NCBI GenBank assembly: GCA_945900965.1
Contig: CAMDKM010000006.1
Span: forward strand, 1-64,000
Origin: Bordetella parapertussis
GTDB lineage: Bacteria > Pseudomonadota > Gammaproteobacteria > Burkholderiales > JACQAP01
Length of the DNA: 64,000 bases
Direction: 5' to 3'
In this document: positions 1 through 64,000 of the stretch, one piece after another
Layout of the letters: each line of letters begins with the position of its first letter
Numbering within the stretch: position 1 is the stretch's first letter
The notes under the pieces: generated by a model
What the model was told of the DNA's origin: nothing
The model's database searches: none
What the model saw: only the letters and a program-made list of their open reading frames with translations
Made by a program: the position numbers and the translations under genes

Positions 1-1
1 T

Positions 2-76
2 CCCACCAAAGGTTACAAGACCCGCCGCAACAAGCGCACCCGCACCATGATCGTGCGGGATCGCCACGGCAAGTAA
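2..76 (+). CDS. rplB: 50S ribosomal protein L2, C-terminal end (partial)
   Basis: The window opens inside this gene. The last 24 codons read PTKGYKTRRNKRTRTM and on to IVRDRHGK, then TAA, which is the conserved basic C-terminal tail of L2. That tail contacts 23S rRNA near the peptidyl-transferase centre. Only the tail is visible, so length and start cannot be judged. rpsS follows after 13 nt, which is the standard S10-operon order. Confidence 0.95.
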   Translation, partial: PTKGYKTRRNKRTRTMIVRDRHGK

Positions 77-89
77 GGGGTAAGAACAT

Positions 90-389
90 ATGGCACGTTC
101 CGTAAAAAAAGGCCCGTTCGTCGATCTTCACCTGTTGGATAAAGTGGAGGCCGCGCGCGCCACCAAAGACAAGCGACCCATCCGAACCTGGTCTCGCCGT
201 TCCACCGTGCTGCCCGATTTTGTCGGGCTGACCATCGCCATCCACAACGGCAGGCAGCATGTTCCGGTGTATATCAGCGAAAACATGGTGGGCCATAAAC
301 TGGGCGAATTTGCGTTGACCCGTACTTTCAAGGGCCACACCGGGGACAAAAAAGCTGCGGTGACGCCGTCCTCTGGTCCGAAAAAATAG
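90..389 (+). CDS. rpsS: 30S ribosomal protein S19
   Basis: The 99-residue product begins [12 protein letters not shown] and contains [22 protein letters not shown] and [13 protein letters not shown], the standard S19 blocks. S19 sits in the 30S head beside S13. The C-terminus ([15 protein letters not shown]) is a little longer than the usual about 91 residues. It lies in the S10 operon between rplB and rplV with short gaps, so it is co-transcribed. An antisense reading over the same bases is a shadow. Confidence 0.98.
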
Positions 390-410
390 CGCCGGAGAAG
401 GAAAACACCT

Positions 411-746
411 ATGAAAACTTCTGCTGTATTACGCGGCGTGCGACTGTCGGCTCAAAAAGGCCGGCTGGTTGCCGATCAGATCCGGGGCATGCCGGTTGAC
501 CAGGCGCTGAACCTGCTGCACTTCAGCCCGAAAAAGGGTGCCAAGATTATCCGCAAGGTGTTGGAATCGGCGATTGCCAATGCCGAACACAACGACTCGG
601 CGGACATCGACGAGTTGAAGGTCGATACAATTTACGTTGAACAGGGTACGAGCCTGAAACGCTTCATGCCCAGGGCCAAGGGCCGCGGCTTCAAGATCAC
701 GAAGCCCACTTGCCACATTTTCCTGACGGTCGGGGATACGGAGTAA
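411..746 (+). CDS. rplV: 50S ribosomal protein L22
   Basis: The 111-residue product starts [19 protein letters not shown] and has the L22 signature near the C-terminus ([19 protein letters not shown]). That region includes the beta-hairpin that lines the peptide exit tunnel and is the site of macrolide-resistance changes in other bacteria. The length matches the family. A GAAGG-type Shine-Dalgarno lies just upstream, and rpsC begins 2 nt after the stop. Confidence 0.98.
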
Positions 747-748
747 CT

Positions 749-1465
749 ATGGGACAAAAAATACACCCCACGGGGTTTCGGCTTTCGGTTCAGCGCAACT
801 GGACGTCGCGCTGGTATTCGAACAGCAAGACCTTCCCCGGGATGCTGCTCGAAGACATCAAGGTGCGCGATTTTCTGAAAAAGAAACTCGCCCATGCCTC
901 GGTGAGCAAAATCATCATCGAGCGTCCGGCCAAAAACGCCAAGATAACGGTGCATAGCGCGCGGCCGGGCGTGGTGATCGGCAAGAAGGGCGAGGACATC
1001 GAGGCCTTGCGGGCCGAATTGCAGCGCCTGATGGGCGTTCCGGTCCATGTGAACATCGAGGAAGTACGCAAACCCGAAGTGGATGCCCAGTTGATCGCCG
1101 ATTCGATTGCCCAGCAACTCGAAAAGCGCATCATGTTCCGGCGGGCGATGAAACGGGCGATGCAAAATGCCATGCGCCTGGGGGCCCAAGGCATCAAGAT
1201 CATGAGCGCAGGGCGCCTGAATGGCATCGAAATCGCGCGTACCGAGTGGTACCGCGAAGGCCGGGTGCCGCTTCACACCCTGCGTGCCGATATGGATTAC
1301 GGCGTGTCGGAAGCCAAAACCACTTACGGCGTGATCGGTATCAAGGTATGGGTATTCAAGGGTGAGTTGCTGGGTCGCGGCGAACAACCGGCGGCAGCTC
1401 CGAGCCCCGCCGCAGAACCCGAGCGCAGGCCAAGACGAGGAGTGAAGAATGCTACAGCCAGCTAG
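749..1465 (+). CDS. rpsC: 30S ribosomal protein S3
   Basis: The product starts [13 protein letters not shown]. The frame is open further upstream to 710, but this conserved start is correct and lies directly after rplV. The KH RNA-binding domain carries [12 protein letters not shown], and the C-terminal domain carries [13 protein letters not shown] and [11 protein letters not shown]. There is a 30-residue Ala/Pro/Arg-rich tail. S3 shapes the mRNA entry channel. The 3' end overlaps rplP by 17 nt, which suggests translational coupling. Confidence 0.98.
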
Positions 1466-1862
1466 GTCCAAGTACCGCAAACAACAAAAAGGCCGCAATA
1501 CCGGGGTGGCAACCCGGGGCGCCAAGGTAAGCTTCGGCGAATTTGGGCTGAAGGCAGTTGGCCGTGGACGATTGACCGCGCGCCAGATCGAAGCCGCCCG
1601 TCGGGCGATGACCCGCCACATCAAGCGGGGCGGCCGGGTTTGGATCCGGATTTTTCCGGACAAGCCGATTTCGCAGAAGCCGGCCGAAGTCCGCATGGGC
1701 AACGGTAAAGGCAATCCCGAGTATTACGTGGCCGAAATTCAACCCGGCAAGGTGCTCTACGAAATGGACGGGGTGGACGAGCCGATGGCAAGAGCGGCTT
1801 TTCGCCTGGCGGCGGCCAAGTTACCCATCCAGACGACCTTTGTGATCAGACAGGTAGGCTAA
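1449..1862 (+). CDS. rplP: 50S ribosomal protein L16
   Basis: This 137-residue protein has the L16 landmarks [32 protein letters not shown] and [12 protein letters not shown]16 helps position A-site tRNA and is added late in 50S assembly. The start lies inside the end of rpsC (17-nt overlap) in a different frame, a common arrangement in proteobacteria. rpmC follows after 3 nt. Confidence 0.98.
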
Positions 1863-1865
1863 GCG

Positions 1866-2060
1866 ATGAAAGCCATGGAATTGCGTACCAAGTCCGCGAC
1901 GGACCTGGACAAGGAACTGAACGAATTGCTCAAGGCGCAGTTTTCCCTGCGCATGCAAGTCGCCACTCAACAATTAACCAACACCAGCCAGATCCCGAAG
2001 GTGCGCCGCGACATTGCACGAGTGCGCACCATCATCGGTGAAAAGGTTGCCAAATCATGA
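1866..2060 (+). CDS. rpmC: 50S ribosomal protein L29
   Basis: This 64-residue product ([18 protein letters not shown]...) is a two-helix L29. The conserved motif around [12 protein letters not shown] and the [13 protein letters not shown] helix are both present. L29 lies at the tunnel exit and, with L23, forms part of the docking site for trigger factor and SRP. Its stop overlaps the rpsQ start (ATGA). Confidence 0.97.
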
Positions 2061-2323
2061 GCGAAACATCCAATGCCCGCCAACTGACCGGGCGAGTCGT
2101 CAGCGACAAGATGGTCAAGACCGTTACGGTCCTGGTTGAGCGCAAGGTCAAACATCCGCTATATGGGAAGTTTGTCAGCCGCTCGAAGAAATATCATGCC
2201 CACGACGAGAATCGCGAGTTTCACCCGGGGGATGTGGTCACCATAGAGGAAACCCGGCCGATTTCGAAAACCAAGGCCTGGAAAGTAATCAAATTGGTCG
2301 AAAAAGCCAAAGAAGCCAGCTAA
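2057..2323 (+). CDS. rpsQ: 30S ribosomal protein S17
   Basis: The 88-residue OB-fold protein contains [25 protein letters not shown] and [19 protein letters not shown], all typical of S17, a primary binder of 16S rRNA 5' domain. It starts inside the last codons of rpmC (4-nt overlap) and is the last gene of the S10 operon. A 144-nt gap with promoter-like sequence follows. Confidence 0.98.
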
Positions 2324-2328
2324 TTGAC

Positions 2329-2357
2329 TTGCGGCTAAGGGGGAACTTCCCTAAAAT
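2329..2357 (+). promoter_or_regulatory. Candidate promoter before the spc operon
   Basis: A TAAAAT -10-like hexamer at 2352-2357 lies 17 nt downstream of TTGCGG (2329-2334). A better -35 (TTGACT, 2324-2329) is present but 22 nt away, so only one of the two could work. A short palindrome, GGGAA-C-TTCCC, lies between the boxes. The gap before rplN is the only large gap in this cluster, consistent with a separate spc promoter. The exact boxes are inference. Confidence 0.4.
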
Positions 2358-2467
2358 GCCGCGCTTTCCCGGAAACGCCGATTTCACGGCGCACCGGTTT
2401 CAATCCCGAACGGGTTCCAAAACTGGTCGGCCACGTTGGCGGACAAAGTTGGAGAGAGAACAAGCAG

Positions 2468-2836
2468 ATGATTCAAATGCAAAGCAGGCTGGATGTTGCC
2501 GACAATACCGGTGCGCGCTCCGTTATGTGCATCAAGGTGCTGGGCGGCTCCAAGCGCCGTTACGCCAGGGTGGGTGATGTCATCAAGGTCAGCATCAAGG
2601 ACTGCGCCCCGCGTGGCCGAGTTAAAAAAGGCGAGGTCTACCATGCCGTGGTGGTGCGCACCCGAAGTGGCGTCCGCCGACAGGACGGCTCGTTGGTGAA
2701 GTTCGATGCCAATGCGGCGGTGCTGCTCAATGCCAAACTCGAGCCGATCGGCACCCGCATTTTCGGGCCGGTTACCCGCGAGCTTCGCACCGAGCGCTTC
2801 ATGAAAATTGTTTCCCTGGCTCCGGAAGTGCTGTAG
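2468..2836 (+). CDS. rplN: 50S ribosomal protein L14
   Basis: The 122-residue product starts [17 protein letters not shown] and contains [14 protein letters not shown] and the end block [13 protein letters not shown]. Length and ends match L14, which bridges to the 30S subunit. A GGAGAGA Shine-Dalgarno lies upstream. It is the first gene of the spc block, and rplX follows after 10 nt. Confidence 0.98.
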
Positions 2837-2846
2837 AGGCCGACTC

Positions 2847-3164
2847 ATGCAAAAGATTCGAAAAGGCGACAACGTCGTTGTCATCACCGGCAAGGACAAA
2901 GGCAAACGCGGCACCGTGCTGCGAGTGGTGGACGACAAACACGTGCTGGTGGAAGGCGCCAACCGGGTGAAGAAGCACCAGAAGCCCAACCCGATGAAAG
3001 GCCTCACCGGCGGCATCGTGGACAAGGAAATGCCGATCCAGATTTCCAATATCGCGGTGTTCAACGCCACCACTCAGAAGGCCGACCGGGTAGGCGTGAA
3101 GCGATTGGAAGACGGGCGCCAGGTACGTATATACCGTTCCAACGGCGAAATGCTGGACGCGTAA
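2847..3164 (+). CDS. rplX: 50S ribosomal protein L24
   Basis: The start at [19 protein letters not shown] gives 105 residues, the usual L24 size; the frame is open back into rplN but that extension is not conserved. The KOW motif is in residues 1-30, and the segment [17 protein letters not shown] is typical. L24 initiates 50S assembly and lies near the exit tunnel. Confidence 0.98.
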
Positions 3165-3173
3165 GAGGAAATC

Positions 3174-3782
3174 ATGGCGAAGGCTAAAGCTAAAGCAAAA
3201 GAAACAGCGAGTGCCCCGGCAGAGACCGGTGGGCCCGTGCCAAAAGCGCGTTTGCAGGAGCATTACCGCGATACGGTGGTGCCGGCGCTGATGAAGCAAT
3301 TCGAATACAAGAGTGGCATGCAGGTGCCGAGGATCGAAAAAATCGTCCTCAACATGGGTGTGGGCGAAGCGGTCAACGATAAAAAAATCCTGGAAAACGC
3401 CGTGAGCGACATGGTCAAGATCGCCGGCCAGAAGCCGGTGGTGACCAAGGCCAAGAAGTCGATCGCGGGCTTCAAGATCCGCAAGGATTATCCGATCGGT
3501 TGCAAGGTGACCCTGCGTCGCGGGCGCATGTATGAATTTCTGGACCGTCTGGTGACGGTGGCCATTCCCCGTATTCGCGACTTTCGCGGGATTTCCGGCC
3601 GCTCCTTCGATGGCCGCGGAAACTTCAATCTGGGCGTCAAGGAACAGATCATTTTCCCGGAGATCGAGTACGACAAGATCGATTCCCTGCGCGGCATGAA
3701 CATCACCATTACCACGACGGCGAAAACGGACGAAGAAGCGCGCGCACTGTTGTCCGCCTTCCGGTTCCCGTTCAAGAGCTGA
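3174..3782 (+). CDS. rplE: 50S ribosomal protein L5 with basic N-terminal extension
   Basis: L5 binds 5S rRNA in the central protuberance. Core motifs are [48 protein letters not shown] and the end block [10 protein letters not shown]. The protein has 202 residues, about 23 more than the usual 179. The extra N-terminus is Lys/Ala-rich (AKAKAKAKE, then PAETGGPVP). No later Met fits the conserved start region, so the extension appears genuine. Confidence 0.97.
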
Positions 3783-3789
3783 GGTCCCT

Positions 3790-4095
3790 ATGGCAAAAAA
3801 GTCAGTCAATAACCGCGACAAGAAACGTCGTCTGACCGTGAAAAAATTCGCGTCCAGGCGCAAGGAAATCATGGTGGTCCTCAATAACAGCAAGGCCTCG
3901 GATGAAGATCGCATGCAGGCACGGGAAAAACTTCAGAAGCTGCCGCGCAATGCCAGCCCCGTGCGGCTGCGCAACCGCTGTGCGCTGACCGGGCGCCCCC
4001 GCGGTGTTTATAGCAAATTCGGGCTGGCGCGCAGCAAGTTGCGCGAAATTGCCATGCGCGGGGAAATTCCCGGTATAACCAAGGCGAGCTGGTAG
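3790..4095 (+). CDS. rpsN: 30S ribosomal protein S14 (long, zinc-free type)
   Basis: The 101-residue product starts [14 protein letters not shown] and ends with [29 protein letters not shown]. This is the long S14 form without the CxxC zinc pairs of the short paralogue. S14 acts in 30S head assembly. It sits between rplE and rpsH, 7 nt after rplE. Confidence 0.98.
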
Positions 4096-4109
4096 CAGGA
4101 GACTTCTGG

Positions 4110-4505
4110 ATGAGCATGAGTGACCCCATTGCCGACATGCTGACGCGAATCCGCAACGCACAGAACGCGGAGAAAACGTCGGTTGTCATGCCTGCAAGCA
4201 ACCTCAAGGTGTCGATCGCCGAGGTGCTGAAGGCCGAAGGCTACATAGAGAATTTCGCGGTTCGCGATGACGAGGGCAAAAGATCGCTCGATATCGCGCT
4301 CAAGTATTACGCCGGGCGGCCGGTGATCGAGCGAATCGAACGGGTGAGCCGTCCGGGGCTGCGAATTTACAAGCCGGCCAAGGATATTCCCGAAGTCATG
4401 AACGGCCTGGGCGTGGCGATTGTGTCCACCTCCCGTGGCGTCATGACCGACCGCAAGGCGCGCCAGACTGGCGTGGGTGGCGAAGTGTTGTGCATCGTGG
4501 CCTGA
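4110..4505 (+). CDS. rpsH: 30S ribosomal protein S8
   Basis: The 131-residue protein starts [18 protein letters not shown] and ends with [26 protein letters not shown], the conserved S8 C-terminal RNA-binding block. In Escherichia coli S8 represses the spc operon by binding the rplE leader. I did not model such a site here. rplF follows 19 nt later. Confidence 0.98.
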
Positions 4506-4524
4506 TCGGGAAGCGGAGAAAACA

Positions 4525-5058
4525 ATGTCACGAATCGGCAATTTACCGATAACGGTTCCCGGCGGAGTAGATGTGACGGTGGCTGCCGGCCAGATATCCG
4601 TCAAAGGTCCGCTGGGCACGGTGTCGCAGACTTTTCCGGGCGGCGTAGCGGTCAACAGGGAAGGCGACCAACTCGTCTTCAAGGCGCTGGACGAATCCAT
4701 CCAGGCCAATGCCATGTCAGGCACCTTGCGAGCCCTGGTGGCCAACATGGTCCATGGCGTTACCAAAGGCTTCGAGAGAAAGCTGCAACTGGTAGGCGTA
4801 GGTTACCGGGCGCAGGCGCAGGGCGACAAACTGAATTTGACGCTGGGATTTTCGCATCCGGTCGTACACAAGATGCCCAAGGGTATCAAGGTGGAAACGC
4901 CGCAACAGACCGAAGTGGTGATCAAGGGCATCGACAAACAAATCGTTGGTCAGGTCGCCGCGGATGTGCGCAGCTACCGGCCGCCGGAGCCCTATAAGGG
5001 CAAGGGCGTGCGTTATTCCGACGAGCGCGTCGTGCTCAAGGAAGTCAAGAAGAAATAA
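4525..5058 (+). CDS. rplF: 50S ribosomal protein L6
   Basis: The start chosen at [12 protein letters not shown] gives 177 residues, the normal length. The frame runs back to 4477 inside rpsH, but only this start has a Shine-Dalgarno (GCGGAG) and conservation. The two L6 repeats end in [16 protein letters not shown]6 lies near the sarcin-ricin loop. Confidence 0.98.
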
Positions 5059-5070
5059 TCGGACTCCATC

Positions 5071-5424
5071 ATGAATGACAAAAAACAGTCGCGCGGCCGG
5101 CGCGCGCGCCAGACCCGGGCCAAGATCGCCGACGTGAAGGCCGTGCGCTTGGCAGTGTTCCGGTCCAACGACCATATTTATGCCCAGGTGATCGATCCGA
5201 CTTCCAAGGTGCTGGCGTCGGCTTCCACGCTAGAGCCCGAAGTGCGCAAAGAACTCACCAACGGCAGCAACGTCAAAGCCGCGACGCTGATTGGCAAACG
5301 CATTGCAGAAAAGGCAAAAGCCCAGGGTGTCGAGAAGGTGGCGTTCGATCGCTCGGGTTTCAAATATCACGGTCGGGTGAAGGCGCTGGCGGAAGCCGCG
5401 CGCGAAGCCGGCCTGAAGTTCTAG
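5071..5424 (+). CDS. rplR: 50S ribosomal protein L18
   Basis: The 117-residue 5S-rRNA-binding protein contains [17 protein letters not shown] and the end block [23 protein letters not shown]. The N-terminus is very basic ([13 protein letters not shown]). Length and position after rplF match the family. Confidence 0.98.
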
Positions 5425-5434
5425 GAGATAGCTC

Positions 5435-5944
5435 ATGGCCAGACAGCACCAGCAGGAAGAACGCTCCGATGGACTGCGGGAGAAGATGGTGGCCGTCAAC
5501 CGGGTCACCAAAGTGGTCAAGGGCGGCCGCATTCTGGGTTTTGCCGCGCTGACAGTGGTTGGCGATGGCGACGGTGGTATCGGCATGGGCAAGGGCAAAG
5601 CACGGGAAGTCCCGGTGGCGGTGCAGAAGGCCATGGACGAGGCGCGGCGCAAGATGGTCAAGGTCAGTCTCAAGGACGGCACTTTGCAACACGCGGTGGT
5701 CGGCGAGCACGGGGCGGCCAAGGTATTCATGCAGCCGGCATCCGAAGGTACCGGGATTATTGCCGGCGGTCCGATGCGGGCGATTTTCGAAGTCATGGGC
5801 GTGACCAACGTATTGGCAAAATGCCTGGGCTCGACCAATCCTTATAACGTCGTGCGGGCGACCATCAATGGTCTGCAGGGCATGAGCACACCGTCGGAAA
5901 TTGCCGCCAAACGCGGCAAGACCGTCGAAGAACTCCTGGGTTAA
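5435..5944 (+). CDS. rpsE: 30S ribosomal protein S5
   Basis: The 169-residue protein contains the S5 dsRBD-like motif [35 protein letters not shown] and the C-terminal [16 protein letters not shown] block. S5 contributes to decoding accuracy and the mRNA entry helicase. Spacing to rpmD is 3 nt. Confidence 0.98.
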
Positions 5945-5947
5945 GTA

Positions 5948-6160
5948 ATGGCTAAAGACAAAAAAACCGCGGCGGAAAAAACCGGCAAAAAAGTCCGGGT
6001 GACGCTTGTGCGCGGATTGATCAGCACCCGGGAATCGCATCGCGCCACGGTGCGTGGGCTGGGGCTGCGCCGAATCAATCATACGGTGGAACTTGAGGAT
6101 ACTCCGGCGATACGCGGCATGATCCACAAGGTCGCTTACCTGCTGAAGTGCGAGGGCTGA
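5948..6160 (+). CDS. rpmD: 50S ribosomal protein L30
   Basis: The 70-residue product has the L30 core [31 protein letters not shown]. It carries about 10 extra Lys-rich residues at the N-terminus ([14 protein letters not shown]), which is common in betaproteobacteria. rplO begins 1 nt after its stop. Confidence 0.97.
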
Positions 6161-6161
6161 C

Positions 6162-6599
6162 ATGCGATTGAACAAGATCAAGCCGGGCGACGGCGCCAAA
6201 CACAGCAAGAAGCGGCTGGGTCGCGGCATCGGTAGTGGTCTGGGTAAAACCGCGGGCCGCGGCCACAAGGGTCAAAAAGCCCGTTCCGGCGGTTTTCACA
6301 AGGTTGGGTTTGAAGGCGGCCAGATGCCCATGCATCGACGTCTGCCCAAACGCGGGTTTGTGTCGCTGACCGGGAAGGATACGGTCGAAGTGCGCCTGTC
6401 GGCGCTCGACAAGTTGCCGGTGGACGATATCGACATTCTGGTCCTCAAACAGGCAGGCGTGGTGTCGAATGGCGCCAAGGCGGCCAAGGTGATTCTGGCC
6501 GGCGAGATCAAGCGCAAGCTGAACTTGCGCGGCTTGCTGGTGACCAAGGGTGCGCGTGCGGCAATCGAAAAAGCCGGCGGCAGCATTCTGGAAAGCTGA
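6162..6599 (+). CDS. rplO: 50S ribosomal protein L15
   Basis: The 145-residue protein opens [26 protein letters not shown] with the glycine/basic region [17 protein letters not shown] that threads into 23S rRNA. The C-terminal globular part carries [16 protein letters not shown]. Length is normal. secY starts 2 nt after the stop. Confidence 0.98.
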
Positions 6600-6601
6600 G
6601 C

Positions 6602-7921
6602 TTGGCAGAGAACGTATCGGGATTGGGCGGCAAATTCGGCGACCTGCGTCGCCGTCTGCTGTTTTTGCTGATGGCGCTGATCGTGTACCGGATCGGCGCG
6701 CACGTGCCGGTGCCGGGGATCGACCCGGTGAAGCTGGCGGAGCTGTTTAACACCCAGAAGGGCGGCATCCTCGACATGTTCAACATGTTCTCGGGTGGCG
6801 CGCTGTCGAGATTCACGATTTTTGCGCTGGGGATCATGCCCTATATTTCGGCCTCGATCATCATGCAGTTGATGACGGTGGTGTCGCCGCAATTGGAGCA
6901 ACTGAAAAAAGAAGGCGAGTCGGGTCGCCGCAAGATTACACAGTACACCCGGTATGGAACGCTGTTTCTCGCCACCTTCCAGTCGTTGGCGATGGCCGTG
7001 GGCCTGGAGGCGCAATCGGGGCTGGTGGTGGATCCGGGGTTGGCGTTTCGCTTCACCACTGTCGTGACGCTGGTGACGGGCACCATGTTTTTGATGTGGC
7101 TGGGTGAACAGATTACCGAGCGTGGCATCGGCAACGGCATATCGCTGATCATATTTGCCGGCATCGCGGCCGGTTTCCCGGCCGCCGTGGGCGGCACGCT
7201 GGAGCTGGCGCGCAATGGGTCGTTTCCGATTCCGCTGGTGCTGCTGTTGCTGGTGGGCGCGGTGGTGGTGACTGGAATTGTTGTGTTTGTGGAAAAAGGC
7301 CAGCGCAAGATTCTGGTGAATTACGCCAAGCGCCAGGTGGGGCGAAAAGTGTATGGCGGCCAGAGTTCGCATCTGCCGCTCAAGCTGAACATGTCGGGGG
7401 TGATCCCTCCGATATTTGCCTCCAGCATTATTTTGTTTCCGGCCACGCTGGCGAGCTGGGCGGGTAGTGGAGAGGGCATGAACTGGCTGCGCGATATCAG
7501 CGGTGTGCTCTCGCCGGGACAGCCGATTTACGTATTGTTGTATGGCGCAGCGATCATATTTTTCTGCTTCTTCTATACCGCCCTGGTGTTCAATCCCAAG
7601 GAAACGGCGGAGAACCTGAAAAAAGGCGGGGCGTTTGTGCCGGGAATCCGGCCTGGCGACCAGACAGCCAAGTACATTGAAAAGATCATTCTGCGGCTGA
7701 CCCTGACGGGCGCGATTTACGTGACGCTGATCTGTCTGCTGCCGGAATTCCTGATCGTGAAATGGAACGTGCCGTTTTATTTTGGCGGCACCAGTTTGCT
7801 GATCATCGTGGTGGTGACGATGGATTTCATGGCGCAGGTACAGGCCTACATGATGTCGCACCAGTACGAAAGCCTGCTCAAGAAGGCGAACTTCAAGGGC
7901 GGGATGTTCCCCACCCGATAG
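6602..7921 (+). CDS. secY: Protein translocase subunit SecY
   Basis: SecY is the pore subunit of the inner-membrane SecYEG translocon. The 439-residue product has about ten hydrophobic helices, the plug region [22 protein letters not shown], and the conserved cytoplasmic loop [14 protein letters not shown] followed by YAKRQ. The start is TTG at 6602, two bases after the rplO stop, with GGAAAGC as a likely ribosome site. It lies in its usual place at the end of spc. Confidence 0.98.
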
Positions 7922-7930
7922 CGGAGGAGC

Positions 7931-8149
7931 ATGTCAAAGGAAGAAACGATCCAGATGCAGGGGGAGATTGTGGAAACCCTGCCCAACGCGACGTTTCGCG
8001 TGAAGTTGGAGAATGGTCATGTGGTGCTGGGGCATATCTCCGGGAAAATGCGGATGCATTACATCCGGATCCTGCCGGGGGACAAAGTGACGGTGGAATT
8101 GACACCTTACGATTTGACGCGGGCACGCATCGTGTTTCGCGCTAAGTAG
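7931..8149 (+). CDS. infA: Translation initiation factor IF-1
   Basis: The 72-residue OB-fold protein has [20 protein letters not shown] and [21 protein letters not shown], the IF-1 signature. It blocks the ribosomal A site during initiation. A GGAGGAGC Shine-Dalgarno precedes the ATG. The placement secY-infA-rpmJ-rpsM is usual in betaproteobacteria. Confidence 0.98.
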
Positions 8150-8192
8150 CAACAAAAACCCGCCGCGCTGCGGCTGCCGAAGGAGCAGGGAA

Positions 8193-8306
8193 ATGAGAGT
8201 ACAGGCATCGGTAAAAAAGATGTGCCGGAATTGCAAGATCGTCCGGCGTAACCGCGTTGTGCGCGTGATCTGTACGGATCCGCGCCACAAACAACGTCAG
8301 GGTTAA
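8193..8306 (+). CDS. rpmJ: 50S ribosomal protein L36
   Basis: This 37-codon gene was found by eye. It reads [20 protein letters not shown], then [17 protein letters not shown]. The zinc ligands are C11, C14, C27 and H32, so this is the zinc-binding type. GGAGCAGGG upstream supplies the ribosome site. It belongs between infA and rpsM. A small GGGC-TAGC-GCCC hairpin (8309-8320) follows. Confidence 0.97.
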
Positions 8307-8342
8307 TCGGGCTAGCGCCCTTATTAGGACAGGATCAGGAAC

Positions 8343-8732
8343 ATGGCTCGTATTGCCGGTGTAAATATTCCGAATCATCAACACGCGGTCATCGCCTTGA
8401 CTGCGATTTACGGCATTGGGCATGCCCGCGCCGGCGCGATTTGCGTGGCCGCGGGGGTGAAGTCCTCCGCCAAGGTCAAGGATTTGTCCGACAGCGACAT
8501 GGAGAAACTGCGCGAGCAGGTCGCCAAGTTCGCCGTCGAGGGCGATCTGCGCCGCGAAGTCACCATGAACATCAAGCGCTTGATGGATCTGGGCTGTTAT
8601 CGCGGCAACCGGCATCGCCGCGGCCTGCCGGTACGCGGGCAGCGTACCCGCACCAACGCACGCACCCGCAAGGGTCCGCGCAAGGCCATTCAGCGTTCGG
8701 GCGGAGCATTGTCCGCGCCGTCGCCGAAGTAA
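8343..8732 (+). CDS. rpsM: 30S ribosomal protein S13
   Basis: The 129-residue protein starts [20 protein letters not shown] and contains [30 protein letters not shown], the basic helix-turn-helix and tail reaching the P-site tRNA. The last 15 residues ([12 protein letters not shown]) are longer and less basic than usual. It opens the alpha operon here. Confidence 0.98.
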
Positions 8733-8759
8733 ACGCAGGACACACAGGAACATTTCGAT

Positions 8760-9161
8760 ATGGCAAAAGCACCCGCACCCGCAGCAGCCCGTGTTCGCAA
8801 AAAGGTCAAGAAAAACGTGGCCGAAGGTATCGCCCATGTTCATGCCTCCTTCAACAACACCATCATCACCATCACCGACCGTCAGGGCAATGCGCTCTCG
8901 TGGTCGACTTCAGGTGGGGCAGGCTTCAAGGGCTCACGCAAGTCCACCCCGTTCGCCGCGCAGATCGCCGCCGAACAGGCTGGCCGCGCCGCACAGGAGT
9001 GCGGAGTCAAGAATCTCGAAGTGCGAATCAAGGGCCCGGGTCCGGGACGCGAGTCCGCAGTGCGCGCCTTGAACGCGGTCGGGTTGAAGATCAGCAGTAT
9101 TTCGGACGTGACCCCGGTGCCGCATAACGGTTGCCGTCCACCCAAAAAACGTCGCATCTGA
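8760..9161 (+). CDS. rpsK: 30S ribosomal protein S11
   Basis: The 133-residue protein contains [40 protein letters not shown] and the end [18 protein letters not shown]. These are the S11 hallmarks in the 30S platform. The first 14 residues are an Ala/Pro leader. Order rpsM-rpsK-rpsD is standard. Confidence 0.98.
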
Positions 9162-9179
9162 ACCCAGGGAGAAACCGAC

Positions 9180-9806
9180 GTGGCCAGAAACCTCGATCCA
9201 AAATGCCGCCAGTGCCGCCGCGAGGGCGAAAAGCTGTTCCTCAAGGGCGAAAAGTGTTTTACCGACAAGTGTGCGGTGGAGCGCCGCTCCTACGCGCCCG
9301 GACAACATGGCCAGAAAAATCTGCGCCGCTCGGACTACGGCAATCAGTTGCGCGAAAAACAGAAGATCCGCCGCATCTACGGCGTGCTGGAACGTCAGTT
9401 CCGCAAGACATACCAGGAAGCCGCCAGCAGCAAGGGCATCACCGGTGAAGCGCTGTTGCAGATGCTCGAAAGCCGGCTCGACACGGTTGCCTACCGCATG
9501 GGCTTTGGCGCCTCGCGCACCGAAGCGCGCCAGGTCGTGCGCCACAACAGCATTCTGGTCAATGGCAAGCGGGTGAACATCCCGTCGTATCAGGTCCGTC
9601 AGGGCGATGTCATTGAAGTGGCGGAAGCCTCCAAGGGCCAGTTGCGCATCAAGGGCGCCGCCGCCGCCGCGGAGGGCCGCGGGTTTCCAGAGTGGATTGA
9701 AGTGGACATCAAGGCGCTCAAGGGCACATTTAAAGCCAAGCCCCAGCGTTCGGAATTGCCTTCGACCATCAACGAATCGCTGGTCGTCGAACTGTATTCG
9801 AAGTAA
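9180..9806 (+). CDS. rpsD: 30S ribosomal protein S4
   Basis: The 208-residue protein has the zinc-type N-terminus (C9, C12, C26 and C31 in [14 protein letters not shown] and KCFTDKC), [11 protein letters not shown], and the S4 RNA-binding domain [21 protein letters not shown]. The start is GTG at 9180 after a GGGAGAAAC ribosome site. S4 is the classical translational repressor of the alpha operon; I did not verify a target fold here. Confidence 0.97.
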
Positions 9807-9903
9807 GAGTCTGCCACCGTGGCCGGGTATCGAAGATGCCTTGCCGCAGGTGGCCTATTGATCTGATCGGAACGTCCCGAATTCCTTCTCGAGGGTAACG
9901 TTA

Positions 9904-10878
9904 ATGCAAAATAGTTTTCTCAAGCCGCGCATCATCGATGTTCAGACCGTTGCACCGTTTCATGCCAAGGTGACGATGGAGCCGTTCGAGCGCGGTTATG
10001 GCCATACGCTCGGCAATGCCCTGCGCCGGGTGTTGTTGTCCTCCATGCCCGGATATGCACCCACCGAAGTCAAGATCAGCGGCGTGTTGCACGAATATTC
10101 CACCATCGACGGCATACAGGAAGACGTGGTGGACATCCTGCTCAACCTGAAGGGCATCGTGCTCAAGATGCACAATCGCGACGAGTCGGTCCTGAACCTG
10201 AAAAAACAGGGCGAATGTGTGGTGACGGCAGGGGACATCGAAGTGTCGCACGATGTCGAGATCATCAACCCGGAACACATCATTGCACATATCGCTCCGG
10301 GCGGAAAACTCGACATGCAGATCAAGGTGGAAAGCGGCCGTGGCTACGTGCCGGCCACCACCCGTGCCCTGGCCAAGGAAGGCCGCACCATCGGCAACAT
10401 CCTGGTCGATGCCTCGTTCAGCCCGGTCAAGCGGGTGAGCTACGCGGTGGAATCGGCGCGCGTCGAACAGCGTACCGATCTGGACAAACTGATCATGGAC
10501 ATCGAAACCAACGGCGTGGTCGAGCCCGAGGAGGCGATTCGTTACGCGGCCCGTGTGCTGGTGGATCAGCTTTCGCTGTTCGCCGACCTGAAGGGCACCC
10601 CGGCGCCGATCGAGCAGCCCAAGATGCCGCAGGTCGATCCGATCCTGGTGCGTCCGGTGGACGATCTGGAGTTGACCGTGCGTTCGGCGAATTGCCTGAA
10701 AGCGGAAAACATCTACTACATCGGCGATCTGATCCAGCGCACCGAAACCGAATTGCTGAAGACCCCGAATCTGGGCCGCAAGTCGCTCAACGAGATCAAG
10801 GGAGTGCTGGCAGTGCGCGGGCTGACCTTGGGAATGAAACTGGAGAACTGGCCGCCGGTTGGGCTGGAAAAGGTTTGA
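9904..10878 (+). CDS. rpoA: RNA polymerase alpha subunit
   Basis: The 324-residue protein has the N-terminal assembly domain ([23 protein letters not shown] at residues 20-42), the segment [13 protein letters not shown], and the C-terminal alphaCTD with [14 protein letters not shown] and [13 protein letters not shown], which contacts UP elements and activators. Length is typical of betaproteobacteria. It is the penultimate gene of the alpha operon. Confidence 0.98.
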
Positions 10879-10889
10879 GGGAGTAAAAA

Positions 10890-11294
10890 ATGCGTCACGG
10901 TCTTGGACTGAGGAAACTCAACCGCACCAGCAGCCATCGTCTGGCCATGCTGAGAAACATGACGAACTCGCTGCTCAAGCACGAGGTCATCAAAACCACT
11001 TTGCCCAAGGCCAAGGAATTGCGCCGCGTGGCCGAACCCATCATCACGCTGGGAAAAAAGCCCTCGCTCGCCAATCGGCGGCTGGCGTTTTCCCGCCTGC
11101 GCGATCGCGAGATGGTGATCAAACTTTTCGCCGAGCTCGGCCCGCGTTACGCCAAACGTGCCGGTGGCTACCTGCGGATCCTTAAGTACGGCTTCCGTCA
11201 GGGCGACAACGCACCGATGGCCCTGGTGGAATTGATGGACCGTCCGCCGGACGTGGAAGGCGCGGCGAAGGCGGCGGCAGAAGAAAAACAATAA
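10890..11294 (+). CDS. rplQ: 50S ribosomal protein L17
   Basis: The 134-residue product starts [20 protein letters not shown] and contains [19 protein letters not shown] and [20 protein letters not shown], as in L17. It closes the alpha operon, 11 nt after rpoA, and is followed by an intrinsic terminator. Confidence 0.98.
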
Positions 11295-11330
11295 CGTTCG
11301 CAGTGTGCTTTCCGCGCAGCGAACGGGGAA

Positions 11331-11356
11331 AAAGCCGGCGTAAGCCGGTTTTTTTT
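11331..11356 (+). terminator. Intrinsic terminator of the ribosomal cluster
   Basis: The stem CCGGC (11335-11339) pairs with GCCGG (11344-11348) around a GTAA tetraloop. It can be extended by a G-T pair and A-T pairs, and eight T residues follow (11349-11356). It lies 40 nt after rplQ and ends the long ribosomal transcript. Confidence 0.9.
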
Positions 11357-11377
11357 CGTTCTGGAATTGACTTACTG

Positions 11378-11420
11378 ATCACCGTTCACTGTTCACCGTT
11401 TGCTGCCCTTCGGCCCCTTC
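11378..11420. repeat. Family B dispersed repeat, short copy (B1)
   Basis: Tandem 7-bp units related to TCACCGT and TCACTGT, then TTCGGCCCCTTCACG. The same units recur at 12.9-13.1, 16.4-16.5, 18.7 and 59.3 kb. Only one arm is seen here, directly after the ribosomal terminator, at the border of the accessory region. Confidence 0.6.
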
Positions 11421-11447
11421 ACGCTTGCAGTCGGTGTTCCACCGAGG

Positions 11448-11500
11448 GTTATACTAACGATAGACGAAACTTAGTATAACGGCAGCCGCGTTGCTATACT
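11448..11500 (+). promoter_or_regulatory. Promoter/operator with three TATACTA half-sites
   Basis: A perfect inverted repeat GTTATACTAA (11448-11457) and TTAGTATAAC (11471-11480) is separated by 13 nt. A third copy of the core, CTATACTAT, lies at 11494-11502 and includes TATACT, a good -10 hexamer (11495-11500). The second half-site covers the -35 position. This layout fits repression of the gene starting at 11529. The binding protein is not known. Confidence 0.6.
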
Positions 11501-11528
11501 ATGCAATCTGCCGTCCACGGATAAGCTG

Positions 11529-12575
11529 ATGCCGCGATTTTCGGAACTTTCGCTTTCCGCCCAGACGGCGTATGCGCAACTGTTCGACGCGACGCTGGCA
11601 ACTGAGTTGTCGCGATCAGTCGGGAACCTGCGCGGATCCTTCGCCAGGAAGACGGTGAAAGGCCGGGAATACTGGTACTTCCAGTTCACCGATCTCGGGG
11701 GAACGCTGCGCCAAGTTTATGTCGGCCCCAATTCCGAGCCGGTGAGGGCGCTGGTTTCCGAGGCGCGTCAACCGAGGGAGGAGCCACTTGTGCCCTTCGT
11801 CCGTTCGGCCATTGCCCTGGGATGCGAACCACTGCTGCCCCGTCACTTCAGGGTGATCCGGCGCCTCGCGGAGCACGGGTTCTTTCGCGCCGGAGGCGTG
11901 CTGGTCGGAACGCATGCCTTTCTGACTTACGGCAACATCCTCGGCCTGCGCTGGGAAGCCTCCGCGCGGACGCAGGACGTGGACCTTGCCCATGCGGGAA
12001 GGAGTCTCGCGCTCGCCTTGCCGTCCAGCCTTCAGGTCGACACTCATGGCGCCCTCGAATCCCTCCGGGTAGGGTTGCTGCCGATCGGGGGATTGTCCGG
12101 AAAGGCGGGACCAAGCTATCTCAATCCGAAAGCGCCGGACTTCAGGATCGACTTTCTCACTACGCGGCACCGGGGAGGAGACGAACCCTTCGAACATCCA
12201 CAATTGCGGGTGGCGCTGCAGCCGCTGAAGTTCATGGAGTATCTACTGGAGAACGTTGGTCAGGCCGTCGTGTTCTGCGATGAAGGAGTTGTGGGCGTGA
12301 ACATTCCTCACCCGGCCCGGTACGCGCTGCACAAGCTGTTGGTGTTCGGCGAACGTAGTGCCTCATTATTGCAGAAGGCCCGGAAGGATTTACAGCAGGT
12401 CGCGGCATTGCTGGAGTATCTCAAGGCGAACCGTGCCGGCGATGTAGAAGAGGCGTGGGCGGATCTGATTGGAAGGGGGCGCGGGTGGACGGCACGTGCA
12501 AGGCAGGGTCTTGACGCGCTCGCGAAGACCGCGCCAGACCTCGAAGTGAGGAAATGGCTACGTTTCGCAAAATGA
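11529..12575 (+). CDS. GSU2403-family nucleotidyltransferase-fold protein
   Basis: The 348-residue product matches the GSU2403 (NTP_transf_8) type. The nucleotidyltransferase signature is AGGVLVGTHAFLTYGN at 121-136, followed by TQDVDLA with D150 and D152 as likely metal ligands and by FRIDFLTT as a candidate third-acid strand. Family members occur in mobile and defence-associated regions. The substrate is unknown; modification of a tRNA, protein or nucleotide is possible, as in MenT/AbiEii-type enzymes. It stands alone behind an inverted-repeat operator, suggesting self-regulation. No obvious partner antitoxin gene adjoins it. Confidence 0.75.
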   Translation: MPRFSELSLSAQTAYAQLFDATLATELSRSVGNLRGSFARKTVKGREYWYFQFTDLGGTLRQVYVGPNSEPVRALVSEARQPREEPLVPFVRSAIALGCEPLLPRHFRVIRRLAEHGFFRAGGVLVGTHAFLTYGNILGLRWEASARTQDVDLAHAGRSLALALPSSLQVDTHGALESLRVGLLPIGGLSGKAGPSYLNPKAPDFRIDFLTTRHRGGDEPFEHPQLRVALQPLKFMEYLLENVGQAVVFCDEGVVGVNIPHPARYALHKLLVFGERSASLLQKARKDLQQVAALLEYLKANRAGDVEEAWADLIGRGRGWTARARQGLDALAKTAPDLEVRKWLRFAK

Positions 12576-12642
12576 CGGGCTTGCGATGTTTCATCAATAG
12601 CGCAAGCTGCAAAACCTCAACACTCAGCGAGGCGCTTGGGGC

Positions 12643-12920
12643 ATGACAAGAAAATCCGGCAACTCAGCGGCCCTCACCACGACCGCCGGCAGTTATTCCG
12701 ATCTGCTGGCCGATATCAAGCAGCGCATTCGTACTGCCCAGGTGCGTGCCGCGATGGCCGGCAATGTCAGCTTGCTTGAGTTGTATTGGGAGATCCGCAG
12801 CGTACTGGCAAACGCCAGCAGCAAGCAGGGTGGGGTGCCGGCGTGCTTCCCAGGCTTCTCGCCCCGACGGTAGCGCGGCTCGATACTTTCCCCCGCGACG
12901 TCTCGCGGGCTGTGGAGCAC
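12643..12920 (+). pseudogene. DUF1016 (YhcG/PDDEXK) gene, frameshifted N-terminal fragment
   Basis: Residues 17-57 of the first frame (YSDLLADIKQRIRTAQVRAAM to LLELYWEIRSVLA) match the DUF1016 N-terminal helical domain. The next family block (GWGAGVLPRLLAPTVARLD, where families have GWG-K-VIDRLA-DL) is found only in another frame, so a frameshift lies near 12825-12835. The PDDEXK nuclease part is absent. Intact relatives are nuclease-like proteins seen near restriction systems. This copy cannot make a full protein. Confidence 0.7.
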
Positions 12921-13172
12921 TACAGCCTCGTTTCACCTGACCTGTTCCGTTGTGGTCAGTCCCGTCTCCCGATTCCTGTCGCGGCTTCCTCCGTTACGTC
13001 TCCCGTTCACTGTTCGCCGATCACCGTTCCCCGTCTTTTGCCCTTCATTGCCGTCAGTCCCGTCTCTCGTCACCTGTCACGTGTCACGGCAATTCGCACC
13101 GCAATTTGCCTGTCAGTCACACAGCCTGTTGAATAGAATAACCCCGTAAGTTTTCATTGCAGGGGTTAGGCA
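12874..13172. repeat. Repeat-filled gap with family B units (B2)
   Basis: This roughly 300-bp stretch has no gene. From about 12926 to 13094 it is built from degenerate CGTCTCCCGTTCACTGTTC-like and TCACCTGTCACGTGTCACG units with about 7-bp periodicity. A possible -10 (TAGAAT, 13134-13139) precedes vapB. AACCCC (13140-13145) and GGGGTT (13162-13167) can pair and would cover the vapB ribosome site. Confidence 0.55.
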
Positions 13173-13373
13173 ATGGCCACTAATCTCAATCTGGACGACA
13201 AACTGATCGATGCAGCACTTAAACTGGGCGGGCATAAATCAAAACGCGAAGCGGTCCATAGAGCATTGGAAGAGTACGTCCAGTGGCTACGGCAGCAGAC
13301 AATCATTTCCGAATTCGGCAGGGTCGATTACGATCCGAAGTTCGATCACAGAAAACAGCGCAAAGTGGCTTGA
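13173..13373 (+). CDS. vapB: VapB-family antitoxin
   Basis: The 66-residue product (MATNLNLDDKLIDAALKLGG, then HKSKREAVHRALEEYVQ) is a VapB/DUF2191-type ribbon-helix-helix antitoxin. Its C-terminus (IISEFGRVDYDPKFDHRKQRK) is the kind of tail that wraps a PIN toxin. Its stop overlaps a TTG start for VapC, but that partner is truncated, leaving the antitoxin effectively orphan. AGGGGTTAGGCA upstream holds the ribosome site. Confidence 0.85.
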   Translation: MATNLNLDDKLIDAALKLGGHKSKREAVHRALEEYVQWLRQQTIISEFGRVDYDPKFDHRKQRKVA

Positions 13374-13534
13374 AGGTTCTGGTCGATACCTCGGTTTGGT
13401 CGTGGACTCTGCGCCGCCGCCAACTCGCGCAGGTAAGGGACGGTCGTCGGAGAGCTTCGCCGATTGATTCCTTTTTTCGGAGTTGCGATATTGCCCGCAT
13501 CGCCAACACAAACCACGTCTGGCGCGGCGAATGA
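13370..13534 (+). pseudogene. vapC: Truncated VapC (PIN-domain toxin) remnant
   Basis: A TTG start overlapping the vapB stop opens LKVLVDTSVWSWTLRRRQL, the PIN N-terminus with its first catalytic Asp (D6). After about 19 residues homology ceases and the frame runs to 13534 in unrelated sequence ending at a family C hairpin. The other PIN acidic residues are missing, so it should not be an active ribonuclease. Confidence 0.75.
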
Positions 13535-13540
13535 CTCTCA

Positions 13541-13576
13541 CCCTCTCCCCTTGCGGGAGAGGGCCGGGGAGAGGGG
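13541..13576. repeat. Family C hairpin repeat (C1)
   Basis: CCCTCTCCC (13541-13549) pairs with GGGAGAGGG (13555-13563) around CTTGC; a further GGGGAGAGGGG follows. It sits exactly between the truncated vapC and the HsdM C-terminal fragment, so it may mark a recombination junction. Confidence 0.8.
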
Positions 13577-13810
13577 TACCAAGACATCCCCGGCGTTTGC
13601 AAGAACGCACGACTGGAAAAGGCCTACAAGCACGGCCACCTGCTCGCACCTGGCCGATACGTCGGCGCCGAGGCGGTGGAGGACGACGGCGAGTCATTCG
13701 AGAAAAAGTTTCACCGGCTCACGGCGACCTTGTACCAGCAGCAGACCGAGGCAGCAAAGCTCTACGCCGCCATCGCCGCTAACCTGAAGGAACTTAGGTA
13801 TGCCAGTTAA
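13577..13810 (+). pseudogene. hsdM: Type I restriction methyltransferase HsdM, C-terminal fragment
   Basis: The frame without a start reads [20 protein letters not shown], then [19 protein letters not shown] and 30 more residues to TAA at 13808. PGFCK...[15 protein letters not shown] is the HsdM C-terminal block. The fragment is joined upstream to the C1 hairpin, and the catalytic domain is missing. Its 3' end overlaps the ORF6N gene start by 11 nt, as an intact hsdM would. Confidence 0.8.
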
Positions 13811-14327
13811 AGCAGCAGTGATTCCGGTTGAGCGCATTGAAAGGCATATCTTCCTCATTCGGGGAGAGAAAGTGATGCTCAGTACTCACCTCGCCGAGCT
13901 TTACGAAGTCGAGCCGCGTGCCCTCGTCCAGGCGGTAAAGCGGAACGTCGAACGTTTCCCGGAGGATTTTATGTTCCAGTTGAGTGCCCAGGAATTCGCC
14001 AACTTGAAATCACAAATTGTGATTTCAAGCTGGGGCGGCAGCCGTCGTGCCGCACCCTACGCCTTTACTGAGCAAGGAGTGGCCATGCTCTCCAGCGTAT
14101 TGCGGAGCAAGCGTGCCGTTTTAGTCAACGTGGAAATCATGCGCGCCTTCGTGTGGCTGCGGCAGATGCTCGCCACGAATATCGCCCTTGCCCGCAAGTT
14201 GGCCGCGCTCGAAAGGAAGTATGACGCCCAGTTCAAGGCCGTGTTCGATGCGATTCGGGAACTCATGGTGCCGCCAGAGGCGAAGAAAAAGCGACCCATA
14301 GGTTTCGCGAAATGGGAGGAGAAATGA
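13800..14327 (+). CDS. ORF6N domain protein
   Basis: The 175-residue product has an ORF6N (KilA-N-like) DNA-binding domain at about 12-105: [53 protein letters not shown] and [19 protein letters not shown]-terminal helical region ([20 protein letters not shown]) and a basic end follow. Such genes come from phages and are often nested in type I restriction operons. Here it overlaps the HsdM C-terminal fragment and precedes the HsdM N-terminal fragment. It appears intact; function unknown. Confidence 0.85.
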
Positions 14328-14384
14328 CGACGCGACGGGCTGCCGTACCCCGGTGACCAGCACAACAGGTAAATAAGATTACAA

Positions 14385-15296
14385 ATGGCCATCAAGAAAT
14401 CCGAACTCTATTCCTCCCTCTGGTCCGGCTGCGACGAGCTGCGTGGCGGCATGGACGCGAGCCAGTACAAGGACTACGTCCTCGTGCTGCTGTTCATCAA
14501 GTACGTCAGCGACAAGTACGCCGGCCAACCTTACGCGCCGATCACCATTCCGAAGGGCGCGGGCTTCAAGGACATGGTCGCCCTCAAGGGCAAGCCCGAC
14601 ATCGGCGACCAGATCAACAAGAAGATCATCGCACCGCTCGTCAATGCCAACAAGCTCTCCGATTTCCCCGATTTCAATGACGCATCGAAGCTCGGCACCG
14701 GCAAGGAGATGGTGGACCGGCTCATCAACCTGATCGCCATCTTCGAAAACCCGGCTCTCGACTTCTCGAAGAACCGCGCCGAAGGCGACGACATTCTCGG
14801 CGACGCCTACGAATACCTGATGCGGCACTTCGCCACCGAGAGCGGCAAGAGCAAGGGCCAGTTCTATACACCCGCCGAGGTGAGCCGCATCATCGCGCAG
14901 GTCATCGGCATCCGGGGTGCTGCGACCAGCGCCGCCACCAGTGTGTACGACCCGACCTGTGGCTCCGGATCGCTGCTCCTGAAAGTCGGCGACGAGGCTA
15001 GCACCGCCGTCACGCTCTACGGGCAGGAGAAGGACGCCGCCACCAGCGGCCTCGCGCGGATGAACATGATCCTGCACGATAACCCCACCGCGCTGATCGT
15101 CCAGGGCAACACGCTGGCCGATCCCAAGTTCAAGGATGGCGACAGCCTCAAGACTTTCGACCATGTCGTCGCCAATCCGCCCTTCTCCGACAAACGCTGG
15201 AGCAACGGCATCGATCCGCTGCGCGATCCCTACGATCGCCTCCAGCCCTTCGGCACGCCGCTCGCGAAGCAGGGCGACTACGCCTACCTGCTGCAC
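14385..15296 (+). pseudogene. hsdM: Type I restriction methyltransferase HsdM, N-terminal two-thirds
   Basis: HsdM transfers methyl from SAM to adenine in a type I complex. Residues 1-304 are well preserved: N-terminal helical domain (YSSLWSGCDELRGGMDASQY), AdoMet motif DPTCGSGSLLL (189-199) and catalytic NPPF (264-267). Homology stops after QGDYAYLLH, where IS66 sequence begins, although the frame stays open to 15782. The missing C-terminus resembles the fragment at 13577-13810. No hsdS or hsdR is in the window, so no working system is encoded here. Confidence 0.85.
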
Positions 15297-15297
15297 C

Positions 15298-15560
15298 CCC
15301 GCGCAGTATCTGGCCGAGGTGCTGGGCGCCTTGCGATGATGCCCGAGGTGCGCGAAGTGTGGCTCGCGGTGGAGCCGGTGGACAAGCGAGCCTGTTGGCC
15401 ACTGCCAAGCTTAACGAAATGGATCCGGCGGCCTGGCTCAAGGACACATTGGACAAACTTCCGACTTGGCCCAACAGTCGTATCGACGAGTTGCTGCCGC
15501 TACGCGCATTGCGTTAACGAATCCGGACCACAATGTCCAGGTGGGGCGGACAGCCCCTTA
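15298..15560 (+). mobile_element. IS66-family insertion sequence remnant
   Basis: Three pieces are recognisable. QYLAEVLGALR then TGA at 15303-15338 looks like the end of TnpA. An overlapping ATG (15336 or 15339) opens MMPEVREVWLAVEPVDKR, the TnpB start. A short way on, in another frame (15392-15517), LLATAKLNEMDPAAWLKDTL, DKLPTWPNSRIDELLPL is the TnpC transposase C-terminus. Most of tnpB and tnpC are deleted. The right boundary is uncertain; CCCCTTACGC near 15556 could be part of the terminal repeat. Confidence 0.75.
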
Positions 15561-15836
15561 CGCCGCACCCAGGTTCGAGGCGCGATCGACTTTTTTGCCG
15601 TCCGGCAGCGTTACCCGGAAATTCGCCGGCGCCAGTCGCACAACTGCCAGGTCTCCCAGCTCAAGCGTGCCGGCGAAGACTTCCTTCGGTCCCCAGTTCG
15701 CGCGGATGATTTTTGCCGCGTCATTTTCAAACTCCAGCGTGAAATGGGCCGGGTCCGTCTCGTATACCGGCGCTGCCTGTAAAGGCGCGGTTGTGAATGC
15801 AATCAGCATTACCAGTGTTGCGAGCAATTTATGCAT
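15558..15836 (-). CDS. Small exported protein of unknown function
   Basis: The 92-residue product has a clear signal peptide (MHKLLATLVMLIAFTTAPLQ, cleavage probably after AAA/APV). The mature part is a small beta-rich domain (HFTLEFENDAAKIIRANWGP, then ELGDLAVVRLAPANFRVTLP). GGAGAATCC precedes the ATG. It lies downstream of the cupin gene on the same strand with an 18-nt gap, so both are likely co-transcribed. I do not recognise the family. Confidence 0.6.
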   Translation of the reverse strand: MHKLLATLVMLIAFTTAPLQAAPVYETDPAHFTLEFENDAAKIIRANWGPKEVFAGTLELGDLAVVRLAPANFRVTLPDGKKVDRASNLGAA

Positions 15837-15853
15837 ATGGATTCTCCTTGGTG

Positions 15854-16333
15854 TCAGGCGAACTGCGCCTGCTCATGACGCGCCATGACTTCGCCCCATT
15901 TCTGATGCCAGTCGTTACCGAGGAAGTCTTCGATTTTTCCTGTTGGCTTGAAGAAGCGGTTTGGCATCTGGAACATGCCGAGAAGCAATCCGCCTTGCGG
16001 GCCGGCCCAGGCTTCGTGCCGGCTGCCTGCAGGGCGCCAGACGAATTCGCCGGGATTGCATACGCCTTCGCCGCAGACGAGGCTGCCTTCGAGTACCCAG
16101 GTCTGCTCGATCATGACGTGTTCGTGATCGGGAATTCTGGCGCCGGGCGCCATGCGCATGAGCATGGTGAGCAGGCCCGATGCGGGATCGACCAGCAGAG
16201 TCTTGGTTTCGATGCCGGGGTAGAGCGTGCTCTTCTCCCAAGCCATCGCTTCGACATTGACGAAACGCGAGGCCAGCGGCGGCAGCCCGGCGTGGTTGGC
16301 GGCTTTCGGAGTCATGGCGGTCATGGGGCGCAT
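15854..16333 (-). CDS. Cupin-domain protein (ChrR-like)
   Basis: The 159-residue product has one cupin fold. Metal-binding motif 1 is PDHEHVMIEQTWVLEG (two His and one Glu) and motif 2 lies around GEFVWRPAGSRHEAW. The layout resembles ChrR-type cupin regulators and small cupin dioxygenases; the substrate cannot be read from sequence. It forms a likely two-gene unit with the small exported protein. Confidence 0.75.
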   Translation of the reverse strand: MRPMTAMTPKAANHAGLPPLASRFVNVEAMAWEKSTLYPGIETKTLLVDPASGLLTMLMRMAPGARIPDHEHVMIEQTWVLEGSLVCGEGVCNPGEFVWRPAGSRHEAWAGPQGGLLLGMFQMPNRFFKPTGKIEDFLGNDWHQKWGEVMARHEQAQFA

Positions 16334-16430
16334 CCTTGCGGGTTGTTTATCATGATGAAAGTGTACTGCGTTCGCGGACTTCGCGGAGCGCGTGGGTCGC
16401 CGTTATCCGGTAACTTGGTAGAAGGGTGTC

Positions 16431-16518
16431 GATCGCTCGTCACTTGTCACTTGTCACTCGTCACCGAATTGTTTTTTTCGCACCCACCGTTCGCTGTTTA
16501 CCGATCACTGTTTGCCTT
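16431..16518. repeat. Family B dispersed repeat (B3)
   Basis: CGTCACTTGTCACTTGTCA and following bases show clean 7-bp units (CACTTGT, CACTTGT, CACTCGT, CACC), then a second set (CACCGTTCGCTGTTTACCG). It occupies the gap between the cupin gene and the CopG-type antitoxin. Confidence 0.65.
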
Positions 16519-16580
16519 AGTTCGTCCGTTACAGCAATTAGGTATGATCAATTCACGCCATCAGGAATGGAGCGTGAATC

Positions 16581-16817
16581 ATGGGTGCCGCCGTCAAGAA
16601 AACGATATCTTTGCCGTCTAACTTGGCGCGGGACGTCGAAGCCGTTGCCCGGGCGGAAGGCAAGGCCCTCAGCGCGGTTATTCAGGATGCGTTGCGCCTT
16701 GCAGGAATTGAGCGCCGGCGTCGGGAAATGCGCGATTTGCAAGACTATTGGAGCCGTCAAGCGCGCGAGAAGGGCATCTTTTCCGAGCAGGACTTGGAAC
16801 GGTACCTTCGCCAATGA
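16581..16817 (+). CDS. Ribbon-helix-helix (CopG-type) antitoxin
   Basis: The 78-residue product starts MGAAVKKTISLPSNLARDVE and has a classical RHH domain (VKKTISLP strand, then two helices through DALRLAGIERRR). The C-terminal helix (LQDYWSRQAREKGIF) is a likely toxin-binding segment. The stop overlaps the PIN gene start (ATGA at 16814). TATGAT at 16543-16548 is a possible -10 for an autoregulated promoter. Confidence 0.85.
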   Translation: MGAAVKKTISLPSNLARDVEAVARAEGKALSAVIQDALRLAGIERRRREMRDLQDYWSRQAREKGIFSEQDLERYLRQ

Positions 16818-17211
16818 AGGTCGTATTCGATGCCAACTTTTGGTGTCGGCACTGGTATTTCCCTGAGAGGGTGCAGACTTGGCGCTGTGCCGAATTACTG
16901 AAGGCAAAGACCAACTCCTGATTTCAAATCCCATCGTCGACGAATTGCTGGGCATCCTGGTCCGGAAATTTTCCAGTAATGCCGAGGAACTGGCACATGT
17001 GGCGGTCTTTCTTTCCGATTTGGCCACTGTCGCCAAGCCTCGACGAAAATTGGCGATCCTGTCCGATGAACCCGATAACCGGATTCTGGAATGTGCTCTG
17101 GCCGGTGGGGCCGATGCCATAGTTTCGGGCGATAAGGCTCTGCTGGCACTCGACGTTTTCCGAAAGGTGAAGTTGTTGAGCTTGCGGGGGTATCTGGAAG
17201 AGGGTCCTTAA
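16814..17211 (+). pseudogene. PIN-domain toxin with frameshift and in-frame stop
   Basis: The start ATG gives MKVVFDAN, the PIN N-terminus with its catalytic Asp. Homology then moves to a second frame (LLVSALVFP), meets a TGA at about 16864, and continues in that frame as ALCRITEGKDQLLISNP, VDELLGILVRKF and SDEPDNRILECALAGGADAI to 17211. So one frameshift near 16836-16845 and one nonsense codon disrupt it. It resembles COG1569-type toxins. Sequencing error cannot be excluded, but two lesions make decay more likely. Confidence 0.75.
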
Positions 17212-17570
17212 CTTGTTTCGCCGCCTCCTTGCGCCATTGATCCACCGTTCAGCGATAAATCGCAGGCGTCGCTACAATGTCCACGAATATTGGTGCCTTC
17301 CGTCGATAGAGTCCGCTTCCAAATATGAGCGACATTATTCGAATGGCCGAGTCTGGCGATTCCCCAGGAGCTCTCGTGCTTTATTGCGAGATTCGGCGAC
17401 GCTGTCCGGTTCTATCCACCCTGCATGCGAAGTCGTTATGCGCAGCGATTCTCGCCGATTCCGCAGTGACCCTTCAGGACACAATGGTCGATCCCTCGGC
17501 TCAGCAAAGCTCATAATGCGCCCAATACTCAAGCGATGGCTGGTCAACCAAGATAAATCGGGAGAGCCCC
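17212..17570. other. Gene-free gap, 359 bp
   Basis: Short open frames exist on both strands, but none has recognisable domains or a convincing ribosome site. No family A, B or C repeat is seen. A GGGAGAGCCCC ribosome site for the next gene lies at its right end. Confidence 0.5.
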
Positions 17571-18602
17571 ATGAAACGTCCTGAACTCGAAAAGGCTGTC
17601 CGAGCAGGAATCATTAGCGCCGAGCAGGCCGATCACCTGACGGCGTTCTACGCGGAGCAGGCGACCGAGACGCCGCACTTTTCATTTGTTCACGTGCTGT
17701 ATTACCTGGGCGGCATGATCGCCATCGGCGCGATGTCGCTGTTCATGACGCTGGGTTGGGCGGCGCTGGGCGGCTGGGGCGGTTTTGTCACTGCGATCTT
17801 CTATGCCATCCTCGCGCTTGCGCTGACGCACTGGTTCCGGGAAAGGAAGGGCCTGCAGATTCCCGCTGGCATCATGGCCACCCTTGCCGTGGTGATGGTG
17901 CCGCTGGCGATCTTCGGTGCCCAGCAGGCACTCGGCTACTGGGATTTGGACAAGCCGTTCCGCCATTATCACCAGTACATTGACGGGCGTTGGATGATGA
18001 TGGAGTTCGCTACCCTGGCCGTGGCAGCGATTCTGCTGTGGCGCTACCGCTTCCCTTACATGCTGATGCCGGTGGCGGTGACGCTCTGGTACATGAGCAT
18101 GGACCTTGTGCCCTTGCTGATTACGGATAACTGGCAGGACTGGGAGATCCGCAAGCTGGTGTCGCTCTATTTCGGCCTGCTGTTCGTGGGCCTCGCCTTT
18201 TGGGTGGACATCCGTTCGCGGCATTCGAAGGACTACGCCTTCTGGCTCTATCTCTTCGGCGTGATCACGTTCTGGGGCGGGCTATCGTCGATGAACAGTG
18301 GCAGCGAATGGGGAAAACTGATCTATTGCCTGATCAACATTGGCATGATCTTGATAGGCGCGGTACTGGGGCGGCGGGTGTTTGCGGTGTTCGGGGGACT
18401 GGGCGTGGCAGGCTACTTGGGATATCTCGCGGGGCAGGTGTTCAAGGATAGTCTGATGTTTCCCTTTGCTCTATCGCTGATCGGCCTGGGAATTATCGGG
18501 CTTGGCGTGATGTGGCAGCGACGCGAAGCCCAGTGGTCAGCGCGTCTGAGAATGTTGTTGCCCAGAGCGCTGCGCGAACTGTTGGAGGCTCGCGCTACGT
18601 GA
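17571..18602 (+). CDS. DUF2157 polytopic membrane protein
   Basis: The 343-residue product has the cytoplasmic DUF2157 N-terminus (ELEKAVRAGIISAEQADHLT) and about nine hydrophobic helices, e.g. VLYYLGGMIAIGAMSLFMTL, FVTAIFYAILALALTHWF and MFPFALSLIGLGIIGLGVMW. Function is unknown for the family. It precedes the hydrolase-caspase gene by about 150 bp on the same strand, with a family B repeat between. A fragment of a second DUF2157 gene lies on the other side of the caspase gene. Confidence 0.8.
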   Translation: MKRPELEKAVRAGIISAEQADHLTAFYAEQATETPHFSFVHVLYYLGGMIAIGAMSLFMTLGWAALGGWGGFVTAIFYAILALALTHWFRERKGLQIPAGIMATLAVVMVPLAIFGAQQALGYWDLDKPFRHYHQYIDGRWMMMEFATLAVAAILLWRYRFPYMLMPVAVTLWYMSMDLVPLLITDNWQDWEIRKLVSLYFGLLFVGLAFWVDIRSRHSKDYAFWLYLFGVITFWGGLSSMNSGSEWGKLIYCLINIGMILIGAVLGRRVFAVFGGLGVAGYLGYLAGQVFKDSLMFPFALSLIGLGIIGLGVMWQRREAQWSARLRMLLPRALRELLEARAT

Positions 18603-18605
18603 AAC

Positions 18606-18718
18606 GGGAAAGGGGCGAGTGGCGAGGGACGAGGGACGAGAAGTGGAGCGCCGCTATGCGGCGCGTTTGCTCTTTTGCCCTTCACCCTTCACGCATTCAC
18701 TCATTCACTTCTCAGGTG
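18606..18718. repeat. Family B dispersed repeat, complete copy (B4)
   Basis: Left arm of 7-bp units (GGCGAGTGGCGAGGGACGA), core hairpin GCGCCGC (18648-18654), TAT, GCGGCGC (18658-18664), then right arm CCCTTCACCCTTCACGC and ATTCACTCATTCACT. The same core occurs in the copy at 62.7 kb. Confidence 0.75.
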
Positions 18719-18754
18719 TGTTCCAGCTTGGGATAAAGAAGAGAGAGGGAAGTC

Positions 18755-20530
18755 ATGAGCAAACGACTGAAAGTTCTGGCTGTGCACGGCTTGGGCGATC
18801 ATCGGGAAACGCCCTGGAAAGAAGAGTGGCAGGACGCGATTGCGGGGATCTTTGCCCGCCACGGTGACGTAGAGATCGAATTCTCATTTCTTACCTACGA
18901 CCCGATTTTCGAGAACATTGATCTATCTGTCTGGGAGTCCATGCAGGCCGTGTGGAAACTCACCAGCAGTGCCGTGATCACGACGGTTACCGGCAGACGC
19001 GGGATCATCAGCGACGTATCGGACAAGGTGAAATGGACGGCGGGATACGTTGTGGCCTGGTTGGGCGATGAAGATTTCAAGAAGCGAACGCGCAAGCTCG
19101 TTCTGGATGCGGTAGTCGCCGAGCGGCCCGACATCATCCTGGCCCACAGCCTGGGCTCGTTGATTACCTACAACGCCTTTAGTCACCCCGATGCATCCCG
19201 GCCGGCGGTCGCCGAGGCATTGGAGCGCGCCTGCTACGTTACCCTGGGGTCGCAGATAGGCAATCCTTTTGTCATTCGAAACCTGACCAATGGCCGCATT
19301 GAAGCCCTGCCGGTGCAACGCTGGTACCACTTGTACAACGAGGAGGACGCGGTGTTCACGGCGCCGATCAAAATCTGGGGCGCCGGCAACTTTGAGCAGA
19401 TTAATACCTTGTTCGATATTTCGGGTGTTGCGGACCATTCGGCTGCGGACTACTTGAAGCATGCGAATACCGTCGAAAACGTATGGCTGCCGATGGCCGG
19501 CTTGCGCAGCGGGGTGCGTCGATTTGGGGGGGCGGGTGGCGGTCGCCGGAAAGCGGCGGCGATACGCGTCAAGCTGCCGACCAGTAAGCGGGCATTGCTG
19601 GTTGGCATCAACGCCTATCCACGCGAAGAAGACCGATTGGAAGGGTGTGTTAACGACGTATTTCTGATGAGTTCCGTGTTACAGGAATGCGGCTTTCCTC
19701 CGGAGAGTATTCGTGTCTGCCTGGACGAGCGGGCCACGGCCAGAGGAATCTCCGAGCGACTGGAGTGGTTGCTTGATGACCCCAAGCCGGGTGAGGAGCG
19801 CATTTTTTATTACAGCGGTCACGGCGCACGTATTCCGGAATATGGTGAAAATTTCGAGCCTGACCGCAAGACGGAATCCCTGGTGCCATGGGATTTCGAC
19901 TGGTCCCCGGCGAGAGCCATCATCGACGATCAGATTTTTGCGCTCTACAGTCAACTGCCTTATGAGACGCGATTTGCGATGTTTCTGGATTGTTGTCACT
20001 CCGGCGGTATGCACCGCCAGGGTGGCGCGCGGGTAAGAGGATTGAATCCGCCCGATGACATCCGTCATCGCGAACTCAAATGGGATAGCCAATCGGACAT
20101 GTGGGTTGATCGAGACTTCAGGCGATTGAACCCGCGTTTCTCATCGGAATCCGAGGTCAACAGGGCATTCTTTGGCAGCGATGGGGTCACAACGCGCATT
20201 GGCCGGGCATCGTTTTTGCGCGGCCAGTCGCAAGCGCAATACCGCAAACAAAAGCAGAAGACCTCCGGTTCCGCTTTCGGGCCATATCTGCCGCTCATTA
20301 TCGAGGCATGCAGCGAGACAGAATTCTCCTATGAGTACCGACACGGCGTAACCAGCTACGGAGCATTCACCTATGCACTGAGCAAACGGTTACGACAAGC
20401 GGGCCGGATTAGCTTCCAAAAACTGGTCAAGGACACGGGCGCCGAGCTTGCCGAACTCGGTTATCAACAATCACCGCAAATACTCGGGCCGGCCAGAATC
20501 CGAAATGCGCGGGTGCCCTGGAAGAGCTGA
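18755..20530 (+). CDS. Alpha/beta-hydrolase fused to caspase-family (C14) protease
   Basis: The 591-residue protein has two enzymatic halves. Residues 1-250 are an alpha/beta hydrolase: oxyanion motif VHGLGDHR (10-17), nucleophile elbow AHSLGS with S132, and candidate triad partners D198 (NEEDAVFTAP) and H228 (DHSAADYL). A Gly/Arg linker (253-268) leads to a caspase-like domain (277-590): KRALLVGINAYP, GCVNDVFLMSSVL, catalytic H356 in YYSGHGA and C414 in LDCCHSGG, and a late block IIEACSETEFSYE. All catalytic residues are present and there is no signal peptide. The role is unknown. A self-processing or cell-suicide effector is inference from the fold and the surrounding toxin/restriction remnants. 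Confidence 0.85.
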   Translation: MSKRLKVLAVHGLGDHRETPWKEEWQDAIAGIFARHGDVEIEFSFLTYDPIFENIDLSVWESMQAVWKLTSSAVITTVTGRRGIISDVSDKVKWTAGYVVAWLGDEDFKKRTRKLVLDAVVAERPDIILAHSLGSLITYNAFSHPDASRPAVAEALERACYVTLGSQIGNPFVIRNLTNGRIEALPVQRWYHLYNEEDAVFTAPIKIWGAGNFEQINTLFDISGVADHSAADYLKHANTVENVWLPMAGLRSGVRRFGGAGGGRRKAAAIRVKLPTSKRALLVGINAYPREEDRLEGCVNDVFLMSSVLQECGFPPESIRVCLDERATARGISERLEWLLDDPKPGEERIFYYSGHGARIPEYGENFEPDRKTESLVPWDFDWSPARAIIDDQIFALYSQLPYETRFAMFLDCCHSGGMHRQGGARVRGLNPPDDIRHRELKWDSQSDMWVDRDFRRLNPRFSSESEVNRAFFGSDGVTTRIGRASFLRGQSQAQYRKQKQKTSGSAFGPYLPLIIEACSETEFSYEYRHGVTSYGAFTYALSKRLRQAGRISFQKLVKDTGAELAELGYQQSPQILGPARIRNARVPWKS

Positions 20531-20572
20531 GAACGAAACTTGGCTTGATCGCGCCCTCTGTCGCCACTTTTT

Positions 20573-20650
20573 TTCGGCGTGATCGTGTTCCAGCCTGGGC
20601 TGTCGTCGATTAGCGGCGGTTACGAATGGGACAGGCTTGACGGGCCACAG
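20573..20650 (+). pseudogene. Remnant of a second DUF2157 gene
   Basis: The frame FGVIVFQPGLSSISGGYEWDRL (20573 on) aligns with FGVITFWGGLSSMNSGSEWG of the DUF2157 gene at about 18258-18320, including 12 identical bases in a row at its start. No start, stop or flanking DUF2157 sequence remains. It lies 43 bp after the caspase gene, so a diverged DUF2157 copy was probably once there. Confidence 0.65.
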
Positions 20651-20749
20651 TGCGTTATCCGTTTATCGAAGGCCCGAAAATTTCGACCGCGGCGGATGCT
20701 TTTCCAGGGCTCGCCCTGATTAAGGCCATCCCTACGTAGATAGACCTTC

Positions 20750-21214
20750 TTGATTCGCCGTCTGCCGCCTTATTTTGTCAACGTCGGCAAGCGGCTCACC
20801 AAGGCCCCGAAAATCTACTTGCGCGATACGGGCTTGCTTCATCATCTGCTCAATATCGATTCGCTCGACGCGCTCGCCTCGCATCCCATTCGCGGCCAGA
20901 GTTGGGAAACCTTTGTGGTCGAAGATATGATTCGACGTGAAAAGATCGCCCATCCGTTTACCCAGTTCTTTTTCTGGCGCACGCAGGCGGGCGCTGAAAT
21001 CGATCTGGTGCTTGAAAGAGGCTCGGATCGTGTTGCGATAGAAATAAAAGCCGGAAGTGGTCGCAGTGTCTATGTGGCGCGAAGCCTCTCCGCAGCGGCC
21101 AAGGATATCAAGGCCTCACAAGCCTTTGTTCTTGATCAGGCTGCGGGCGAAGAGGCGCTTTCCCCGGCGGTGGGCCGACGCAACTTTGCCGAGAGCATAG
21201 AGTGGCTGCCATAA
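20750..21214 (+). pseudogene. AAA ATPase with DUF4143, C-terminal fragment
   Basis: The frame FLIRRLPPYFVNVGKRLTKA, PKIYLRDTGLLHHLL and WETFVVEDMIRRE, then FWRTQAGAEIDLVLERG and AIEIKAG match the C-terminal half of the AAA_14/DUF4143 ATPases, whose last part is PDDEXK-like. The N-terminal P-loop domain is missing, and a TAG lies in frame just upstream. A TTG at 20750 could start translation, but the product would be only a fragment. Confidence 0.7.
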
Positions 21215-21252
21215 GGACCAAGAAGGCAGAGCATCTTTACAACGCCGTAAAT

Positions 21253-21417
21253 ATGAAGAAGAACTCACCCCTTGCCGTTCAGTATTTGACGGAGGATGAA
21301 GCCATCTCCCTGATGACCATCGGTGTCGATTTCGGCATTACCCAGGTGGTCGATGGCAACTGGGGCGTTCACGGCATCGTCAAGAAGGCGCTGTTTGCCG
21401 GGCGATCCGATTTTTAA
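21253..21417 (+). CDS. Small hypothetical protein
   Basis: A 54-residue product starting MKKNSPLAVQYLTEDEAISL, with a possible upstream start at 21202. No domain is recognised and no strong Shine-Dalgarno is visible. The acidic/hydrophobic pattern looks protein-like rather than random. A perfect 9-bp hairpin follows the stop. Confidence 0.35.
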   Translation: MKKNSPLAVQYLTEDEAISLMTIGVDFGITQVVDGNWGVHGIVKKALFAGRSDF

Positions 21418-21454
21418 AACGCCAAGTGGCAGTTGAAGGCGGGTGGGCCTTAGG

Positions 21455-21476
21455 AATGGCGCCAACAGGCGCCATT
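21455..21476. terminator. Perfect 9-bp hairpin between convergent genes
   Basis: AATGGCGCC (21455-21463), AACA loop, GGCGCCATT (21468-21476). It lies between the small + strand gene and the end of the - strand di-haem gene. No T-run follows on either strand, so it is terminator-like at best. Confidence 0.5.
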
Positions 21477-21556
21477 CGTGTTGTTGGGGATCTATAAAGT
21501 ATAGGCCGGACCCTATTGTCTTTACGACTAGGCTCCGTCCGCATTGGGTGCGAATT

Positions 21557-22996
21557 CTAGAGCGATAGCAAAAAAGCTACCAACGCCTCTCGTTCTTTTT
21601 TCGCAAGGCTGCGAAACGCCTCCCTCGAAACTTCCGCTTCCCCTCCATGCCACAAGATCGCCTCGGTGAAATTCCGCGCCCGACCATCGTGCAGGAACGC
21701 ACCTGCGCCATTTACTTTCTCCGACAGGCCAATGCCCCATAGCGGCGGGGTGCGCCACTCGCTGCCACCAGCTTGATAATCCGGTCGGCCGTCGGCGAGG
21801 TCGGCGCCCATGTCGTGCACCAGCAGGTCGGTGTAGGGGCGGATGGTCTGGTTTGCAAGTTGGGGGAGTGGGGGGTATTCGCCGGTTTTGAATTCGGGGA
21901 CGTGGCAGGCTGTGCAGCGGGCTTGCGCGAAGAGTTGTTCGCCGCGCACGACTTTCGGGTCGTCTACATTGCGGCGGGCGGGAACCGAGAGCGCGCGCAC
22001 GTAGAGTTCGGTGGCAGCGAGGCGCAGGACAGTGATTTCCGGGCGGCCGGCGACCATCTGTTCCTTGCAGTACATCTGAATGCCCGGGCAGTTCTGCTCG
22101 GGGTACACCGGTGAGCTCAGGCCGATGTCGTTGATGAAGGCGGCGGCGATCTGTTCGCGCAGGCTGCCGTGGTTGGCCTTGGAGCCGAAGCGGCCCACCA
22201 CCGTTTTTTGCTGACTCTCGTCCCATACCCGGTTGGCGTGGCCGCGAATGCCGTCGACAGGCGCCTTGGCTTCGAGGGCGAGGATGGCGTTTTCGGGGAT
22301 GGCTTCCAGCAATCCCATGCCGATCAGCGGTGGTGGAAGCCGGCCGCCGAACATCGCGCCCTCGCCGAGCGGGCCGTAGGCGAGATCGATGAGGGTAATG
22401 CGCGGCGAGCGCAGGTTGACGATCTCCCCGTCGGCCAAGGTGACGGTTTTTTCCTGCCATTCAATCTTAAATTGGCCTTCGGTCTTGACGACGCCTTTGA
22501 CGCCGAAGGTCTGCAATTGATCGCCATAGTAGGGATGCGGATGGGGTCCGCCATGGGCGTCCGTCCCTTTGATGCTCACGCGAATCACCAGGTTCGGCGC
22601 CGGCTCGAAGGGTACGGCGATGTGGTGGTCGCGGCCCTCGCCGTCCGCCTTGCGGGTTGGCAGGGGCGTGCCGGGCGCAAGGCCCCGGCCGTTGCCTTCG
22701 TGGCAGGAGGTGCAAGCCTGGGCGTTGGAAGTGGGGCCGCGCCCGAATAGCGCATTCTCGAACCAGAAGAAGGCCCAGCGGTTGGTGAACATCTGGTGGC
22801 CAAGCGCGAACAATTCCTGTTGCTTCGCGTCCAGTGACGGGATCGGGTGGGAATAGGCGGCAGAGCTATCGTCCGCGATGCTGAGCGTTCCGCCGGATAG
22901 TGCCTGGGGCGGTAACGACGTGGCCGGTTCCAGCCAGGCGGCTGCCGGCATGAAGGCGAGAAAAACGCCTAGCAAAGGAAATGCGGACCGGATCAT
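21557..22996 (-). CDS. Di-haem oxidoreductase family protein (DUF1111 type)
   Basis: The start at MIRSAFPLLGVFLAFMPAAA (GGAGCC upstream) gives 479 residues with a Sec signal peptide. Two c-type haem sites are visible: CTSCH (95-99) and CTACH (361-365). Family blocks include the early FFWFENALFGRGPTSNAQ segment, GRFGSKANHGSLREQIAAAF, SEWRTPPLWGIGL and FLHDGRARNFTEAILWHGGE. Relatives are periplasmic thiol- or peroxidase-like di-haem enzymes, often with metal-uptake or oxidative functions. It is monocistronic and divergent from the ABC operon. Confidence 0.85.
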   Translation of the reverse strand: MIRSAFPLLGVFLAFMPAAAWLEPATSLPPQALSGGTLSIADDSSAAYSHPIPSLDAKQQELFALGHQMFTNRWAFFWFENALFGRGPTSNAQACTSCHEGNGRGLAPGTPLPTRKADGEGRDHHIAVPFEPAPNLVIRVSIKGTDAHGGPHPHPYYGDQLQTFGVKGVVKTEGQFKIEWQEKTVTLADGEIVNLRSPRITLIDLAYGPLGEGAMFGGRLPPPLIGMGLLEAIPENAILALEAKAPVDGIRGHANRVWDESQQKTVVGRFGSKANHGSLREQIAAAFINDIGLSSPVYPEQNCPGIQMYCKEQMVAGRPEITVLRLAATELYVRALSVPARRNVDDPKVVRGEQLFAQARCTACHVPEFKTGEYPPLPQLANQTIRPYTDLLVHDMGADLADGRPDYQAGGSEWRTPPLWGIGLSEKVNGAGAFLHDGRARNFTEAILWHGGEAEVSREAFRSLAKKEREALVAFLLSL

Positions 22997-23383
22997 GAGG
23001 CTCCCTCCGAACGGTGCGCAAATTATGGCACGGACCATGGACGGATTGCCTCGCTGATTGTGTTTCTGGCAACCAAGGTGGGTCTGCGGGTAAACTGCCG
23101 GGCATCGCGGGGTGTTAGCGGTTTGGCGATAGGGGCCGGGCGCCGAGATAAAGCGCGAGGCTGGCGCCAGACGGTGGAATTTGAGATACGGCGTCGATTA
23201 CTGGCGTGGAGAAGATGGCGATATTGCATTGAAGATGAAGGGCGCCCCCTCTCCCCCACCCCTCTCCCGCGAGGGGAGAGGGGAGAAGAACTCCGCGCAG
23301 GCTTGCAGGCGTTTACATAATTAAGCAATTCAATCCCTCCTCTCCCGTCAAGGCAGAGGGGGTAAAAGAATCTGGAGGAGAGC
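22997..23383. other. Divergent intergenic region with family C hairpins (C2)
   Basis: This 387-bp gap separates the divergent di-haem and ABC-transporter genes. It holds two family C elements: CCCCTCTCCC-GCGA-GGGGAGAGGGG at 23259-23283 and a weaker CCTCCTCTCCCGTCAAGG copy near 23335-23363, the latter just before the TCTGGAGGAGAG ribosome site. No clear promoter hexamers were found. Confidence 0.55.
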
Positions 23384-24649
23384 ATGGCTGAATTAAGAAA
23401 AGGACAAGCAAAACGTCGCGGTTTCATCAAGGCCGCCGGGGCGCTGACTGCCGCCGGCAGCATGGGGTTTCCGTTTATTTCCCGGGCGCAGGCCAAGCCG
23501 ATCAAGATCGGCGTGCCGACAATTCTCTCGGGCCGCGTGGCGCAACTGGGAATTTCCTCCCGTAACGCGATCATGATGGAAGTCGAGAAATTCAACGCGG
23601 CGGGCGGGCTGGGCGGGCGCATGATCGAAATTATCACGCGCGATTCCAAGGGCAAGCCCGACGAGGCGGCGAACAATACCCGCCATTTGATCAATGGCGA
23701 GGGTTGCGAAATTATCATCAGCGCCGAATCTTCCGGTGGCGCCTTCGCGGTCCAGGAAGTGATCCGCGAACTCAAGGTGCTGTGCATTCACACCAATTCG
23801 GAAACTTCGTCGCTGTCGGCCGATCCGAAAATCCGCGTGCCGACGGCGTTTCGCACCGCACGCCAAGGGATACACGACGCGATCGTCAGCGCTTCCTACG
23901 CGGGCAATATTGCCAAGGCGAAAGGGCTCAAAACCTGGATGAGCTGTTCGCCGGACTATGCTTACGGGCGGGACAATACTTCGCTGTTTCTCGAATACCT
24001 CAAGCGCTTCCATCCTGGAATTGAAGTGGTGGGCGAGGCCTGGCCGAAGCTGTTTCAGGCCGATTACACCGAAAACATCACCAAGATTCTCCAGTCCAAG
24101 CCGCAGGCTTTGTATTCCGCGCTGTGGGCGGGCGATCTGGTGTCCTTCGTGGATCAGTCGAGCATCTACAACCTGTTTGCTCAGACAACCTTGTTTGCAA
24201 TCAACATGGCCGATTACACGACCCTTACCGCGGTGAAGAATTTACCGGCGGGTATCCACTCGGCCAGCCGTTATCTGAAGACCTTCCCCCCCGGCGCGGA
24301 AAATGCCGCCTGGGCGGATGCCTACAAGGCCAAGAACGGCGACTATCCGACCAATTGGTCCTGGGAGAATTCGCTGGCTATGAGTTTTCTGACTACCGCG
24401 ATGAAGAAGACCAACTCGACCGACAGCAACAAGCTGGCCGATGCAATTCGCGGCATGAAGGTCAAGTCGCCTTTCGGAGCGGACGGCACCGTCACCATGC
24501 GCGCTGACGACCAGACGACCATCGGATACGCGCTCGGCTGGGGTACCACCATTTCCAAGGAGCCCTACGTTCCCAGTGTCACCCCGGGCGACTGGAAGTC
24601 GATTCTGGAGCACGAGGCCGAGTGGAAGAAGAAGATGGGGTACGTGTAA
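23384..24649 (+). CDS. Branched-chain-type ABC transporter substrate-binding protein
   Basis: The 421-residue protein is a LivK/Peripla_BP_6-type binding protein. A Tat signal (KRRGFIKAAG, 10-19, then hydrophobic stretch and AQA at 35-37) implies export folded. The mature part begins KPIKIGVPTILSGRVAQLG. It is first in an operon with two permeases and two ATPases, followed by CoA-transferases, so the ligand may be an aromatic or organic acid rather than an amino acid. A T-run terminator lies between it and the permease gene. Confidence 0.88.
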   Translation: MAELRKGQAKRRGFIKAAGALTAAGSMGFPFISRAQAKPIKIGVPTILSGRVAQLGISSRNAIMMEVEKFNAAGGLGGRMIEIITRDSKGKPDEAANNTRHLINGEGCEIIISAESSGGAFAVQEVIRELKVLCIHTNSETSSLSADPKIRVPTAFRTARQGIHDAIVSASYAGNIAKAKGLKTWMSCSPDYAYGRDNTSLFLEYLKRFHPGIEVVGEAWPKLFQADYTENITKILQSKPQALYSALWAGDLVSFVDQSSIYNLFAQTTLFAINMADYTTLTAVKNLPAGIHSASRYLKTFPPGAENAAWADAYKAKNGDYPTNWSWENSLAMSFLTTAMKKTNSTDSNKLADAIRGMKVKSPFGADGTVTMRADDQTTIGYALGWGTTISKEPYVPSVTPGDWKSILEHEAEWKKKMGYV

Positions 24650-24685
24650 TCTGCTGCTGGCGAGTGCTAGGCGCGTATTCATTTC

Positions 24686-24724
24686 GCCCTCTCCCCAACC
24701 CCTGTCCCGCGAGAGGAGAGGGGA
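24686..24724. repeat. Family C hairpin repeat (C3)
   Basis: CCCTCTCCCCAACCCCTGTC followed by CCGCGAGAGGAGAGGGG. It sits 37 bp after the binding-protein stop, upstream of an intrinsic terminator. Confidence 0.7.
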
Positions 24725-24736
24725 TCTAAATCGGTG

Positions 24737-24762
24737 GCGGCGCTGAACGCGCCGCTTTTTTT
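24737..24762 (+). terminator. Intrinsic terminator between binding protein and permease genes
   Basis: GCGGCGC (24737-24743) pairs perfectly with GCGCCGC (24749-24755) around TGAAC, followed by seven T residues (24756-24762). Placed inside an ABC operon, it would let most transcripts stop after the binding protein and some read on into the permeases. Confidence 0.8.
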
Positions 24763-24785
24763 GACATTCCGTTGCGAGATGCCTC

Positions 24786-25685
24786 TTGGATTTTCAAGCA
24801 CTGTTGTCGTGTTTTTCCTCCGTGTCCTGCGTGATCACCCAGACGACGGGCGGGCTGATCAGCGGGATGTTGCTGTTCCTGGTGGCGGCGGGGCTGTCGC
24901 TGATATTCGGCACGCTCAAGGTGACGAATTTCATGCACGGCTCGCTGTACATGCTGGGCGCGTATTTCGCCTACACCCTCTACAACGTGAGCGGCAGTTA
25001 CACGGTGGCGGTGATAGGCGCATCGATCGGGGTGGGATTGTTCGCGCTGGTGTTCGAGCGGCTGTTCATGAGCCGGGTGTACAGCGCCGACGTGTTGCTG
25101 CAACTGCTGGTGTGCTACGGCTTCATCCTGATTCTTGACGATGCGGTAAAAATCATCTGGGGCGCGGAATTCCTGGCCATGGGCATGCCGGCCGCATTTC
25201 AGCGGCCGCCCATTCTGCTCGCTGGTGGCGTGTTGCCGGTGTTCTATCTTTTCCTGATCGTTATTACGCTGCTGGTGGCGGCCGCGCTCGGTTATCTCAT
25301 CACGCAGACCCGCATGGGCAAGATCGTGCGCGCGGCGGCGGTCAATCCCACCATGACCTCCGCGCTGGGCATCAACACCGCGCTGGTGTTCGGCGGCGTA
25401 TTCGCGCTGGGTGGATTGCTGGCCGGATTGGCGGGCGCCCTGGCGGTGCCGGTGCGATCCATGGTGGCAGGCATGGGATTTTCGATTCTGATCGAATCCT
25501 TTATCGTGACGGTGATCGGCGGCATGGGTTCTGTGGCCGGGGCACTGGTCGGCGCGCTGCTGATCGGCCTGGTGCGCAGTTTCGGCAGCATCGGCTTCCC
25601 GCTGTTTACCGAAGGGCTGATGTTCGTATTCATGACCGTGATTCTGATCACCAAGCCCAGCGGCTTGTTCGGCAAGGAGCGCTAG
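24786..25685 (+). CDS. Branched-chain-type ABC transporter permease, LivH family
   Basis: The 299-residue protein has LivH features: SGMLLFLVAAGLSLIFGTLK then FMHGSLYMLGAY, and the late loop GMGSVAGALVGALLIGLVRS. About eight membrane helices. The start is uncertain: TTG at 24786 gives MDFQALL as in relatives, GTG at 24831 is the alternative. The bases 24811-24838 resemble a family A repeat arm, so the first 18 codons may have been altered. livM follows after 3 nt. Confidence 0.88.
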   Translation: MDFQALLSCFSSVSCVITQTTGGLISGMLLFLVAAGLSLIFGTLKVTNFMHGSLYMLGAYFAYTLYNVSGSYTVAVIGASIGVGLFALVFERLFMSRVYSADVLLQLLVCYGFILILDDAVKIIWGAEFLAMGMPAAFQRPPILLAGGVLPVFYLFLIVITLLVAAALGYLITQTRMGKIVRAAAVNPTMTSALGINTALVFGGVFALGGLLAGLAGALAVPVRSMVAGMGFSILIESFIVTVIGGMGSVAGALVGALLIGLVRSFGSIGFPLFTEGLMFVFMTVILITKPSGLFGKER

Positions 25686-25688
25686 GCG

Positions 25689-26675
25689 ATGGCGAAAAAT
25701 TCGATCGCGCGCGATGCGCTGCTGGCCGGCGTGGTATTGCTGATACTTGCCGCGCTGCCGTTGGTGTTTCCGGGCAAGGCGTTTTCCGATTTCATGATTC
25801 GCCTCTCCGCTTTTGCGATTTTCGCCACATCGCTGAATCTGCTGGTGGGTTATGGCGGCATGGTGTCGTTCGGTCACGGGCTGTTCTACGGTCTGGGTGC
25901 CTACAGCTTCGCGCTGCTGATGCAAAAGCTCGGCACATCGATCCCGGCGGCCTTTGCGCTGACCATTCTGATCAACGGTGTGGTCGCTGCCGTCATCGGG
26001 GCAATTTGCATCCGGCTCAAGGAAATTTATTTCTCGTTCCTGACCCTGGCGTTCCAGATGTTGCTGCACAGCCTGATCATCGCATGGACGTCGGTGACCG
26101 GCGGTGACCAGGGTCTGACAGGTGGCTTGCCACGACCGCCCTTCCTCGGCATCCGGCTGGACGACCCGGCGCATCTGTATCTCTTCTGTTGCACGGTGAT
26201 GGTGGGATCGCTGTTTCTGATGCGCCACCTGATCCAGTCGCCCTTCGGGTACACACTGCGCATGATCCGCGACAATCCGCGCCGCTGCGGTTTTCTCGGC
26301 ATCCAGGTGTGGCGGGTTCGGCTGCTGGCTTTTGTGGTGGCGGGCATTTTCGGCGGTGTCGGCGGCCTGCTGATCAGTTTGTTTGTCTCCAGCGCCTATC
26401 CGGACTTTGCTTACTGGACGATATCAGGCGAAGCGGTGTTCATGATTCTGCTGGGCGGGATGGGCGTGTTCCTCGGGCCGCTGACTGGCGCGGGGATTCT
26501 GCTGCTGCTCAACGACCTGGTGACCAAGTTCACCGAGCATTACAGTCTGGTGCTGGGCATCGTGATTCTTTTCTTTGCGCTGGGCATGCGCAAGGGCCTG
26601 CTGGGCCTGATTGTGGATCTGTGGGCCAAGCGTGGCCAGGCCGCCTCAGGCGACGCACCGATGGGAAAGCACTGA
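25689..26675 (+). CDS. Branched-chain-type ABC transporter permease, LivM family
   Basis: The 328-residue protein has the LivM signatures SLNLLVGYGGMVSFGHGLFYGLGAY and RMIRDNPRRCGFLGIQVWRVRLLAF (EAA-like loop contacting the ATPases). About nine helices. It is tightly packed between LivH and the LivG ATPase gene (1-nt gap). Confidence 0.9.
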   Translation: MAKNSIARDALLAGVVLLILAALPLVFPGKAFSDFMIRLSAFAIFATSLNLLVGYGGMVSFGHGLFYGLGAYSFALLMQKLGTSIPAAFALTILINGVVAAVIGAICIRLKEIYFSFLTLAFQMLLHSLIIAWTSVTGGDQGLTGGLPRPPFLGIRLDDPAHLYLFCCTVMVGSLFLMRHLIQSPFGYTLRMIRDNPRRCGFLGIQVWRVRLLAFVVAGIFGGVGGLLISLFVSSAYPDFAYWTISGEAVFMILLGGMGVFLGPLTGAGILLLLNDLVTKFTEHYSLVLGIVILFFALGMRKGLLGLIVDLWAKRGQAASGDAPMGKH

Positions 26676-26676
26676 C

Positions 26677-27432
26677 ATGCTGAGCATCGAAAATCTGCGC
26701 AAGTCCTTCGGCGGCGTTAATGCCATGAACGGCGTGAGCCTGCAATTCGATACCGGTTCGTTGACCGCCGTGATCGGTCCGAATGGCGCAGGCAAGACCA
26801 CGTTCTTCAATCTTATTACCGGGGATTTCAAGCCGGATGCCGGGCGCATCCTGCTTGGCGGCGAGGATATTGCCGGGCTGTCGGCGCCGGAGATCGTGCG
26901 CCGGGGCGTTGGCCGCGCGTTTCAGATTGCCAGTATTTTCCCCACTCTTACCGTGCGTGAAGCGATTTTTGGTGCGGTGAACGCACACCGGCAATGGCAC
27001 GCCAGGCTGGGGCGGCGATTCCCGCTCACCGAGGCGCGCCAGCAGGCCGACGAAGTGATGGAGCTTGTGAAGCTTGCCCCCAAGGCGGAGACGCTCTCCG
27101 GCAATCTTTCCCACGGCGACCAGAAACTGCTGGATATTGCGCTGGCCCTGGCGCTGGAGCCGCGTGTGCTGTTGCTCGACGAGCCCACCGCCGGCATGGG
27201 GACGGAAGAGCGCTGGCAGATGATTGCCACCGTGCACGAGTTGTGGGAGCGCAAGAAAATGACGCTGATTTTCATCGAACACGACATGGACATCGTGTTC
27301 AAGTATGCCCAGACCATCCGCGTGTTGAGCTACGGCACAGTATTGGCCGAGGGCAAGCCCGACGAGGTTCGCCGGCATCCGAAGGTGATCGAGGCCTACC
27401 TCGGCGCCCACTTCGAAGGGGCACAGGCATGA
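26677..27432 (+). CDS. Branched-chain-type ABC transporter ATPase, LivG family
   Basis: The start at MLSIENLRKSFGGVNAMNGV gives 251 residues; the open frame further upstream lies inside livM. Walker A is GPNGAGKTTFF, the LivG-type insert is present, the signature region reads LSHGDQKLLDIA, and Walker B is VLLLDEPTAGM. It energises import at the inner face. A family A repeat separates it from livF. Confidence 0.9.
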   Translation: MLSIENLRKSFGGVNAMNGVSLQFDTGSLTAVIGPNGAGKTTFFNLITGDFKPDAGRILLGGEDIAGLSAPEIVRRGVGRAFQIASIFPTLTVREAIFGAVNAHRQWHARLGRRFPLTEARQQADEVMELVKLAPKAETLSGNLSHGDQKLLDIALALALEPRVLLLDEPTAGMGTEERWQMIATVHELWERKKMTLIFIEHDMDIVFKYAQTIRVLSYGTVLAEGKPDEVRRHPKVIEAYLGAHFEGAQA

Positions 27433-27493
27433 GGTTCCAACAAAACTCTTGCCACAGATACCCTACGTGCGCGGCACGTCGGAGTACCCTTTT

Positions 27494-27690
27494 AGGGCAC
27501 AGAGGACACAGAGAGAAACGCCAAAACGTTGATTGTTTCTTTTTCCGTCGGGCAGAGATGTCGCATTGGAAGCCGGACGTGGTTCTCTGCAATCTCTATG
27601 ATTGTTGTGGCGTGTTCACGGATCGTAAGAAGAGTCCGAGCACATTTTGGTTGGGGTTTTCCTCTGTGCTCTCTGTGTCCTCTGAGGCTG
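27494..27690. repeat. Family A dispersed inverted repeat (A1)
   Basis: Left arm GCACAGAGGACACAGAGAG (27497 on) and right arm TCCTCTGTGCTCTCTGTGT then CCTCTGAGG (ending about 27687), with a loop of about 140 bp. A small ACGTGC-GCG-GCACGT palindrome (about 27464-27478) precedes it. It interrupts the livG-livF pair. Confidence 0.75.
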
Positions 27691-27706
27691 ACTTGAGCTT
27701 TATCGT

Positions 27707-28423
27707 ATGAGCGATCGAGTGATATTCGAAGCGGCGGGCATTGACGTGTTTTACGGCGCGAGCCAGATATTGTTTGGCGTCGATGTATCGGTCACGGAGG
27801 GCCAGACCATGGCGCTGCTCGGGCGAAACGGCGCCGGTAAGTCCACCACGCTCAAAGCCATTGCCGGTATCGCGCCGCCGGCGCGCGGAATCGTCCGCGT
27901 GCTGGGCAGGGAGATGCAGGGCCGCAAGCCGCATGTCATTGCCCGCGCGGGAATTGGTTTTGTGCCAGAGGACCGGCAGGTGTTTCCGGAACATTCGGTC
28001 GAAGACAATTTGATCATTGCGGCGAAAAAAGGCCCTGATGGTCAGGACTATTGGAACCTGGCTCGCATCTACGAGATGTTTCCGTTGTTAACGCCCTTGA
28101 AAGGACGCATGGCGGGAAATCTCTCTGGCGGCGAGCAACAGATGCTCACGATCGCCCGCACACTTATGGGCAACCCGACCGGGCTTTTGCTGGACGAGCC
28201 CAGCGAAGGCTTGGCACCGGTCATCGTCGAGCGCATCGGTGAGTTGCTGCGCAAGCTGCGCGACATGGGCGTTACCGTTCTGCTGGCGGAGCAGAACATG
28301 CATTTTTGTCTAGGCATCGCCAGCCATGCGACAGTCATCGACAAGGGGCAGATTGTGTATCGCGACACCATCGAAGCCTTGCGCAATAACGATGCGGTGA
28401 AGAGCCGCTACCTGGCGTTATGA
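27707..28423 (+). CDS. Branched-chain-type ABC transporter ATPase, LivF family
   Basis: The 238-residue protein has Walker A GRNGAGKSTTLKAI, signature LSGGEQQMLTIARTL, Walker B GLLLDEPSEGLAP and switch region LLAEQNMHF. These define LivF. Its 3' end overlaps the CoA-transferase gene by 4 nt (ATGA), linking transport directly to the CoA-transfer step. Confidence 0.9.
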   Translation: MSDRVIFEAAGIDVFYGASQILFGVDVSVTEGQTMALLGRNGAGKSTTLKAIAGIAPPARGIVRVLGREMQGRKPHVIARAGIGFVPEDRQVFPEHSVEDNLIIAAKKGPDGQDYWNLARIYEMFPLLTPLKGRMAGNLSGGEQQMLTIARTLMGNPTGLLLDEPSEGLAPVIVERIGELLRKLRDMGVTVLLAEQNMHFCLGIASHATVIDKGQIVYRDTIEALRNNDAVKSRYLAL

Positions 28424-29622
28424 CTGTTGTGGCGCCTGGTGCGCTCGCCGGCATCCGCGTCATCGAAATGGGCCAGCTCATTGCCGGCCCTTTTTGCGGC
28501 AAGCTGCTGGGCGAATTTGGCGCCGACGTCATCAAGATCGAGCCGCCCGGCACCGGGGATCCTCTGCGCAATTGGCGCATGATCAAGGAGGGCACCTCGG
28601 TCTGGTGGCAGGTGCAATCGCGCAACAAGCGTTCGGTGGCGCTCGATCTGCGCGTGCCGGAGGGTCAGGATATCGCTCGCAAGTTGATCGCCGAAGCCGA
28701 TGTGCTGGTGGAAAATTTCCGGCCCGGCACGCTCGAAGGCTGGGGGCTGGGCTGGGAGGAATTATCCAAACTGAATCCCGGACTGGTGATGTTGCGCATT
28801 TCGGGTTACGGGCAGACCGGACCGTATCGGGATCTTCCCGGCTTCGGTGTCATCGGCGAAGCCATGGGCGGACTGCGCCATCTCACTGGCGAACCCGGCC
28901 GTGTGCCGGTGCGAGTCGGGCTGTCGATCGGCGATTCGCTCGCCGCTCTGCATGGGGCGCTTGGAGTGGTGATGGCGCTGTATCACCGCAAGGCCAATGG
29001 CGGGAAAGGCCAGCAGATTGATGTGGCCTTGTCGGAAGCGGTGCTCAGTGTGACCGAAAGTCTGTTGCCGGAGTACAGCGTATTCGGTGCCATCCGGCAG
29101 GCATCGGGCAGTTCGCTGCCCGGCATCGCGCCGACCAACGCCTATCCCTGCAAGGATGGTTATGTGCTGATCGCCGGCAACGGCGATGGCATCTACCGGC
29201 GATTGATGGAAGCCATCGGTCGCGCGGATCTGGGAAATGCGTCGGACCTCGCCCACAACTCGGGACGCGCGGCGCGTGCGGAGGAGATCGATGCTGCCAT
29301 ATCGGCCTGGACTTCCACACGTAACATGGCTGCCGTGCTGGCCGTTATGGCGGCTGCGCGAGTGCCGTCGGGCAAGGTGTATACAGCCAAGGACGTCCAC
29401 GAAGATCCGCACTTTCGCGCGCGCGACATGATCCTGCGCCAGAAGACCCGCGCGGGTTACGAACTCGATGTGCCCGGCGTGATTCCAAAGTTGTCCGAGA
29501 CCCCAGGTTCAATTCGTTCGGCAGCGCCAAATCTGGGAGAGGATACGGATGCGGTGCTCAAGGAGATGGGGTTCGACGCGGCGACCATCGCTACGCTGCG
29601 TAGTAAAGGTGTGGTCGCCTGA
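28420..29622 (+). CDS. CaiB/BaiF-type (class III) CoA-transferase
   Basis: The 400-residue protein starts GIRVIEMGQLIAGPFCGKLL, the class III N-terminus, followed by EFGADVIKIEPPGTGDPLR and the WWQVQSRNKRSVALDLR block. The nucleophilic Asp lies in the helix equivalent of NFRPGTLEGWGL. These enzymes move CoA between carboxylic acids. Translational coupling to livF suggests it activates the imported substrate. A paralogue follows at 29843. Confidence 0.88.
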   Translation: MTVVAPGALAGIRVIEMGQLIAGPFCGKLLGEFGADVIKIEPPGTGDPLRNWRMIKEGTSVWWQVQSRNKRSVALDLRVPEGQDIARKLIAEADVLVENFRPGTLEGWGLGWEELSKLNPGLVMLRISGYGQTGPYRDLPGFGVIGEAMGGLRHLTGEPGRVPVRVGLSIGDSLAALHGALGVVMALYHRKANGGKGQQIDVALSEAVLSVTESLLPEYSVFGAIRQASGSSLPGIAPTNAYPCKDGYVLIAGNGDGIYRRLMEAIGRADLGNASDLAHNSGRAARAEEIDAAISAWTSTRNMAAVLAVMAAARVPSGKVYTAKDVHEDPHFRARDMILRQKTRAGYELDVPGVIPKLSETPGSIRSAAPNLGEDTDAVLKEMGFDAATIATLRSKGVVA

Positions 29623-29646
29623 TTGCGATGAAATAATGAAAAACGC

Positions 29647-29808
29647 ACTCACCGCGGAGGACGCGGAGGTCGCGGAGGAAATTCAAAAGAAATTCGAAGT
29701 AAAGATTATCGAGAGTTCAGAATGCATGGGCATTGCACATTTTCATTCAGATTGTTTCTTTGGGTTTTCCTCCGCGTCCTCCGCGTCCTCTGCGGTGAAA
29801 GAGTTTGA
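29647..29808. repeat. Family A dispersed inverted repeat (A2)
   Basis: Left arm CTCACCGCGGAGGACGCGG then AGGTCGCGGAGGAA; right arm TTCCTCCGCGTCCTCCGCG then TCCTCTGCGGTGA. The arms are clear 9-bp units. The loop holds about 85 bp without an obvious core. Confidence 0.8.
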
Positions 29809-29842
29809 TTTGGGTAGTGAATAAAATCTGGAGACATGATTA

Positions 29843-31021
29843 ATGCGTCCGCTTGAAGGTGTCACGGTAGTTGCGCTGGAACACGTCATCGCCGGTCCGT
29901 TTTGCACGCGCCAGTTGGCCGATCTGGGTGCGCGGGTTATCAAGATCGAGCGCCCGGGCATCGGCGATCCGGCGCGCGCCTACGACGAGCGGGTGAAGGG
30001 CATGTCCTCGCATTTTGTGTGGACCAATCGCTCCAAGGAAAGTCTCACGCTCGATCTCAAGCGGGATGCCGCGCTCAAGATTGTCCATCAATTGCTGGAA
30101 AAAGCCGATGTGCTGGTGCAAAACCTTGCGCCAGGTGCTGCCGCGCGCATGGGATTTTCCTTCGACGCACTCAAGGAAAAATATCCGCGGTTGATCGTCT
30201 GCGATATTTCCGGTTACGGCGCCGATGGTCCCTACCGCGACAAGAAGGCTTACGATCTTCTCATCCAGAGCGAATCCGGCTTGTTGTCGGTGACCGGCAC
30301 GCCGGACAGCCCGGCCAAGGCCGGCTGTTCGATTGTGGACATCGCCTCCGGCATGTATGCCTACACCAATATTCTCGCGGCACTGATCCAGCGCGGCAAA
30401 ACCGGCAAGGGCAGCCGCATCGACATTTCGATGCTGGAGAGCATGGCGGAGTGGATGAGTTTCCCGCTCTACTACGCCTACGGCGGCGCCGAGCCGCCTC
30501 CGCGTGCGGGCGCGGCACATGCCACGATTTATCCCTACGGACCGTTTCCCGCCGGTGATGGCAAGATTGTGATGCTCGGCCTGCAGAACGAAAGAGAGTG
30601 GGCAATCTTCTGCGACAAGGTGTTGGAACGGCCGGAACTCAAGACCGACCCACGCTTTTCATCAAATCCGCGTCGTTCTACCGCGCGCCATGCGTTGTAC
30701 GAGATCATCGCGGAACTGTTCTCGAAAATGAGCGCGGAGGAAATTGTCAAGCGTCTGGACGCCGCGCAGATCGGCAACGCGCGGATGAATGATATGCAGG
30801 AAGTCTGGGATCACGCCCAACTGCGGGCCCGCGATCGCTGGGCTCAGGTCGAGACTCCGGTGGGCAAGATCACGGCAATGCGGCCGCCTGGTATGCCGGA
30901 GAGTTTTAATCCGCGCATGGATCCGATTCCCGCGGTGGGTCAACATACCGATGCGATTCTGGAGGAATTGGGATACAGCAAGGTGCAGATAGGGGCTTTG
31001 CATTCCGAAGGCGTAACATGA
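29843..31021 (+). CDS. CaiB/BaiF-type (class III) CoA-transferase, second copy
   Basis: The 392-residue protein starts MRPLEGVTVVALEHVIAGPF and has LGARVIKIERPGIGDPARAYD and the SKESLTLDLKRDAA block. The segment LVQNLAPGAAARMGF follows. It is clearly diverged from the neighbour at 28420, so the two may act on different acids or as a heteromeric pair. GGAGACATGATTA precedes the ATG. Confidence 0.88.
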   Translation: MRPLEGVTVVALEHVIAGPFCTRQLADLGARVIKIERPGIGDPARAYDERVKGMSSHFVWTNRSKESLTLDLKRDAALKIVHQLLEKADVLVQNLAPGAAARMGFSFDALKEKYPRLIVCDISGYGADGPYRDKKAYDLLIQSESGLLSVTGTPDSPAKAGCSIVDIASGMYAYTNILAALIQRGKTGKGSRIDISMLESMAEWMSFPLYYAYGGAEPPPRAGAAHATIYPYGPFPAGDGKIVMLGLQNEREWAIFCDKVLERPELKTDPRFSSNPRRSTARHALYEIIAELFSKMSAEEIVKRLDAAQIGNARMNDMQEVWDHAQLRARDRWAQVETPVGKITAMRPPGMPESFNPRMDPIPAVGQHTDAILEELGYSKVQIGALHSEGVT

Positions 31022-31082
31022 AACTTGCCTCGCGAGGCGAGATGCTACGGGAGCCAGTTGGCCGGTTTCGAATGGAAGAGCA

Positions 31083-32744
31083 TTGACGCCGGGCCGTGCA
31101 ATTCCCGAAGTGTTCGATTACGTGATCGTCGGCGCCGGGGCGGCGGGATGCGTGCTGGCCAATCGCTTGACGGAGGACGGCCGCTTCACGGTCTGCCTGC
31201 TGGAAGCGGGACCGCCGGATCGGAATTTCTTCATTCATATTCCTGCGGGCTTCATCAAGCTCGCTTACGATCCAAGCTGCACCTGGCAATTCAAGGTGGA
31301 GCCAAGCGATGGCACGGCAGGGCGGCGCATTCCCGCGACCCTGGGGCGTACGCTGGGCGGTTCCACCTCGATCAATGGTTTTAATTACACCCGCGGCCAG
31401 GCCGAGGATTACGACGGCTGGGCGGCCATGGGTAATCCGGGCTGGGGTTACGCGGAGGTGCTGCCGTATTTCAAACGCAGCGAGCGGCGCATCGGCGAAT
31501 TCGATCCGCGGTATCGGGGTGGCGATGGACCACTGCCAGTAACGGACTGCGATTGGCGGCATCCGCTCTGCGATGCCTTCATTCAGGCGGCTAGCGACAT
31601 CGGCGTGCCGGACAATCCGGATTACAACGCCGCCCGCCAGGAAGGCGCGGGATATTACCAGCGCTGGATTCTCAAGGGTCGTCGTCACAGCACCGCGGAT
31701 GCATTTCTGCGACCGGCGATGAAGCGCCCGAATCTTAGCGTCCGAACCCATGCACAAGTTGAACGGCTGGTACTCGACGGCAGGAAAATCGTGGGCGTCT
31801 GCCATGCAGCCGGACGCGGCGCGGCGGTTCGGGAAGTGCGGGCGCGGCGTGAGGTCATCCTGTGTGCCGGTGCGGCGAACACGCCCAAGCTGCTGATGCT
31901 CTCGGGCATTGGCGCCGCGCCCCTGCTTGGGCAGATGAACATTCCTGTCGTGCATGAGCTGCGAGGCGTCGGGGAAAATTTGCAGGACCACATGATGGTG
32001 CGCTCCATCTGCCGTGTGAAAGGTGTGAGCACACTCAACGAACTGGCGCGCGGACCGCGGCTGCTCGGAGAGATTGCCAAATGGCTGGTGGGCAGGCCGA
32101 GCATTCTGGCGATCAGTCCGTCGGTGGCCTACGCCTTCTGGAAATCACGGGAATCGCTGGATCGGGCCGATTTGCAATTCCATTTCAGTCCCGGCAGCTA
32201 CCGCGAAGGCGTGGCCGGATTGCTCGACGATTTTCCGGGCATGACGCTGGGCTTTTATCAGTTGCGACCGAAAAGTGCTGGAACCCTACGCCTGCGCTCA
32301 CCCGATCCCTTCGACGATCCGCTTATTCAGTACAACTATCTGGCACACGAAGAGGATTGCAGGGTGGTGATCGACGCGCTACGCCTGACGCGTCGCATTC
32401 TGCACGGTGACGCGCTTCAACCTTACTTCGACCGCGACGAATTTCCTCCGGTGGACACGAGCAGCGATGAAGAGTTTCTGGATGTCGCCCGCAGCCGCTG
32501 TGGCACTTCCTGGCATCTCATGGGTACTTGCCGAATGGGGTCGCCGTCCGACCACGGCTCTGTGGTCGATAGTCAATTGCGGGTCATAGGGCTGGACGGA
32601 TTGCGCATTGCGGACGCCTCGATCATGCCTTCCATGCCCTCCGGCAATACTCAGGTGCCAACCATGATGATCGCGGAAAAAGCCGCTGACCTGATTCTTG
32701 GGCGGCCGGCGCCGCCGGCGGAATATCCCCATCGGGATGTTTAA
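31083..32744 (+). CDS. GMC-family FAD oxidoreductase (choline-dehydrogenase-like)
   Basis: The 553-residue protein has the FAD Rossmann motif DYVIVGAGAAGCVLANRL, the GMC signature GRTLGGSTSINGF, REVILCAGAANTPKLLMLSG, and the C-terminal catalytic block SWHLMGTCRMG with MPSGNTQVPTMMIAEKAAD. It oxidises an alcohol to an aldehyde. The start is TTG at 31083 with GGAAGAG upstream; GTG at 31110 is possible. Its place after the CoA-transferases suggests a role in the same catabolic route. Confidence 0.88.
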   Translation: MTPGRAIPEVFDYVIVGAGAAGCVLANRLTEDGRFTVCLLEAGPPDRNFFIHIPAGFIKLAYDPSCTWQFKVEPSDGTAGRRIPATLGRTLGGSTSINGFNYTRGQAEDYDGWAAMGNPGWGYAEVLPYFKRSERRIGEFDPRYRGGDGPLPVTDCDWRHPLCDAFIQAASDIGVPDNPDYNAARQEGAGYYQRWILKGRRHSTADAFLRPAMKRPNLSVRTHAQVERLVLDGRKIVGVCHAAGRGAAVREVRARREVILCAGAANTPKLLMLSGIGAAPLLGQMNIPVVHELRGVGENLQDHMMVRSICRVKGVSTLNELARGPRLLGEIAKWLVGRPSILAISPSVAYAFWKSRESLDRADLQFHFSPGSYREGVAGLLDDFPGMTLGFYQLRPKSAGTLRLRSPDPFDDPLIQYNYLAHEEDCRVVIDALRLTRRILHGDALQPYFDRDEFPPVDTSSDEEFLDVARSRCGTSWHLMGTCRMGSPSDHGSVVDSQLRVIGLDGLRIADASIMPSMPSGNTQVPTMMIAEKAADLILGRPAPPAEYPHRDV

Positions 32745-32761
32745 TCCTGGATACGGCGATT

Positions 32762-32891
32762 GAATCACGGAGAACACGGTGTACACGGAGAAAATGCAAG
32801 AACTCATATTGCCCTGGCCTCTCACCGAGACGGTGAGGTACAAGGAATACTATCTCATCGTTTCGCCCCGTGTTCTCCGTGATTCAACTGT
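32762..32891. repeat. Family A dispersed inverted repeat (A3)
   Basis: Left arm GAATCACGGAGAACACGG then TGTACACGGAG; right arm CCCCGTGTTCTCCGTGATTC. The loop contains CTCACCGAGACGGTGAG, a core hairpin seen in related form in other copies. Confidence 0.85.
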
Positions 32892-32918
32892 ATTTTTGTA
32901 GGATAGAAGGAGTTTTAC

Positions 32919-33941
32919 ATGACTACCAAATCTTCAATGCGTGTGATGGAGGCAAATGCCTTCTCGATCGATGGGCTGCGTCTGGTGGAGCGGTCTGTTC
33001 CGAAGCCGCGGCGCGGTGAAATTCTGGTGCGCATCAAGGCCGTCAGCCTGAATTACCGGGACTTGGCCATCCTTGCGGAGAAATATATCGCCACCCTTCC
33101 GCTGCCCTATGTGCCCGCTTCCGATGCTTGCGGAGAGGTCGTCGAGATCGGCGAAGATGTTACGCGCTTCAAGGTGGGTGACAGGGCCGTGCCGATCTAC
33201 ACCCAGGGTTGGCATGACGGCTATCCAACCCTGGAGTTGCGCACCAAGCGAACCCTCGGGGCGCCCCTTGCGGGGGTGCTTCAGGAATACATCGCTGTCC
33301 CGGCCGAAGATGCGGTGGCGGTGCCCGCTCACCTCTCGGACCAGGAGGCCTCGACCCTGCCGATCGCGGCATTGACCGCCTGGTCAACCTTGCAGGAAGG
33401 GGGCGTCAAACCCGGCAGCACGGTTCTGGTGCAGGGCACAGGAGGCGTGGCGATTTTTGCGTTGCAGTTTGCGAGGCTTGCCGGCGCGCGGGTGATCGCG
33501 CTGTCATCCAGCGACGAGAAACTGGCGCGGGCCAAACAACTTGGCGCCGATGTGGGCATCAATTACCGCAAGACGGCGGCGTGGGACATCGCGGTCAAGG
33601 ATGCCACGGATGGGCGCGGGGTGGATATCGTCGTGGAGACGGCGGGGGCGACGCTGCATCAGTCGCTTGCCGCCGTGGCATTCGGCGGATTTGTCGGCGT
33701 GATCGGATTTGTGGCTGGAAACAAGGCGGAAATTCCACTACGAGCCGTCATCGGTCCAATGATCCGCATTCAAGGCATCGCCGTAGGTTCGCGCGCCCGC
33801 TTCGAGGCGATGAACCGCGCGATTGCCCAGCATCAACTCAAGCCGGTGGTGGATTCCACGTTTGCGCTGGAGAAAGCGGGAGATGCTTTCCGGCACCTGC
33901 AAAGCGGCAAGCACTTCGGCAAAATCGTAGTGACAATCTGA
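32919..33941 (+). CDS. MDR-family NAD(P)-dependent alcohol dehydrogenase/quinone reductase
   Basis: The 340-residue protein has the MDR N-terminal GroES-like fold (RRGEILVRIKAVSLNYRDL), ASDACGEVVEIGEDV, and the Rossmann segment VLVQGTGGVAIFALQFARLAG. The usual Cys/His zinc ligands are not evident, so a zinc-free quinone-reductase-like enzyme is more likely. TAGAAGGAG precedes the ATG. A family A repeat flanks it on each side. Confidence 0.85.
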   Translation: MTTKSSMRVMEANAFSIDGLRLVERSVPKPRRGEILVRIKAVSLNYRDLAILAEKYIATLPLPYVPASDACGEVVEIGEDVTRFKVGDRAVPIYTQGWHDGYPTLELRTKRTLGAPLAGVLQEYIAVPAEDAVAVPAHLSDQEASTLPIAALTAWSTLQEGGVKPGSTVLVQGTGGVAIFALQFARLAGARVIALSSSDEKLARAKQLGADVGINYRKTAAWDIAVKDATDGRGVDIVVETAGATLHQSLAAVAFGGFVGVIGFVAGNKAEIPLRAVIGPMIRIQGIAVGSRARFEAMNRAIAQHQLKPVVDSTFALEKAGDAFRHLQSGKHFGKIVVTI

Positions 33942-33956
33942 ACCCCAAGAAAACGA

Positions 33957-34099
33957 TTGAAACACGGAGAACACGGAGATCACGGGGAAAATACGTCAAA
34001 ACACCTTTCATCATGCTGTGACAAATGGGGCGAGCTTTTCCAACAGCCTGAAAAATGTTCTTTACTCCGTGTACTCAGTGTTCTCCGTGATTCCAAGGT
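33957..34099. repeat. Family A dispersed inverted repeat (A4)
   Basis: Left arm GAAACACGGAGAACACGG then AGATCACGGGG; right arm CTCCGTGTACTCAGTGTTC then TCCGTGATTCC. The loop contains AATGGGGCGAGC, which resembles half of the core hairpin. It lies between convergent genes. Confidence 0.8.
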
Positions 34100-34110
34100 G
34101 TTTGTAAGCG

Positions 34111-34995
34111 TTAGCGTCTTTTCTTTTTGATCTTTGGCAGCAGGCGGCTGGGGTCGCCGCCGATTTCCGCCGACACAAACGTTCCGCCTTGAAATAGTTC
34201 CGGGAGCGGATCGGCGGCGGGTTTTTCCTTGGCGAGCACCTCAGCGGCGTAAGGTTCGGAGTCGTCCTGCGGACGATAGCCCAGTCTTTCGGCATTGGAA
34301 TTGTCATACCAACTGCGCCGATTGCCAGACACGCCGTAGACGATCTCGAAACGGATGTCCGGATGTTCGACCCCGATGGTCACCAGTTGCGCGAGGTCGC
34401 GCGGGCTGATCCAGATGGACAGGCGGCGCTTGTCCACCGGCACGGGATTAACGTTGCCGATACGCATGCAGAACACTTCCATGCCGTATTTGTCGGCATA
34501 GAGGCTACCGAGCTGCTCACCGAATACTTTCGATACGCCGTAGCGGCTGTCCGGTTTGGGATACACCCGATGATCGATCTTCTGATCGCGCCGATAGAAA
34601 CCCGTTGCATGATTGCTGGTGGGAAACAGGATGCGCTTGACGCCATTCAGGCGCGCCGCCTCGAACAGGTTGTAACAGCCGATGATGTTGGCGCGCAGAA
34701 TCACATCCCAGGGGCCTTCGACCGAAAATCCGCCCATGTGCACGATGGCATCAACACCCTTGGTCGCGCGTTTCATGTCGGAGAGCTTGGCTGCGTCGCC
34801 GAGAACAAAGGTTTCGCCCTCGGCGAGTTTTTTGATCGGACGAATGTCCGAGAGCCGAAGCGCGTATTTCCCTGCGAGTTCGCGGCGTATATGCGTGCCG
34901 ACATCACCGGCCGCGCCGGTGATGAGGAGGGTTTTTAATCCAGACTCATGGTGATTCGATTGATTGGCAGGGCTCTTTTTTTGTTTTGCTTTCAT
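34111..34995 (-). CDS. NAD-dependent epimerase/uronate-dehydrogenase-like SDR
   Basis: The 294-residue extended SDR has the NAD motif LLITGAAGDVGTHIR (about 21-35), then SNHATGFYRR and the catalytic YGVSK. These blocks, particularly SNHATGFY, are as in uronate dehydrogenases, which oxidise galacturonate or glucuronate to the lactone. A Lys-rich N-terminus and C-terminus (PKIKKKRR) are unusual. GGAGTAGAAATC precedes the ATG. It heads no obvious operon but lies beside a Bug protein and an enolase-superfamily enzyme. Confidence 0.8.
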   Translation of the reverse strand: MKAKQKKSPANQSNHHESGLKTLLITGAAGDVGTHIRRELAGKYALRLSDIRPIKKLAEGETFVLGDAAKLSDMKRATKGVDAIVHMGGFSVEGPWDVILRANIIGCYNLFEAARLNGVKRILFPTSNHATGFYRRDQKIDHRVYPKPDSRYGVSKVFGEQLGSLYADKYGMEVFCMRIGNVNPVPVDKRRLSIWISPRDLAQLVTIGVEHPDIRFEIVYGVSGNRRSWYDNSNAERLGYRPQDDSEPYAAEVLAKEKPAADPLPELFQGGTFVSAEIGGDPSRLLPKIKKKRR

Positions 34996-35060
34996 GATTT
35001 CTACTCCAGACTCAATTTATCGGGGCTCAAAAGACAATGGTGACATTCGGAGTTAAATGT

Positions 35061-35100
35061 ACTCTCTCTCCCTTGACGGGAGAGAGCGGGAGAGAGGGTG
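35061..35100. repeat. Family C hairpin repeat (C4)
   Basis: CTCTCTCTCCCTTGACGGG then AGAGAGCGGGAGAGAGGG. It lies between the SDR and Bug genes on the - strand. Confidence 0.65.
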
Positions 35101-35122
35101 AAATGGCCGCGCCCTTTCTTCG

Positions 35123-36151
35123 TCACTCAATATACGCCCCGGACGCCCGAATGATCGGCGTCCATTTGTCAATTTCCGCTTTCAGCCAATCGCGCAACCC
35201 CTCCGGAGTCTGTTTTGCCTCGGGCACGATCTGGCCGCCGAACTCCACGACGCGTTTCACCAGGTCCGGGTCTTTCAGGGCGGCCTTCAATGCGGCGCCG
35301 AATTTGTCGAGCGCTTCCTTCGGTGTGCCTCTGGGGGCGTAGATACCGTGCCAGACCATGATCTCGAAGTCCTTCAGCCCCGATTCGCTGGCGGTGGGCG
35401 TATCGGGCAGGGCGGCGATGCGTTTGCGGGTGGTGGTGGCGTAGACCTTGATACGGCCGGATTTGATATGCGACAGAGTTTGGGTGCTCTGGTCGCACAT
35501 CAAATCGACGTGACCGCCTTCCAAGGCGACCATGGCAGGGCCGGTGCCCTGATAGGGCACGCTGGTGAGCGCGAGATCAAGCGATTTTCGCAGCAACATG
35601 GCGCATAACTGCGATACGGCGCCCGGACCCGCATCGCCAATGTTGACCTTGTCGTTGTTGGTTTTCAGGTAGGCGATCAATTCTTTCATCGTGGCCGGCG
35701 GCAAATCCCTGCGGCCGACGATAGTCATGGGAACGTCCAACACCTGTCCGACATAATCGAAACTGGTCAGCGGATCGTAGTCGAGCTTTTTGTACAGTGC
35801 GCCGGCCGTGGCCATGCCGTTATGGTGAATCAGGAAGGTGTAACCATTCGCTGGCGCCGCCGCGGCCAGCGCCGATGCTCGCGTGCCTCCGGCTCCGGTC
35901 CGGGTTTCCACGACAACCGCTTTGCCCAGCGTTTTCGACATCGATCCCGCGAGCAGTCGAGCGACGGTGTCGGTCGGGCCGCCCGCGGCAAATGGCACCA
36001 CCAGGGTGACAGGCTTCTCGGGCCAAGCTGCTGACGCGTTGCCTGTAAACAGGTGCCAACAAACGAAGGCTAACGCGACGTACCACGATGGCGGAGAAGG
36101 GAGTATTGGCCAACTTTTAAAACAGCGTACGGTCAAATGTTTTGCCGTCAT
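35123..36151 (-). CDS. Bug-type (tripartite tricarboxylate transporter) binding protein
   Basis: With the ATG at 36151 the product has 342 residues, a signal-anchor (PSWYVALAFVCWHLFTGNAS) and the Bug opening AAWPEKPVTLVVPFAAGGPT, DTVARLLAG. A TTG at 36172 with AGAGG just before it is an alternative start; that ribosome site lies in a family A arm (A5). These periplasmic proteins bind carboxylates. No TctA/TctB membrane pair is adjacent, which is usual for expanded Bug families in betaproteobacteria. Confidence 0.88.
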   Translation of the reverse strand: MTAKHLTVRCFKSWPILPSPPSWYVALAFVCWHLFTGNASAAWPEKPVTLVVPFAAGGPTDTVARLLAGSMSKTLGKAVVVETRTGAGGTRASALAAAAPANGYTFLIHHNGMATAGALYKKLDYDPLTSFDYVGQVLDVPMTIVGRRDLPPATMKELIAYLKTNNDKVNIGDAGPGAVSQLCAMLLRKSLDLALTSVPYQGTGPAMVALEGGHVDLMCDQSTQTLSHIKSGRIKVYATTTRKRIAALPDTPTASESGLKDFEIMVWHGIYAPRGTPKEALDKFGAALKAALKDPDLVKRVVEFGGQIVPEAKQTPEGLRDWLKAEIDKWTPIIRASGAYIE

Positions 36152-36172
36152 TGAGATTTCAAGTTTTTTCAA

Positions 36173-36211
36173 TTTTCCTCTGCGTCCTCCGCGTCCTCCG
36201 CGGTGAGAGAT
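36173..36211. repeat. Family A repeat, single arm (A5)
   Basis: One arm only: TTTTCCTCTGCGTCCTCCG then CGTCCTCCGCGGTGAGAG. Read on the - strand it ends in GCAGAGGAAAATTG, so it could supply the ribosome site of the Bug gene. Confidence 0.7.
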
Positions 36212-36219
36212 AAAAATGC

Positions 36220-37353
36220 TCAAAGTATTCGTTCACCAAACTTTCGCACTGCCGCTTCAGAAAGTTTCAGCCCCAACCCCGGCGTTTCATTGAGCGTGAG
36301 CCAGCCGGCGGCGATCTTAGGCGGATTTTCGAACAACTCCGCTTGCAACGGATCGCGTTCCGGGTCAGTGAAGGATTCGACGATACAGCCCGCCGGACTT
36401 GCCGCCACAATGTGCGCATGGATGAAGCAGTCGTGGTGGGGCGCGACTTGCACGTTGTTGAGTTCGCACAGGGCGGAGAGTTTGCGGCCTTCAGTGAAGC
36501 CGCCGAACATGGTGCAGTCGAATTGCAGGATCTGGATGGCCTGTTCTTCCAGCAAAGAGCGGCAACCGTAAGGGGTCAATTCGCTTTCACCGGCGGAAAG
36601 AGGAATACGAGTTTTTTGCGCGAGTAATTTGAGTTCGCGCCGGTCATCGGCCCAGCGCACTGGCTCTTCCAGCCAGCGCGGATTCAGTGGCTCCATCAGG
36701 CGGGCGGCTTCGATGGCGGTGGGCAGGTCCCAGCCGCGATTGACGTCGATCATCAGATGGTTATCATTGCCGATGACTTCGCGCACCAGCTCAAGGCGCT
36801 TCATGTCTTCCTTCAACGGCAAGCCGCCGGCCTTGGCCTTGAAGCCGGTATGACCCTGGGCTTTGAGCATCTGCATCTCGTCGCGCAACTCCGCCATGTC
36901 CTTGCCGTCGCGGTAATAGGCACAGGTGACATAACAGGGAACCTTGCTTCGAAATCCGCCGAACAGGCGATAGAGGGGTAATCCGGCGACTTTGCCGACG
37001 ATGTCCCAGCAGGCGATATCCATGGCGGAGGAAATCCGGATGAGCGCTTCGCGCGACCAGCCTTTTTCGTGTGCGAGGCGCTGCCAGGTCAGGGAAAACA
37101 GTTTCTGGTACAGCCGTTCCGGCGCCAGCGGATCTTCACCGATGATCTGATCGGCGATGCCACTTTTAAAGGCGTGAATGGCCGCCTCGATTGGCGTGTA
37201 GCTGGTGGCGATGCCGATGCCCTCGATGCCTTCATCGGTGTGCATGCGGACAAGGATCTCGTTCGCGCGGGGCACGATGAAATTGCTGACCCAGTGCGGG
37301 CGGCCGGTATCGGGGGCGCGCAGAATGTGGATTTCCAGTTTCGTGATTTTCAT
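36220..37353 (-). CDS. Mandelate racemase/enolase-superfamily enzyme (KxK subgroup)
   Basis: The 377-residue protein has the enolase-superfamily barrel: K172 and K174 (FKAKAGG), metal ligands D203 (IDVNRGW), E229/E230 (LEEPV) and E256 (AGESELT), and H306/H307 (APHHDCFIHAHI) as the opposing base. This is the layout of the mandelate-racemase subgroup, which includes acid-sugar dehydratases. The substrate is probably a hydroxy or sugar acid, fitting the uronate-dehydrogenase-like neighbour. It lies immediately upstream of the Bug gene on the - strand. Confidence 0.88.
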   Translation of the reverse strand: MKITKLEIHILRAPDTGRPHWVSNFIVPRANEILVRMHTDEGIEGIGIATSYTPIEAAIHAFKSGIADQIIGEDPLAPERLYQKLFSLTWQRLAHEKGWSREALIRISSAMDIACWDIVGKVAGLPLYRLFGGFRSKVPCYVTCAYYRDGKDMAELRDEMQMLKAQGHTGFKAKAGGLPLKEDMKRLELVREVIGNDNHLMIDVNRGWDLPTAIEAARLMEPLNPRWLEEPVRWADDRRELKLLAQKTRIPLSAGESELTPYGCRSLLEEQAIQILQFDCTMFGGFTEGRKLSALCELNNVQVAPHHDCFIHAHIVAASPAGCIVESFTDPERDPLQAELFENPPKIAAGWLTLNETPGLGLKLSEAAVRKFGERIL

Positions 37354-37377
37354 GTTTATCTCGGATCAAAGGTCAAA

Positions 37378-37612
37378 AAACGCTCTCACCGCGGAGGACG
37401 CAGAGGACGCGGAGGAAAACAAGAGCTAATAGTACTCAGCGTAAAATTCGCCGAGAGGGGCGCCAAGGCACTACCAGATAGTAGGTCTGTCTCGCCGCAT
37501 CAGAAATTGCACAACTGACTCACTTTAATTCTTTCCAGAAATCTTATTTCACTCGGCATTGTATTTGAAATTCCTCCGCGTCCTCTGCGTCCTCTGCGGT
37601 GAGAGAGTTATT
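37378..37612. repeat. Family A dispersed inverted repeat (A6)
   Basis: Left arm CTCTCACCGCGGAGGACGC then AGAGGACGCGGAGGAAA; right arm TTCCTCCGCGTCCTCTGCG then TCCTCTGCGGTGAGAGAG. The arms are almost perfect complements over 35 bp. The loop (about 140 bp) contains ATTCGCCGAGAGGGGCG, a core-like hairpin. Confidence 0.85.
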
Positions 37613-37613
37613 T

Positions 37614-38456
37614 TTATTCAGAGAAAAAATCAAGCAAGGCTTTGGTGATTTCGTTAGGTTTTTCTTCGGGCATCCAGTGCCCGCAATCTTCCACCACGCC
37701 GCCGCGAACATCTACCGCCACACGTTGCAGGGAATCGAGGGTATCGCCGCCGCGCCCGAAGGCCTTGCCGCCGCCAAGCGCCAGCACCGGCATTTTGAGT
37801 TTGCCGCGCTTGAGCAAGGCCTGGTTGTGGGCGACATCTTTATCCAGTACGCGGTAATAAGCGAATCCAGAGCGCAGCGCGCCTTCCTGTCGATAAGTGC
37901 GAAGGTATTCGGCAATTGCCTCCGGGTCGATGGCGCCGGGCTGATGGCCGTAGTTCCGGTAGAACCAGCCGAGGTAAATGTCTTCGCGACCGGCGACAAG
38001 TGCCTCCGGCAGATCGGCGGTTTGATGAAAGGCGTGATGCCAGCGGCGTCCGTGTTGGGAGAAGGTGCCGCTGCCGTCGCCGGGAACTCCGGTATCGAGC
38101 ATCGCCAATTTGCGCACCAACTCGGGATAGGTCGCCGCCAGACAAAAGGCCACCGGGCCGCCCCAATCGTGGCCCACCAGCAGGCAGCGTTCGATGCCGA
38201 GATGATGCAGCAGCTTGCGAATGTCTTCCGCGAGGGTGGCTTTGTCGTAACCGCCCGCCGGGCGGGTGGAGTCGCCCAGGCCGCGCAGGTCGGGCGCAAT
38301 CACGTCGTAGTGTTGGGCCAGGGCCGGAATGATCTTGTGCCAGGCATACCAGCTCTGCGGCCAGCCATGCAGCAGCACAACAGGCTCGCCCTTTCCGGCG
38401 CGCACGTAATGCAACACCACTTCGCCGGCATCGTAATAGGAATGAGTCAGGGACAT
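37614..38456 (-). CDS. Alpha/beta hydrolase (epoxide-hydrolase/dehalogenase-like)
   Basis: The start at MSLTHSYYDAGEVVLHYVRA gives 280 residues; the longer frame runs into the next gene. Motifs are LLHGWPQSWYAWH (oxyanion HGWPQ), nucleophile elbow VGHDWGGPVA with an Asp nucleophile, and late ...VEDCGHWMPEEKPNE with the catalytic His. An Asp nucleophile with HGWP is the pattern of epoxide hydrolases and haloalkane dehalogenases. The next upstream gene (38477) is a related haloacetate dehalogenase. Confidence 0.85.
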   Translation of the reverse strand: MSLTHSYYDAGEVVLHYVRAGKGEPVVLLHGWPQSWYAWHKIIPALAQHYDVIAPDLRGLGDSTRPAGGYDKATLAEDIRKLLHHLGIERCLLVGHDWGGPVAFCLAATYPELVRKLAMLDTGVPGDGSGTFSQHGRRWHHAFHQTADLPEALVAGREDIYLGWFYRNYGHQPGAIDPEAIAEYLRTYRQEGALRSGFAYYRVLDKDVAHNQALLKRGKLKMPVLALGGGKAFGRGGDTLDSLQRVAVDVRGGVVEDCGHWMPEEKPNEITKALLDFFSE

Positions 38457-38476
38457 GGTTGAAGGATGGCAGAAGG

Positions 38477-39346
38477 TCAGGAAAAAAACGCCAGCAATTC
38501 TCTTGTGGTTTCTTCGGGCTGTTCTTCGGGGAGGTAGTGGCCGCAATCGAGCGAACGCCCACGCACGTTGTCAGCCCAGCCGCGCCAGACGGCAAGCGTG
38601 TCGTACCACTGCTCCAGACGGGCCTGTGCGCCCCATAGAACGAGCAGCGGCGCGCGGATGCGGCGGCCGGCTTTTTGGTCAGCCGCGTCGTAATCGCAAT
38701 CGATGTTCGCGGCGGCACGGTAGTCTTCGCAGATGGCGCGCACGGTCTCCGGATCGCGGAAACATTCGAGGTAATCCCTGAGGGCCTCCGGCGCGAAAAA
38801 ATCCCTTGGGCCCCGCGCGGTATGCCAGCGCCAGAACCAGTCGGGATCGGCCATGATCAGACGCTCGGGTAGCGGCGCGGGCTGGGCGAGGAAAAACCAG
38901 TGGTAATAACCCATGCCGAATTCCCGGCCACCGCGCGCAAAAGCTTCTTCCGTCGGAATGATGTCGAGCACGGCCAGCTTCGTGACAATCTCCGGATGAT
39001 CCAGTGCCATCCGATACGCGACTCTTCCGCCGCGATCATGTCCCGCCACCATGAAAGCGGAATGGCCCAGCTTTTTCATGACGGCGATCTGGTCGCGCGC
39101 CATGGATCGTTTGGAATAATGAATATGGTCCGGCGTGGAAGGCGGTTTGCCGCTTTTGCCATAACCGGTCAGGTCGGTGACCACGACGGTGAAGCGTTTC
39201 GCCAACTCGGGTGCCACTTGATGCCACATGAGATGCGTTTGCGGATTGCCGTGCAACAGAAGCAGAGGCGGGCCGCTGCCGCCGATGCGGGCGCGGATTT
39301 TCACCGTGCCCGTGTCGATGTAGGTTAATTCGAAATTGTCGAACAT
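38477..39346 (-). CDS. Haloacetate (fluoroacetate) dehalogenase homologue
   Basis: The 289-residue alpha/beta hydrolase carries the fluoroacetate dehalogenase catalytic set: D104 and R105 (GHDRGGR), R108, D128 (LDIIPT), H149 and W150 (YYHWFF), Y209 (EDYRAAA) and H270 (DCGHYLPEE). In studied enzymes the Asp displaces halide and H149, W150 and Tyr cradle it. Numbering nearly equals that of the Burkholderia enzyme. The product would be glycolate, which could feed the nearby dehydrogenases. Activity on fluoroacetate rather than chloroacetate or another substrate is not provable here. Confidence 0.85.
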   Translation of the reverse strand: MFDNFELTYIDTGTVKIRARIGGSGPPLLLLHGNPQTHLMWHQVAPELAKRFTVVVTDLTGYGKSGKPPSTPDHIHYSKRSMARDQIAVMKKLGHSAFMVAGHDRGGRVAYRMALDHPEIVTKLAVLDIIPTEEAFARGGREFGMGYYHWFFLAQPAPLPERLIMADPDWFWRWHTARGPRDFFAPEALRDYLECFRDPETVRAICEDYRAAANIDCDYDAADQKAGRRIRAPLLVLWGAQARLEQWYDTLAVWRGWADNVRGRSLDCGHYLPEEQPEETTRELLAFFS

Positions 39347-39415
39347 GGAGTCTCGCTAATACGGCCTATCGGGATGCGATTCGAGCGACGCGGGCCGATT
39401 GTCGGCTTTTTCGCC

Positions 39416-39481
39416 GCCCCCTCTCCCCTAGCGGGACAAGGGAACACTTGAAGCGCAGCAGAGAGTGGGGAGAGGGGGGTA
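39416..39481. repeat. Family C repeat with spacer (C5)
   Basis: CCCCCTCTCCCCTAGCGGG at the left and GAGTGGGGAGAGGGGGG at the right, separated by about 30 bp. It lies between the dehalogenase gene and the end of the TRAP permease gene. Confidence 0.6.
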
Positions 39482-39485
39482 ACTA

Positions 39486-40823
39486 CTACTGCACCGCCCT
39501 TGGCAGCCACAGAGCAATCTCTGGCCACAGCAGCACCGCCAGCAGGCAGAGAACCTGGATGATCATGAAATTGCCCATGCCGCGATAGATCGTGCTCAGG
39601 CTCCATTGAGGCATGACGTTCTTGAGGTAATACGCCGACATCGCCACAGGCGGACTGAGGAACGCGGTCTGAAGATTAATGGCGACCAGCGCGCCGAACC
39701 AGATCATCAGCTCTTGTGGTTCCAAGCCGAGATTCAACTTTGCCACCACCGGAACAAATATCGGTAGAAATACCAGAATCACCGCCGGCCATTCGAAAGG
39801 CCAGCCGAGCACGAAGATCAAGGCCATGATCAGCAGCAGTTTTCCCATGTCCGGCAACGGCACTTGGGAAATCGCATTGGCGATCAGGTCGGTTGCGCCG
39901 AGTTTGGTGAATACCGCACCGAAGACAGTCGAGGCCACCGCCAGGAATAACACCATGCTCGAGGTAATCATCGCCGACATGGCCGCGCTCTTGAGCGCTT
40001 TTTTGCTCAGCTTTCCATAGGCCGCGGCGAGCAGGGTGGCGCCGACCGCGCCGCAGGAAGCGGCCTCGGTGGGGGTGGCCAGTCCGGCCAGTATGGTGCC
40101 TAGCGTGAATCCGATGAGCAGTGTCAGCGGCACGACGCCGATCAGGAATTCGCGCGCCAATTCGACTTTGTCCGTTACCCGTTCGGCCAGGGGGACAGGG
40201 GGACCAAGTTCGGGTTTCAGATGGCTGCGGACCAGGCAGTAGATGATGTACATCGCTGCCAGCAGCAAACCGGGGCCGAAGGCCGAGGCGTACAGAAGAT
40301 TCACCGGCACGCCAATGGTCGGGCCCATGACCACCAGCATGACGCTGGGTGGAATCAGAATGCCGAGTGTGCCGCCGGCCGCGATGGCGCCGGCCGACAA
40401 TTTGGCGTCATAACCCGATCGCACCATCACCGGACCGGCCATGATGCCGAGAACAGTGACGGCCGCACCCACAATGCCGGTAGCCATCGCAAATATGGTT
40501 GCGGTCAGGATAACCGAGAGGTACAACGAGCCGCGTAGCGGCGCGAGCACATTGCGCATGGCGAGGAACAAGCGTTCCATCAAACCCGCCTGCTCGGTCA
40601 TGAAGCCCATGAAAATAAACAGCGGCACCGCGGGCAGGATGTCATCCTTCATCGTGCCCCAGATTTGCAGGTAGGCCAGATTGAAGGTGAGTTCAGCACC
40701 CAGGCCGACCGCGCCGAAGAACAGCGCAATGAACAACAGCGTGAAGGCTATCGGAAAGCCCACGAAGATGATGCTGATCATCGCGACCAGCATGCATAGG
40801 CCGAGAATTTCCTGTCCGCTCAT
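39486..40823 (-). CDS. dctM: TRAP transporter large permease (DctM)
   Basis: The start at MSGQEILGLCMLVAMISIIF gives 445 residues; an in-frame upstream extension (LCDLCDLCALCGE) is repeat-encoded and not genuine. The protein has about 12 helices with DctM motifs such as IAFTLLFIALFFGAV, AGGTLGILIPPSVMLVV, LATPTEAASCGAVGAT and FLSPPVAMSAYYLK. It forms the membrane complex with DctQ (41015) to import an acid bound by a DctP protein. Confidence 0.9.
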   Translation of the reverse strand: MSGQEILGLCMLVAMISIIFVGFPIAFTLLFIALFFGAVGLGAELTFNLAYLQIWGTMKDDILPAVPLFIFMGFMTEQAGLMERLFLAMRNVLAPLRGSLYLSVILTATIFAMATGIVGAAVTVLGIMAGPVMVRSGYDAKLSAGAIAAGGTLGILIPPSVMLVVMGPTIGVPVNLLYASAFGPGLLLAAMYIIYCLVRSHLKPELGPPVPLAERVTDKVELAREFLIGVVPLTLLIGFTLGTILAGLATPTEAASCGAVGATLLAAAYGKLSKKALKSAAMSAMITSSMVLFLAVASTVFGAVFTKLGATDLIANAISQVPLPDMGKLLLIMALIFVLGWPFEWPAVILVFLPIFVPVVAKLNLGLEPQELMIWFGALVAINLQTAFLSPPVAMSAYYLKNVMPQWSLSTIYRGMGNFMIIQVLCLLAVLLWPEIALWLPRAVQ

Positions 40824-40837
40824 TTGCAAACCCCAAA

Positions 40838-40985
40838 TTTCGCCACAGAGGGCACAGAGATCACAGAGATCACAGAGAAACACGACAGCAGTGATTTCAA
40901 GGCACCTTCACCAAAGGGGCGACGTGTTTTTTCGTGGAACATCATGGCCTTTTCTCTGTGTGCTCGGTGCTCTCCGTGGGTCCGA
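40838..40985. repeat. Family A dispersed inverted repeat (A7)
   Basis: Left arm GCCACAGAGGGCACAGAGA then TCACAGAGATCACAGAG; right arm TCTCTGTGTGCTCGGTGCT then CTCCGTGGG. The loop holds CCTTCACCAAAGGGGCGA, a core-type sequence. It separates dctM from dctQ, which are normally adjacent. Confidence 0.8.
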
Positions 40986-41014
40986 TCGTTTTTCGATTTC
41001 ACGATTCTTCCCGG

Positions 41015-41590
41015 TCAAATTTCAATTTTCTCGTGATGCACGAGGAGTTTGCCGGTGCGGGCGGCCCACAGACTCTTGAGCAGTTCCGATATGCCCTGCA
41101 GGAACAGCAAGGCCGCGGTAAGCGGAACAACAGCGCGGAACGGCCACAGGATCGGCTGCCAAGGGGTGAGAGTGGAGCGTTCGGCGATCGAAATGGCATA
41201 GGTCAATTCGTCCAGTGACATGTAACACAACACAGCCATCGTGGGCAGGAACAGCACGATGTAGGCAATGCTGTCGATCAGGCCCTTGGTTCGGTCGGAG
41301 AATTTTTCCCAGAACATGTCGGTGCGTACATGGGCGCCTTTCTGCAAGGCGTAAGCGGCGCCGAGCATGAACAGTGCGCCGTAGGACATCACGGTCGTTT
41401 CCATCGCCCAGTCGGTGGGTCTGCCCAGGACGTAACGCATGAACACTTCAATCGTGTTTGCCAGCACCAAGGGCACGACCAGCAATGCAATGAGGTAGGC
41501 GGCCCACAGGTTGAGCTTGTCGAGCCCGCGAATCGCCTGCAGATAACCTGCCGGCGGCTGGCTCGCCTGACTGTTCGTAGGGCTGGCCAT
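41015..41590 (-). CDS. dctQ: TRAP transporter small permease (DctQ)
   Basis: The start at MASPTNSQASQPPAGYLQAI gives 191 residues with four helices. DctQ motifs include EVFMRYVLGRPTDWAMETTV and LFMLGAAYALQKGAHVRTD. Reading on upstream adds sequence that overlaps the dctP gap, so the shorter start is preferred. It lies between dctM and three dctP genes. Confidence 0.88.
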   Translation of the reverse strand: MASPTNSQASQPPAGYLQAIRGLDKLNLWAAYLIALLVVPLVLANTIEVFMRYVLGRPTDWAMETTVMSYGALFMLGAAYALQKGAHVRTDMFWEKFSDRTKGLIDSIAYIVLFLPTMAVLCYMSLDELTYAISIAERSTLTPWQPILWPFRAVVPLTAALLFLQGISELLKSLWAARTGKLLVHHEKIEI

Positions 41591-41615
41591 CAGACGTAAC
41601 GCTCCGGGGAACTGT

Positions 41616-42710
41616 TCATTTCTTTTCCGGCCAGTAGTAATCGGCGCCCATGTTGTAAGGGGCATAAACATTTCGCCTGGCTGGCACGACCTTGGAGGCA
41701 AACTCCCGTTGGGAGTCGTAGACTTTTTTGAAGAACGGGTTTTTCGCTACTTCCTCCTTGGCGATCTGATCCCAGCTCTCGAGAATTTTGGGGATGATGT
41801 CCGGCGGAGTGCGCTCCACCTTGACACCGTGCTTTTCTCTGAGCTCCACCAATGCATCGGCATTAAGCCGGTTCATGACCAGTTGCGAGCGCAAGGTGGC
41901 ATCGAAGGCAGCCGATTTGATGATTTCCTGGAAATCCGCGGGCAGTTTTTTCCACACGTCGCCATTGATCATGAGTTCCGCGGCGGTGGCCGACTCATGT
42001 ATCGAGGGCATGTAAACGTACTTCCAGACTGTGTGGAAGCCGATGCGCATGTCCTCAGCCGGGCCAACGAATTCCGCGCAGTCGATGACGCCGCGTTGTC
42101 CGGCGGGCACGATTTCGCCGCCGGGCATGTTCACGGTATTCATGCCGGACTTGGCGAACACCTCGGCGGTTATGCCGGTTTCACGGCACTTTCGGCCCTT
42201 AAGGTCTTCCCAGTTCTTGATCGGCTTCTTGAACCAGCCCAGGATCTGCGAACCGCCGGAAGTCATCGGCATCACGATGACATTGCGCTGGAGTTCTTTT
42301 TGATAGAACTCCTGATACAGCGCCAATCCACCGCCTTCGTGAATCCAGCCAAGATAGTCAAGCAAGTCGAAGCCGAACGGTCCACCGGGTGCCGGGCCGA
42401 ACAGGGTCGCCGCGCGGTTTTTGCCCAGCCAGTAGGCCGCGGCCGTGTGCCCGCCGTCGAGCACGCCCTTGTGGATGGCATCGAGCGATTCGAATGCCGG
42501 CACCACCGCGCCGGGCGGCAGCATCTCGATCTGCAGCCGGCCGCCGCTCATCGCCTTGACACGTTCGATGAAGTACTTCGCGTTATCGAAGAACAGCGTC
42601 GAAGCCGGAAATACCGATTGGAACCGCAGCTTGGTGACCGTCTGCGCTGAAGCGGATGCCGAAGCAACGAGCATTGCGAATGCAACGGCAATAATACGAG
42701 CGAATTTCAT
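41616..42710 (-). CDS. dctP: TRAP transporter binding protein DctP, paralogue 1
   Basis: The start at MKFARIIAVAFAMLVASASA (GAGGAGACGACC upstream) gives 364 residues with a Sec signal. Family motifs: VTKLRFQSVFPASTLFFDN, LQIEMLPPGAVVPAFESLDA, WEDLKGRKCRETGITAEVFA and GMNTVNMPGGEIV. The conserved Arg in GRKCRE is the carboxylate anchor of DctP proteins. It directly precedes dctQM. A - strand terminator separates it from paralogues 2 and 3. Confidence 0.9.
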   Translation of the reverse strand: MKFARIIAVAFAMLVASASASAQTVTKLRFQSVFPASTLFFDNAKYFIERVKAMSGGRLQIEMLPPGAVVPAFESLDAIHKGVLDGGHTAAAYWLGKNRAATLFGPAPGGPFGFDLLDYLGWIHEGGGLALYQEFYQKELQRNVIVMPMTSGGSQILGWFKKPIKNWEDLKGRKCRETGITAEVFAKSGMNTVNMPGGEIVPAGQRGVIDCAEFVGPAEDMRIGFHTVWKYVYMPSIHESATAAELMINGDVWKKLPADFQEIIKSAAFDATLRSQLVMNRLNADALVELREKHGVKVERTPPDIIPKILESWDQIAKEEVAKNPFFKKVYDSQREFASKVVPARRNVYAPYNMGADYYWPEKK

Positions 42711-42836
42711 GGTCGTCTCCTCATACACATTTTTGAATTCTGTCGGATCGCATCGGACAACCGATTCCGACGATCCTGCAGCGAAAGCATAACCTCTTTT
42801 CCTGCCCAGTGGCTTAAGTCCGCAAGTTTATAGGCC

Positions 42837-42859
42837 AAAAACCGCGCCATCCCGGCGCG
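42837..42859 (-). terminator. Intrinsic terminator (- strand) between dctP paralogues 2 and 1
   Basis: On the - strand, CGCGCC (42859-42854) pairs with GGCGCG (42848-42843) around GGGAT, and five T residues follow (complement of the A-run 42837-42841). It would end transcripts of paralogues 3 and 2 before paralogue 1. Confidence 0.65.
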
Positions 42860-42906
42860 CTGAGTCCCGGAAACAAAGTTCGAGTCGCGCGCCGAGTGCC
42901 TGCGGG

Positions 42907-44001
42907 TTATTTTTTCTCCGGCCAGTAGTAGTTCGCGCCTAATTCATAAGGGGCATAAACGTCGCGCCGGGCCGGAACCACCTTGGAGGCGAAATCCCGC
43001 TGCGAGTCGTACACTTTCTTGAAGAACGGACTTTTTGCGACTTCTTCCTTGGCGATCTGATCCCAGATTTCGAGCGTCTTCGCCAGGATATCCGGCGGTG
43101 TGCGTTCGATATGCACACCGTGTTTTTCCCGCAATTCCAACAGCGCCTCGGCATTGAGTTTGTTGGAGATCAATTGCGAGCGCAGGGTCGCCTCCATGGT
43201 CGCGGTCTTGATAATCTCGCGCTGATCATCCGGCAGCTTTCTCCAGATATCGGTGCCGATGATCAGCTCCAGCACGGTGGCAGGCTCGTGAACCGACGGC
43301 ATGTAGGTGTACTTCCACACCGTGTGCAAGCCGACCTTCATGTCTTCGGCCGGCCCAACCCACTCGGCACATTCGACAACCCCGCGCTGACCCGAGGGCA
43401 CAATTTCACCGCCCGGCATGTTTACCGTGTTCATGCCGGATTTGGCGAATATTTCCGCGGTGATGCTGGTTTCCCGGCATTTTCGGCCCTTCAGGTCTTC
43501 CCAGCTTTTTACCGGTTTTTTGAACCAGCCCAGAACCTGATTGGCCGCCGAGGTCATCGGCAGGACAACGACATTGCGCTGCAATTCCTTTTGATAGAAA
43601 TCCTGGTACAGCGCCAGTCCGCCGCCTTCGTATATCCAGCCCAGGTAGTCGAGCATGTCCATGCCGAAAGGTCCGCCAGGCGTCGGTCCGAAAAGAACAG
43701 CGGCGCGGTTTTTCCCAAGCCAGTAGCCTGCCGCCGAATGCGCACCGTCGAGAACTCCCTTGTGAACCGCGTCGAGCACTTCGAACGGCGGCACCACGGA
43801 GCCCGGCGGCAGGATGTCGATCAGCAGCCGGCCGCCGCTCAATGCCTTGACGCGGTCAGCGAAATATTTTGCGTTTTCGAATATATAACCCGACGGCGGA
43901 AATACCGATTGGAATCGTAGCTTGGTCTGTGCGGCAGCCGGAGCCGCCAACAACGCGGCCACCAGGGTACTGACAGCAATGACAGATCGAGATAAACGCA
44001 T
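42907..44001 (-). CDS. dctP: TRAP transporter binding protein DctP, paralogue 2
   Basis: This 364-residue protein starts MRLSRSVIAVSTLVAALLAA (signal, AAA-QTK) after GGGAGGTTCTT. The core is nearly the same as paralogue 3: LRFQSVFPPSGYIFENAKYF, WEDLKGRKCRETSITAEIFA, SGMNTVNMPGGEIVPSGQRG. Differences cluster in the region lining the ligand pocket, e.g. DIWRKLPDDQREIIKTATME. No membrane subunits of its own are present, so it must share DctQM or be an orphan. Confidence 0.9.
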   Translation of the reverse strand: MRLSRSVIAVSTLVAALLAAPAAAQTKLRFQSVFPPSGYIFENAKYFADRVKALSGGRLLIDILPPGSVVPPFEVLDAVHKGVLDGAHSAAGYWLGKNRAAVLFGPTPGGPFGMDMLDYLGWIYEGGGLALYQDFYQKELQRNVVVLPMTSAANQVLGWFKKPVKSWEDLKGRKCRETSITAEIFAKSGMNTVNMPGGEIVPSGQRGVVECAEWVGPAEDMKVGLHTVWKYTYMPSVHEPATVLELIIGTDIWRKLPDDQREIIKTATMEATLRSQLISNKLNAEALLELREKHGVHIERTPPDILAKTLEIWDQIAKEEVAKSPFFKKVYDSQRDFASKVVPARRDVYAPYELGANYYWPEKK

Positions 44002-44080
44002 AAGAACCTCCCGTAAAGTCGTACTTCAGTCAGCGTTCAGGTGGTCGGTTACCGAACAATCCCGCGATATTGCCGCCGGA

Positions 44081-45193
44081 CTATTTTTTCTCCGACCAGT
44101 AGTAATCGGCACCCATCTCGTACGGCGCATAAACATTGCGTCTTGCCGGTACGACTTTGGAAGCGAATGCACGTTGCGAGTCGTAGACTTTTTTAAAGAA
44201 CGGACTTTTTGCCACTTCCTCCTTGGCGATCTGATCCCAGATTTCAAGTGTCTTGGCCAAAATGTCAGGCGGCGTGCGCTCGATCTTGACGCCGTGTTTT
44301 TCCCGCAATTCCACCAGTGCCTCGGCATTGAGTTTGTTGGATATCAATTGAGAGTGCAGCGTGGCTTCCATGGCCGCCGACTTGACGATCTCGCGCTGAT
44401 CGTCGGGCAACTTTTTCCATACGTCGGCGTTGATCAACAGTTCCAGAACGGTGGCGGGTTCGTGAACCGAGGGCATGTAGGCGTACTTCCACACCGTGTG
44501 CAAGCCGACTTTCATGTCTTCCGCCGGACCGGCCCACTCCGCGCATTCAATGACGCCGCGCTGACCCGACGGGACAATCTCGCCGCCCGGCATGTTCACT
44601 GTATTCATGCCGGACTTGCTGAATATCTCAGCGGTGATACTGGTTTCGCGGCACTTGCGGCCCTTCAGGTCCTCCCAGTTTTTAACCGGCTTCTTGAACC
44701 AGCCAAGTATTTGATTGGCCACCGAAGTCATCGGCATGACCACCACGTTGCGCTGCAATTCCTTTTGATACAAGTCCTGATACAACTCCAATCCGCCGCC
44801 TTCGTGAATCCAGCCCAGGTAGTCGAGCATGTCCATGCCGAAGGGTCCGCCGGGCGCCGGACCAAAGAGGACGGCTGCCCGGGTCTTCCCCAGCCAATAT
44901 CCGGCAGCCGAATGCGCACCGTCGAGAACGCCTTTGTGAACTGCATCGAGCACTTCGAACGGTGGCACAACTGCGCCGGGCGGCAGGATGTCGATCAGCA
45001 ATCGCCCGCCACTAAGTGCCTGTACGCGCTCGGCGAAATATTTCGAGTTCTCGAATATGTAACCCGACGGTGGAAATACCGATTGGAACCGCAGCTTGGT
45101 GACCGATTGCGCGGACACCGTCGTCGATGCCAGCGCAAATATGCAGGAGACGGCCAACATTCTTGCAAATTTCATGACAATCATCTCTTTCAT
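44081..45193 (-). CDS. dctP: TRAP transporter binding protein DctP, paralogue 3
   Basis: The 370-residue product has MKEMIVMKFARMLAVSCIF as its leader. The ATG at 45193 lies 5 nt after a perfect GGAGG contributed by a family A arm (A8); Met7 at 45175 is the start matched by the other paralogues. Core motifs match paralogue 2 over most of the length. It is the promoter-proximal member of the tandem set. Confidence 0.88.
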   Translation of the reverse strand: MKEMIVMKFARMLAVSCIFALASTTVSAQSVTKLRFQSVFPPSGYIFENSKYFAERVQALSGGRLLIDILPPGAVVPPFEVLDAVHKGVLDGAHSAAGYWLGKTRAAVLFGPAPGGPFGMDMLDYLGWIHEGGGLELYQDLYQKELQRNVVVMPMTSVANQILGWFKKPVKNWEDLKGRKCRETSITAEIFSKSGMNTVNMPGGEIVPSGQRGVIECAEWAGPAEDMKVGLHTVWKYAYMPSVHEPATVLELLINADVWKKLPDDQREIVKSAAMEATLHSQLISNKLNAEALVELREKHGVKIERTPPDILAKTLEIWDQIAKEEVAKSPFFKKVYDSQRAFASKVVPARRNVYAPYEMGADYYWSEKK

Positions 45194-45195
45194 TT

Positions 45196-45236
45196 TTTCC
45201 TCCGCGTCCTCCGCGTCCTCCGCGGTGAGAGATTTT
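45196..45236. repeat. Family A repeat, single arm (A8)
   Basis: One arm: TTTCCTCCGCGTCCTCCGC then GTCCTCCGCGGTGAGAG. Its - strand end reads GGAGGAAAAAATG, joining directly to the start codon of dctP paralogue 3. Confidence 0.75.
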
Positions 45237-45258
45237 AAGTACGTTCTTTTCGATCCGG

Positions 45259-46311
45259 CTACGAAGGCAGGATGACACCCTTGCCGGAAGTCTGTTTGTC
45301 GAAGAGTTGATAAGCCTCCTCGGCCTGCTCCAGCTTCCAGCGGTGGGTAAATAATTTATCGAGGTCGATTTCGCGATCCGCGACATAACGCGCGCAATCG
45401 GCCTGACCGACGGTCGAGAACGTCCATGAACCGATGATCGTAACTTGCCGGCGCAGAATGTCGTTGCTCACATCCAGGGTAACGGAGTCGCCTTCCCCGA
45501 CGAAACAGGCCTTGCCCCAGGTGCGCACACATTTGACCGCCTGTGCACGCGCCTGCGGCGACGAGGACGCATCGAGCGAGGCGTGGGCGCCGCGTCCATG
45601 CGTCACATCCTTGATGGCTTGCACGACATTTTCGACCTTGGCCGGATTGATCAGGATGTCGGCGCCGAATTCCTTCGCGCGCGCCAGACGTTCCTCGCTG
45701 GTATCCAGCGCAATCACCCGGGCACCCAGTTCGGACGCCAGCAGCGTGGCCGACAGGCCAACCGGTCCCTGGCCGAAAATTGCAATGGTCTGGTCGCCGA
45801 GCAGGTCCAGCCTGTGCAGCGCGCCCCAGGCTGTGCCGGTGCCGCAGGAAATCGCGGCACCCGCTTCGAAAGACAATTCTTCCGGCAGCGGTACCAGGGT
45901 GCGCGCCGGGCATTTCATGTAGCGCGCGTGGGCGCCATGGCCGGTGGCGCCGTAAACTTCCTTGACACCTTCGACGCACAATTGCATCCAGCCGGTGTTG
46001 CAGTGTTCGCACACGCCGCAGCCGCGGTAGTGGTGCTGCATTACGCGCATGCCGACCTGGGCCTGGTTGGCCGCCACACCCGGCCCGACCGCGGCAACCA
46101 CACCGCAAGGCTCGTGTCCGGCGACCAGCGGTCCGCTGATCGTGCCCAGGCCCAGCGACGACGCGCCGCCCACCGCACGGTAAAACTTCAGGTCGCTTCC
46201 GCACATGCCGGAAGCCTTGATCTCCAGCACCACCTCGCCCGGACCCGGTGTGGGATCCGGAAAGTCCAAAATTTCCAGCTTGCGATTACCGGGGAATACC
46301 ACGCCTTTCAT
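45259..46311 (-). CDS. Zinc-dependent alcohol dehydrogenase (MDR family)
   Basis: The 350-residue protein has catalytic zinc ligands C37 (GMCGSD) and H66/E67 (AGHEPCG), and structural zinc cysteines C98, C101, C104 and C112 (GCGVCEHCNTGWMQLC). The Rossmann motif is IFGQGPVGLSATLLASELGA. It oxidises alcohols or polyols with NAD(P). The adjacent aldehyde dehydrogenase (46551) could take the product further to an acid. GGAGAG precedes the start. Confidence 0.9.
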   Translation of the reverse strand: MKGVVFPGNRKLEILDFPDPTPGPGEVVLEIKASGMCGSDLKFYRAVGGASSLGLGTISGPLVAGHEPCGVVAAVGPGVAANQAQVGMRVMQHHYRGCGVCEHCNTGWMQLCVEGVKEVYGATGHGAHARYMKCPARTLVPLPEELSFEAGAAISCGTGTAWGALHRLDLLGDQTIAIFGQGPVGLSATLLASELGARVIALDTSEERLARAKEFGADILINPAKVENVVQAIKDVTHGRGAHASLDASSSPQARAQAVKCVRTWGKACFVGEGDSVTLDVSNDILRRQVTIIGSWTFSTVGQADCARYVADREIDLDKLFTHRWKLEQAEEAYQLFDKQTSGKGVILPS

Positions 46312-46341
46312 TTTTCTCTCCTTTGGATTCTTAAATGCTGT

Positions 46342-46540
46342 TTTGAATCACGGAGCACACGGAGAACACGGAGGGAAGGCAGAAGCTGACACTGGGCGCT
46401 TCGAAGCATTCACTGGATATTGATCTGCGGCGGAAGCTTCGTGACGCCTGTTCCCGAACAAGCTGTCAGGTTTTCACCCAGAAACGCTTTCCCTCGTTTT
46501 GTTTTTCTCCGTGTCCTTTGTGTCCTCCGTGTTTCACTCC
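46342..46540. repeat. Family A dispersed inverted repeat (A9)
   Basis: Left arm TTGAATCACGGAGCACACG then GAGAACACGGAGGG; right arm CTCCGTGTCCTTTGTGTCC then TCCGTGTTTCA. The loop is about 125 bp and contains inverted GAAGCTTC-type sequence rather than the usual core. Confidence 0.75.
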
Positions 46541-46550
46541 TGGTTTCGTT

Positions 46551-48026
46551 TTAGCGAAGCACAAACGGGTTGCCGGTTGCGGCGCCGGTGTTGATCCACA
46601 CGCTCTTGACTTGCAGGTATTCGCGGATGCCTTCCTGTCCGCTTTCGCGTCCCAATCCGGAATCCTTGTAACCGCCGAAGGGCGACAGATAACTCACCGC
46701 GCGGTAGGTGTTGACCCACACGGTGCCGGCCTGGAGGCGCTCCGACATGCGGATGGCGCGACCGATGTCACTGGTCCACACGCCTGCGCCGAGACCGAAG
46801 CGGATGTCATTGGCGATCTGCAAGGCTTCTTCTTCGTCCTTGAACTTGATGACGGACAACACCGGCCCGAAGACTTCTTCCTGGGCGATGCGCATGTTGT
46901 TTTTCACCCCGGTGAATACCGTCGGCTCGACGAACCAGCCGTCGCCGCATTCCGGCCGCGTGGCCGGACCGCCGCCCAGTGCCAGCGTGGCGCCGTCCTT
47001 CTTCGCCACGTCGATGTAACTCAGTACCTTTTCGTATTGCGGACGGGTGGTGATCGGGCCGACCTGGGTTTCGGTGCTCATCGGGTCGCCCATGCGCGCG
47101 GTCTTCGCCAGCGCGATCAGCTTTTCCATGAATGCATCGTGAATGCCTTCCTGAAGCAGCAGGCGCGAACCGGCGATACAGGTCTGCCCGGTGGCCGCGA
47201 AAATGCCGGACACCGCGCCGTTCACCGCGTCTTCAATTTTTGCGTCGGCAAACACGATGTTCGGCGATTTTCCGCCGAGTTCCAGCGTCACGCGCTTGAA
47301 GGTTTTCGCGGCGATTTCGTTGATCGCGCGGCCGGTGCCATCCGAGCCGGTGAACGCAATCTTGCGCACCAGCGGGTGCGAGGTCAGGCTGCCGACGTCT
47401 TTTCCGAATCCAGTCACTACGTTCACCACTCCGGGCGGGAAGCCCGCTTCTTCCACCAGCTTCACGAATTCGACTGTGGAAGCCGAGGTAAATTCGGAAG
47501 GCTTTATTACCACGGTATTGCCCGCCGCCAACGCCGGGGCGAGCTTCCATGCCAGCAACAGCAGTGGCGAATTCCAGGCAGTAATTGCAGCCACCACGCC
47601 CAGCGGCTCGTAGCGGGTGAAGTTGAAATAACCCTTCTTGTCCAGCGGAATCACCGCACCCTGGATCTTGTCGGCCAGGCCGCCGAAGTAGTAGTACCAC
47701 TGGGGGACGTAATTGACCTGGCCCAGCATTTCCGAGATCAGTTTGCCGTTGTCGCGCACTTCGGTTTCGGCGAGCTTTTTCGCATCGCGCGCGATCAGTT
47801 CGCCGAGCTTGTGGACCAGCAGTCCGCGCTGGCTGGCGGTGAGCTGCGGCCAGGGCCCGGTGGTGAACGCGCGGTGCGCGACCTGCACGGCACGATCCAC
47901 GTCCTGGGCATCGCCCTGCGCCACCTGCGCCCAAACCTTGCCGGTGAACGGGTTGTAGCTGTCGAACCATTTGCCGGAGGCGGAATCGACGAATTTTCCG
48001 TCGATGTACATCTGGTATTTCTGCAT
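46551..48026 (-). CDS. NAD(P)-dependent aldehyde dehydrogenase
   Basis: The ATG at 48026 (AAGGAG six nt upstream) gives 491 residues starting MQKYQMYIDGKFVD. The fold is complete: Rossmann NTVVIKPSEFTSAS, catalytic E249 in LELGGKSPNI, catalytic C283 in ATGQTCIAGSR and late EEVFGPVLSVIKF. It converts an aldehyde to a carboxylic acid. It lies between the alcohol dehydrogenase and a ketopantoate-reductase-like gene on the same strand, suggesting one oxidation route. Confidence 0.92.
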   Translation of the reverse strand: MQKYQMYIDGKFVDSASGKWFDSYNPFTGKVWAQVAQGDAQDVDRAVQVAHRAFTTGPWPQLTASQRGLLVHKLGELIARDAKKLAETEVRDNGKLISEMLGQVNYVPQWYYYFGGLADKIQGAVIPLDKKGYFNFTRYEPLGVVAAITAWNSPLLLLAWKLAPALAAGNTVVIKPSEFTSASTVEFVKLVEEAGFPPGVVNVVTGFGKDVGSLTSHPLVRKIAFTGSDGTGRAINEIAAKTFKRVTLELGGKSPNIVFADAKIEDAVNGAVSGIFAATGQTCIAGSRLLLQEGIHDAFMEKLIALAKTARMGDPMSTETQVGPITTRPQYEKVLSYIDVAKKDGATLALGGGPATRPECGDGWFVEPTVFTGVKNNMRIAQEEVFGPVLSVIKFKDEEEALQIANDIRFGLGAGVWTSDIGRAIRMSERLQAGTVWVNTYRAVSYLSPFGGYKDSGLGRESGQEGIREYLQVKSVWINTGAATGNPFVLR

Positions 48027-48048
48027 CACGATCTCCTTGATGGGGGCG

Positions 48049-48984
48049 TTAGCTGCGTACGCCCATTTTTTTCTCTTTGGTGCGCACCAGCGCGCTCACG
48101 ACGGTATTGAAAGGGGTATCGATGCCGACGAGCTTTCCTGTGACGGGAATTGCGCCGTTGATGGCATCGATTTCCGACATCCGCCCCGCCATGTGATCCA
48201 GCAGCATGGAAGGACGGGCATTGGGAATTTTTGAACCGAAGTTACGCACGTAGGCGACCGGGTCATCGAAATCGACGCGGATTTTTTTCGCCTTGGCGAC
48301 CTGGTAAGCCTCGGCTGCGCAGCCGGACGCAACCTGCCAGGCCTGGGGATCCTGCATAACTTCGCCGACGGTCAGTTCCGTGAGCGAACAGGTGCCGGAA
48401 AAACACACGTTGCAGATGAGTTTTTCCCAGACCAGTTGATCGATATCGTCGAAGCACTTCACCTTGAATCCGCCGGAGCGCCAGACTTCGGCGATATTTT
48501 CGAGCCTGGGTGTGACGGGACTGGCGAATTCGCCCAAGCGGACCAGCTCCCAGCCGTTGTGATGGGCATGGCCCGGGCCCTTCATCGAGGCGCCGAATCC
48601 GCCCACGACGCCGACCATCATCCGTTCGCGGCCAATGATGCGCGCCGCGGTATCGGGGCCACCCAGCCCGTTCTGAATGGAGAGCACTACGGTTTGGGGC
48701 CCGATCAGGGGCTGCGCCGACTTTGCAGCCTGCTCGACGTGCATCGTTTTGGTGGCAAGGATGACCAGATCACAGGGACCGGCATCTGCCGTGTCGGTGG
48801 TTGCATGTACGGCAACTGTGCGGCTGCCGGAAGCGCCTTCCAGACGCAGGCCATTCGCGCGCATGGCATCCACGTGTTCGCGCCAGGAATCGATCGCCCA
48901 GACGTCGTGTCCGGTCGATCCGAGCAATGCCGCATAGACGCTGCCCATGGCGCCGCAGCCAAGTACCGCGATCTTCAATCTCAC
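48049..48984 (-). CDS. 2-dehydropantoate 2-reductase family protein
   Basis: The 311-residue protein has the NADPH motif KIAVLGCGAMGSVYAALLG, NGLGGPDTAARIIGRERMM, the catalytic-lysine region VWEKLICNVCFSGTC and the C-terminal RPSMLLDHMAGRMSEIDAIN, which are PanE/ApbA blocks. The start is GTG at 48984. In this catabolic setting it may reduce or oxidise another 2-oxo or hydroxy acid instead of serving pantothenate synthesis. Confidence 0.88.
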   Translation of the reverse strand: MRLKIAVLGCGAMGSVYAALLGSTGHDVWAIDSWREHVDAMRANGLRLEGASGSRTVAVHATTDTADAGPCDLVILATKTMHVEQAAKSAQPLIGPQTVVLSIQNGLGGPDTAARIIGRERMMVGVVGGFGASMKGPGHAHHNGWELVRLGEFASPVTPRLENIAEVWRSGGFKVKCFDDIDQLVWEKLICNVCFSGTCSLTELTVGEVMQDPQAWQVASGCAAEAYQVAKAKKIRVDFDDPVAYVRNFGSKIPNARPSMLLDHMAGRMSEIDAINGAIPVTGKLVGIDTPFNTVVSALVRTKEKKMGVRS

Positions 48985-49184
48985 TCCCCCACTATGATTT
49001 CACGCGGTCAGTCCCGAACTGCCAAGGCTGCCGCCGTTTTTTTGCGCCCGTCCCGAACTTATCCGGACCGAAGCGATGCGCGGAAGTATAGCCTGATCGT
49101 CTAGGCATCGGGCGCAAACCGGGGCGTGGAACCTGACGTCTCGCTATCGAACACCCAGGTGCCACAGGCTTCCGGAAAACCCAA

Positions 49185-49193
49185 TGCTAGAAT
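49185..49193 (+). promoter_or_regulatory. Candidate extended -10 promoter
   Basis: TGCTAGAAT at 49185-49193 is a good extended -10 (TGn plus TAGAAT) 28 nt before the ATG of the transporter at 49221. No clear -35 is seen, as is common with extended -10 promoters. Confidence 0.4.
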
Positions 49194-49220
49194 CCACCGT
49201 CGTTTTTACAGGCAGATGCG

Positions 49221-50612
49221 ATGCGATCGGACGGGTTACCGTTGTTAAATAACTCCGCCGCGACAGCCGTCCGGGGCGGGCTCACGGCCGCCGCGTTGAT
49301 TTGGGCACTGCCGGCGTGCGCCGCAACCGCCGCGACGGGCGAGTCGCCGGCATTATTCGGCATCCCGACCGAATTCCTGATTTTCGCCGCGACGCTGCTT
49401 GGCGTGGCGGTGTTCCACCATCAAACTATGCGCGTCGCGCTGCTCGGTCTGGCCGCGATCGTGGCGTATCAATTTCTGGTCACCGGCTTTCACGCCGGAC
49501 CCGGGATTGACGGTATTGTCAGCCATCTGGCGCACGAATGGGTGATTCTCGCCAACCTGTTTCTGCTGCTCGTCGGATTTGCCGTGTTGTCACGACACTT
49601 CGAGCAAAGCAGTGTGCCGGAAGTGCTGCCGAAATTCCTGCCCGATGACTGGAAGGGTGGATTCACGTTGCTTGCCATGATTTTCGTGCTGTCATCAATT
49701 CTAGACAATATTGCGGCTGCGATCATTGGCGGCAGCATTGCGGGGACAGTCTTCAGGCACAAGGTGCATATCGCCTATCTTGCGGCTATCGTTGCCGCCT
49801 CGAATGCCGGCGGAGCGGGCAGTGTGGTCGGCGACACCACCACCACGATGATGTGGATTGCCGGCGTGAGTCCGCTTGCCGTGCTGGAAGCTTATATCCC
49901 GTCGCTTGTCGCCTTGTTCATATTCGGTATTCCGGCCTCGATCCGGCAGCATTCTTACTCGCCGATCTGGAAAGATCCGCCGAGGGGCACACATATCGAT
50001 TGGAGCCGTGTCCTGATGGTCGCGCTGATTCTTATAGCCGCCATTGCCACCAATGTGGCGATCAACACGGGCTTTGCCGCGCATGCGGACAGCTTTCCGT
50101 TCATCGGCGCGGCGGTCTGGGGCGTGATCCTGCTCGGGGCGGGGTGGCGAAGACCCGACTGGAAGGTGGTGCCCGAAGCAGTCAAAGGCAGTGTCTTCCT
50201 GCTGGCGCTGGTGATGTGCGCCTCCCTGATGCCCGTTGATAAGCTGCCAGCCGCGTCATGGCAGACAGCGCTGCAACTCGGTTTCGTTTCAGCGGTGTTC
50301 GACAATATTCCGCTTACCGCGCTTGCCTTGAAACAGGGCGGTTACGACTGGGGATTTCTCGCTTACGCCGTTGGCTTCGGGGGCTCGATGATCTGGTTCG
50401 GCTCCTCGGCGGGGGTTGCCTTGTCTAATCTGTTTCCGGAGGCAAAATCGGTGTGGTTGTGGTTGAAACATGGTTGGTATATCGCGGTAGCCTATGTCGT
50501 CGGCTTTTTCGTTCTGTTGCTGGTGCTCGGTTGGCATCCGAACGGAGGCCCCAAGCCGCAGTTCACAGCGCCCGTTTCCCAGGCAGCCGTTGTTGGCGGA
50601 TATCAAAGCTGA
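49221..50612 (+). CDS. Ion-transporter-superfamily membrane protein (NhaD/ArsB/CitM-like)
   Basis: The 463-residue protein has a signal-like first helix and about 12 others. Two inverted halves each carry a DN motif: VLSSILDNIAAAIIGG and GFVSAVFDNIPLTALALK, as in NhaD, ArsB and CitM-type carriers. GVSPLAVLEAYIPSL and WFGSSAGVALSNLFPEAK resemble the Na+/H+ antiporter side. Substrate is uncertain between sodium/proton and organic anion. It is divergent from the - strand acid-oxidation cluster. Confidence 0.8.
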   Translation: MRSDGLPLLNNSAATAVRGGLTAAALIWALPACAATAATGESPALFGIPTEFLIFAATLLGVAVFHHQTMRVALLGLAAIVAYQFLVTGFHAGPGIDGIVSHLAHEWVILANLFLLLVGFAVLSRHFEQSSVPEVLPKFLPDDWKGGFTLLAMIFVLSSILDNIAAAIIGGSIAGTVFRHKVHIAYLAAIVAASNAGGAGSVVGDTTTTMMWIAGVSPLAVLEAYIPSLVALFIFGIPASIRQHSYSPIWKDPPRGTHIDWSRVLMVALILIAAIATNVAINTGFAAHADSFPFIGAAVWGVILLGAGWRRPDWKVVPEAVKGSVFLLALVMCASLMPVDKLPAASWQTALQLGFVSAVFDNIPLTALALKQGGYDWGFLAYAVGFGGSMIWFGSSAGVALSNLFPEAKSVWLWLKHGWYIAVAYVVGFFVLLLVLGWHPNGGPKPQFTAPVSQAAVVGGYQS

Positions 50613-50635
50613 TTCCGAGAGGTTACTAATCCTGC

Positions 50636-50788
50636 TTACAGGGCGCAGCCCATGGCCCGCAGTGTTGCGTCCACCACGATCACCTCACCGAGTCTAACCA
50701 TGTCCACCGCCTTGTGCACCGGGAGGTTGTCGCTGCGGGCGGTGCGCACCGTAATGGTCGCGCCGCACAGGTTGCCCGTGCGGTGCAT
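50636..50788 (-). pseudogene. RraA-family (oxaloacetate decarboxylase/aldolase-like) remnant
   Basis: The frame LCGATITVRTARSDNLPVHK, AVDMVRLGEVIVVDATL is the core of RraA/HMG-aldolase family proteins (there: A-TV---DN--VHKA-D---PGDV-VVDA). The protein ends after MGCAL, before the catalytic GG--T---A R D region, and has no good start. It is a fragment in a gap between two + strand genes. Confidence 0.65.
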
Positions 50789-50866
50789 TGGCCGCTGCCC
50801 GGATGCCGCACTCGCGGGTAAAATTCGCGTGCCCTCAAAATTGAACCCGTACGGAGTACGTACCTG

Positions 50867-51976
50867 ATGAACACGCAAAATTCAACAAACACCGCCCTGA
50901 CATTCGAAAGCGTCACGGTACGGAGCGTGGCGGTGCCGCTGCGCCGGCCGATTGTCGCGAAAGTCGGAACCTACACCGAGTGGCCTCTGATTCTGATCGA
51001 CGTGAAGACGCGCGAGGGCATCATCGGCAGTGCTTACCTCGAACCTTACGTGCGCACCGCCATGGGCTACCTCGGCGCCGCCATCATTGAGATTGGCGAA
51101 CGACTGAAGAACAAGCCGCTCGCCCCGCTCGACTGCTTCCGCGAATCCATGGGACTGCTGCACCTGATCGGGCGTGAGGGTGTGAGCCTGATTGCCACCG
51201 CGGGGCTGGACATGGCGATTTGGGATGCACTGGCCAAAGCGCGCAACCTGCCGCTCGCGGTGTTACTGGGTGGCAGCACCGGAAAAGTACGGGCCTACAA
51301 TTCCAATGGCCTTTGGCTGATACCACTGGAAAAATTGGCAGACGAAGCCAAGGGGCTTGTCGCGGAGCGGGGCTTCAAGGCGTTAAAGATGCGGCTTGGT
51401 CGCCCTTCGCTGAAAGAAGACATCGCGGCGATCGCGGCAGTGCGAAACGCGGTCGGCGACAACGTGCACGTCATGAGCGACTTCAACCAGGGTTATGCGC
51501 TGGGCGAGGCGCTGCTGCGCCTCCATGGCCTCGACGATCAGGGTCTGTACTGGTTCGAGGAGCCGATCGCCTATAACGACATCTACGGCAACGCGCAACT
51601 CACCCGCGAATTGAAAACCCCGATACAGATCGGCGAAAACATTTACGGCCCGCGGTCATTCTTGCAGTTTGTGCAGGCCGAGGCAGCTGACCTTTACATG
51701 CCCGACTTGATGCGCATCGGCGGTGTCACCGGCTGGATGCGTGCCGCGGCAATTGCCGGCGCGGCGGGCAAGCCGCTATCGAGTCATCTGTATCCGGAAG
51801 TCTCTGCACATTTGCTGCGTGTGAGCGAATCGGCCGACTGGGTGGAATGGCGCGACTGGGCGGATCCGATTCTGGCCCGGCCATTCGAAGTAATAGAGGG
51901 ACAGATCATCGTGCCGGACACACCGGGCAACGGTATTGCCTGGAATGAGCAGGCGGTGAAGAAATTTTCGGTTTGA
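50867..51976 (+). CDS. Mandelate-racemase-like enolase-superfamily protein with K/R active-site change
   Basis: The 369-residue protein resembles mandelate racemase along its length. Matches include metal ligands D205 (DFNQGY), E231/E232 (FEEPI) and E257 (IGENIYGP), H307 (SSHLYPEVSAHLL), E327 (DWVEW) and IGGVTGWMRAAAI. The KxK pair is K174-M-R176, so the residue equivalent to K166, the S-specific base of mandelate racemase, is Arg. H307 and K174 remain. It may act on one face only, e.g. as a dehydratase or an epimerase with altered base use. Confidence 0.85.
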   Translation: MNTQNSTNTALTFESVTVRSVAVPLRRPIVAKVGTYTEWPLILIDVKTREGIIGSAYLEPYVRTAMGYLGAAIIEIGERLKNKPLAPLDCFRESMGLLHLIGREGVSLIATAGLDMAIWDALAKARNLPLAVLLGGSTGKVRAYNSNGLWLIPLEKLADEAKGLVAERGFKALKMRLGRPSLKEDIAAIAAVRNAVGDNVHVMSDFNQGYALGEALLRLHGLDDQGLYWFEEPIAYNDIYGNAQLTRELKTPIQIGENIYGPRSFLQFVQAEAADLYMPDLMRIGGVTGWMRAAAIAGAAGKPLSSHLYPEVSAHLLRVSESADWVEWRDWADPILARPFEVIEGQIIVPDTPGNGIAWNEQAVKKFSV

Positions 51977-52017
51977 TGGTGGCGCTTCAGCGCTGAACGT
52001 TTAATCCTGAAGAATGT

Positions 52018-52156
52018 TTGAATCACGGAGAACACGGAGATCACGGGGTAAAACATTGAGATATTTTTCTTGGTACGTTCTCCATTTGGGCGAGAGGCCA
52101 GAGCATTATCGAGTTCTCGGATTTGCTCGGTGCACACCGTGTTCTCCGTGATTCAA
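52018..52156. repeat. Family A dispersed inverted repeat (A10)
   Basis: Left arm TGAATCACGGAGAACACGG then AGATCACGGGG; right arm ACACCGTGTTCTCCGTGAT then TCA. The loop has TTCTCCATTTGGGCGAGA, the core-type hairpin. It lies between convergent genes. Confidence 0.85.
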
Positions 52157-52184
52157 TGGTATTTGTTGGGTTAATCCAAACCGA

Positions 52185-52841
52185 TCACAAAGGCTTGCCC
52201 GGATCGATGAGTGTGCGCCACATGTGGGCGCTCGGGCTGGAGTCGTTGCCCAAGCCTTCTTTCGGCTGGCGAAAATACCGGCCGATGATGTCGATGAACG
52301 GTTCGATCGACCACTGTTGGTTTTTCTCGAAGCTGTAGTCGTCGTACAGCGTGATCATGCGCGAAGCCATGTACCACTTATGGTTGCGGGCGTATTGGTG
52401 TGCGGCGGCGATGTATTCGGGTGGCTGGTAGCCCTCGCCGAACATGGTGACGTACATCTTGGGGTATTCGAATCCCACCGAGGCGTCCGGATAAAAGCGC
52501 AACGCCTGGTGATAGCGGATCGCCCAGGAGACTTTTTCCGAAACGTAGGGCTCGACCAGTTGCGCGCCCCACCAGCCGTGGTCGGGTCGCACAACGGCAA
52601 GACCGATGTCGTGCAACAGACAGGCCAGCACGGTCTCCTCGTCCATCCCAGCTTTCAGGGCATTGCCTGCACACTGAGTGCAGTGCTGCGCGGCCGCTAT
52701 CGGCAGGCCGAATTTCGGTGTGTTCAATCTGAGCTTGAACATATCCATCAATGTAGGCCGCGCTGGCATGTCCTCGGGCGGGCGGGTGCGTGCAAACGCA
52801 GTACCAATTTCCTGCAGGACTTTTTGCCGCTCTTCACTCAT
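52185..52841 (-). CDS. HD-domain protein, candidate mixed-valent di-iron oxygenase
   Basis: The 218-residue protein has H53 (QHCTQC), H77-D78 (LLHDIGLA), H88 (PDHGW), H111 (RYHQAL) and D167/D168 (LYDDYSF). This H-HD-H-H-D order is the ligand set of HD-type oxygenases such as PhnZ and inositol oxygenase; ordinary HD phosphohydrolases often have fewer ligands. The distances between first and HD histidines (24), and between fourth His and Asp (57), equal those of PhnZ as I recall it. Substrate unknown. It lies alone on the - strand, downstream of a repeat. Confidence 0.75.
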   Translation of the reverse strand: MSEERQKVLQEIGTAFARTRPPEDMPARPTLMDMFKLRLNTPKFGLPIAAAQHCTQCAGNALKAGMDEETVLACLLHDIGLAVVRPDHGWWGAQLVEPYVSEKVSWAIRYHQALRFYPDASVGFEYPKMYVTMFGEGYQPPEYIAAAHQYARNHKWYMASRMITLYDDYSFEKNQQWSIEPFIDIIGRYFRQPKEGLGNDSSPSAHMWRTLIDPGKPL

Positions 52842-53200
52842 CGCTGTCCTCTGGTTGTTTCAACTTTCGGGTTTCAGCCTTGAAAAATAACAGGAAATTC
52901 GGATAAACATACAGTTTTGTTGCTCCGGTTCGTGAATTTATTGCAATGCAAGCGGCATTCTATCGTCCGCGAATTGGTTGATAGCGATTACTCACACGAC
53001 AATCACGCCCAATTAAATACATAAAAAACAGATAGTTATATTTGTTCGCTCAATCGATGGTCGGAGACCTGTTAAAGGCGTGACAGAATGCTTGACAAAA
53101 ATGATGCACAGCAACAAAATGCGTCCAAGGGTTTGGTACGACATCGCTTCGAGATGGGGTGCCCCCGATATTCCCGTCAACCTTTAAGGAGCCAGAACAC
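52842..53200. other. Intergenic regulatory region before phasin
   Basis: This AT-richer 359-bp gap contains TTGCAATGCAA (52941-52951), a palindrome, and the phasin promoter (TTGACA 53092-53097). No gene-like frame is present. TGC/GCA inverted pairs also lie in the promoter spacer (TGCACAGCA, 53105-53113). Confidence 0.5.
53092..53120 (+). promoter_or_regulatory. Phasin promoter
   Basis: TTGACA (53092-53097) and CAAAAT (53115-53120) are separated by 17 nt. The spacer carries TGCACAGCA, an inverted TGC/GCA pair like those bound by PhaR-type repressors. PhaR control is inference. Confidence 0.65.
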
Positions 53201-53722
53201 ATGATGACCGTTAATGAGCAGTTTGCAGCCCAGAACAAAGCTCAAGTCGACAATTTCCTGTCGGCCTTTGGTATCGCCGCCGCCGGTATGGAGAAATTTG
53301 TGGAATTGCAGACCCAGGCCGCCAAAGCGACCTTTGCGGAGGCCGCCCAGCACCTGAAGGCGCTGACCGAAGCCAAGGACGTGCAGGCATTCAGCGAAAT
53401 GAATGCCAAGGTAGCGCAGCCTTCCGCCGAGAAATTCGCGGCGTACTCCCGCAATATCTATTCGATCGTCACCGAAACCGGCGCGAGCTTCAGCAAGCTG
53501 GTTGAAACCCAAGTCGGCGAATTCAACAAGAATCTGGTCACGATCCTGGATCAGGCCGCCAAGAATGCGCCCGCCGGTTCCGAGTCGGCCATTTCTGCTT
53601 TCAAGACCTCGATCGCTGTGGCAAATCAGGCTTACGACGCATTTTCCAAGTCGGCAAAACAAATGACCGAGACCGCTGAAGCGGCCGTCAATTCGACCGC
53701 ATCGCGCAAGAAAGCCGCCTAA
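53201..53722 (+). CDS. phaP: Phasin family protein
   Basis: Phasins coat polyhydroxybutyrate granules. The start at ATG 53201 (or 53204, tandem ATGs) after AAGGAGCC gives 173 residues; the open frame before it is not conserved. The protein is all helical (FLSAFGIAAAGMEKFVELQT, FAEAAQHLKALTEAKDVQAF) with a heptad pattern and a Lys-rich end (STASRKKAA). Related PhaB lies 300 bp on. Confidence 0.9.
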   Translation: MMTVNEQFAAQNKAQVDNFLSAFGIAAAGMEKFVELQTQAAKATFAEAAQHLKALTEAKDVQAFSEMNAKVAQPSAEKFAAYSRNIYSIVTETGASFSKLVETQVGEFNKNLVTILDQAAKNAPAGSESAISAFKTSIAVANQAYDAFSKSAKQMTETAEAAVNSTASRKKAA

Positions 53723-53763
53723 AGAAATTACCCTTCCACGCCGGATAGATGGGCGCGCAAAAG

Positions 53764-53795
53764 GCCTCGGTGAAAACCGGGGCCTTTTTGTTTTG
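53764..53795 (+). terminator. Intrinsic terminator after phasin
   Basis: GGCCTCGG (53764-53771) pairs with CCGGGGCC (53778-53785) with one T-G pair, loop TGAAAA, then TTTTTGTTTT. Confidence 0.85.
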
Positions 53796-53826
53796 GTACT
53801 TCAACGGAGGAATTCCGACGAATGAC

Positions 53827-53991
53827 CCTAAAAACCGCACCACAGAGGCACAGAGACACCGAGAAGAACAATATATCAATCAGTTGTCATGCCAGCAGTG
53901 TTCACCATTTCGGTGAGTGCACGGATAGAAGCAACAATTTGTTTTTTCTCGGTGTTCTCGGAACCTCTGTGGTTCAACTGCTTTTTCTAGG
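53827..53991. repeat. Family A element with defined ends (A11)
   Basis: This copy shows the outer ends: it opens CCTAAAAACCGCACCACAGA and closes with GTTCAACTGCTTTTTCTAGG. Inside are arms CACAGAGGCACAGAGACAC and TCTCGGTGTTCTCGGAACC, and a core GTTCACCATTTCGGTGAG. Total 165 bp, between phaP and phaB. Confidence 0.85.
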
Positions 53992-54021
53992 ATGACAGGG
54001 AACAGGGAGTCCTTTCTTAGA

Positions 54022-54759
54022 CTAGCCCATATGTAACCCACCGTTTAGCGAGAAGTCCGCACCCGTGGCAAACCCCGCCATGTCGGAGGCAATCCAGCCG
54101 ACGATGGAGGCGATTTCTTCCGGGGTCCCAAGGCGCTTGACCGGAATCGTGGCAACGATTTTTTCCAGCACTTCCGGGCGCACGGCCTTGACCATGTCGG
54201 TGCCAATATAGCCGGGCGACACGGTGTTGACCGTAATTCCTTTTGCGGCGACTTCTTGGGCCAACGCCATGGTAAAACCGTGTAGCCCAGCCTTGGCAGT
54301 GGAATAGTTGGTCTGACCGAACTGACCTTTCTGACCGTTGACCGAGGAAATGCTGACGATCCGCCCCCAACCGCGATCAAGCATGTCCTGAATCACCTGG
54401 CGGGTGACGTTGAACAGGCTGTTGAGATTGGTGTTGATCACGGTCTGCCAGTCCTCGCGGCTCATTTTTCTGAACAGGCCGTCCCGAGTCACGCCCGCAT
54501 TGTTGATCAGCACGTCTACCGGACCGTGTTCGGTTTTTACCTTGGCGAAGGCGGCCACGGTCGAGTCCCAGTCGGCCACGTTGCCCACCGAGGTATAAAA
54601 AGTGTATCCCAGTTTTTTCTGCTCCTCGATCCAGCTTACATGGTCGCGAGTCGGCCCGCAGCCGGCGATCACTTTGAACCCATCCGTATGAAGTTTCTGG
54701 CAAATTGAAGTACCGATACCCCCCATTCCGCCAGTGACATAAGCAATCTTCTGTGACAT
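54022..54759 (-). CDS. phaB: Acetoacetyl-CoA reductase
   Basis: The 245-residue SDR starts MSQKIAYVTGGMGGIGTSIC, with NADPH motif TGGMGGIG, NNAG (LINNAGVTRDGLF), catalytic Ser in ISSVNGQKGQFGQTNYS and YSTAK (Tyr/Lys). PhaB reduces acetoacetyl-CoA to (R)-3-hydroxybutyryl-CoA for polyhydroxybutyrate. The SNGQKGQFGQTNYSTAK-like block is characteristic of PhaB. Convergent with phaP. No phaA or phaC is in the window. Confidence 0.92.
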   Translation of the reverse strand: MSQKIAYVTGGMGGIGTSICQKLHTDGFKVIAGCGPTRDHVSWIEEQKKLGYTFYTSVGNVADWDSTVAAFAKVKTEHGPVDVLINNAGVTRDGLFRKMSREDWQTVINTNLNSLFNVTRQVIQDMLDRGWGRIVSISSVNGQKGQFGQTNYSTAKAGLHGFTMALAQEVAAKGITVNTVSPGYIGTDMVKAVRPEVLEKIVATIPVKRLGTPEEIASIVGWIASDMAGFATGADFSLNGGLHMG

Positions 54760-54966
54760 TTTTTTTGCCTCCGTGACATGAAGTGCGATTGGCGTAACGC
54801 CCGACTGAGCCTTACGGTAAGCACCATACTCCCAAGGCACCGTTCGGCGCTACATGACGCCAAACTTCCGATTGGACAGCCCGCTCTCTGAACCGGTTGT
54901 CAGCCGACGGAAAATCTCGGATCATGCCGAGCGTTGTCTAAAATCAATACCGGAGGAAGAGGCACC

Positions 54967-56058
54967 ATGAAAGCGTCAAAGGTTCCATTGTTGTTGGGAT
55001 GCGGGGTGGCACTGGCCACTGTTGTCACCGTGTTGTTCGCCGGGGTCAGGGAGATGCCGGCCAAAAAGGGCAGCGATGCCGATCTGCTCAATCGCGCCAA
55101 GGCGATTTTCCAGCCGTTGCCGGAAAATGCTGCCACGTCCGAGCGTCCTATCACGCCGGAAAAAGTGGCCTTGGGCAGGGCTTTGTTTTTCGAGTCGCGG
55201 GTGTCGACCGACGGCAAACAATCCTGTGGCGAGTGCCATCAGCCCATGTTTTACGGCACCGATGCGCTGCCACGCACGGTAGGCAATAGCGGCAAGGTGC
55301 TGCCCCGCAATGTGCCAACGGTGTTCAACACCGCGTTGCAGTTCAAGCAGCACTATGGCGGCAACCGGATGGATGTCGAGGAACAGGCGCTCAAGGCGCT
55401 GATCAGCCCATTTGCCTACGGCAACAAGGATTACGCCGCTGCGGAAGCCAGACTGCGCGCGATTGCCGGCTATCGTCCGATGTTCGAAAAAGCCTTTCCG
55501 GGTGAAACGGAGCCCGTGACCGCCGAGAACTGGAGCAAGGCGATCGGTGCCTATGAACGGGTGCTGTTGACTCCGGCACCCTTTGACCGTTTTCTGCAAG
55601 GCGACGTAGCCGCATTGAGCCCCCAGGCCAAGCAGGGGCTGGACAAGTTCATGAGCTTCGGCTGCACCGGTTGCCACAGCGGCGTGGTGATGGGCGGGCA
55701 GATGTTTCAGAAATTCGGCATCACCCAGGAGTACTGGACGTTGACCGGGAGCGTGGAAATCGATTTGCTCAAGGGACGCGACAAGGGCAAGTTCCATGAC
55801 TCCAAGGACGAGTCCGATGCCTTCATGTTCAAGGTCCAGCAGTTGCGCAACGTTGCGGTGACGCCGCCGTATTTTCACGATGGTTCCGTGGCGAAGCTGG
55901 AAGACGCTGTGCGCATCATGGCCAAGCTGCAATTGGGGCGCGATCTGAGCGATGGCGAAATCGCCGACATCGTGGCCTTCCTGGAGAGTCTGACCGGCGA
56001 AGTCCCGGCCCAGTTTGCCAGTGTGCCGAGCCTGCCCGTGGCGCCGTACAGGAACTGA
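54967..56058 (+). CDS. ccpA: Di-haem cytochrome c peroxidase
   Basis: The ATG at 54967 (after GGAGGAAGAGGC) gives 363 residues with an N-terminal membrane anchor (PLLLGCGVALATVVTVLFAG). Two haem sites are seen: CGECH (87-91) and CTGCH (233-237). LGRALFFESRVS, VPTVFNTALQ and VAVTPPYFHDGSV are typical. It reduces hydrogen peroxide in the periplasm using cytochrome electrons. The following dehydrogenase gene starts 5 nt after its stop. Confidence 0.9.
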   Translation: MKASKVPLLLGCGVALATVVTVLFAGVREMPAKKGSDADLLNRAKAIFQPLPENAATSERPITPEKVALGRALFFESRVSTDGKQSCGECHQPMFYGTDALPRTVGNSGKVLPRNVPTVFNTALQFKQHYGGNRMDVEEQALKALISPFAYGNKDYAAAEARLRAIAGYRPMFEKAFPGETEPVTAENWSKAIGAYERVLLTPAPFDRFLQGDVAALSPQAKQGLDKFMSFGCTGCHSGVVMGGQMFQKFGITQEYWTLTGSVEIDLLKGRDKGKFHDSKDESDAFMFKVQQLRNVAVTPPYFHDGSVAKLEDAVRIMAKLQLGRDLSDGEIADIVAFLESLTGEVPAQFASVPSLPVAPYRN

Positions 56059-56063
56059 GCGGA

Positions 56064-57122
56064 ATGAAAACTCAAAAAATCGCCGTCATTGCCGGCGATG
56101 GCATCGGCAAGGAAGTCATGCCCGAGGGCGTGCGGGTGGTGGAAGCGGCGGCACGCAAATTTGGCCTGCCGCTGCAGCTCGATCATTTCGGCTGGAATTG
56201 CGACAACTACGACAAACACGGCTGGTGGATGCCGCCGGACTGGCGCGAAAAAATCGGCGCCCACGATTGCATCTACTTTGGCGCCACCGGCTGGCCGGCG
56301 CGCATTCCTGATCATGTTTCCCTGTGGGATTCGCTGATGAAATTCCGCAAGGGATTTGATCAGTACGTCAATCTGCGCCCGGTGCGGTTGATGCCCGGAA
56401 TCGCCTGCCCGCTGGTTGGGCGCAAGGTCGGCGATATCGATTATTACGTGGTGCGGGAAAACACCGAAGGCGAATATTCCTCGGTGGGCGGGCGCATGTT
56501 CGAGGGCACCGAGCGTGAGACGGTGGTCCAGCAATCGACGTTTACCCGCAAGGGCGTGGACCGGATCATGAAATTCGCCTTCGAGCTGGCTACCAAACGG
56601 GCGCGCAAGTCGGTTACCTCCTGCACCAAATCGAACGGTCTGGCGATCATCATGCCCTACTGGGATGAGCGCTTCGCGGCGATGAGCAAGAGTTATCCCG
56701 CCATCAAAACCAGTCAATATCACGTGGATGGCTTGACGATTCAGCTCATCCTCAATCCCCAGCGCTTCGACGTGATCGTGGCCTCCAATCTGTTTGGCGA
56801 CATCATCTCCGACATCGGCCCGGCCACCACCGGAACGATTGGCATCGCGCCCTCGGCCAATATCAATCCGGAGCGCACCGCACCTTCGCTGTTCGAGCCG
56901 GTGCACGGCTCCGCTCCCGATATCTACGGTAAAAAAATCGCCAACCCGATTGGCCAGATCTGGTCCGGCGCGATGATGCTGGAGCACCTCGGACATGCCG
57001 AGGCGGGGGCGGCCATCGTAAAAGCGATCGAAAAGGTGCTGGATGGCGGGCCGCGCACGCCGGATCTCGGCGGCAAAGCCAATACCGAGGACGTCGGCAA
57101 AGCCATCGCCGCGGCACTTTGA
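56064..57122 (+). CDS. ttuC: Tartrate dehydrogenase / D-malate dehydrogenase-type beta-decarboxylase
   Basis: The 352-residue protein belongs to the isocitrate/isopropylmalate dehydrogenase family (KIAVIAGDGIGKEVMPEGVR, YYVVRENTEGEYSSVGGRMF, SNLFGDIISDIGP, NPIGQIWSGAMMLEHLG). The residues after the first helix (GATGWPARIPDHVSLWDSLM) and the ENTEGEYS loop are those of tartrate/D-malate dehydrogenases, not leuB. It oxidises and decarboxylates hydroxy acids with NAD and a divalent metal. It is coupled to the peroxidase gene. Confidence 0.88.
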   Translation: MKTQKIAVIAGDGIGKEVMPEGVRVVEAAARKFGLPLQLDHFGWNCDNYDKHGWWMPPDWREKIGAHDCIYFGATGWPARIPDHVSLWDSLMKFRKGFDQYVNLRPVRLMPGIACPLVGRKVGDIDYYVVRENTEGEYSSVGGRMFEGTERETVVQQSTFTRKGVDRIMKFAFELATKRARKSVTSCTKSNGLAIIMPYWDERFAAMSKSYPAIKTSQYHVDGLTIQLILNPQRFDVIVASNLFGDIISDIGPATTGTIGIAPSANINPERTAPSLFEPVHGSAPDIYGKKIANPIGQIWSGAMMLEHLGHAEAGAAIVKAIEKVLDGGPRTPDLGGKANTEDVGKAIAAAL

Positions 57123-57129
57123 GTTATCG

Positions 57130-57155
57130 GGCCCGGGTCAACTATGACCCGGGCC
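57130..57155. terminator. Perfect 10-bp hairpin between convergent genes
   Basis: GGCCCGGGTC (57130-57139), loop AACTAT, GACCCGGGCC (57146-57155). It sits 7 nt after the ttuC stop and overlaps the end of the - strand gene. No T-run is seen, so it acts at best as a transcript-stabilising or bidirectional end structure. Confidence 0.65.
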
Positions 57156-57728
57156 GGCAGTGTTTGCGCCGCGCAATACCAGCACTCGGACCACGAGCCC
57201 GACGCCGACCACCATCAATACCATTCCGCACCACGCCAGCCACATCACCGGCACCAGGACCCGCGACCGAATTTCCAGCTTCACTCGGCTGATTTCCAGT
57301 GCCGGCCTGCCAACTTCCTCCAGCAGCAGCACGTACCGGCCGGCGTAGGGAACCTCCACGGAATCGATGCGTGCGGCCAATGTGCCGTCGCCACCGATGC
57401 GGAGATTTCGCGTTACTACAGTCGCCTCGCCTTCCAGAACGCTGAACTGATACTGATTGGCCTGCGGACCATCGCCTGAACTGGCTGGTTCGAAAGTGAG
57501 AAGGATTCGATAGCGATTCAGCGCCGGATCAAGGTTCACGGTTTGCGGCTTGTATCCCATTCCACTCCGAAATCTCAGAATTGCGCCATCGGGCAATTTC
57601 CAGCGCTCGGCGCGCTCGCTCAGCACGTATGTTTCGGCTTCGCCTCCGCTCCAGTACTCGCAATAGGCCAGGTAACCGGGGCCCATCAGCAATCCAAGAA
57701 CGATCAGCAGTATGGCCTTGGAATTCAC
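57138..57728 (-). CDS. Membrane protein of unknown function
   Basis: The 196-residue product has an N-terminal helix (AILLIVLGLLMGPGYLAYC), a periplasmic beta-rich part (about 25-155, e.g. LAARIDSVEVPYAGRYVLLL) and a C-terminal helix (WLAWCGMVLMVVGVGLVVRV). No family is recognised. Its end overlaps a strong hairpin shared with the convergent ttuC gene. Confidence 0.6.
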   Translation of the reverse strand: MNSKAILLIVLGLLMGPGYLAYCEYWSGGEAETYVLSERAERWKLPDGAILRFRSGMGYKPQTVNLDPALNRYRILLTFEPASSGDGPQANQYQFSVLEGEATVVTRNLRIGGDGTLAARIDSVEVPYAGRYVLLLEEVGRPALEISRVKLEIRSRVLVPVMWLAWCGMVLMVVGVGLVVRVLVLRGANTAGPGHS

Positions 57729-57993
57729 GTACTCATGTCCTATTCAATGTTTCAGGTTGGTGCGTGAATCGATTGGCTGCACGGATTCGGTGCGGGGAGA
57801 GATATTGTCGCTTGGCGCAAGACATGGATTAAACTAGGTTATCGCTGAAGAGCCGGATGGCATGGCGATTGCGATGACGCAAGGCCGGCTGAAGGCGATA
57901 CTGGCAAGCAATACAAACGAAGCGACGAGGCGGACGGGCACGTCTGCAAGCGTCCTGAAACCCGAACCGAAGTATTCATTTAAAGAGGCAACC

Positions 57994-59160
57994 ATGACCC
58001 GAAAAACAATTCGATTGTCTGTCGGCGCTTTGCTGACGGGAGTATTTCTTAGCAGCACGGCCGTCTTGGGCGAGGACGTCATCAGGATAGGAATCCCCGT
58101 GGGGTTGAGCGGTGCGAACAGTGTAGTGGCTCCCTCGGTCGTGCAATCGGCCGAACTCGCGGCCGAAGAGATCAATGCCAAGGGCGGCATTCTCGGCAAA
58201 AAAGTAGTGCTGGAAGTGGCCGACGATGGCAGCGGCGCCGCCGGGGCGCAAAAAGCCTTCGACTCGCTGATCTTCCAGAAGAAGGTGAACGTGTTGATCT
58301 CCATGGAAACCAGCGCGGCGCGCAATGCCGGATTGCCGATCGTCACGCGCGGCAAGACACCCTTCATTTATACCTCGTTCTACGAAGGCCGTTCCTGCAA
58401 CAAGTATCTCTACGTCAATGCCTGGGTGCCGGATCAGCAGGTGGCGCCGATCGTCGATTATTTTGCCAAGAATTACAAGGCCAAGACCTTTTTTCTGGTC
58501 GGCAGCGATTATGCGTTCGGGCGCGGCATGCTCGAATTCACCCGTGGCTACATCCAGAAAACCGGCGGCAAAGTGCTCGGCGAAGAATACCTGCCGATGG
58601 ACGGCTCGGACTGGACGTCGATCATCAGCAAGTTGAAATCTTCCGGCGCGGAAGCCCTCATCACCTCGACGGCCGGCGGTGCGCCGAATGTCACGCTGAC
58701 CAAGCAGTTGCGCGCGGCCGGCGTGAAAATTCCCTACGGCAATCTGGCGGTGGATGAAGGCACGGCTAAAAGCATGGGCTCAGATGCCGACGGGATCTTC
58801 ATTTCGGGTTCTTACTTCACCAACATCGATTCGCCGAAGAACAAGGAGTTTCTGGCGGCAATGCAGAAGAAATTCGGCGCCAACCTGAAAACGCCAAACG
58901 ACTTGTCCGTTCCCCAGTACGAAGGCGTGTACGCCTACAAGCTGGCGGTGGAAAAGGCTGGCTCGACCGATGCCGACAAGGTGATTGCCGCATTGGCGGA
59001 GGTATCTTTCGAGGGTCCGCGCGGCGTGATCAAGATGAACAAACAGCGCCACGCCCCGTTGACCATGTACCTTGGCCAGGTGCAGAAGGACGGCAACGTA
59101 AAAATGCTCGCAACCTTCAAGGACGTCGATCCCGGCGATCAGTGTCCGAATCTGAAATAA
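57994..59160 (+). CDS. Branched-chain/amide-type ABC transporter binding protein
   Basis: The start at MTRKTIRLSVGALLTGVFLS (AAAGAGGCAACC upstream) gives 388 residues with a Sec signal; the open frame back to 57862 is not conserved. Core: DVIRIGIPVGLSGANSVVAP and AAEEINAKGGILGKKVVLEV. It is first in a second Liv-type operon that also encodes a permease-ATPase fusion. Neighbouring DUF1028 and AtzG-like genes suggest an amide or peptide ligand. Confidence 0.88.
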   Translation: MTRKTIRLSVGALLTGVFLSSTAVLGEDVIRIGIPVGLSGANSVVAPSVVQSAELAAEEINAKGGILGKKVVLEVADDGSGAAGAQKAFDSLIFQKKVNVLISMETSAARNAGLPIVTRGKTPFIYTSFYEGRSCNKYLYVNAWVPDQQVAPIVDYFAKNYKAKTFFLVGSDYAFGRGMLEFTRGYIQKTGGKVLGEEYLPMDGSDWTSIISKLKSSGAEALITSTAGGAPNVTLTKQLRAAGVKIPYGNLAVDEGTAKSMGSDADGIFISGSYFTNIDSPKNKEFLAAMQKKFGANLKTPNDLSVPQYEGVYAYKLAVEKAGSTDADKVIAALAEVSFEGPRGVIKMNKQRHAPLTMYLGQVQKDGNVKMLATFKDVDPGDQCPNLK

Positions 59161-59162
59161 AC

Positions 59163-59335
59163 GTGAGGCGCGAGGAGTGAGGAGTGAGGGGTAAGGAGTG
59201 AAAGGCGTCATACCAGTGTGAGGGGCGTGGGAATCGGACTGCCGCGCCGTTGAGGGCGACGTTTTGTTTTTCACCCTTCACCCTTCACGCATTCCCCCTT
59301 CATTTCTCGCCCCTCGTTCCTCGTCCCTCGACCCT
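59163..59335. repeat. Family B dispersed repeat, large copy (B5)
   Basis: Left arm AGGAGTGAGGAGTGAGGGG (7-bp units), an inner CCGCGCCGTTGAGGGCG, then right arm TCACCCTTCACCCTTCACG, CATTCCCCCTTCATTTC and CTCGTTCCTCGTCCCTCG. It fills the gap between binding protein and permease. Confidence 0.7.
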
Positions 59336-59340
59336 GAATC

Positions 59341-60174
59341 GTGTCCACGATTCTCGACATTATCACCACCGCCGCGATCCTCTACGGCGTCGCGGCGGGG
59401 TTGTTGATCATCTTTGGTGTCATGAAGATCATCAACTTCGCCCATGGCGGTTTTTTGACCATCGGTGGTTATTCCGCGTTGTTGATTACCAATCTCGGCT
59501 TAAACCCCTGGTGGTCAGTGCCCTGCGCATTTGTCATCGGCGTGGTGTGCGGGATGATCATCGAGCGGCTGGTCATGAAACCGCTGTACGCGCGTCCGCT
59601 GGACGCGATACTGGCCACCTGGGGGCTGGGCATCATCATCGGTCAACTGATCACGCTGGCCTTTGGGCGTGAAGTGCAGTTTGTCCAGAGCCCGGTCACG
59701 GGGACCATTGATTTGCTGGACGGCTCGTATTCCCTGTACCGGCTTTTGCTGGTCGGGTTCGCCTTTGCCGTGGCGCTGGTATTGGCTGTGATTCTCAACG
59801 GCACGCGTCTGGGCCTCGTCACGCGGGCAGTCATCATGAACGAGAATCTGGCGCGCGGGCTGGGGATCAACAGCGGCCTGGTGCGTTTTGCGACCTTTTC
59901 CCTTGGGGCGGGGCTCGCCAGTCTGGCCGGTGCCTTGATCACGCCGCTGTCGAGCGTGGATCCGGCAATGGGGGTGCCCTGGCTGATCAATGCTTTCATG
60001 CTGGTGATGGTATCCGGTGTGTCGCTCGTGAGTCTGGCGGTGGCCTGCTTGGTGCTCGGCGGTGCGCAGGTGTTGGTGAGCTCTTGGGGCAATCCCATTC
60101 TCGGCGGACTTACCATCGTGGTGCTGGCCGCCGTGGTGCTTCGGCTGCGGCCGCAAGGGTTTGGCCGTGGCTGA
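59341..60174 (+). CDS. Liv-type ABC transporter permease (LivH family)
   Basis: The 277-residue protein starts at a GTG (59341). Motifs AGLLIIFGVMKIINFAHGGF, GMIIERLVMKPLYARP and LGLVTRAVIMNENLARGLGI are typical. Eight helices. It overlaps the permease-ATPase fusion by 8 nt if that starts at GTG 60167. Confidence 0.88.
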   Translation: MSTILDIITTAAILYGVAAGLLIIFGVMKIINFAHGGFLTIGGYSALLITNLGLNPWWSVPCAFVIGVVCGMIIERLVMKPLYARPLDAILATWGLGIIIGQLITLAFGREVQFVQSPVTGTIDLLDGSYSLYRLLLVGFAFAVALVLAVILNGTRLGLVTRAVIMNENLARGLGINSGLVRFATFSLGAGLASLAGALITPLSSVDPAMGVPWLINAFMLVMVSGVSLVSLAVACLVLGGAQVLVSSWGNPILGGLTIVVLAAVVLRLRPQGFGRG

Positions 60175-62002
60175 CGGGCCGATTGCCGCGCTCTCGCCTG
60201 GACTCACGCGCGGCACACTGGGCCGCACCAAGCTGCGAACACTTGGAATAGTTTGCGGCATTGCGCTGCTGTTGATTGCGCTCGGTCCTTACATATTGCC
60301 CACCTACATGGTCAATGGCCTGATCCGCGCTTTCCTGTACGCAGCGGTAGCACTGACCGTGGATATTCTCTGGGGCTACACCGGGATTCTGACGTTCGGG
60401 CAGTCGGCCTTTTTTGGTATCGGCGCCTATTCCGCCGGCCTGATTTTTACCCACGCCGGTTTCGGACCGGGTTATGCCGCGCTTGCACTGTTGACCGGCA
60501 TCGCCGTGGCTGTGATCGTCGCGGCGCTGGTGGCCTGGCTGGCGTTTTATCACGGCGCCTCGGCTTTGTACGGCTCGGTGATCACACTGGTGTTACCGAT
60601 CGTCGTAACGCAGATTCTGTATTCCGGCGGCAATTTCACCGGTTCGAGCAGTGGATTGTCGGGCTTTGAAAGTTTCGATGTGTCGCTCGAAGCCTGGTTC
60701 TGGATCGCGGGCGGTTTCCTGATCGCGCTGACGGCGGCGGCCTGGTTGTTTGTGAACAGCGACGCCGGCCGGGTGCTGGTTGCGATCCGTGAAAACGAAC
60801 AACGCTGCGAATACGTCGGCATTAACGTCTCGCGCGTCAAAGCCATGCTGATGATCGTTTGCGCGGCCGTCGCGGCAATAGCCGGCTATGCCTTCGCCAG
60901 CGTGCAGATGGTCGTGGCGCCGGAATATGCGGGTTTCGTATTCGGTACCGAGCTGCTGATCTGGGTGGCCCTGGGCGGGCGCGGCACGCTGATCGGCCCG
61001 GTGATCGGCACGCTGGTGCTTGATGTCAGCACCTCGTATCTGAGCGGTAACCTGCCCTTCGTTTGGAAGCTGGTGATCGGCTTCACCTTTGTTGTGGTCA
61101 TCGTGGCTCTGCCTCAGGGGTTGACGCCCTTGATTAGCGGCGCGGCCCGGCGCTTGCGCGGTCGAAGTAAATCGCCGCCGCCTATCCCGCCGGCGCTGGA
61201 ACAAACCGCGGAACGTTCCCTGCCCGACGCGGGCAATGAGGGCAAGGCCCTGGTCTTGCGCGATGTGCGCAAACAGTTCGGCAGTCTCCAAGTGCTCCAG
61301 CGCATCAATTTCGAGGTCGGGCAAGGAGAATTGCTCAGTCTGGTCGGGCCCAATGGCGCCGGGAAAACCACGCTGATGCGTTGTATCGCCGATGGGGGCG
61401 AACGCTCCGGGGGCAGCGTGCGGATCAATGGTCACGATATTGATCGCCTGCCGCCATACTCTTGCGTGGGCTTTGGCGTCGGTCGCAAGTTTCAGACCGC
61501 CAACGTGTTCGAGACGCTGACGGTGGCCGAGGCCTTGCGCATCGCGCGAACGCGCTTGGCGACACCGTCAATGTGGAGTATGGAAGAGGTGCTGGCTCTG
61601 CCGGAAGCCTCGCTCAAGGTGATCCGCGCCACTGGTCTGGATCACCAGCTGACGGTGGAAGCGCGCCATCTGTCCCATGGCATGAAGCAGGCGCTGGAGC
61701 TGGCCATGGTGCTGGCGCTCGAGCCCAGCGTGTTGCTGCTCGACGAACCCACGGCCGGGCTGACCAAAGCGGAGCGCGCCCGAATCGGGGCGATTCTGAC
61801 CGATCTGGCCCGTGGACATCGGCTGTGCATTTTGCTGGTCGAGCACGATCTCGACTTCGTGCGGGAGATCAGTTCCCGGGTCGTCGTGCTGCATCAGGGC
61901 GCTATCGTTCTTGATGGCACGGTATCGGAAGTCGTGGAATCGGAACTGGTGCGCAGCATCTATTCCGGCAGCGCCGGTCTCTCCGGGGGAACCAAGGCGT
62001 GA
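60167..62002 (+). CDS. LivM permease fused to LivG ATPase
   Basis: One 611-residue protein carries both functions. Residues about 1-330 are the LivM permease (VDILWGYTGILTFGQSAFFG; EQRCEYVGINVSRVKAMLMI). From about 350 on is an ATPase: Walker A GPNGAGKTTLMR (about 394-405), signature region LSHGMKQALELAMVLALE and Walker B VLLLDEPTAGL. Starts at GTG 60167 (AAGGG upstream) or TTG 60161. The next ATPase (livF) overlaps the end by 4 nt. Confidence 0.88.
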   Translation: MADGPIAALSPGLTRGTLGRTKLRTLGIVCGIALLLIALGPYILPTYMVNGLIRAFLYAAVALTVDILWGYTGILTFGQSAFFGIGAYSAGLIFTHAGFGPGYAALALLTGIAVAVIVAALVAWLAFYHGASALYGSVITLVLPIVVTQILYSGGNFTGSSSGLSGFESFDVSLEAWFWIAGGFLIALTAAAWLFVNSDAGRVLVAIRENEQRCEYVGINVSRVKAMLMIVCAAVAAIAGYAFASVQMVVAPEYAGFVFGTELLIWVALGGRGTLIGPVIGTLVLDVSTSYLSGNLPFVWKLVIGFTFVVVIVALPQGLTPLISGAARRLRGRSKSPPPIPPALEQTAERSLPDAGNEGKALVLRDVRKQFGSLQVLQRINFEVGQGELLSLVGPNGAGKTTLMRCIADGGERSGGSVRINGHDIDRLPPYSCVGFGVGRKFQTANVFETLTVAEALRIARTRLATPSMWSMEEVLALPEASLKVIRATGLDHQLTVEARHLSHGMKQALELAMVLALEPSVLLLDEPTAGLTKAERARIGAILTDLARGHRLCILLVEHDLDFVREISSRVVVLHQGAIVLDGTVSEVVESELVRSIYSGSAGLSGGTKA

Positions 62003-62706
62003 GACCCGTCGCGCTGCAAGTCAATGGCATCCACAGCGGCTACGGCGAGGCGCTGGTGGTGCGCGATGTCAGATTCGAAGTCAGAACGGGGGAGATCTTC
62101 GCGCTGCTGGGCAAAAACGGCATGGGCAAGACCACTTTGCTCAAGACTCTGATGGGATTTTTGCCGTTGCAATCCGGGCAGGTCAATGTGTTTGGCGAGG
62201 ATGTTGGTGGACTCCCGCCGCATCTGGTGGCGCGCCGAACCATCGCGTATACGCCCCAGGAGCAGGCGCTTTTCCAAGATCTGACGGTGGAGCAGAATCT
62301 GCGTCTTGGTATGCCGGCCAAGACGATTTTCGACGACGAATTGCAGCGTATCGGCCATTTCTTTCCGGTTCTGACGGCACGCTTGAATCAACGCGCCGGC
62401 ACGCTCTCCGGAGGCGAGCAAAAAATGTTGCTGGTGGCGCGCGCCCTGATGTCGCGTCCCAGACTCATGCTTATCGACGAGATCAGCGAGGGACTCCAGC
62501 CTTCGGTGATCGAGCGCCTCGCCGAGGTGCTGCGTGCCGAGCGCGACGAGTCCGGGGTATCGATTCTGCTGGTCGAGCAAAATGTGAAATTCGCCATGTC
62601 CGTCGCGAACAGATACGCCGTGCTGAAGCTGGGCGAGATCGTCAGTTCCGGCGAAATCGGCGATGCCGATGTCGAGCGCCGGATTTCGGATCAGTTGAGT
62701 GTATGA
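61999..62706 (+). CDS. Liv-type ABC transporter ATPase (LivF family)
   Basis: The 235-residue protein starts at GTG 61999, inside the fusion gene's stop. Walker A GKNGMGKTTLLKTL, signature LSGGEQKMLLVARAL, Walker B LMLIDEISEGLQP and LLVEQNVKFAM. The Pro in the usual DEPSEG is replaced by Ile (DEISEG), seen occasionally in this family. Last gene of the transporter proper. Confidence 0.88.
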   Translation: MRPVALQVNGIHSGYGEALVVRDVRFEVRTGEIFALLGKNGMGKTTLLKTLMGFLPLQSGQVNVFGEDVGGLPPHLVARRTIAYTPQEQALFQDLTVEQNLRLGMPAKTIFDDELQRIGHFFPVLTARLNQRAGTLSGGEQKMLLVARALMSRPRLMLIDEISEGLQPSVIERLAEVLRAERDESGVSILLVEQNVKFAMSVANRYAVLKLGEIVSSGEIGDADVERRISDQLSV

Positions 62707-62711
62707 AAAGC

Positions 62712-62875
62712 AGGGGTGAGGGACGCGGGGCGAGGGGCGAGGGATGGAGCGCCGCAGGCGGCGCAATATATCTTGTGGCGTATCGCCTAGTGTTGTTCGC
62801 GCTTGCCTCCGGCAAGTCTGGTTCTTCACCTTCTGTTTTTCCTCTCGCCCCTCGTCCCTCGCCCCTCTGCCCTCG
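62712..62875. repeat. Family B dispersed repeat, complete copy (B6)
   Basis: Left arm GGGGTGAGGGACGCGGGGC then GAGGGGCGAGGG; core hairpin GCGCCGC (62749-62755), AG, GCGGCGC (62758-62764), shared with copy B4; right arm CTCGCCCCTCGTCCCTCGC. Confidence 0.75.
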
Positions 62876-62878
62876 TTC

Positions 62879-63607
62879 ATGACTTTCTCCATCGTCGCCC
62901 GTTGTCCGCGCACCGGCATGCTGGGTGTGGCGGTGGCCACGGCGGTGCCCGCGGTGGGTGCCATGTGCCCCTTTGTTAAATCCGGCGTGGGGGCGGTATC
63001 GACGCAGTCATGGGTCAATCCCTATATCGCTATTGATGCGCTGCGCGGGATGGAGCAGGGCAGCAGTGGGCCCGAGGCGCTCGATGCCGTGATGGCGGCG
63101 GATGCCGGACGGGAGTTGCGGCAGATAGGGGTGATCGATGCAAAGGGTCGCGCGGCGGCCTGGTCGGGGCGCGAATGCACCGACTGGTTCGGGCAGATTG
63201 TCGAGCCGAATTTTGCGGTGCAGGGAAACATGCTGATGGGTGCGGCGACCCTCGACGCCATGGCGGCGGCCTTCCGCGCCAGCGAAGCGCTTGATCTTGC
63301 CGAGCGCTTGATGCGGGCTCTGGAGGCAGGCGATGCTGCGGGTGGCGACAAGCGCGGCCGCCAGTCGGCGGCCTTGCGGGCGCATTTTCGCGAAGAATAT
63401 CCCTGGCTCGATTTGCGGGTGGACGAACATGCGCATCCGGTCGCCGAACTTCGCCGAGTCCTGGGTATCGCGCGCCTGCAATTACTGCCCTTCGTGGAAG
63501 GTATGCCCACCCGCGATGGTCCCGGCGTCGCCGCGCCGGATGGAGTTGTGAAACTGCTCGGCTTGCCACCGCCTCGGCGTCCCGGCGGGGGCGGCAGCGC
63601 ACCTTGA
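62879..63607 (+). CDS. DUF1028 (Ntn-hydrolase-like) protein
   Basis: The ATG at 62879 gives 242 residues starting MTFSIVARCPRTGMLGVAVA; the open frame before it lies in repeat B6. AVPAVGAMCPFVKSGVGAVS, TQSWVNPY and GNMLMGAATLDAM are the DUF1028 blocks. Family members may be Ntn-like hydrolases. Their position next to amide-type transporters hints at peptide or amide breakdown; activity is unproven. Confidence 0.85.
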   Translation: MTFSIVARCPRTGMLGVAVATAVPAVGAMCPFVKSGVGAVSTQSWVNPYIAIDALRGMEQGSSGPEALDAVMAADAGRELRQIGVIDAKGRAAAWSGRECTDWFGQIVEPNFAVQGNMLMGAATLDAMAAAFRASEALDLAERLMRALEAGDAAGGDKRGRQSAALRAHFREEYPWLDLRVDEHAHPVAELRRVLGIARLQLLPFVEGMPTRDGPGVAAPDGVVKLLGLPPPRRPGGGGSAP

Positions 63608-63608
63608 A

Positions 63609-63782
63609 CCTAAAAACCGCAGTTCAGCCACAGAGGACACAGAGATCACAGAGATCACAGAGAGAAACAACGGGTTATTTGTCGATGCCCGTTCACCAAT
63701 TAGGTGAGAAGCTCGATCACACTAGGTTCTTGGTTTTCCTCTGTGTACTCTGTGTACTCTGTGGCCAAGTGCTTTTTCTAGG
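63609..63782. repeat. Family A element with defined ends (A12)
   Basis: Opens CCTAAAAACCGCAGTTCAGC and closes CCAAGTGCTTTTTCTAGG. Arms ACAGAGATCACAGAGATCA and TCTGTGTACTCTGTGTACT are 9-bp units. The core GTTCACCAATTAGGTGAG matches that of A11. Length 174 bp. Confidence 0.85.
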
Positions 63783-63796
63783 TTGAAAGGAGTCCC

Positions 63797-63988
63797 ATGA
63801 AGAATCTGCCCGAAGATCCTTATCGCGAACTGTTCGGCCTCGATCTGCCGCCGGAACGCCTGGCCGAAGTGGTAGCGGCCTACGCCGGTATCCTCGCCGA
63901 AATCCACAAGCTGCGCACGCTCGATCTGACTGACGTACACCCGGCTGTCATCTTCGAGCCGACCGCGCCGTACAGGTTAAATAAATGA
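63797..63988 (+). CDS. AtzG/GatC-like small protein
   Basis: The 63-residue product (MKNLPEDPYRELFGLDLPPE, LAEVVAAYAGILAEIHKLRT, then EPTAPYRLNK) resembles the small AtzG/GatC-type partner subunits that precede amidases. GAAAGGAGTCCC precedes the ATG. Its stop overlaps the next start (ATGA), a strong sign of a two-subunit enzyme. Confidence 0.65.
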   Translation: MKNLPEDPYRELFGLDLPPERLAEVVAAYAGILAEIHKLRTLDLTDVHPAVIFEPTAPYRLNK

Positions 63989-64000
63989 GCGGCGAACTCT
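63985..64000 (+). CDS. Start of next gene, probably an amidase (partial)
   Basis: ATG at 63985 overlaps the preceding stop and opens MSGEL before the window ends. The amidase call rests only on the AtzG-like gene before it. Confidence 0.4.

Follow-up and report, generated by a model that had tools for sequence, protein, structure and literature searches.

The window (the whole 64,000-nucleotide stretch of DNA analyzed here) contains three tandem genes for DctP-type TRAP substrate-binding proteins, followed by a single pair of TRAP membrane genes. The best explanation, which as a whole we consider somewhat probable, is that local receptor duplications provided one carrier with three receptors, of which P1 retains the ancestral pocket and P2 and P3 have drifted in specificity or regulation. 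The tandem array, as originally predicted, consists of three full-length minus-strand open reading frames (ORFs; 41616-42728, 42907-44001, and 44081-45193), each matching PF03480. All five genes lie on one strand in the order P3, P2, P1, DctQ, DctM, and DctQ (PF04290) and DctM (PF06808) beside the receptors complete a TRAP transporter gene set.

44081-45193, minus strand: P3, DctP-type substrate-binding protein (PF03480, E = 2.3e-36; AlphaFold model with mean pLDDT of 87); the ORF opens at ATG 45193, but the likely start is ATG 45175 (MKFAR...)
42907-44001, minus strand: P2, DctP-type substrate-binding protein (PF03480, E = 5e-37; GGAGG 5' of the ATG)
41616-42710, minus strand: P1, DctP-type substrate-binding protein adjoining DctQM (PF03480, E = 1.5e-39; ORF from GTG 42728)
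41015-41590, minus strand: DctQ, small TRAP membrane subunit (PF04290, E = 4.8e-26)
39486-40823, minus strand: DctM, large TRAP membrane subunit (PF06808, E = 2.1e-57; ORF 39486-40883, with ATG 40823, just past a repeat element, picked by eye as the start)

The origin of the three copies was examined in a 29-row DctP tree, a check that the original prediction had proposed. P1, P2, and P3 form one clade (support 98/97), apart from the receptors of other transporters, and their nearest neighbors are L001 and L002, single-copy P-Q-M loci whose membrane proteins are also close to those of the window (DctQ, 76% identity to L001 and 80% to L002; DctM, 81% to both). That the triplet comprises sister copies born by duplication at this locus is thus well but not decisively supported by the sequence comparison. 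In a smaller set (19 rows, mature protein), the AU test did not reject a tree joining P1 to L001/L002 (p = 0.083), and the shared-residue patterns are nearly balanced, at 21 to 20 to 18. P1 could accordingly be the true orthologue of L001/L002, the P2/P3 ancestor being an older paralogue and gene conversion having made parts of the copies alike. We consider this scenario rather improbable, and the evidence on it varies along the gene. In codon columns 34-130, the DNA of P1 is 81.6 and 80.6% identical to L001 and L002, compared with 75.0% to P3, and in columns 231-300 P1 is slightly nearer to the same two loci (74.8 and 75.2% versus 72.9% to P3); furthermore, sites 40, 215, and 271 link P2/P3 with L003. 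Conversely, P1 is nearer to P3 in columns 131-230 and 301-375, the triplet stays together, albeit weakly, in all three segment trees (supports 69/82, 73/57, and 74/85), and the residues common to all three copies as opposed to L001, L002, and L003, for example, Q142, E178, and A351, are scattered along the protein. The segment trees are too weak to decide on a mosaic, gene-conversion history.

The duplications are not recent. P1 is the more distant copy, as predicted (protein identity of 78% for P3/P1 and 74% for P1/P2, compared with 85% for P3/P2). P2 and P3, which had been described as nearly alike, are indeed the closest pair, but with 83% DNA identity and a dS of about 0.96 their split is old. 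Among the three copies, dN is 0.055 to 0.148, compared with a dS of 0.96 to 1.26; because dS is about 1 and dN is low, the copies are not recent and all have long been kept. Long purifying selection thus acted on all three copies, and a recent amplification is ruled out. The proposed gene amplification at the locus stands as to the clade formed by the triplet, but as an old event, and with the smaller set allowing P1 to join L001/L002. Of 112 alignment columns that are constant in 10 close relatives, the three copies break 8, 8, and 5; when relatives were left out one by one, 1 to 12 of 113 to 124 columns were broken. The copies break constant columns no more than the relatives do, so that no copy looks decayed.

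Assignment to the receptor family is firm at the family level: all three proteins score 126 to 136 bits against the curated Pfam model PF03480 (cutoff, 23.4) and reach the NF037995 cutoff of 50 (65 to 69 bits), whereas the stricter subfamily model TIGR00787 yields 39 to 49 bits, below its cutoff of 175. Each protein has an N-terminal leader with an AxA end, by visual reading. The structural model of P3, which has long C-terminal helices (259-295, 304-324, and 326-346), best matches cation-dependent 2-oxo/2-hydroxy-acid receptors: the best solved structures found with Foldseek include 7ug8, 2hzl (TakP), and 2zzv, which binds lactate. The ketoacid-binding protein 7ug8 of Synechococcus CC9311, solved with ketovalerate and calcium (TM 0.84/0.93), and the lactate receptor 2zzv (TTHA0766) share 30 and 28% identity, respectively, with the window protein; their structure titles name a cation and a 2-oxo or 2-hydroxy acid, the type of ligand predicted for the window proteins. 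TakP of Rhodobacter sphaeroides (2hzk/2hzl), a cation-dependent 2-oxo-acid TRAP receptor, has the same fold (TM 0.82/0.89) at 26% identity in the structural alignment. According to the available text of the TakP report, its ligand residues are Y100, Q156, R177, E214, and E240, with Gln156, Glu214, and Glu240 coordinating the cation and Tyr100 contacting the carboxylate (PMC1839085). These positions are retained in all three window proteins as Y94, Q156, R177, E214, and E240 (phmmer alignment of P3), and R177, the arginine for the carboxylate, is invariant in 21 rows. The window proteins differ from TakP by short insertions, by Gly or Ala at the Tyr99 position (by eye), and by the presence of three copies beside one QM.

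Against this common background, P2 and P3 carry substitutions around the carboxylate clamp (A93 to G, G180 to S, and F215 to W) and, hence, have probably diverged in the side chains they prefer, in affinity, or in expression, whereas the pocket residues of P1 are those of the single-copy relatives L001/L002, a likeness that rests on few sites. The originally suggested widening or sharpening of the ligand range may apply, but the differences between P1 and P2/P3, although present at pocket-adjacent sites, are not enriched there (Fisher p = 0.14 to 0.28). The three copies might instead bind the same ligand and serve as dosage or insurance, supplying more receptor per membrane carrier, perhaps from different promoters. 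All three copies have identical cation and carboxylate ligands, P2 and P3 differ at only 2 to 4 of 27 to 47 pocket-adjacent sites, and purine-rich, ribosome-site-like sequences precede P3 (at 45193), P2, and P1, the last of which has a 196-base leader. A simple dosage gain, however, is usually short-lived or homogenized, whereas here every copy was retained at a dS near 1 and P1 differs from the residue shared by P2 and P3 at 52 of 338 mature sites; we therefore regard dosage as unlikely.

Under the preferred duplication scenario, a single TakP-type TRAP operon (P-Q-M) would have undergone two local duplications of the binding-protein gene, the first separating P1 from the P2/P3 ancestor and the second separating P2 from P3. 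All three products are predicted to be exported periplasmic receptors for a cation-chelated 2-oxo- or 2-hydroxy-carboxylate, which, we infer, they would deliver to the same DctQM of the window. P1, adjoining QM, would have kept the original role, and P2 and P3 would have drifted in side-chain preference, affinity, or expression, such that P1 and P2/P3 may differ in ligand or regulation.

Three further features of the locus were also considered:

42843-42859, minus strand: terminator-like hairpin and T run in the P2-P1 gap (scan, folding energy)
40844-40978, no strand assigned: repeat element between DctQ and DctM, each end carrying 9-base direct repeats in inverted orientation
45198-45224, no strand assigned: three exact 9-base units directly 5' of P3, the last of which contains the GGAGG of the upstream ATG

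A terminator had originally been proposed to separate P1 from the other copies. The hairpin in the 196 bases between P2 and P1 is, however, indistinguishable from chance: the scan found 9 sites compared with 10.3 expected in shuffled sequences, and 19 of 200 shuffles folded at least as stably as the hairpin at 42859-42843 (-12.2 kcal/mol, z = -1.49). No sigma-70-like sites were found in positions 39000-48200 (3.4 expected), and Rfam yielded no match in the window at gathering scores.

Receptors outnumber carriers, and the rest of the draft genome offers no obvious free carrier. The only DctM match within the window is C6:39516-40790, in agreement with the single DctQM originally noted. The 103-contig draft assembly (96.8% complete) has 7 DctM matches, all 7 with a DctP on the same contig, including the other six, so that a separate QM for P2 or P3 was rejected; neither such a DctQM nor kinship with other transporters was found when sought in the draft genome. 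On contig C18, DctM and DctP are encoded on opposite strands without a DctQ match, making that pairing uncertain. P2 and P3 could nevertheless serve signaling (chemotaxis or a sensor kinase) or another membrane partner rather than the window QM. The available text of two reports describes orphan TRAP receptors (PMC12344293) and suggests a signaling role for orphan receptors of the TTT family (PMC5812351), and one genome of the same order, G011, has 24 DctP for 4 DctM matches. This alternative appears distinctly improbable, given that QM is directly adjacent, that P1 is the closest kin, that no sensor or chemoreceptor was named among the scanned window neighbors, and that every other DctM shares its contig with a DctP.

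The flanking genes encode the following:

45259-46311, minus strand: zinc-type alcohol dehydrogenase (PF08240/PF00107)
46551-48029, minus strand: aldehyde dehydrogenase (PF00171, E = 2.7e-177)
48049-48984, minus strand: 2-dehydropantoate 2-reductase family protein (TIGR00745, 247 bits; cutoff, 141)
38477-39346, minus strand: alpha/beta hydrolase 3' of DctM (PF00561, E = 1.7e-28)
37614-38456, minus strand: second alpha/beta hydrolase (PF00561, E = 2.2e-35; ORF to 38546, start picked by eye)

The alcohol dehydrogenase, 80 bases from P3 by the starts used, is a possible operon partner. A tblastn search with the window ADH, ALDH, ApbA, hydrolase, enolase, TctC, SDR, ArsB-like, and IDH proteins gave six distant matches (23 to 32% identity), confined to 3 of 18 relative loci (L004, L007, and L047), with none in L001-L003 or L039-L044. 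No pathway in common with the window emerged among the 5 neighbors of L002 and 13 neighbors of L039-L044 scanned.

The several-receptor layout is not unique but is a recurrent, little-described pattern: a sample of 21 genomes from the order contained 9 tandem DctP runs, 5 of them directly before one QM. For example, G011:C17 (L049), from another family within the order, likewise has three tandem DctP genes before one DctQ and DctM (P-P-P-Q-M; copies 73 to 83% identical), but these belong to a distant DctP subfamily with 25 to 26% identity to the nearest row outside the array. L039 and L040 (P-P-Q-M) and L041 (P-Q-M-P) belong to the same TRAP family as the window (DctM, 61 to 63% identical) and also have a duplicated receptor, but in two copies that, according to the tree, go back to a different duplication event. 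A PatB-family C-S lyase gene, labeled "aminotransferase" by Pfam but reassigned by NCBIfam, adjoins L039 and the single-receptor L042, and a PF00155 gene adjoins L040.

Cbc is reportedly an ABC system with several binding proteins per permease; such transporters likewise combine a single carrier with more than one receptor, but they are ABC rather than TRAP systems, and in the window the sharing is our inference. The accessible portions of the open-access literature searched contained no description of tandem DctP genes with one DctQM. A further parallel is Pseudomonas aeruginosa IctP/DctP, for which the available text of one report proposes cross-use of IctQM, that is, a second similar TRAP receptor for one QM; those receptors come from two systems, whereas the window has three copies beside one QM (PMC12599236). 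In the same text, interactions between a receptor and its cognate membrane subunits are called "usually unique" (PMC12599236). Tentatively, and with some doubt, TRAP carriers could often be hubs: in this order, local duplication of DctP beside a single QM would have recurred and been long kept, such that one carrier would serve two or three receptors that differ in ligand. If true, this would contradict the working view of an exclusive receptor-membrane pair in TRAP transporters. Loci of this type, in which one carrier is preceded by three sister receptors that are old and intact, and which have at least one counterpart in a distant DctP subfamily, lend themselves to testing the strictness of pairing and substrate gain via receptor-only duplication in TRAP transporters.

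The three tandem DctP genes (P1 to P3) precede single genes for the TRAP membrane subunits DctQ and DctM. All five are clear Pfam members, and the three receptors are full length:

44081-45193, minus strand: P3, DctP (likely start at 45175)
42907-44001, minus strand: P2, DctP
41616-42710, minus strand: P1, DctP
41015-41590, minus strand: DctQ, after P1
39486-40823, minus strand: DctM, after DctQ

By the starts used, the gaps are 79 bases (P3-P2), 196 (P2-P1), 25 (P1-DctQ) and 185 (DctQ-DctM). Genes for an alcohol dehydrogenase, an aldehyde dehydrogenase and a 2-dehydropantoate 2-reductase family protein lie 5' of P3 on the same strand, and two alpha/beta hydrolase genes lie 3' of DctM. Plus-strand open frames at 43922-45238 (438 codons, antisense to P3/P2) and 46518-48110 (530 codons, antisense to the aldehyde dehydrogenase gene) were rejected as genes and attributed to codon use. 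Elsewhere in the window, a TctC/Bug-like receptor gene (35123-36223; family assigned by eye, no match in the NCBIfam scan) adjoins an enolase-superfamily gene.

A hairpin with a T run in the P2-P1 gap (42859-42843) could end transcription there. The original statement that P1 is cut off by a terminator nevertheless finds no clear support, because hairpin-T sites are no commoner than in shuffled sequence (9 versus 10.3) and the folding z of this one is -1.49. The scan around the locus found no sigma-70-like site. The intergenic regions also hold repeat elements whose ends consist of two to four direct 9-base units, of types CACGGAGAA, CGCGGAGGA and CACAGAGAT, in inverted orientation about an unlike centre:

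Both arms: 27494-27684, 29653-29794, 33961-34089, 37390-37598, 40844-40978, 46349-46532, 63629-63763
Single arms: 36176-36202, 45198-45224, 52024-52046

One 18-mer of these elements has 13 matches in the window versus 0.15 expected, and another element pattern has 81 genome matches versus 1 for the reversed control.

The receptors share 85% (P3/P2), 78% (P3/P1) and 74% (P1/P2) protein identity. Codon comparison (NG86) gave dN 0.055 and dS 0.96 for P2-P3, 0.126 and 1.26 for P1-P3, and 0.148 and 1.25 for P1-P2, the dS values being rough because they are close to saturation. Of 112 columns that do not vary among 10 close relatives, P3 and P2 each break 8 and P1 breaks 5; when each relative is left out in turn, the relatives themselves break 1 to 12 of 113-124. 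None of the three thus looks decayed, and as judged from their sequences they are old receptor copies kept under selection. The gene amplification originally proposed is supported, as local duplication, by the clade in the 29-row tree; a fresh event is rejected on the dS values of 0.96-1.26.

In that tree, P1, P2 and P3 form one clade (98/97) with P2 and P3 nested within it (100/99). The nearest rows are L001 and L002, loci of Burkholderiales MAGs where one receptor gene precedes Q and M; these two rows pair weakly (83/44). When the tree is built from 19 rows of mature protein only, the triplet clade is retained at 89/95, and the AU test does not reject placing P1 with L001/L002 (p 0.083). Single-segment trees support the triplet at 69/82, 73/57 and 74/85. 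Sites shared by P1 and P2/P3 against L001/L002 number 21, versus 20 for P1 with L001/L002 and 18 for P2/P3 with L001/L002. In DNA identity, P1 is closer to L001/L002 (81.6 and 80.6%) than to P3 (75.0%) over columns 34-130, and slightly so over columns 231-300; in the remaining two segments it is closer to P3. Local duplication of the receptor gene appears the best reading, with room left for a mosaic history. A DctP 66% identical to P2 was found in a Rhizobiales MAG (L003:447-1547), followed by GST-like and thiC-like genes (named by eye) and no Q/M downstream on its 4.6-kb contig; it is possibly an orphan or transferred receptor.

Within the genus (four genomes including the window's), close copies occur only in the window's genome; in G023 the search gave two distant matches (35 and 31%), and the other two genomes gave none at E 1e-40. 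With up to five candidates scored per genome, matches at E 1e-85 or better were found in 15 of 399 genomes of the order, with three copies in the window's genome alone and two in four genomes; in the class sample, scored likewise, the only match among 369 genomes was the window's own. The two-copy genomes comprise P-P-Q-M arrangements (L039, L040), P-Q-M-P (L041) and copies on two contigs (L042/L043). The 29-row tree distributes the paired receptors of L039, L040 and L041 over two clades (98/88, 96/93) away from the triplet, so that on this tree a receptor was duplicated beside such a QM at least twice. In a Burkholderiaceae MAG (L008:7593-9026), a DctP is split over two reading frames, through either gene breakage or faulty assembly.

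Tandem runs, defined as DctP domains (E 1e-10 or better) on one strand no more than 1200 bases apart, were surveyed in 21 genomes of the order including the window's, 17 of which had matches. The per-genome counts sum to 134 DctP domains, forming 121 runs: 112 single, 6 double, 2 triple and 1 of four. Five of the nine multi-DctP runs stand directly before one Q+M (the window, G011:C17, G002:C9, G010:C106 and G018:C4), and four do not (two on G011 C52, one on G011 C13, and G016:C6); G011 C52 and C13 are both without a DctM match, and the QM that lies near the G016:C6 run is encoded on the opposite strand. G011:C17 has the same P-P-P-Q-M layout, a near twin, with copies 83, 75 and 73% identical, but belongs to a distant DctP subfamily. 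The window is thus one case of a recurrent kind, in a small survey where one genome, G011, supplies four of the nine runs. This order relative (loci L049-L052; 2.6 Mb, 98% complete) has 24 DctP domains versus four DctM matches, one cut by a contig edge; its C52 carries nine DctP matches and no DctM match. With DctP in place of TctC/Bug, it resembles the TctC/Bug expansion described in PMC5812351.

The window's assembly, a 103-contig draft, has 12 DctP matches (partial on C12, at the contig edge, C67 and C58), 7 DctM and 7 DctQ. DctP is present on all seven DctM contigs (C6, C12, C13, C18, C43, C57 and C68), the pairing being less certain on C18, where DctP and DctM lie on opposite strands with no DctQ match. 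Within the limits of the draft, no DctM is therefore clearly waiting for P2 or P3. C23 has a DctQ match without DctM. The DctP on C55, C58 and C67 (two of them partial) have no DctM on their contig and are possible orphan receptors.

In TakP, the cation-dependent 2-oxo-acid receptor of Rhodobacter sphaeroides, pyruvate is held by Arg177 and Tyr100, and the cation by Gln156, Glu214, the Trp215 carbonyl and Glu240 (PMC1839085). The phmmer alignment of P3 places these at R177, Y94, Q156, E214, W/F215 and E240, identical across P1-P3 except for 215 (W in P2/P3, F in P1); alignment by eye puts G93 (P2/P3) or A93 (P1) at the Tyr99 position. The predicted model of P3 (mean pLDDT 87, 21 sequences) best matches 7ug8 (ketovalerate, calcium), 4pet, TakP, 4yzz, 5cm6 and 2zzv (lactate, calcium). 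The retained residues and these matches suggest that the ligand class is likely a cation-bound 2-oxo or 2-hydroxy acid. P2/P3 have G93, S90, S180 and W215, versus A93, T90, G180 and F215 in P1, L001 and L002. Where P2 and P3 agree, P1 differs at 6/27, 9/37 or 10/47 pocket-near sites and 52/338 overall, with no significant pocket enrichment (p 0.14-0.28); P2 and P3 differ at 2, 3 or 4 pocket-near sites, of 33 overall.

In the portions of the literature consulted, receptor-carrier interactions are described as "usually unique", although IctQM is proposed to accept a similar receptor as well (PMC12599236), and orphan TRAP receptors are named as exceptions (PMC12344293). PMC5812351 treats orphan receptors and sharing in the TTT family; it also notes two pyroglutamate-binding DctP of Bordetella pertussis, one with apparently non-functional membrane components. 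The consulted parts of PMC10132767, PMC8276074 and PMC3180692 add nothing on shared carriers, and those of the open-access literature gave no account of tandem DctP genes before one QM. On the sequence evidence, the receptor-only expansion at this TRAP locus is real, old and retained, and belongs to a recurrent kind; P1-P3 likely have one carrier in common, and divergence of their ligands is plausible.
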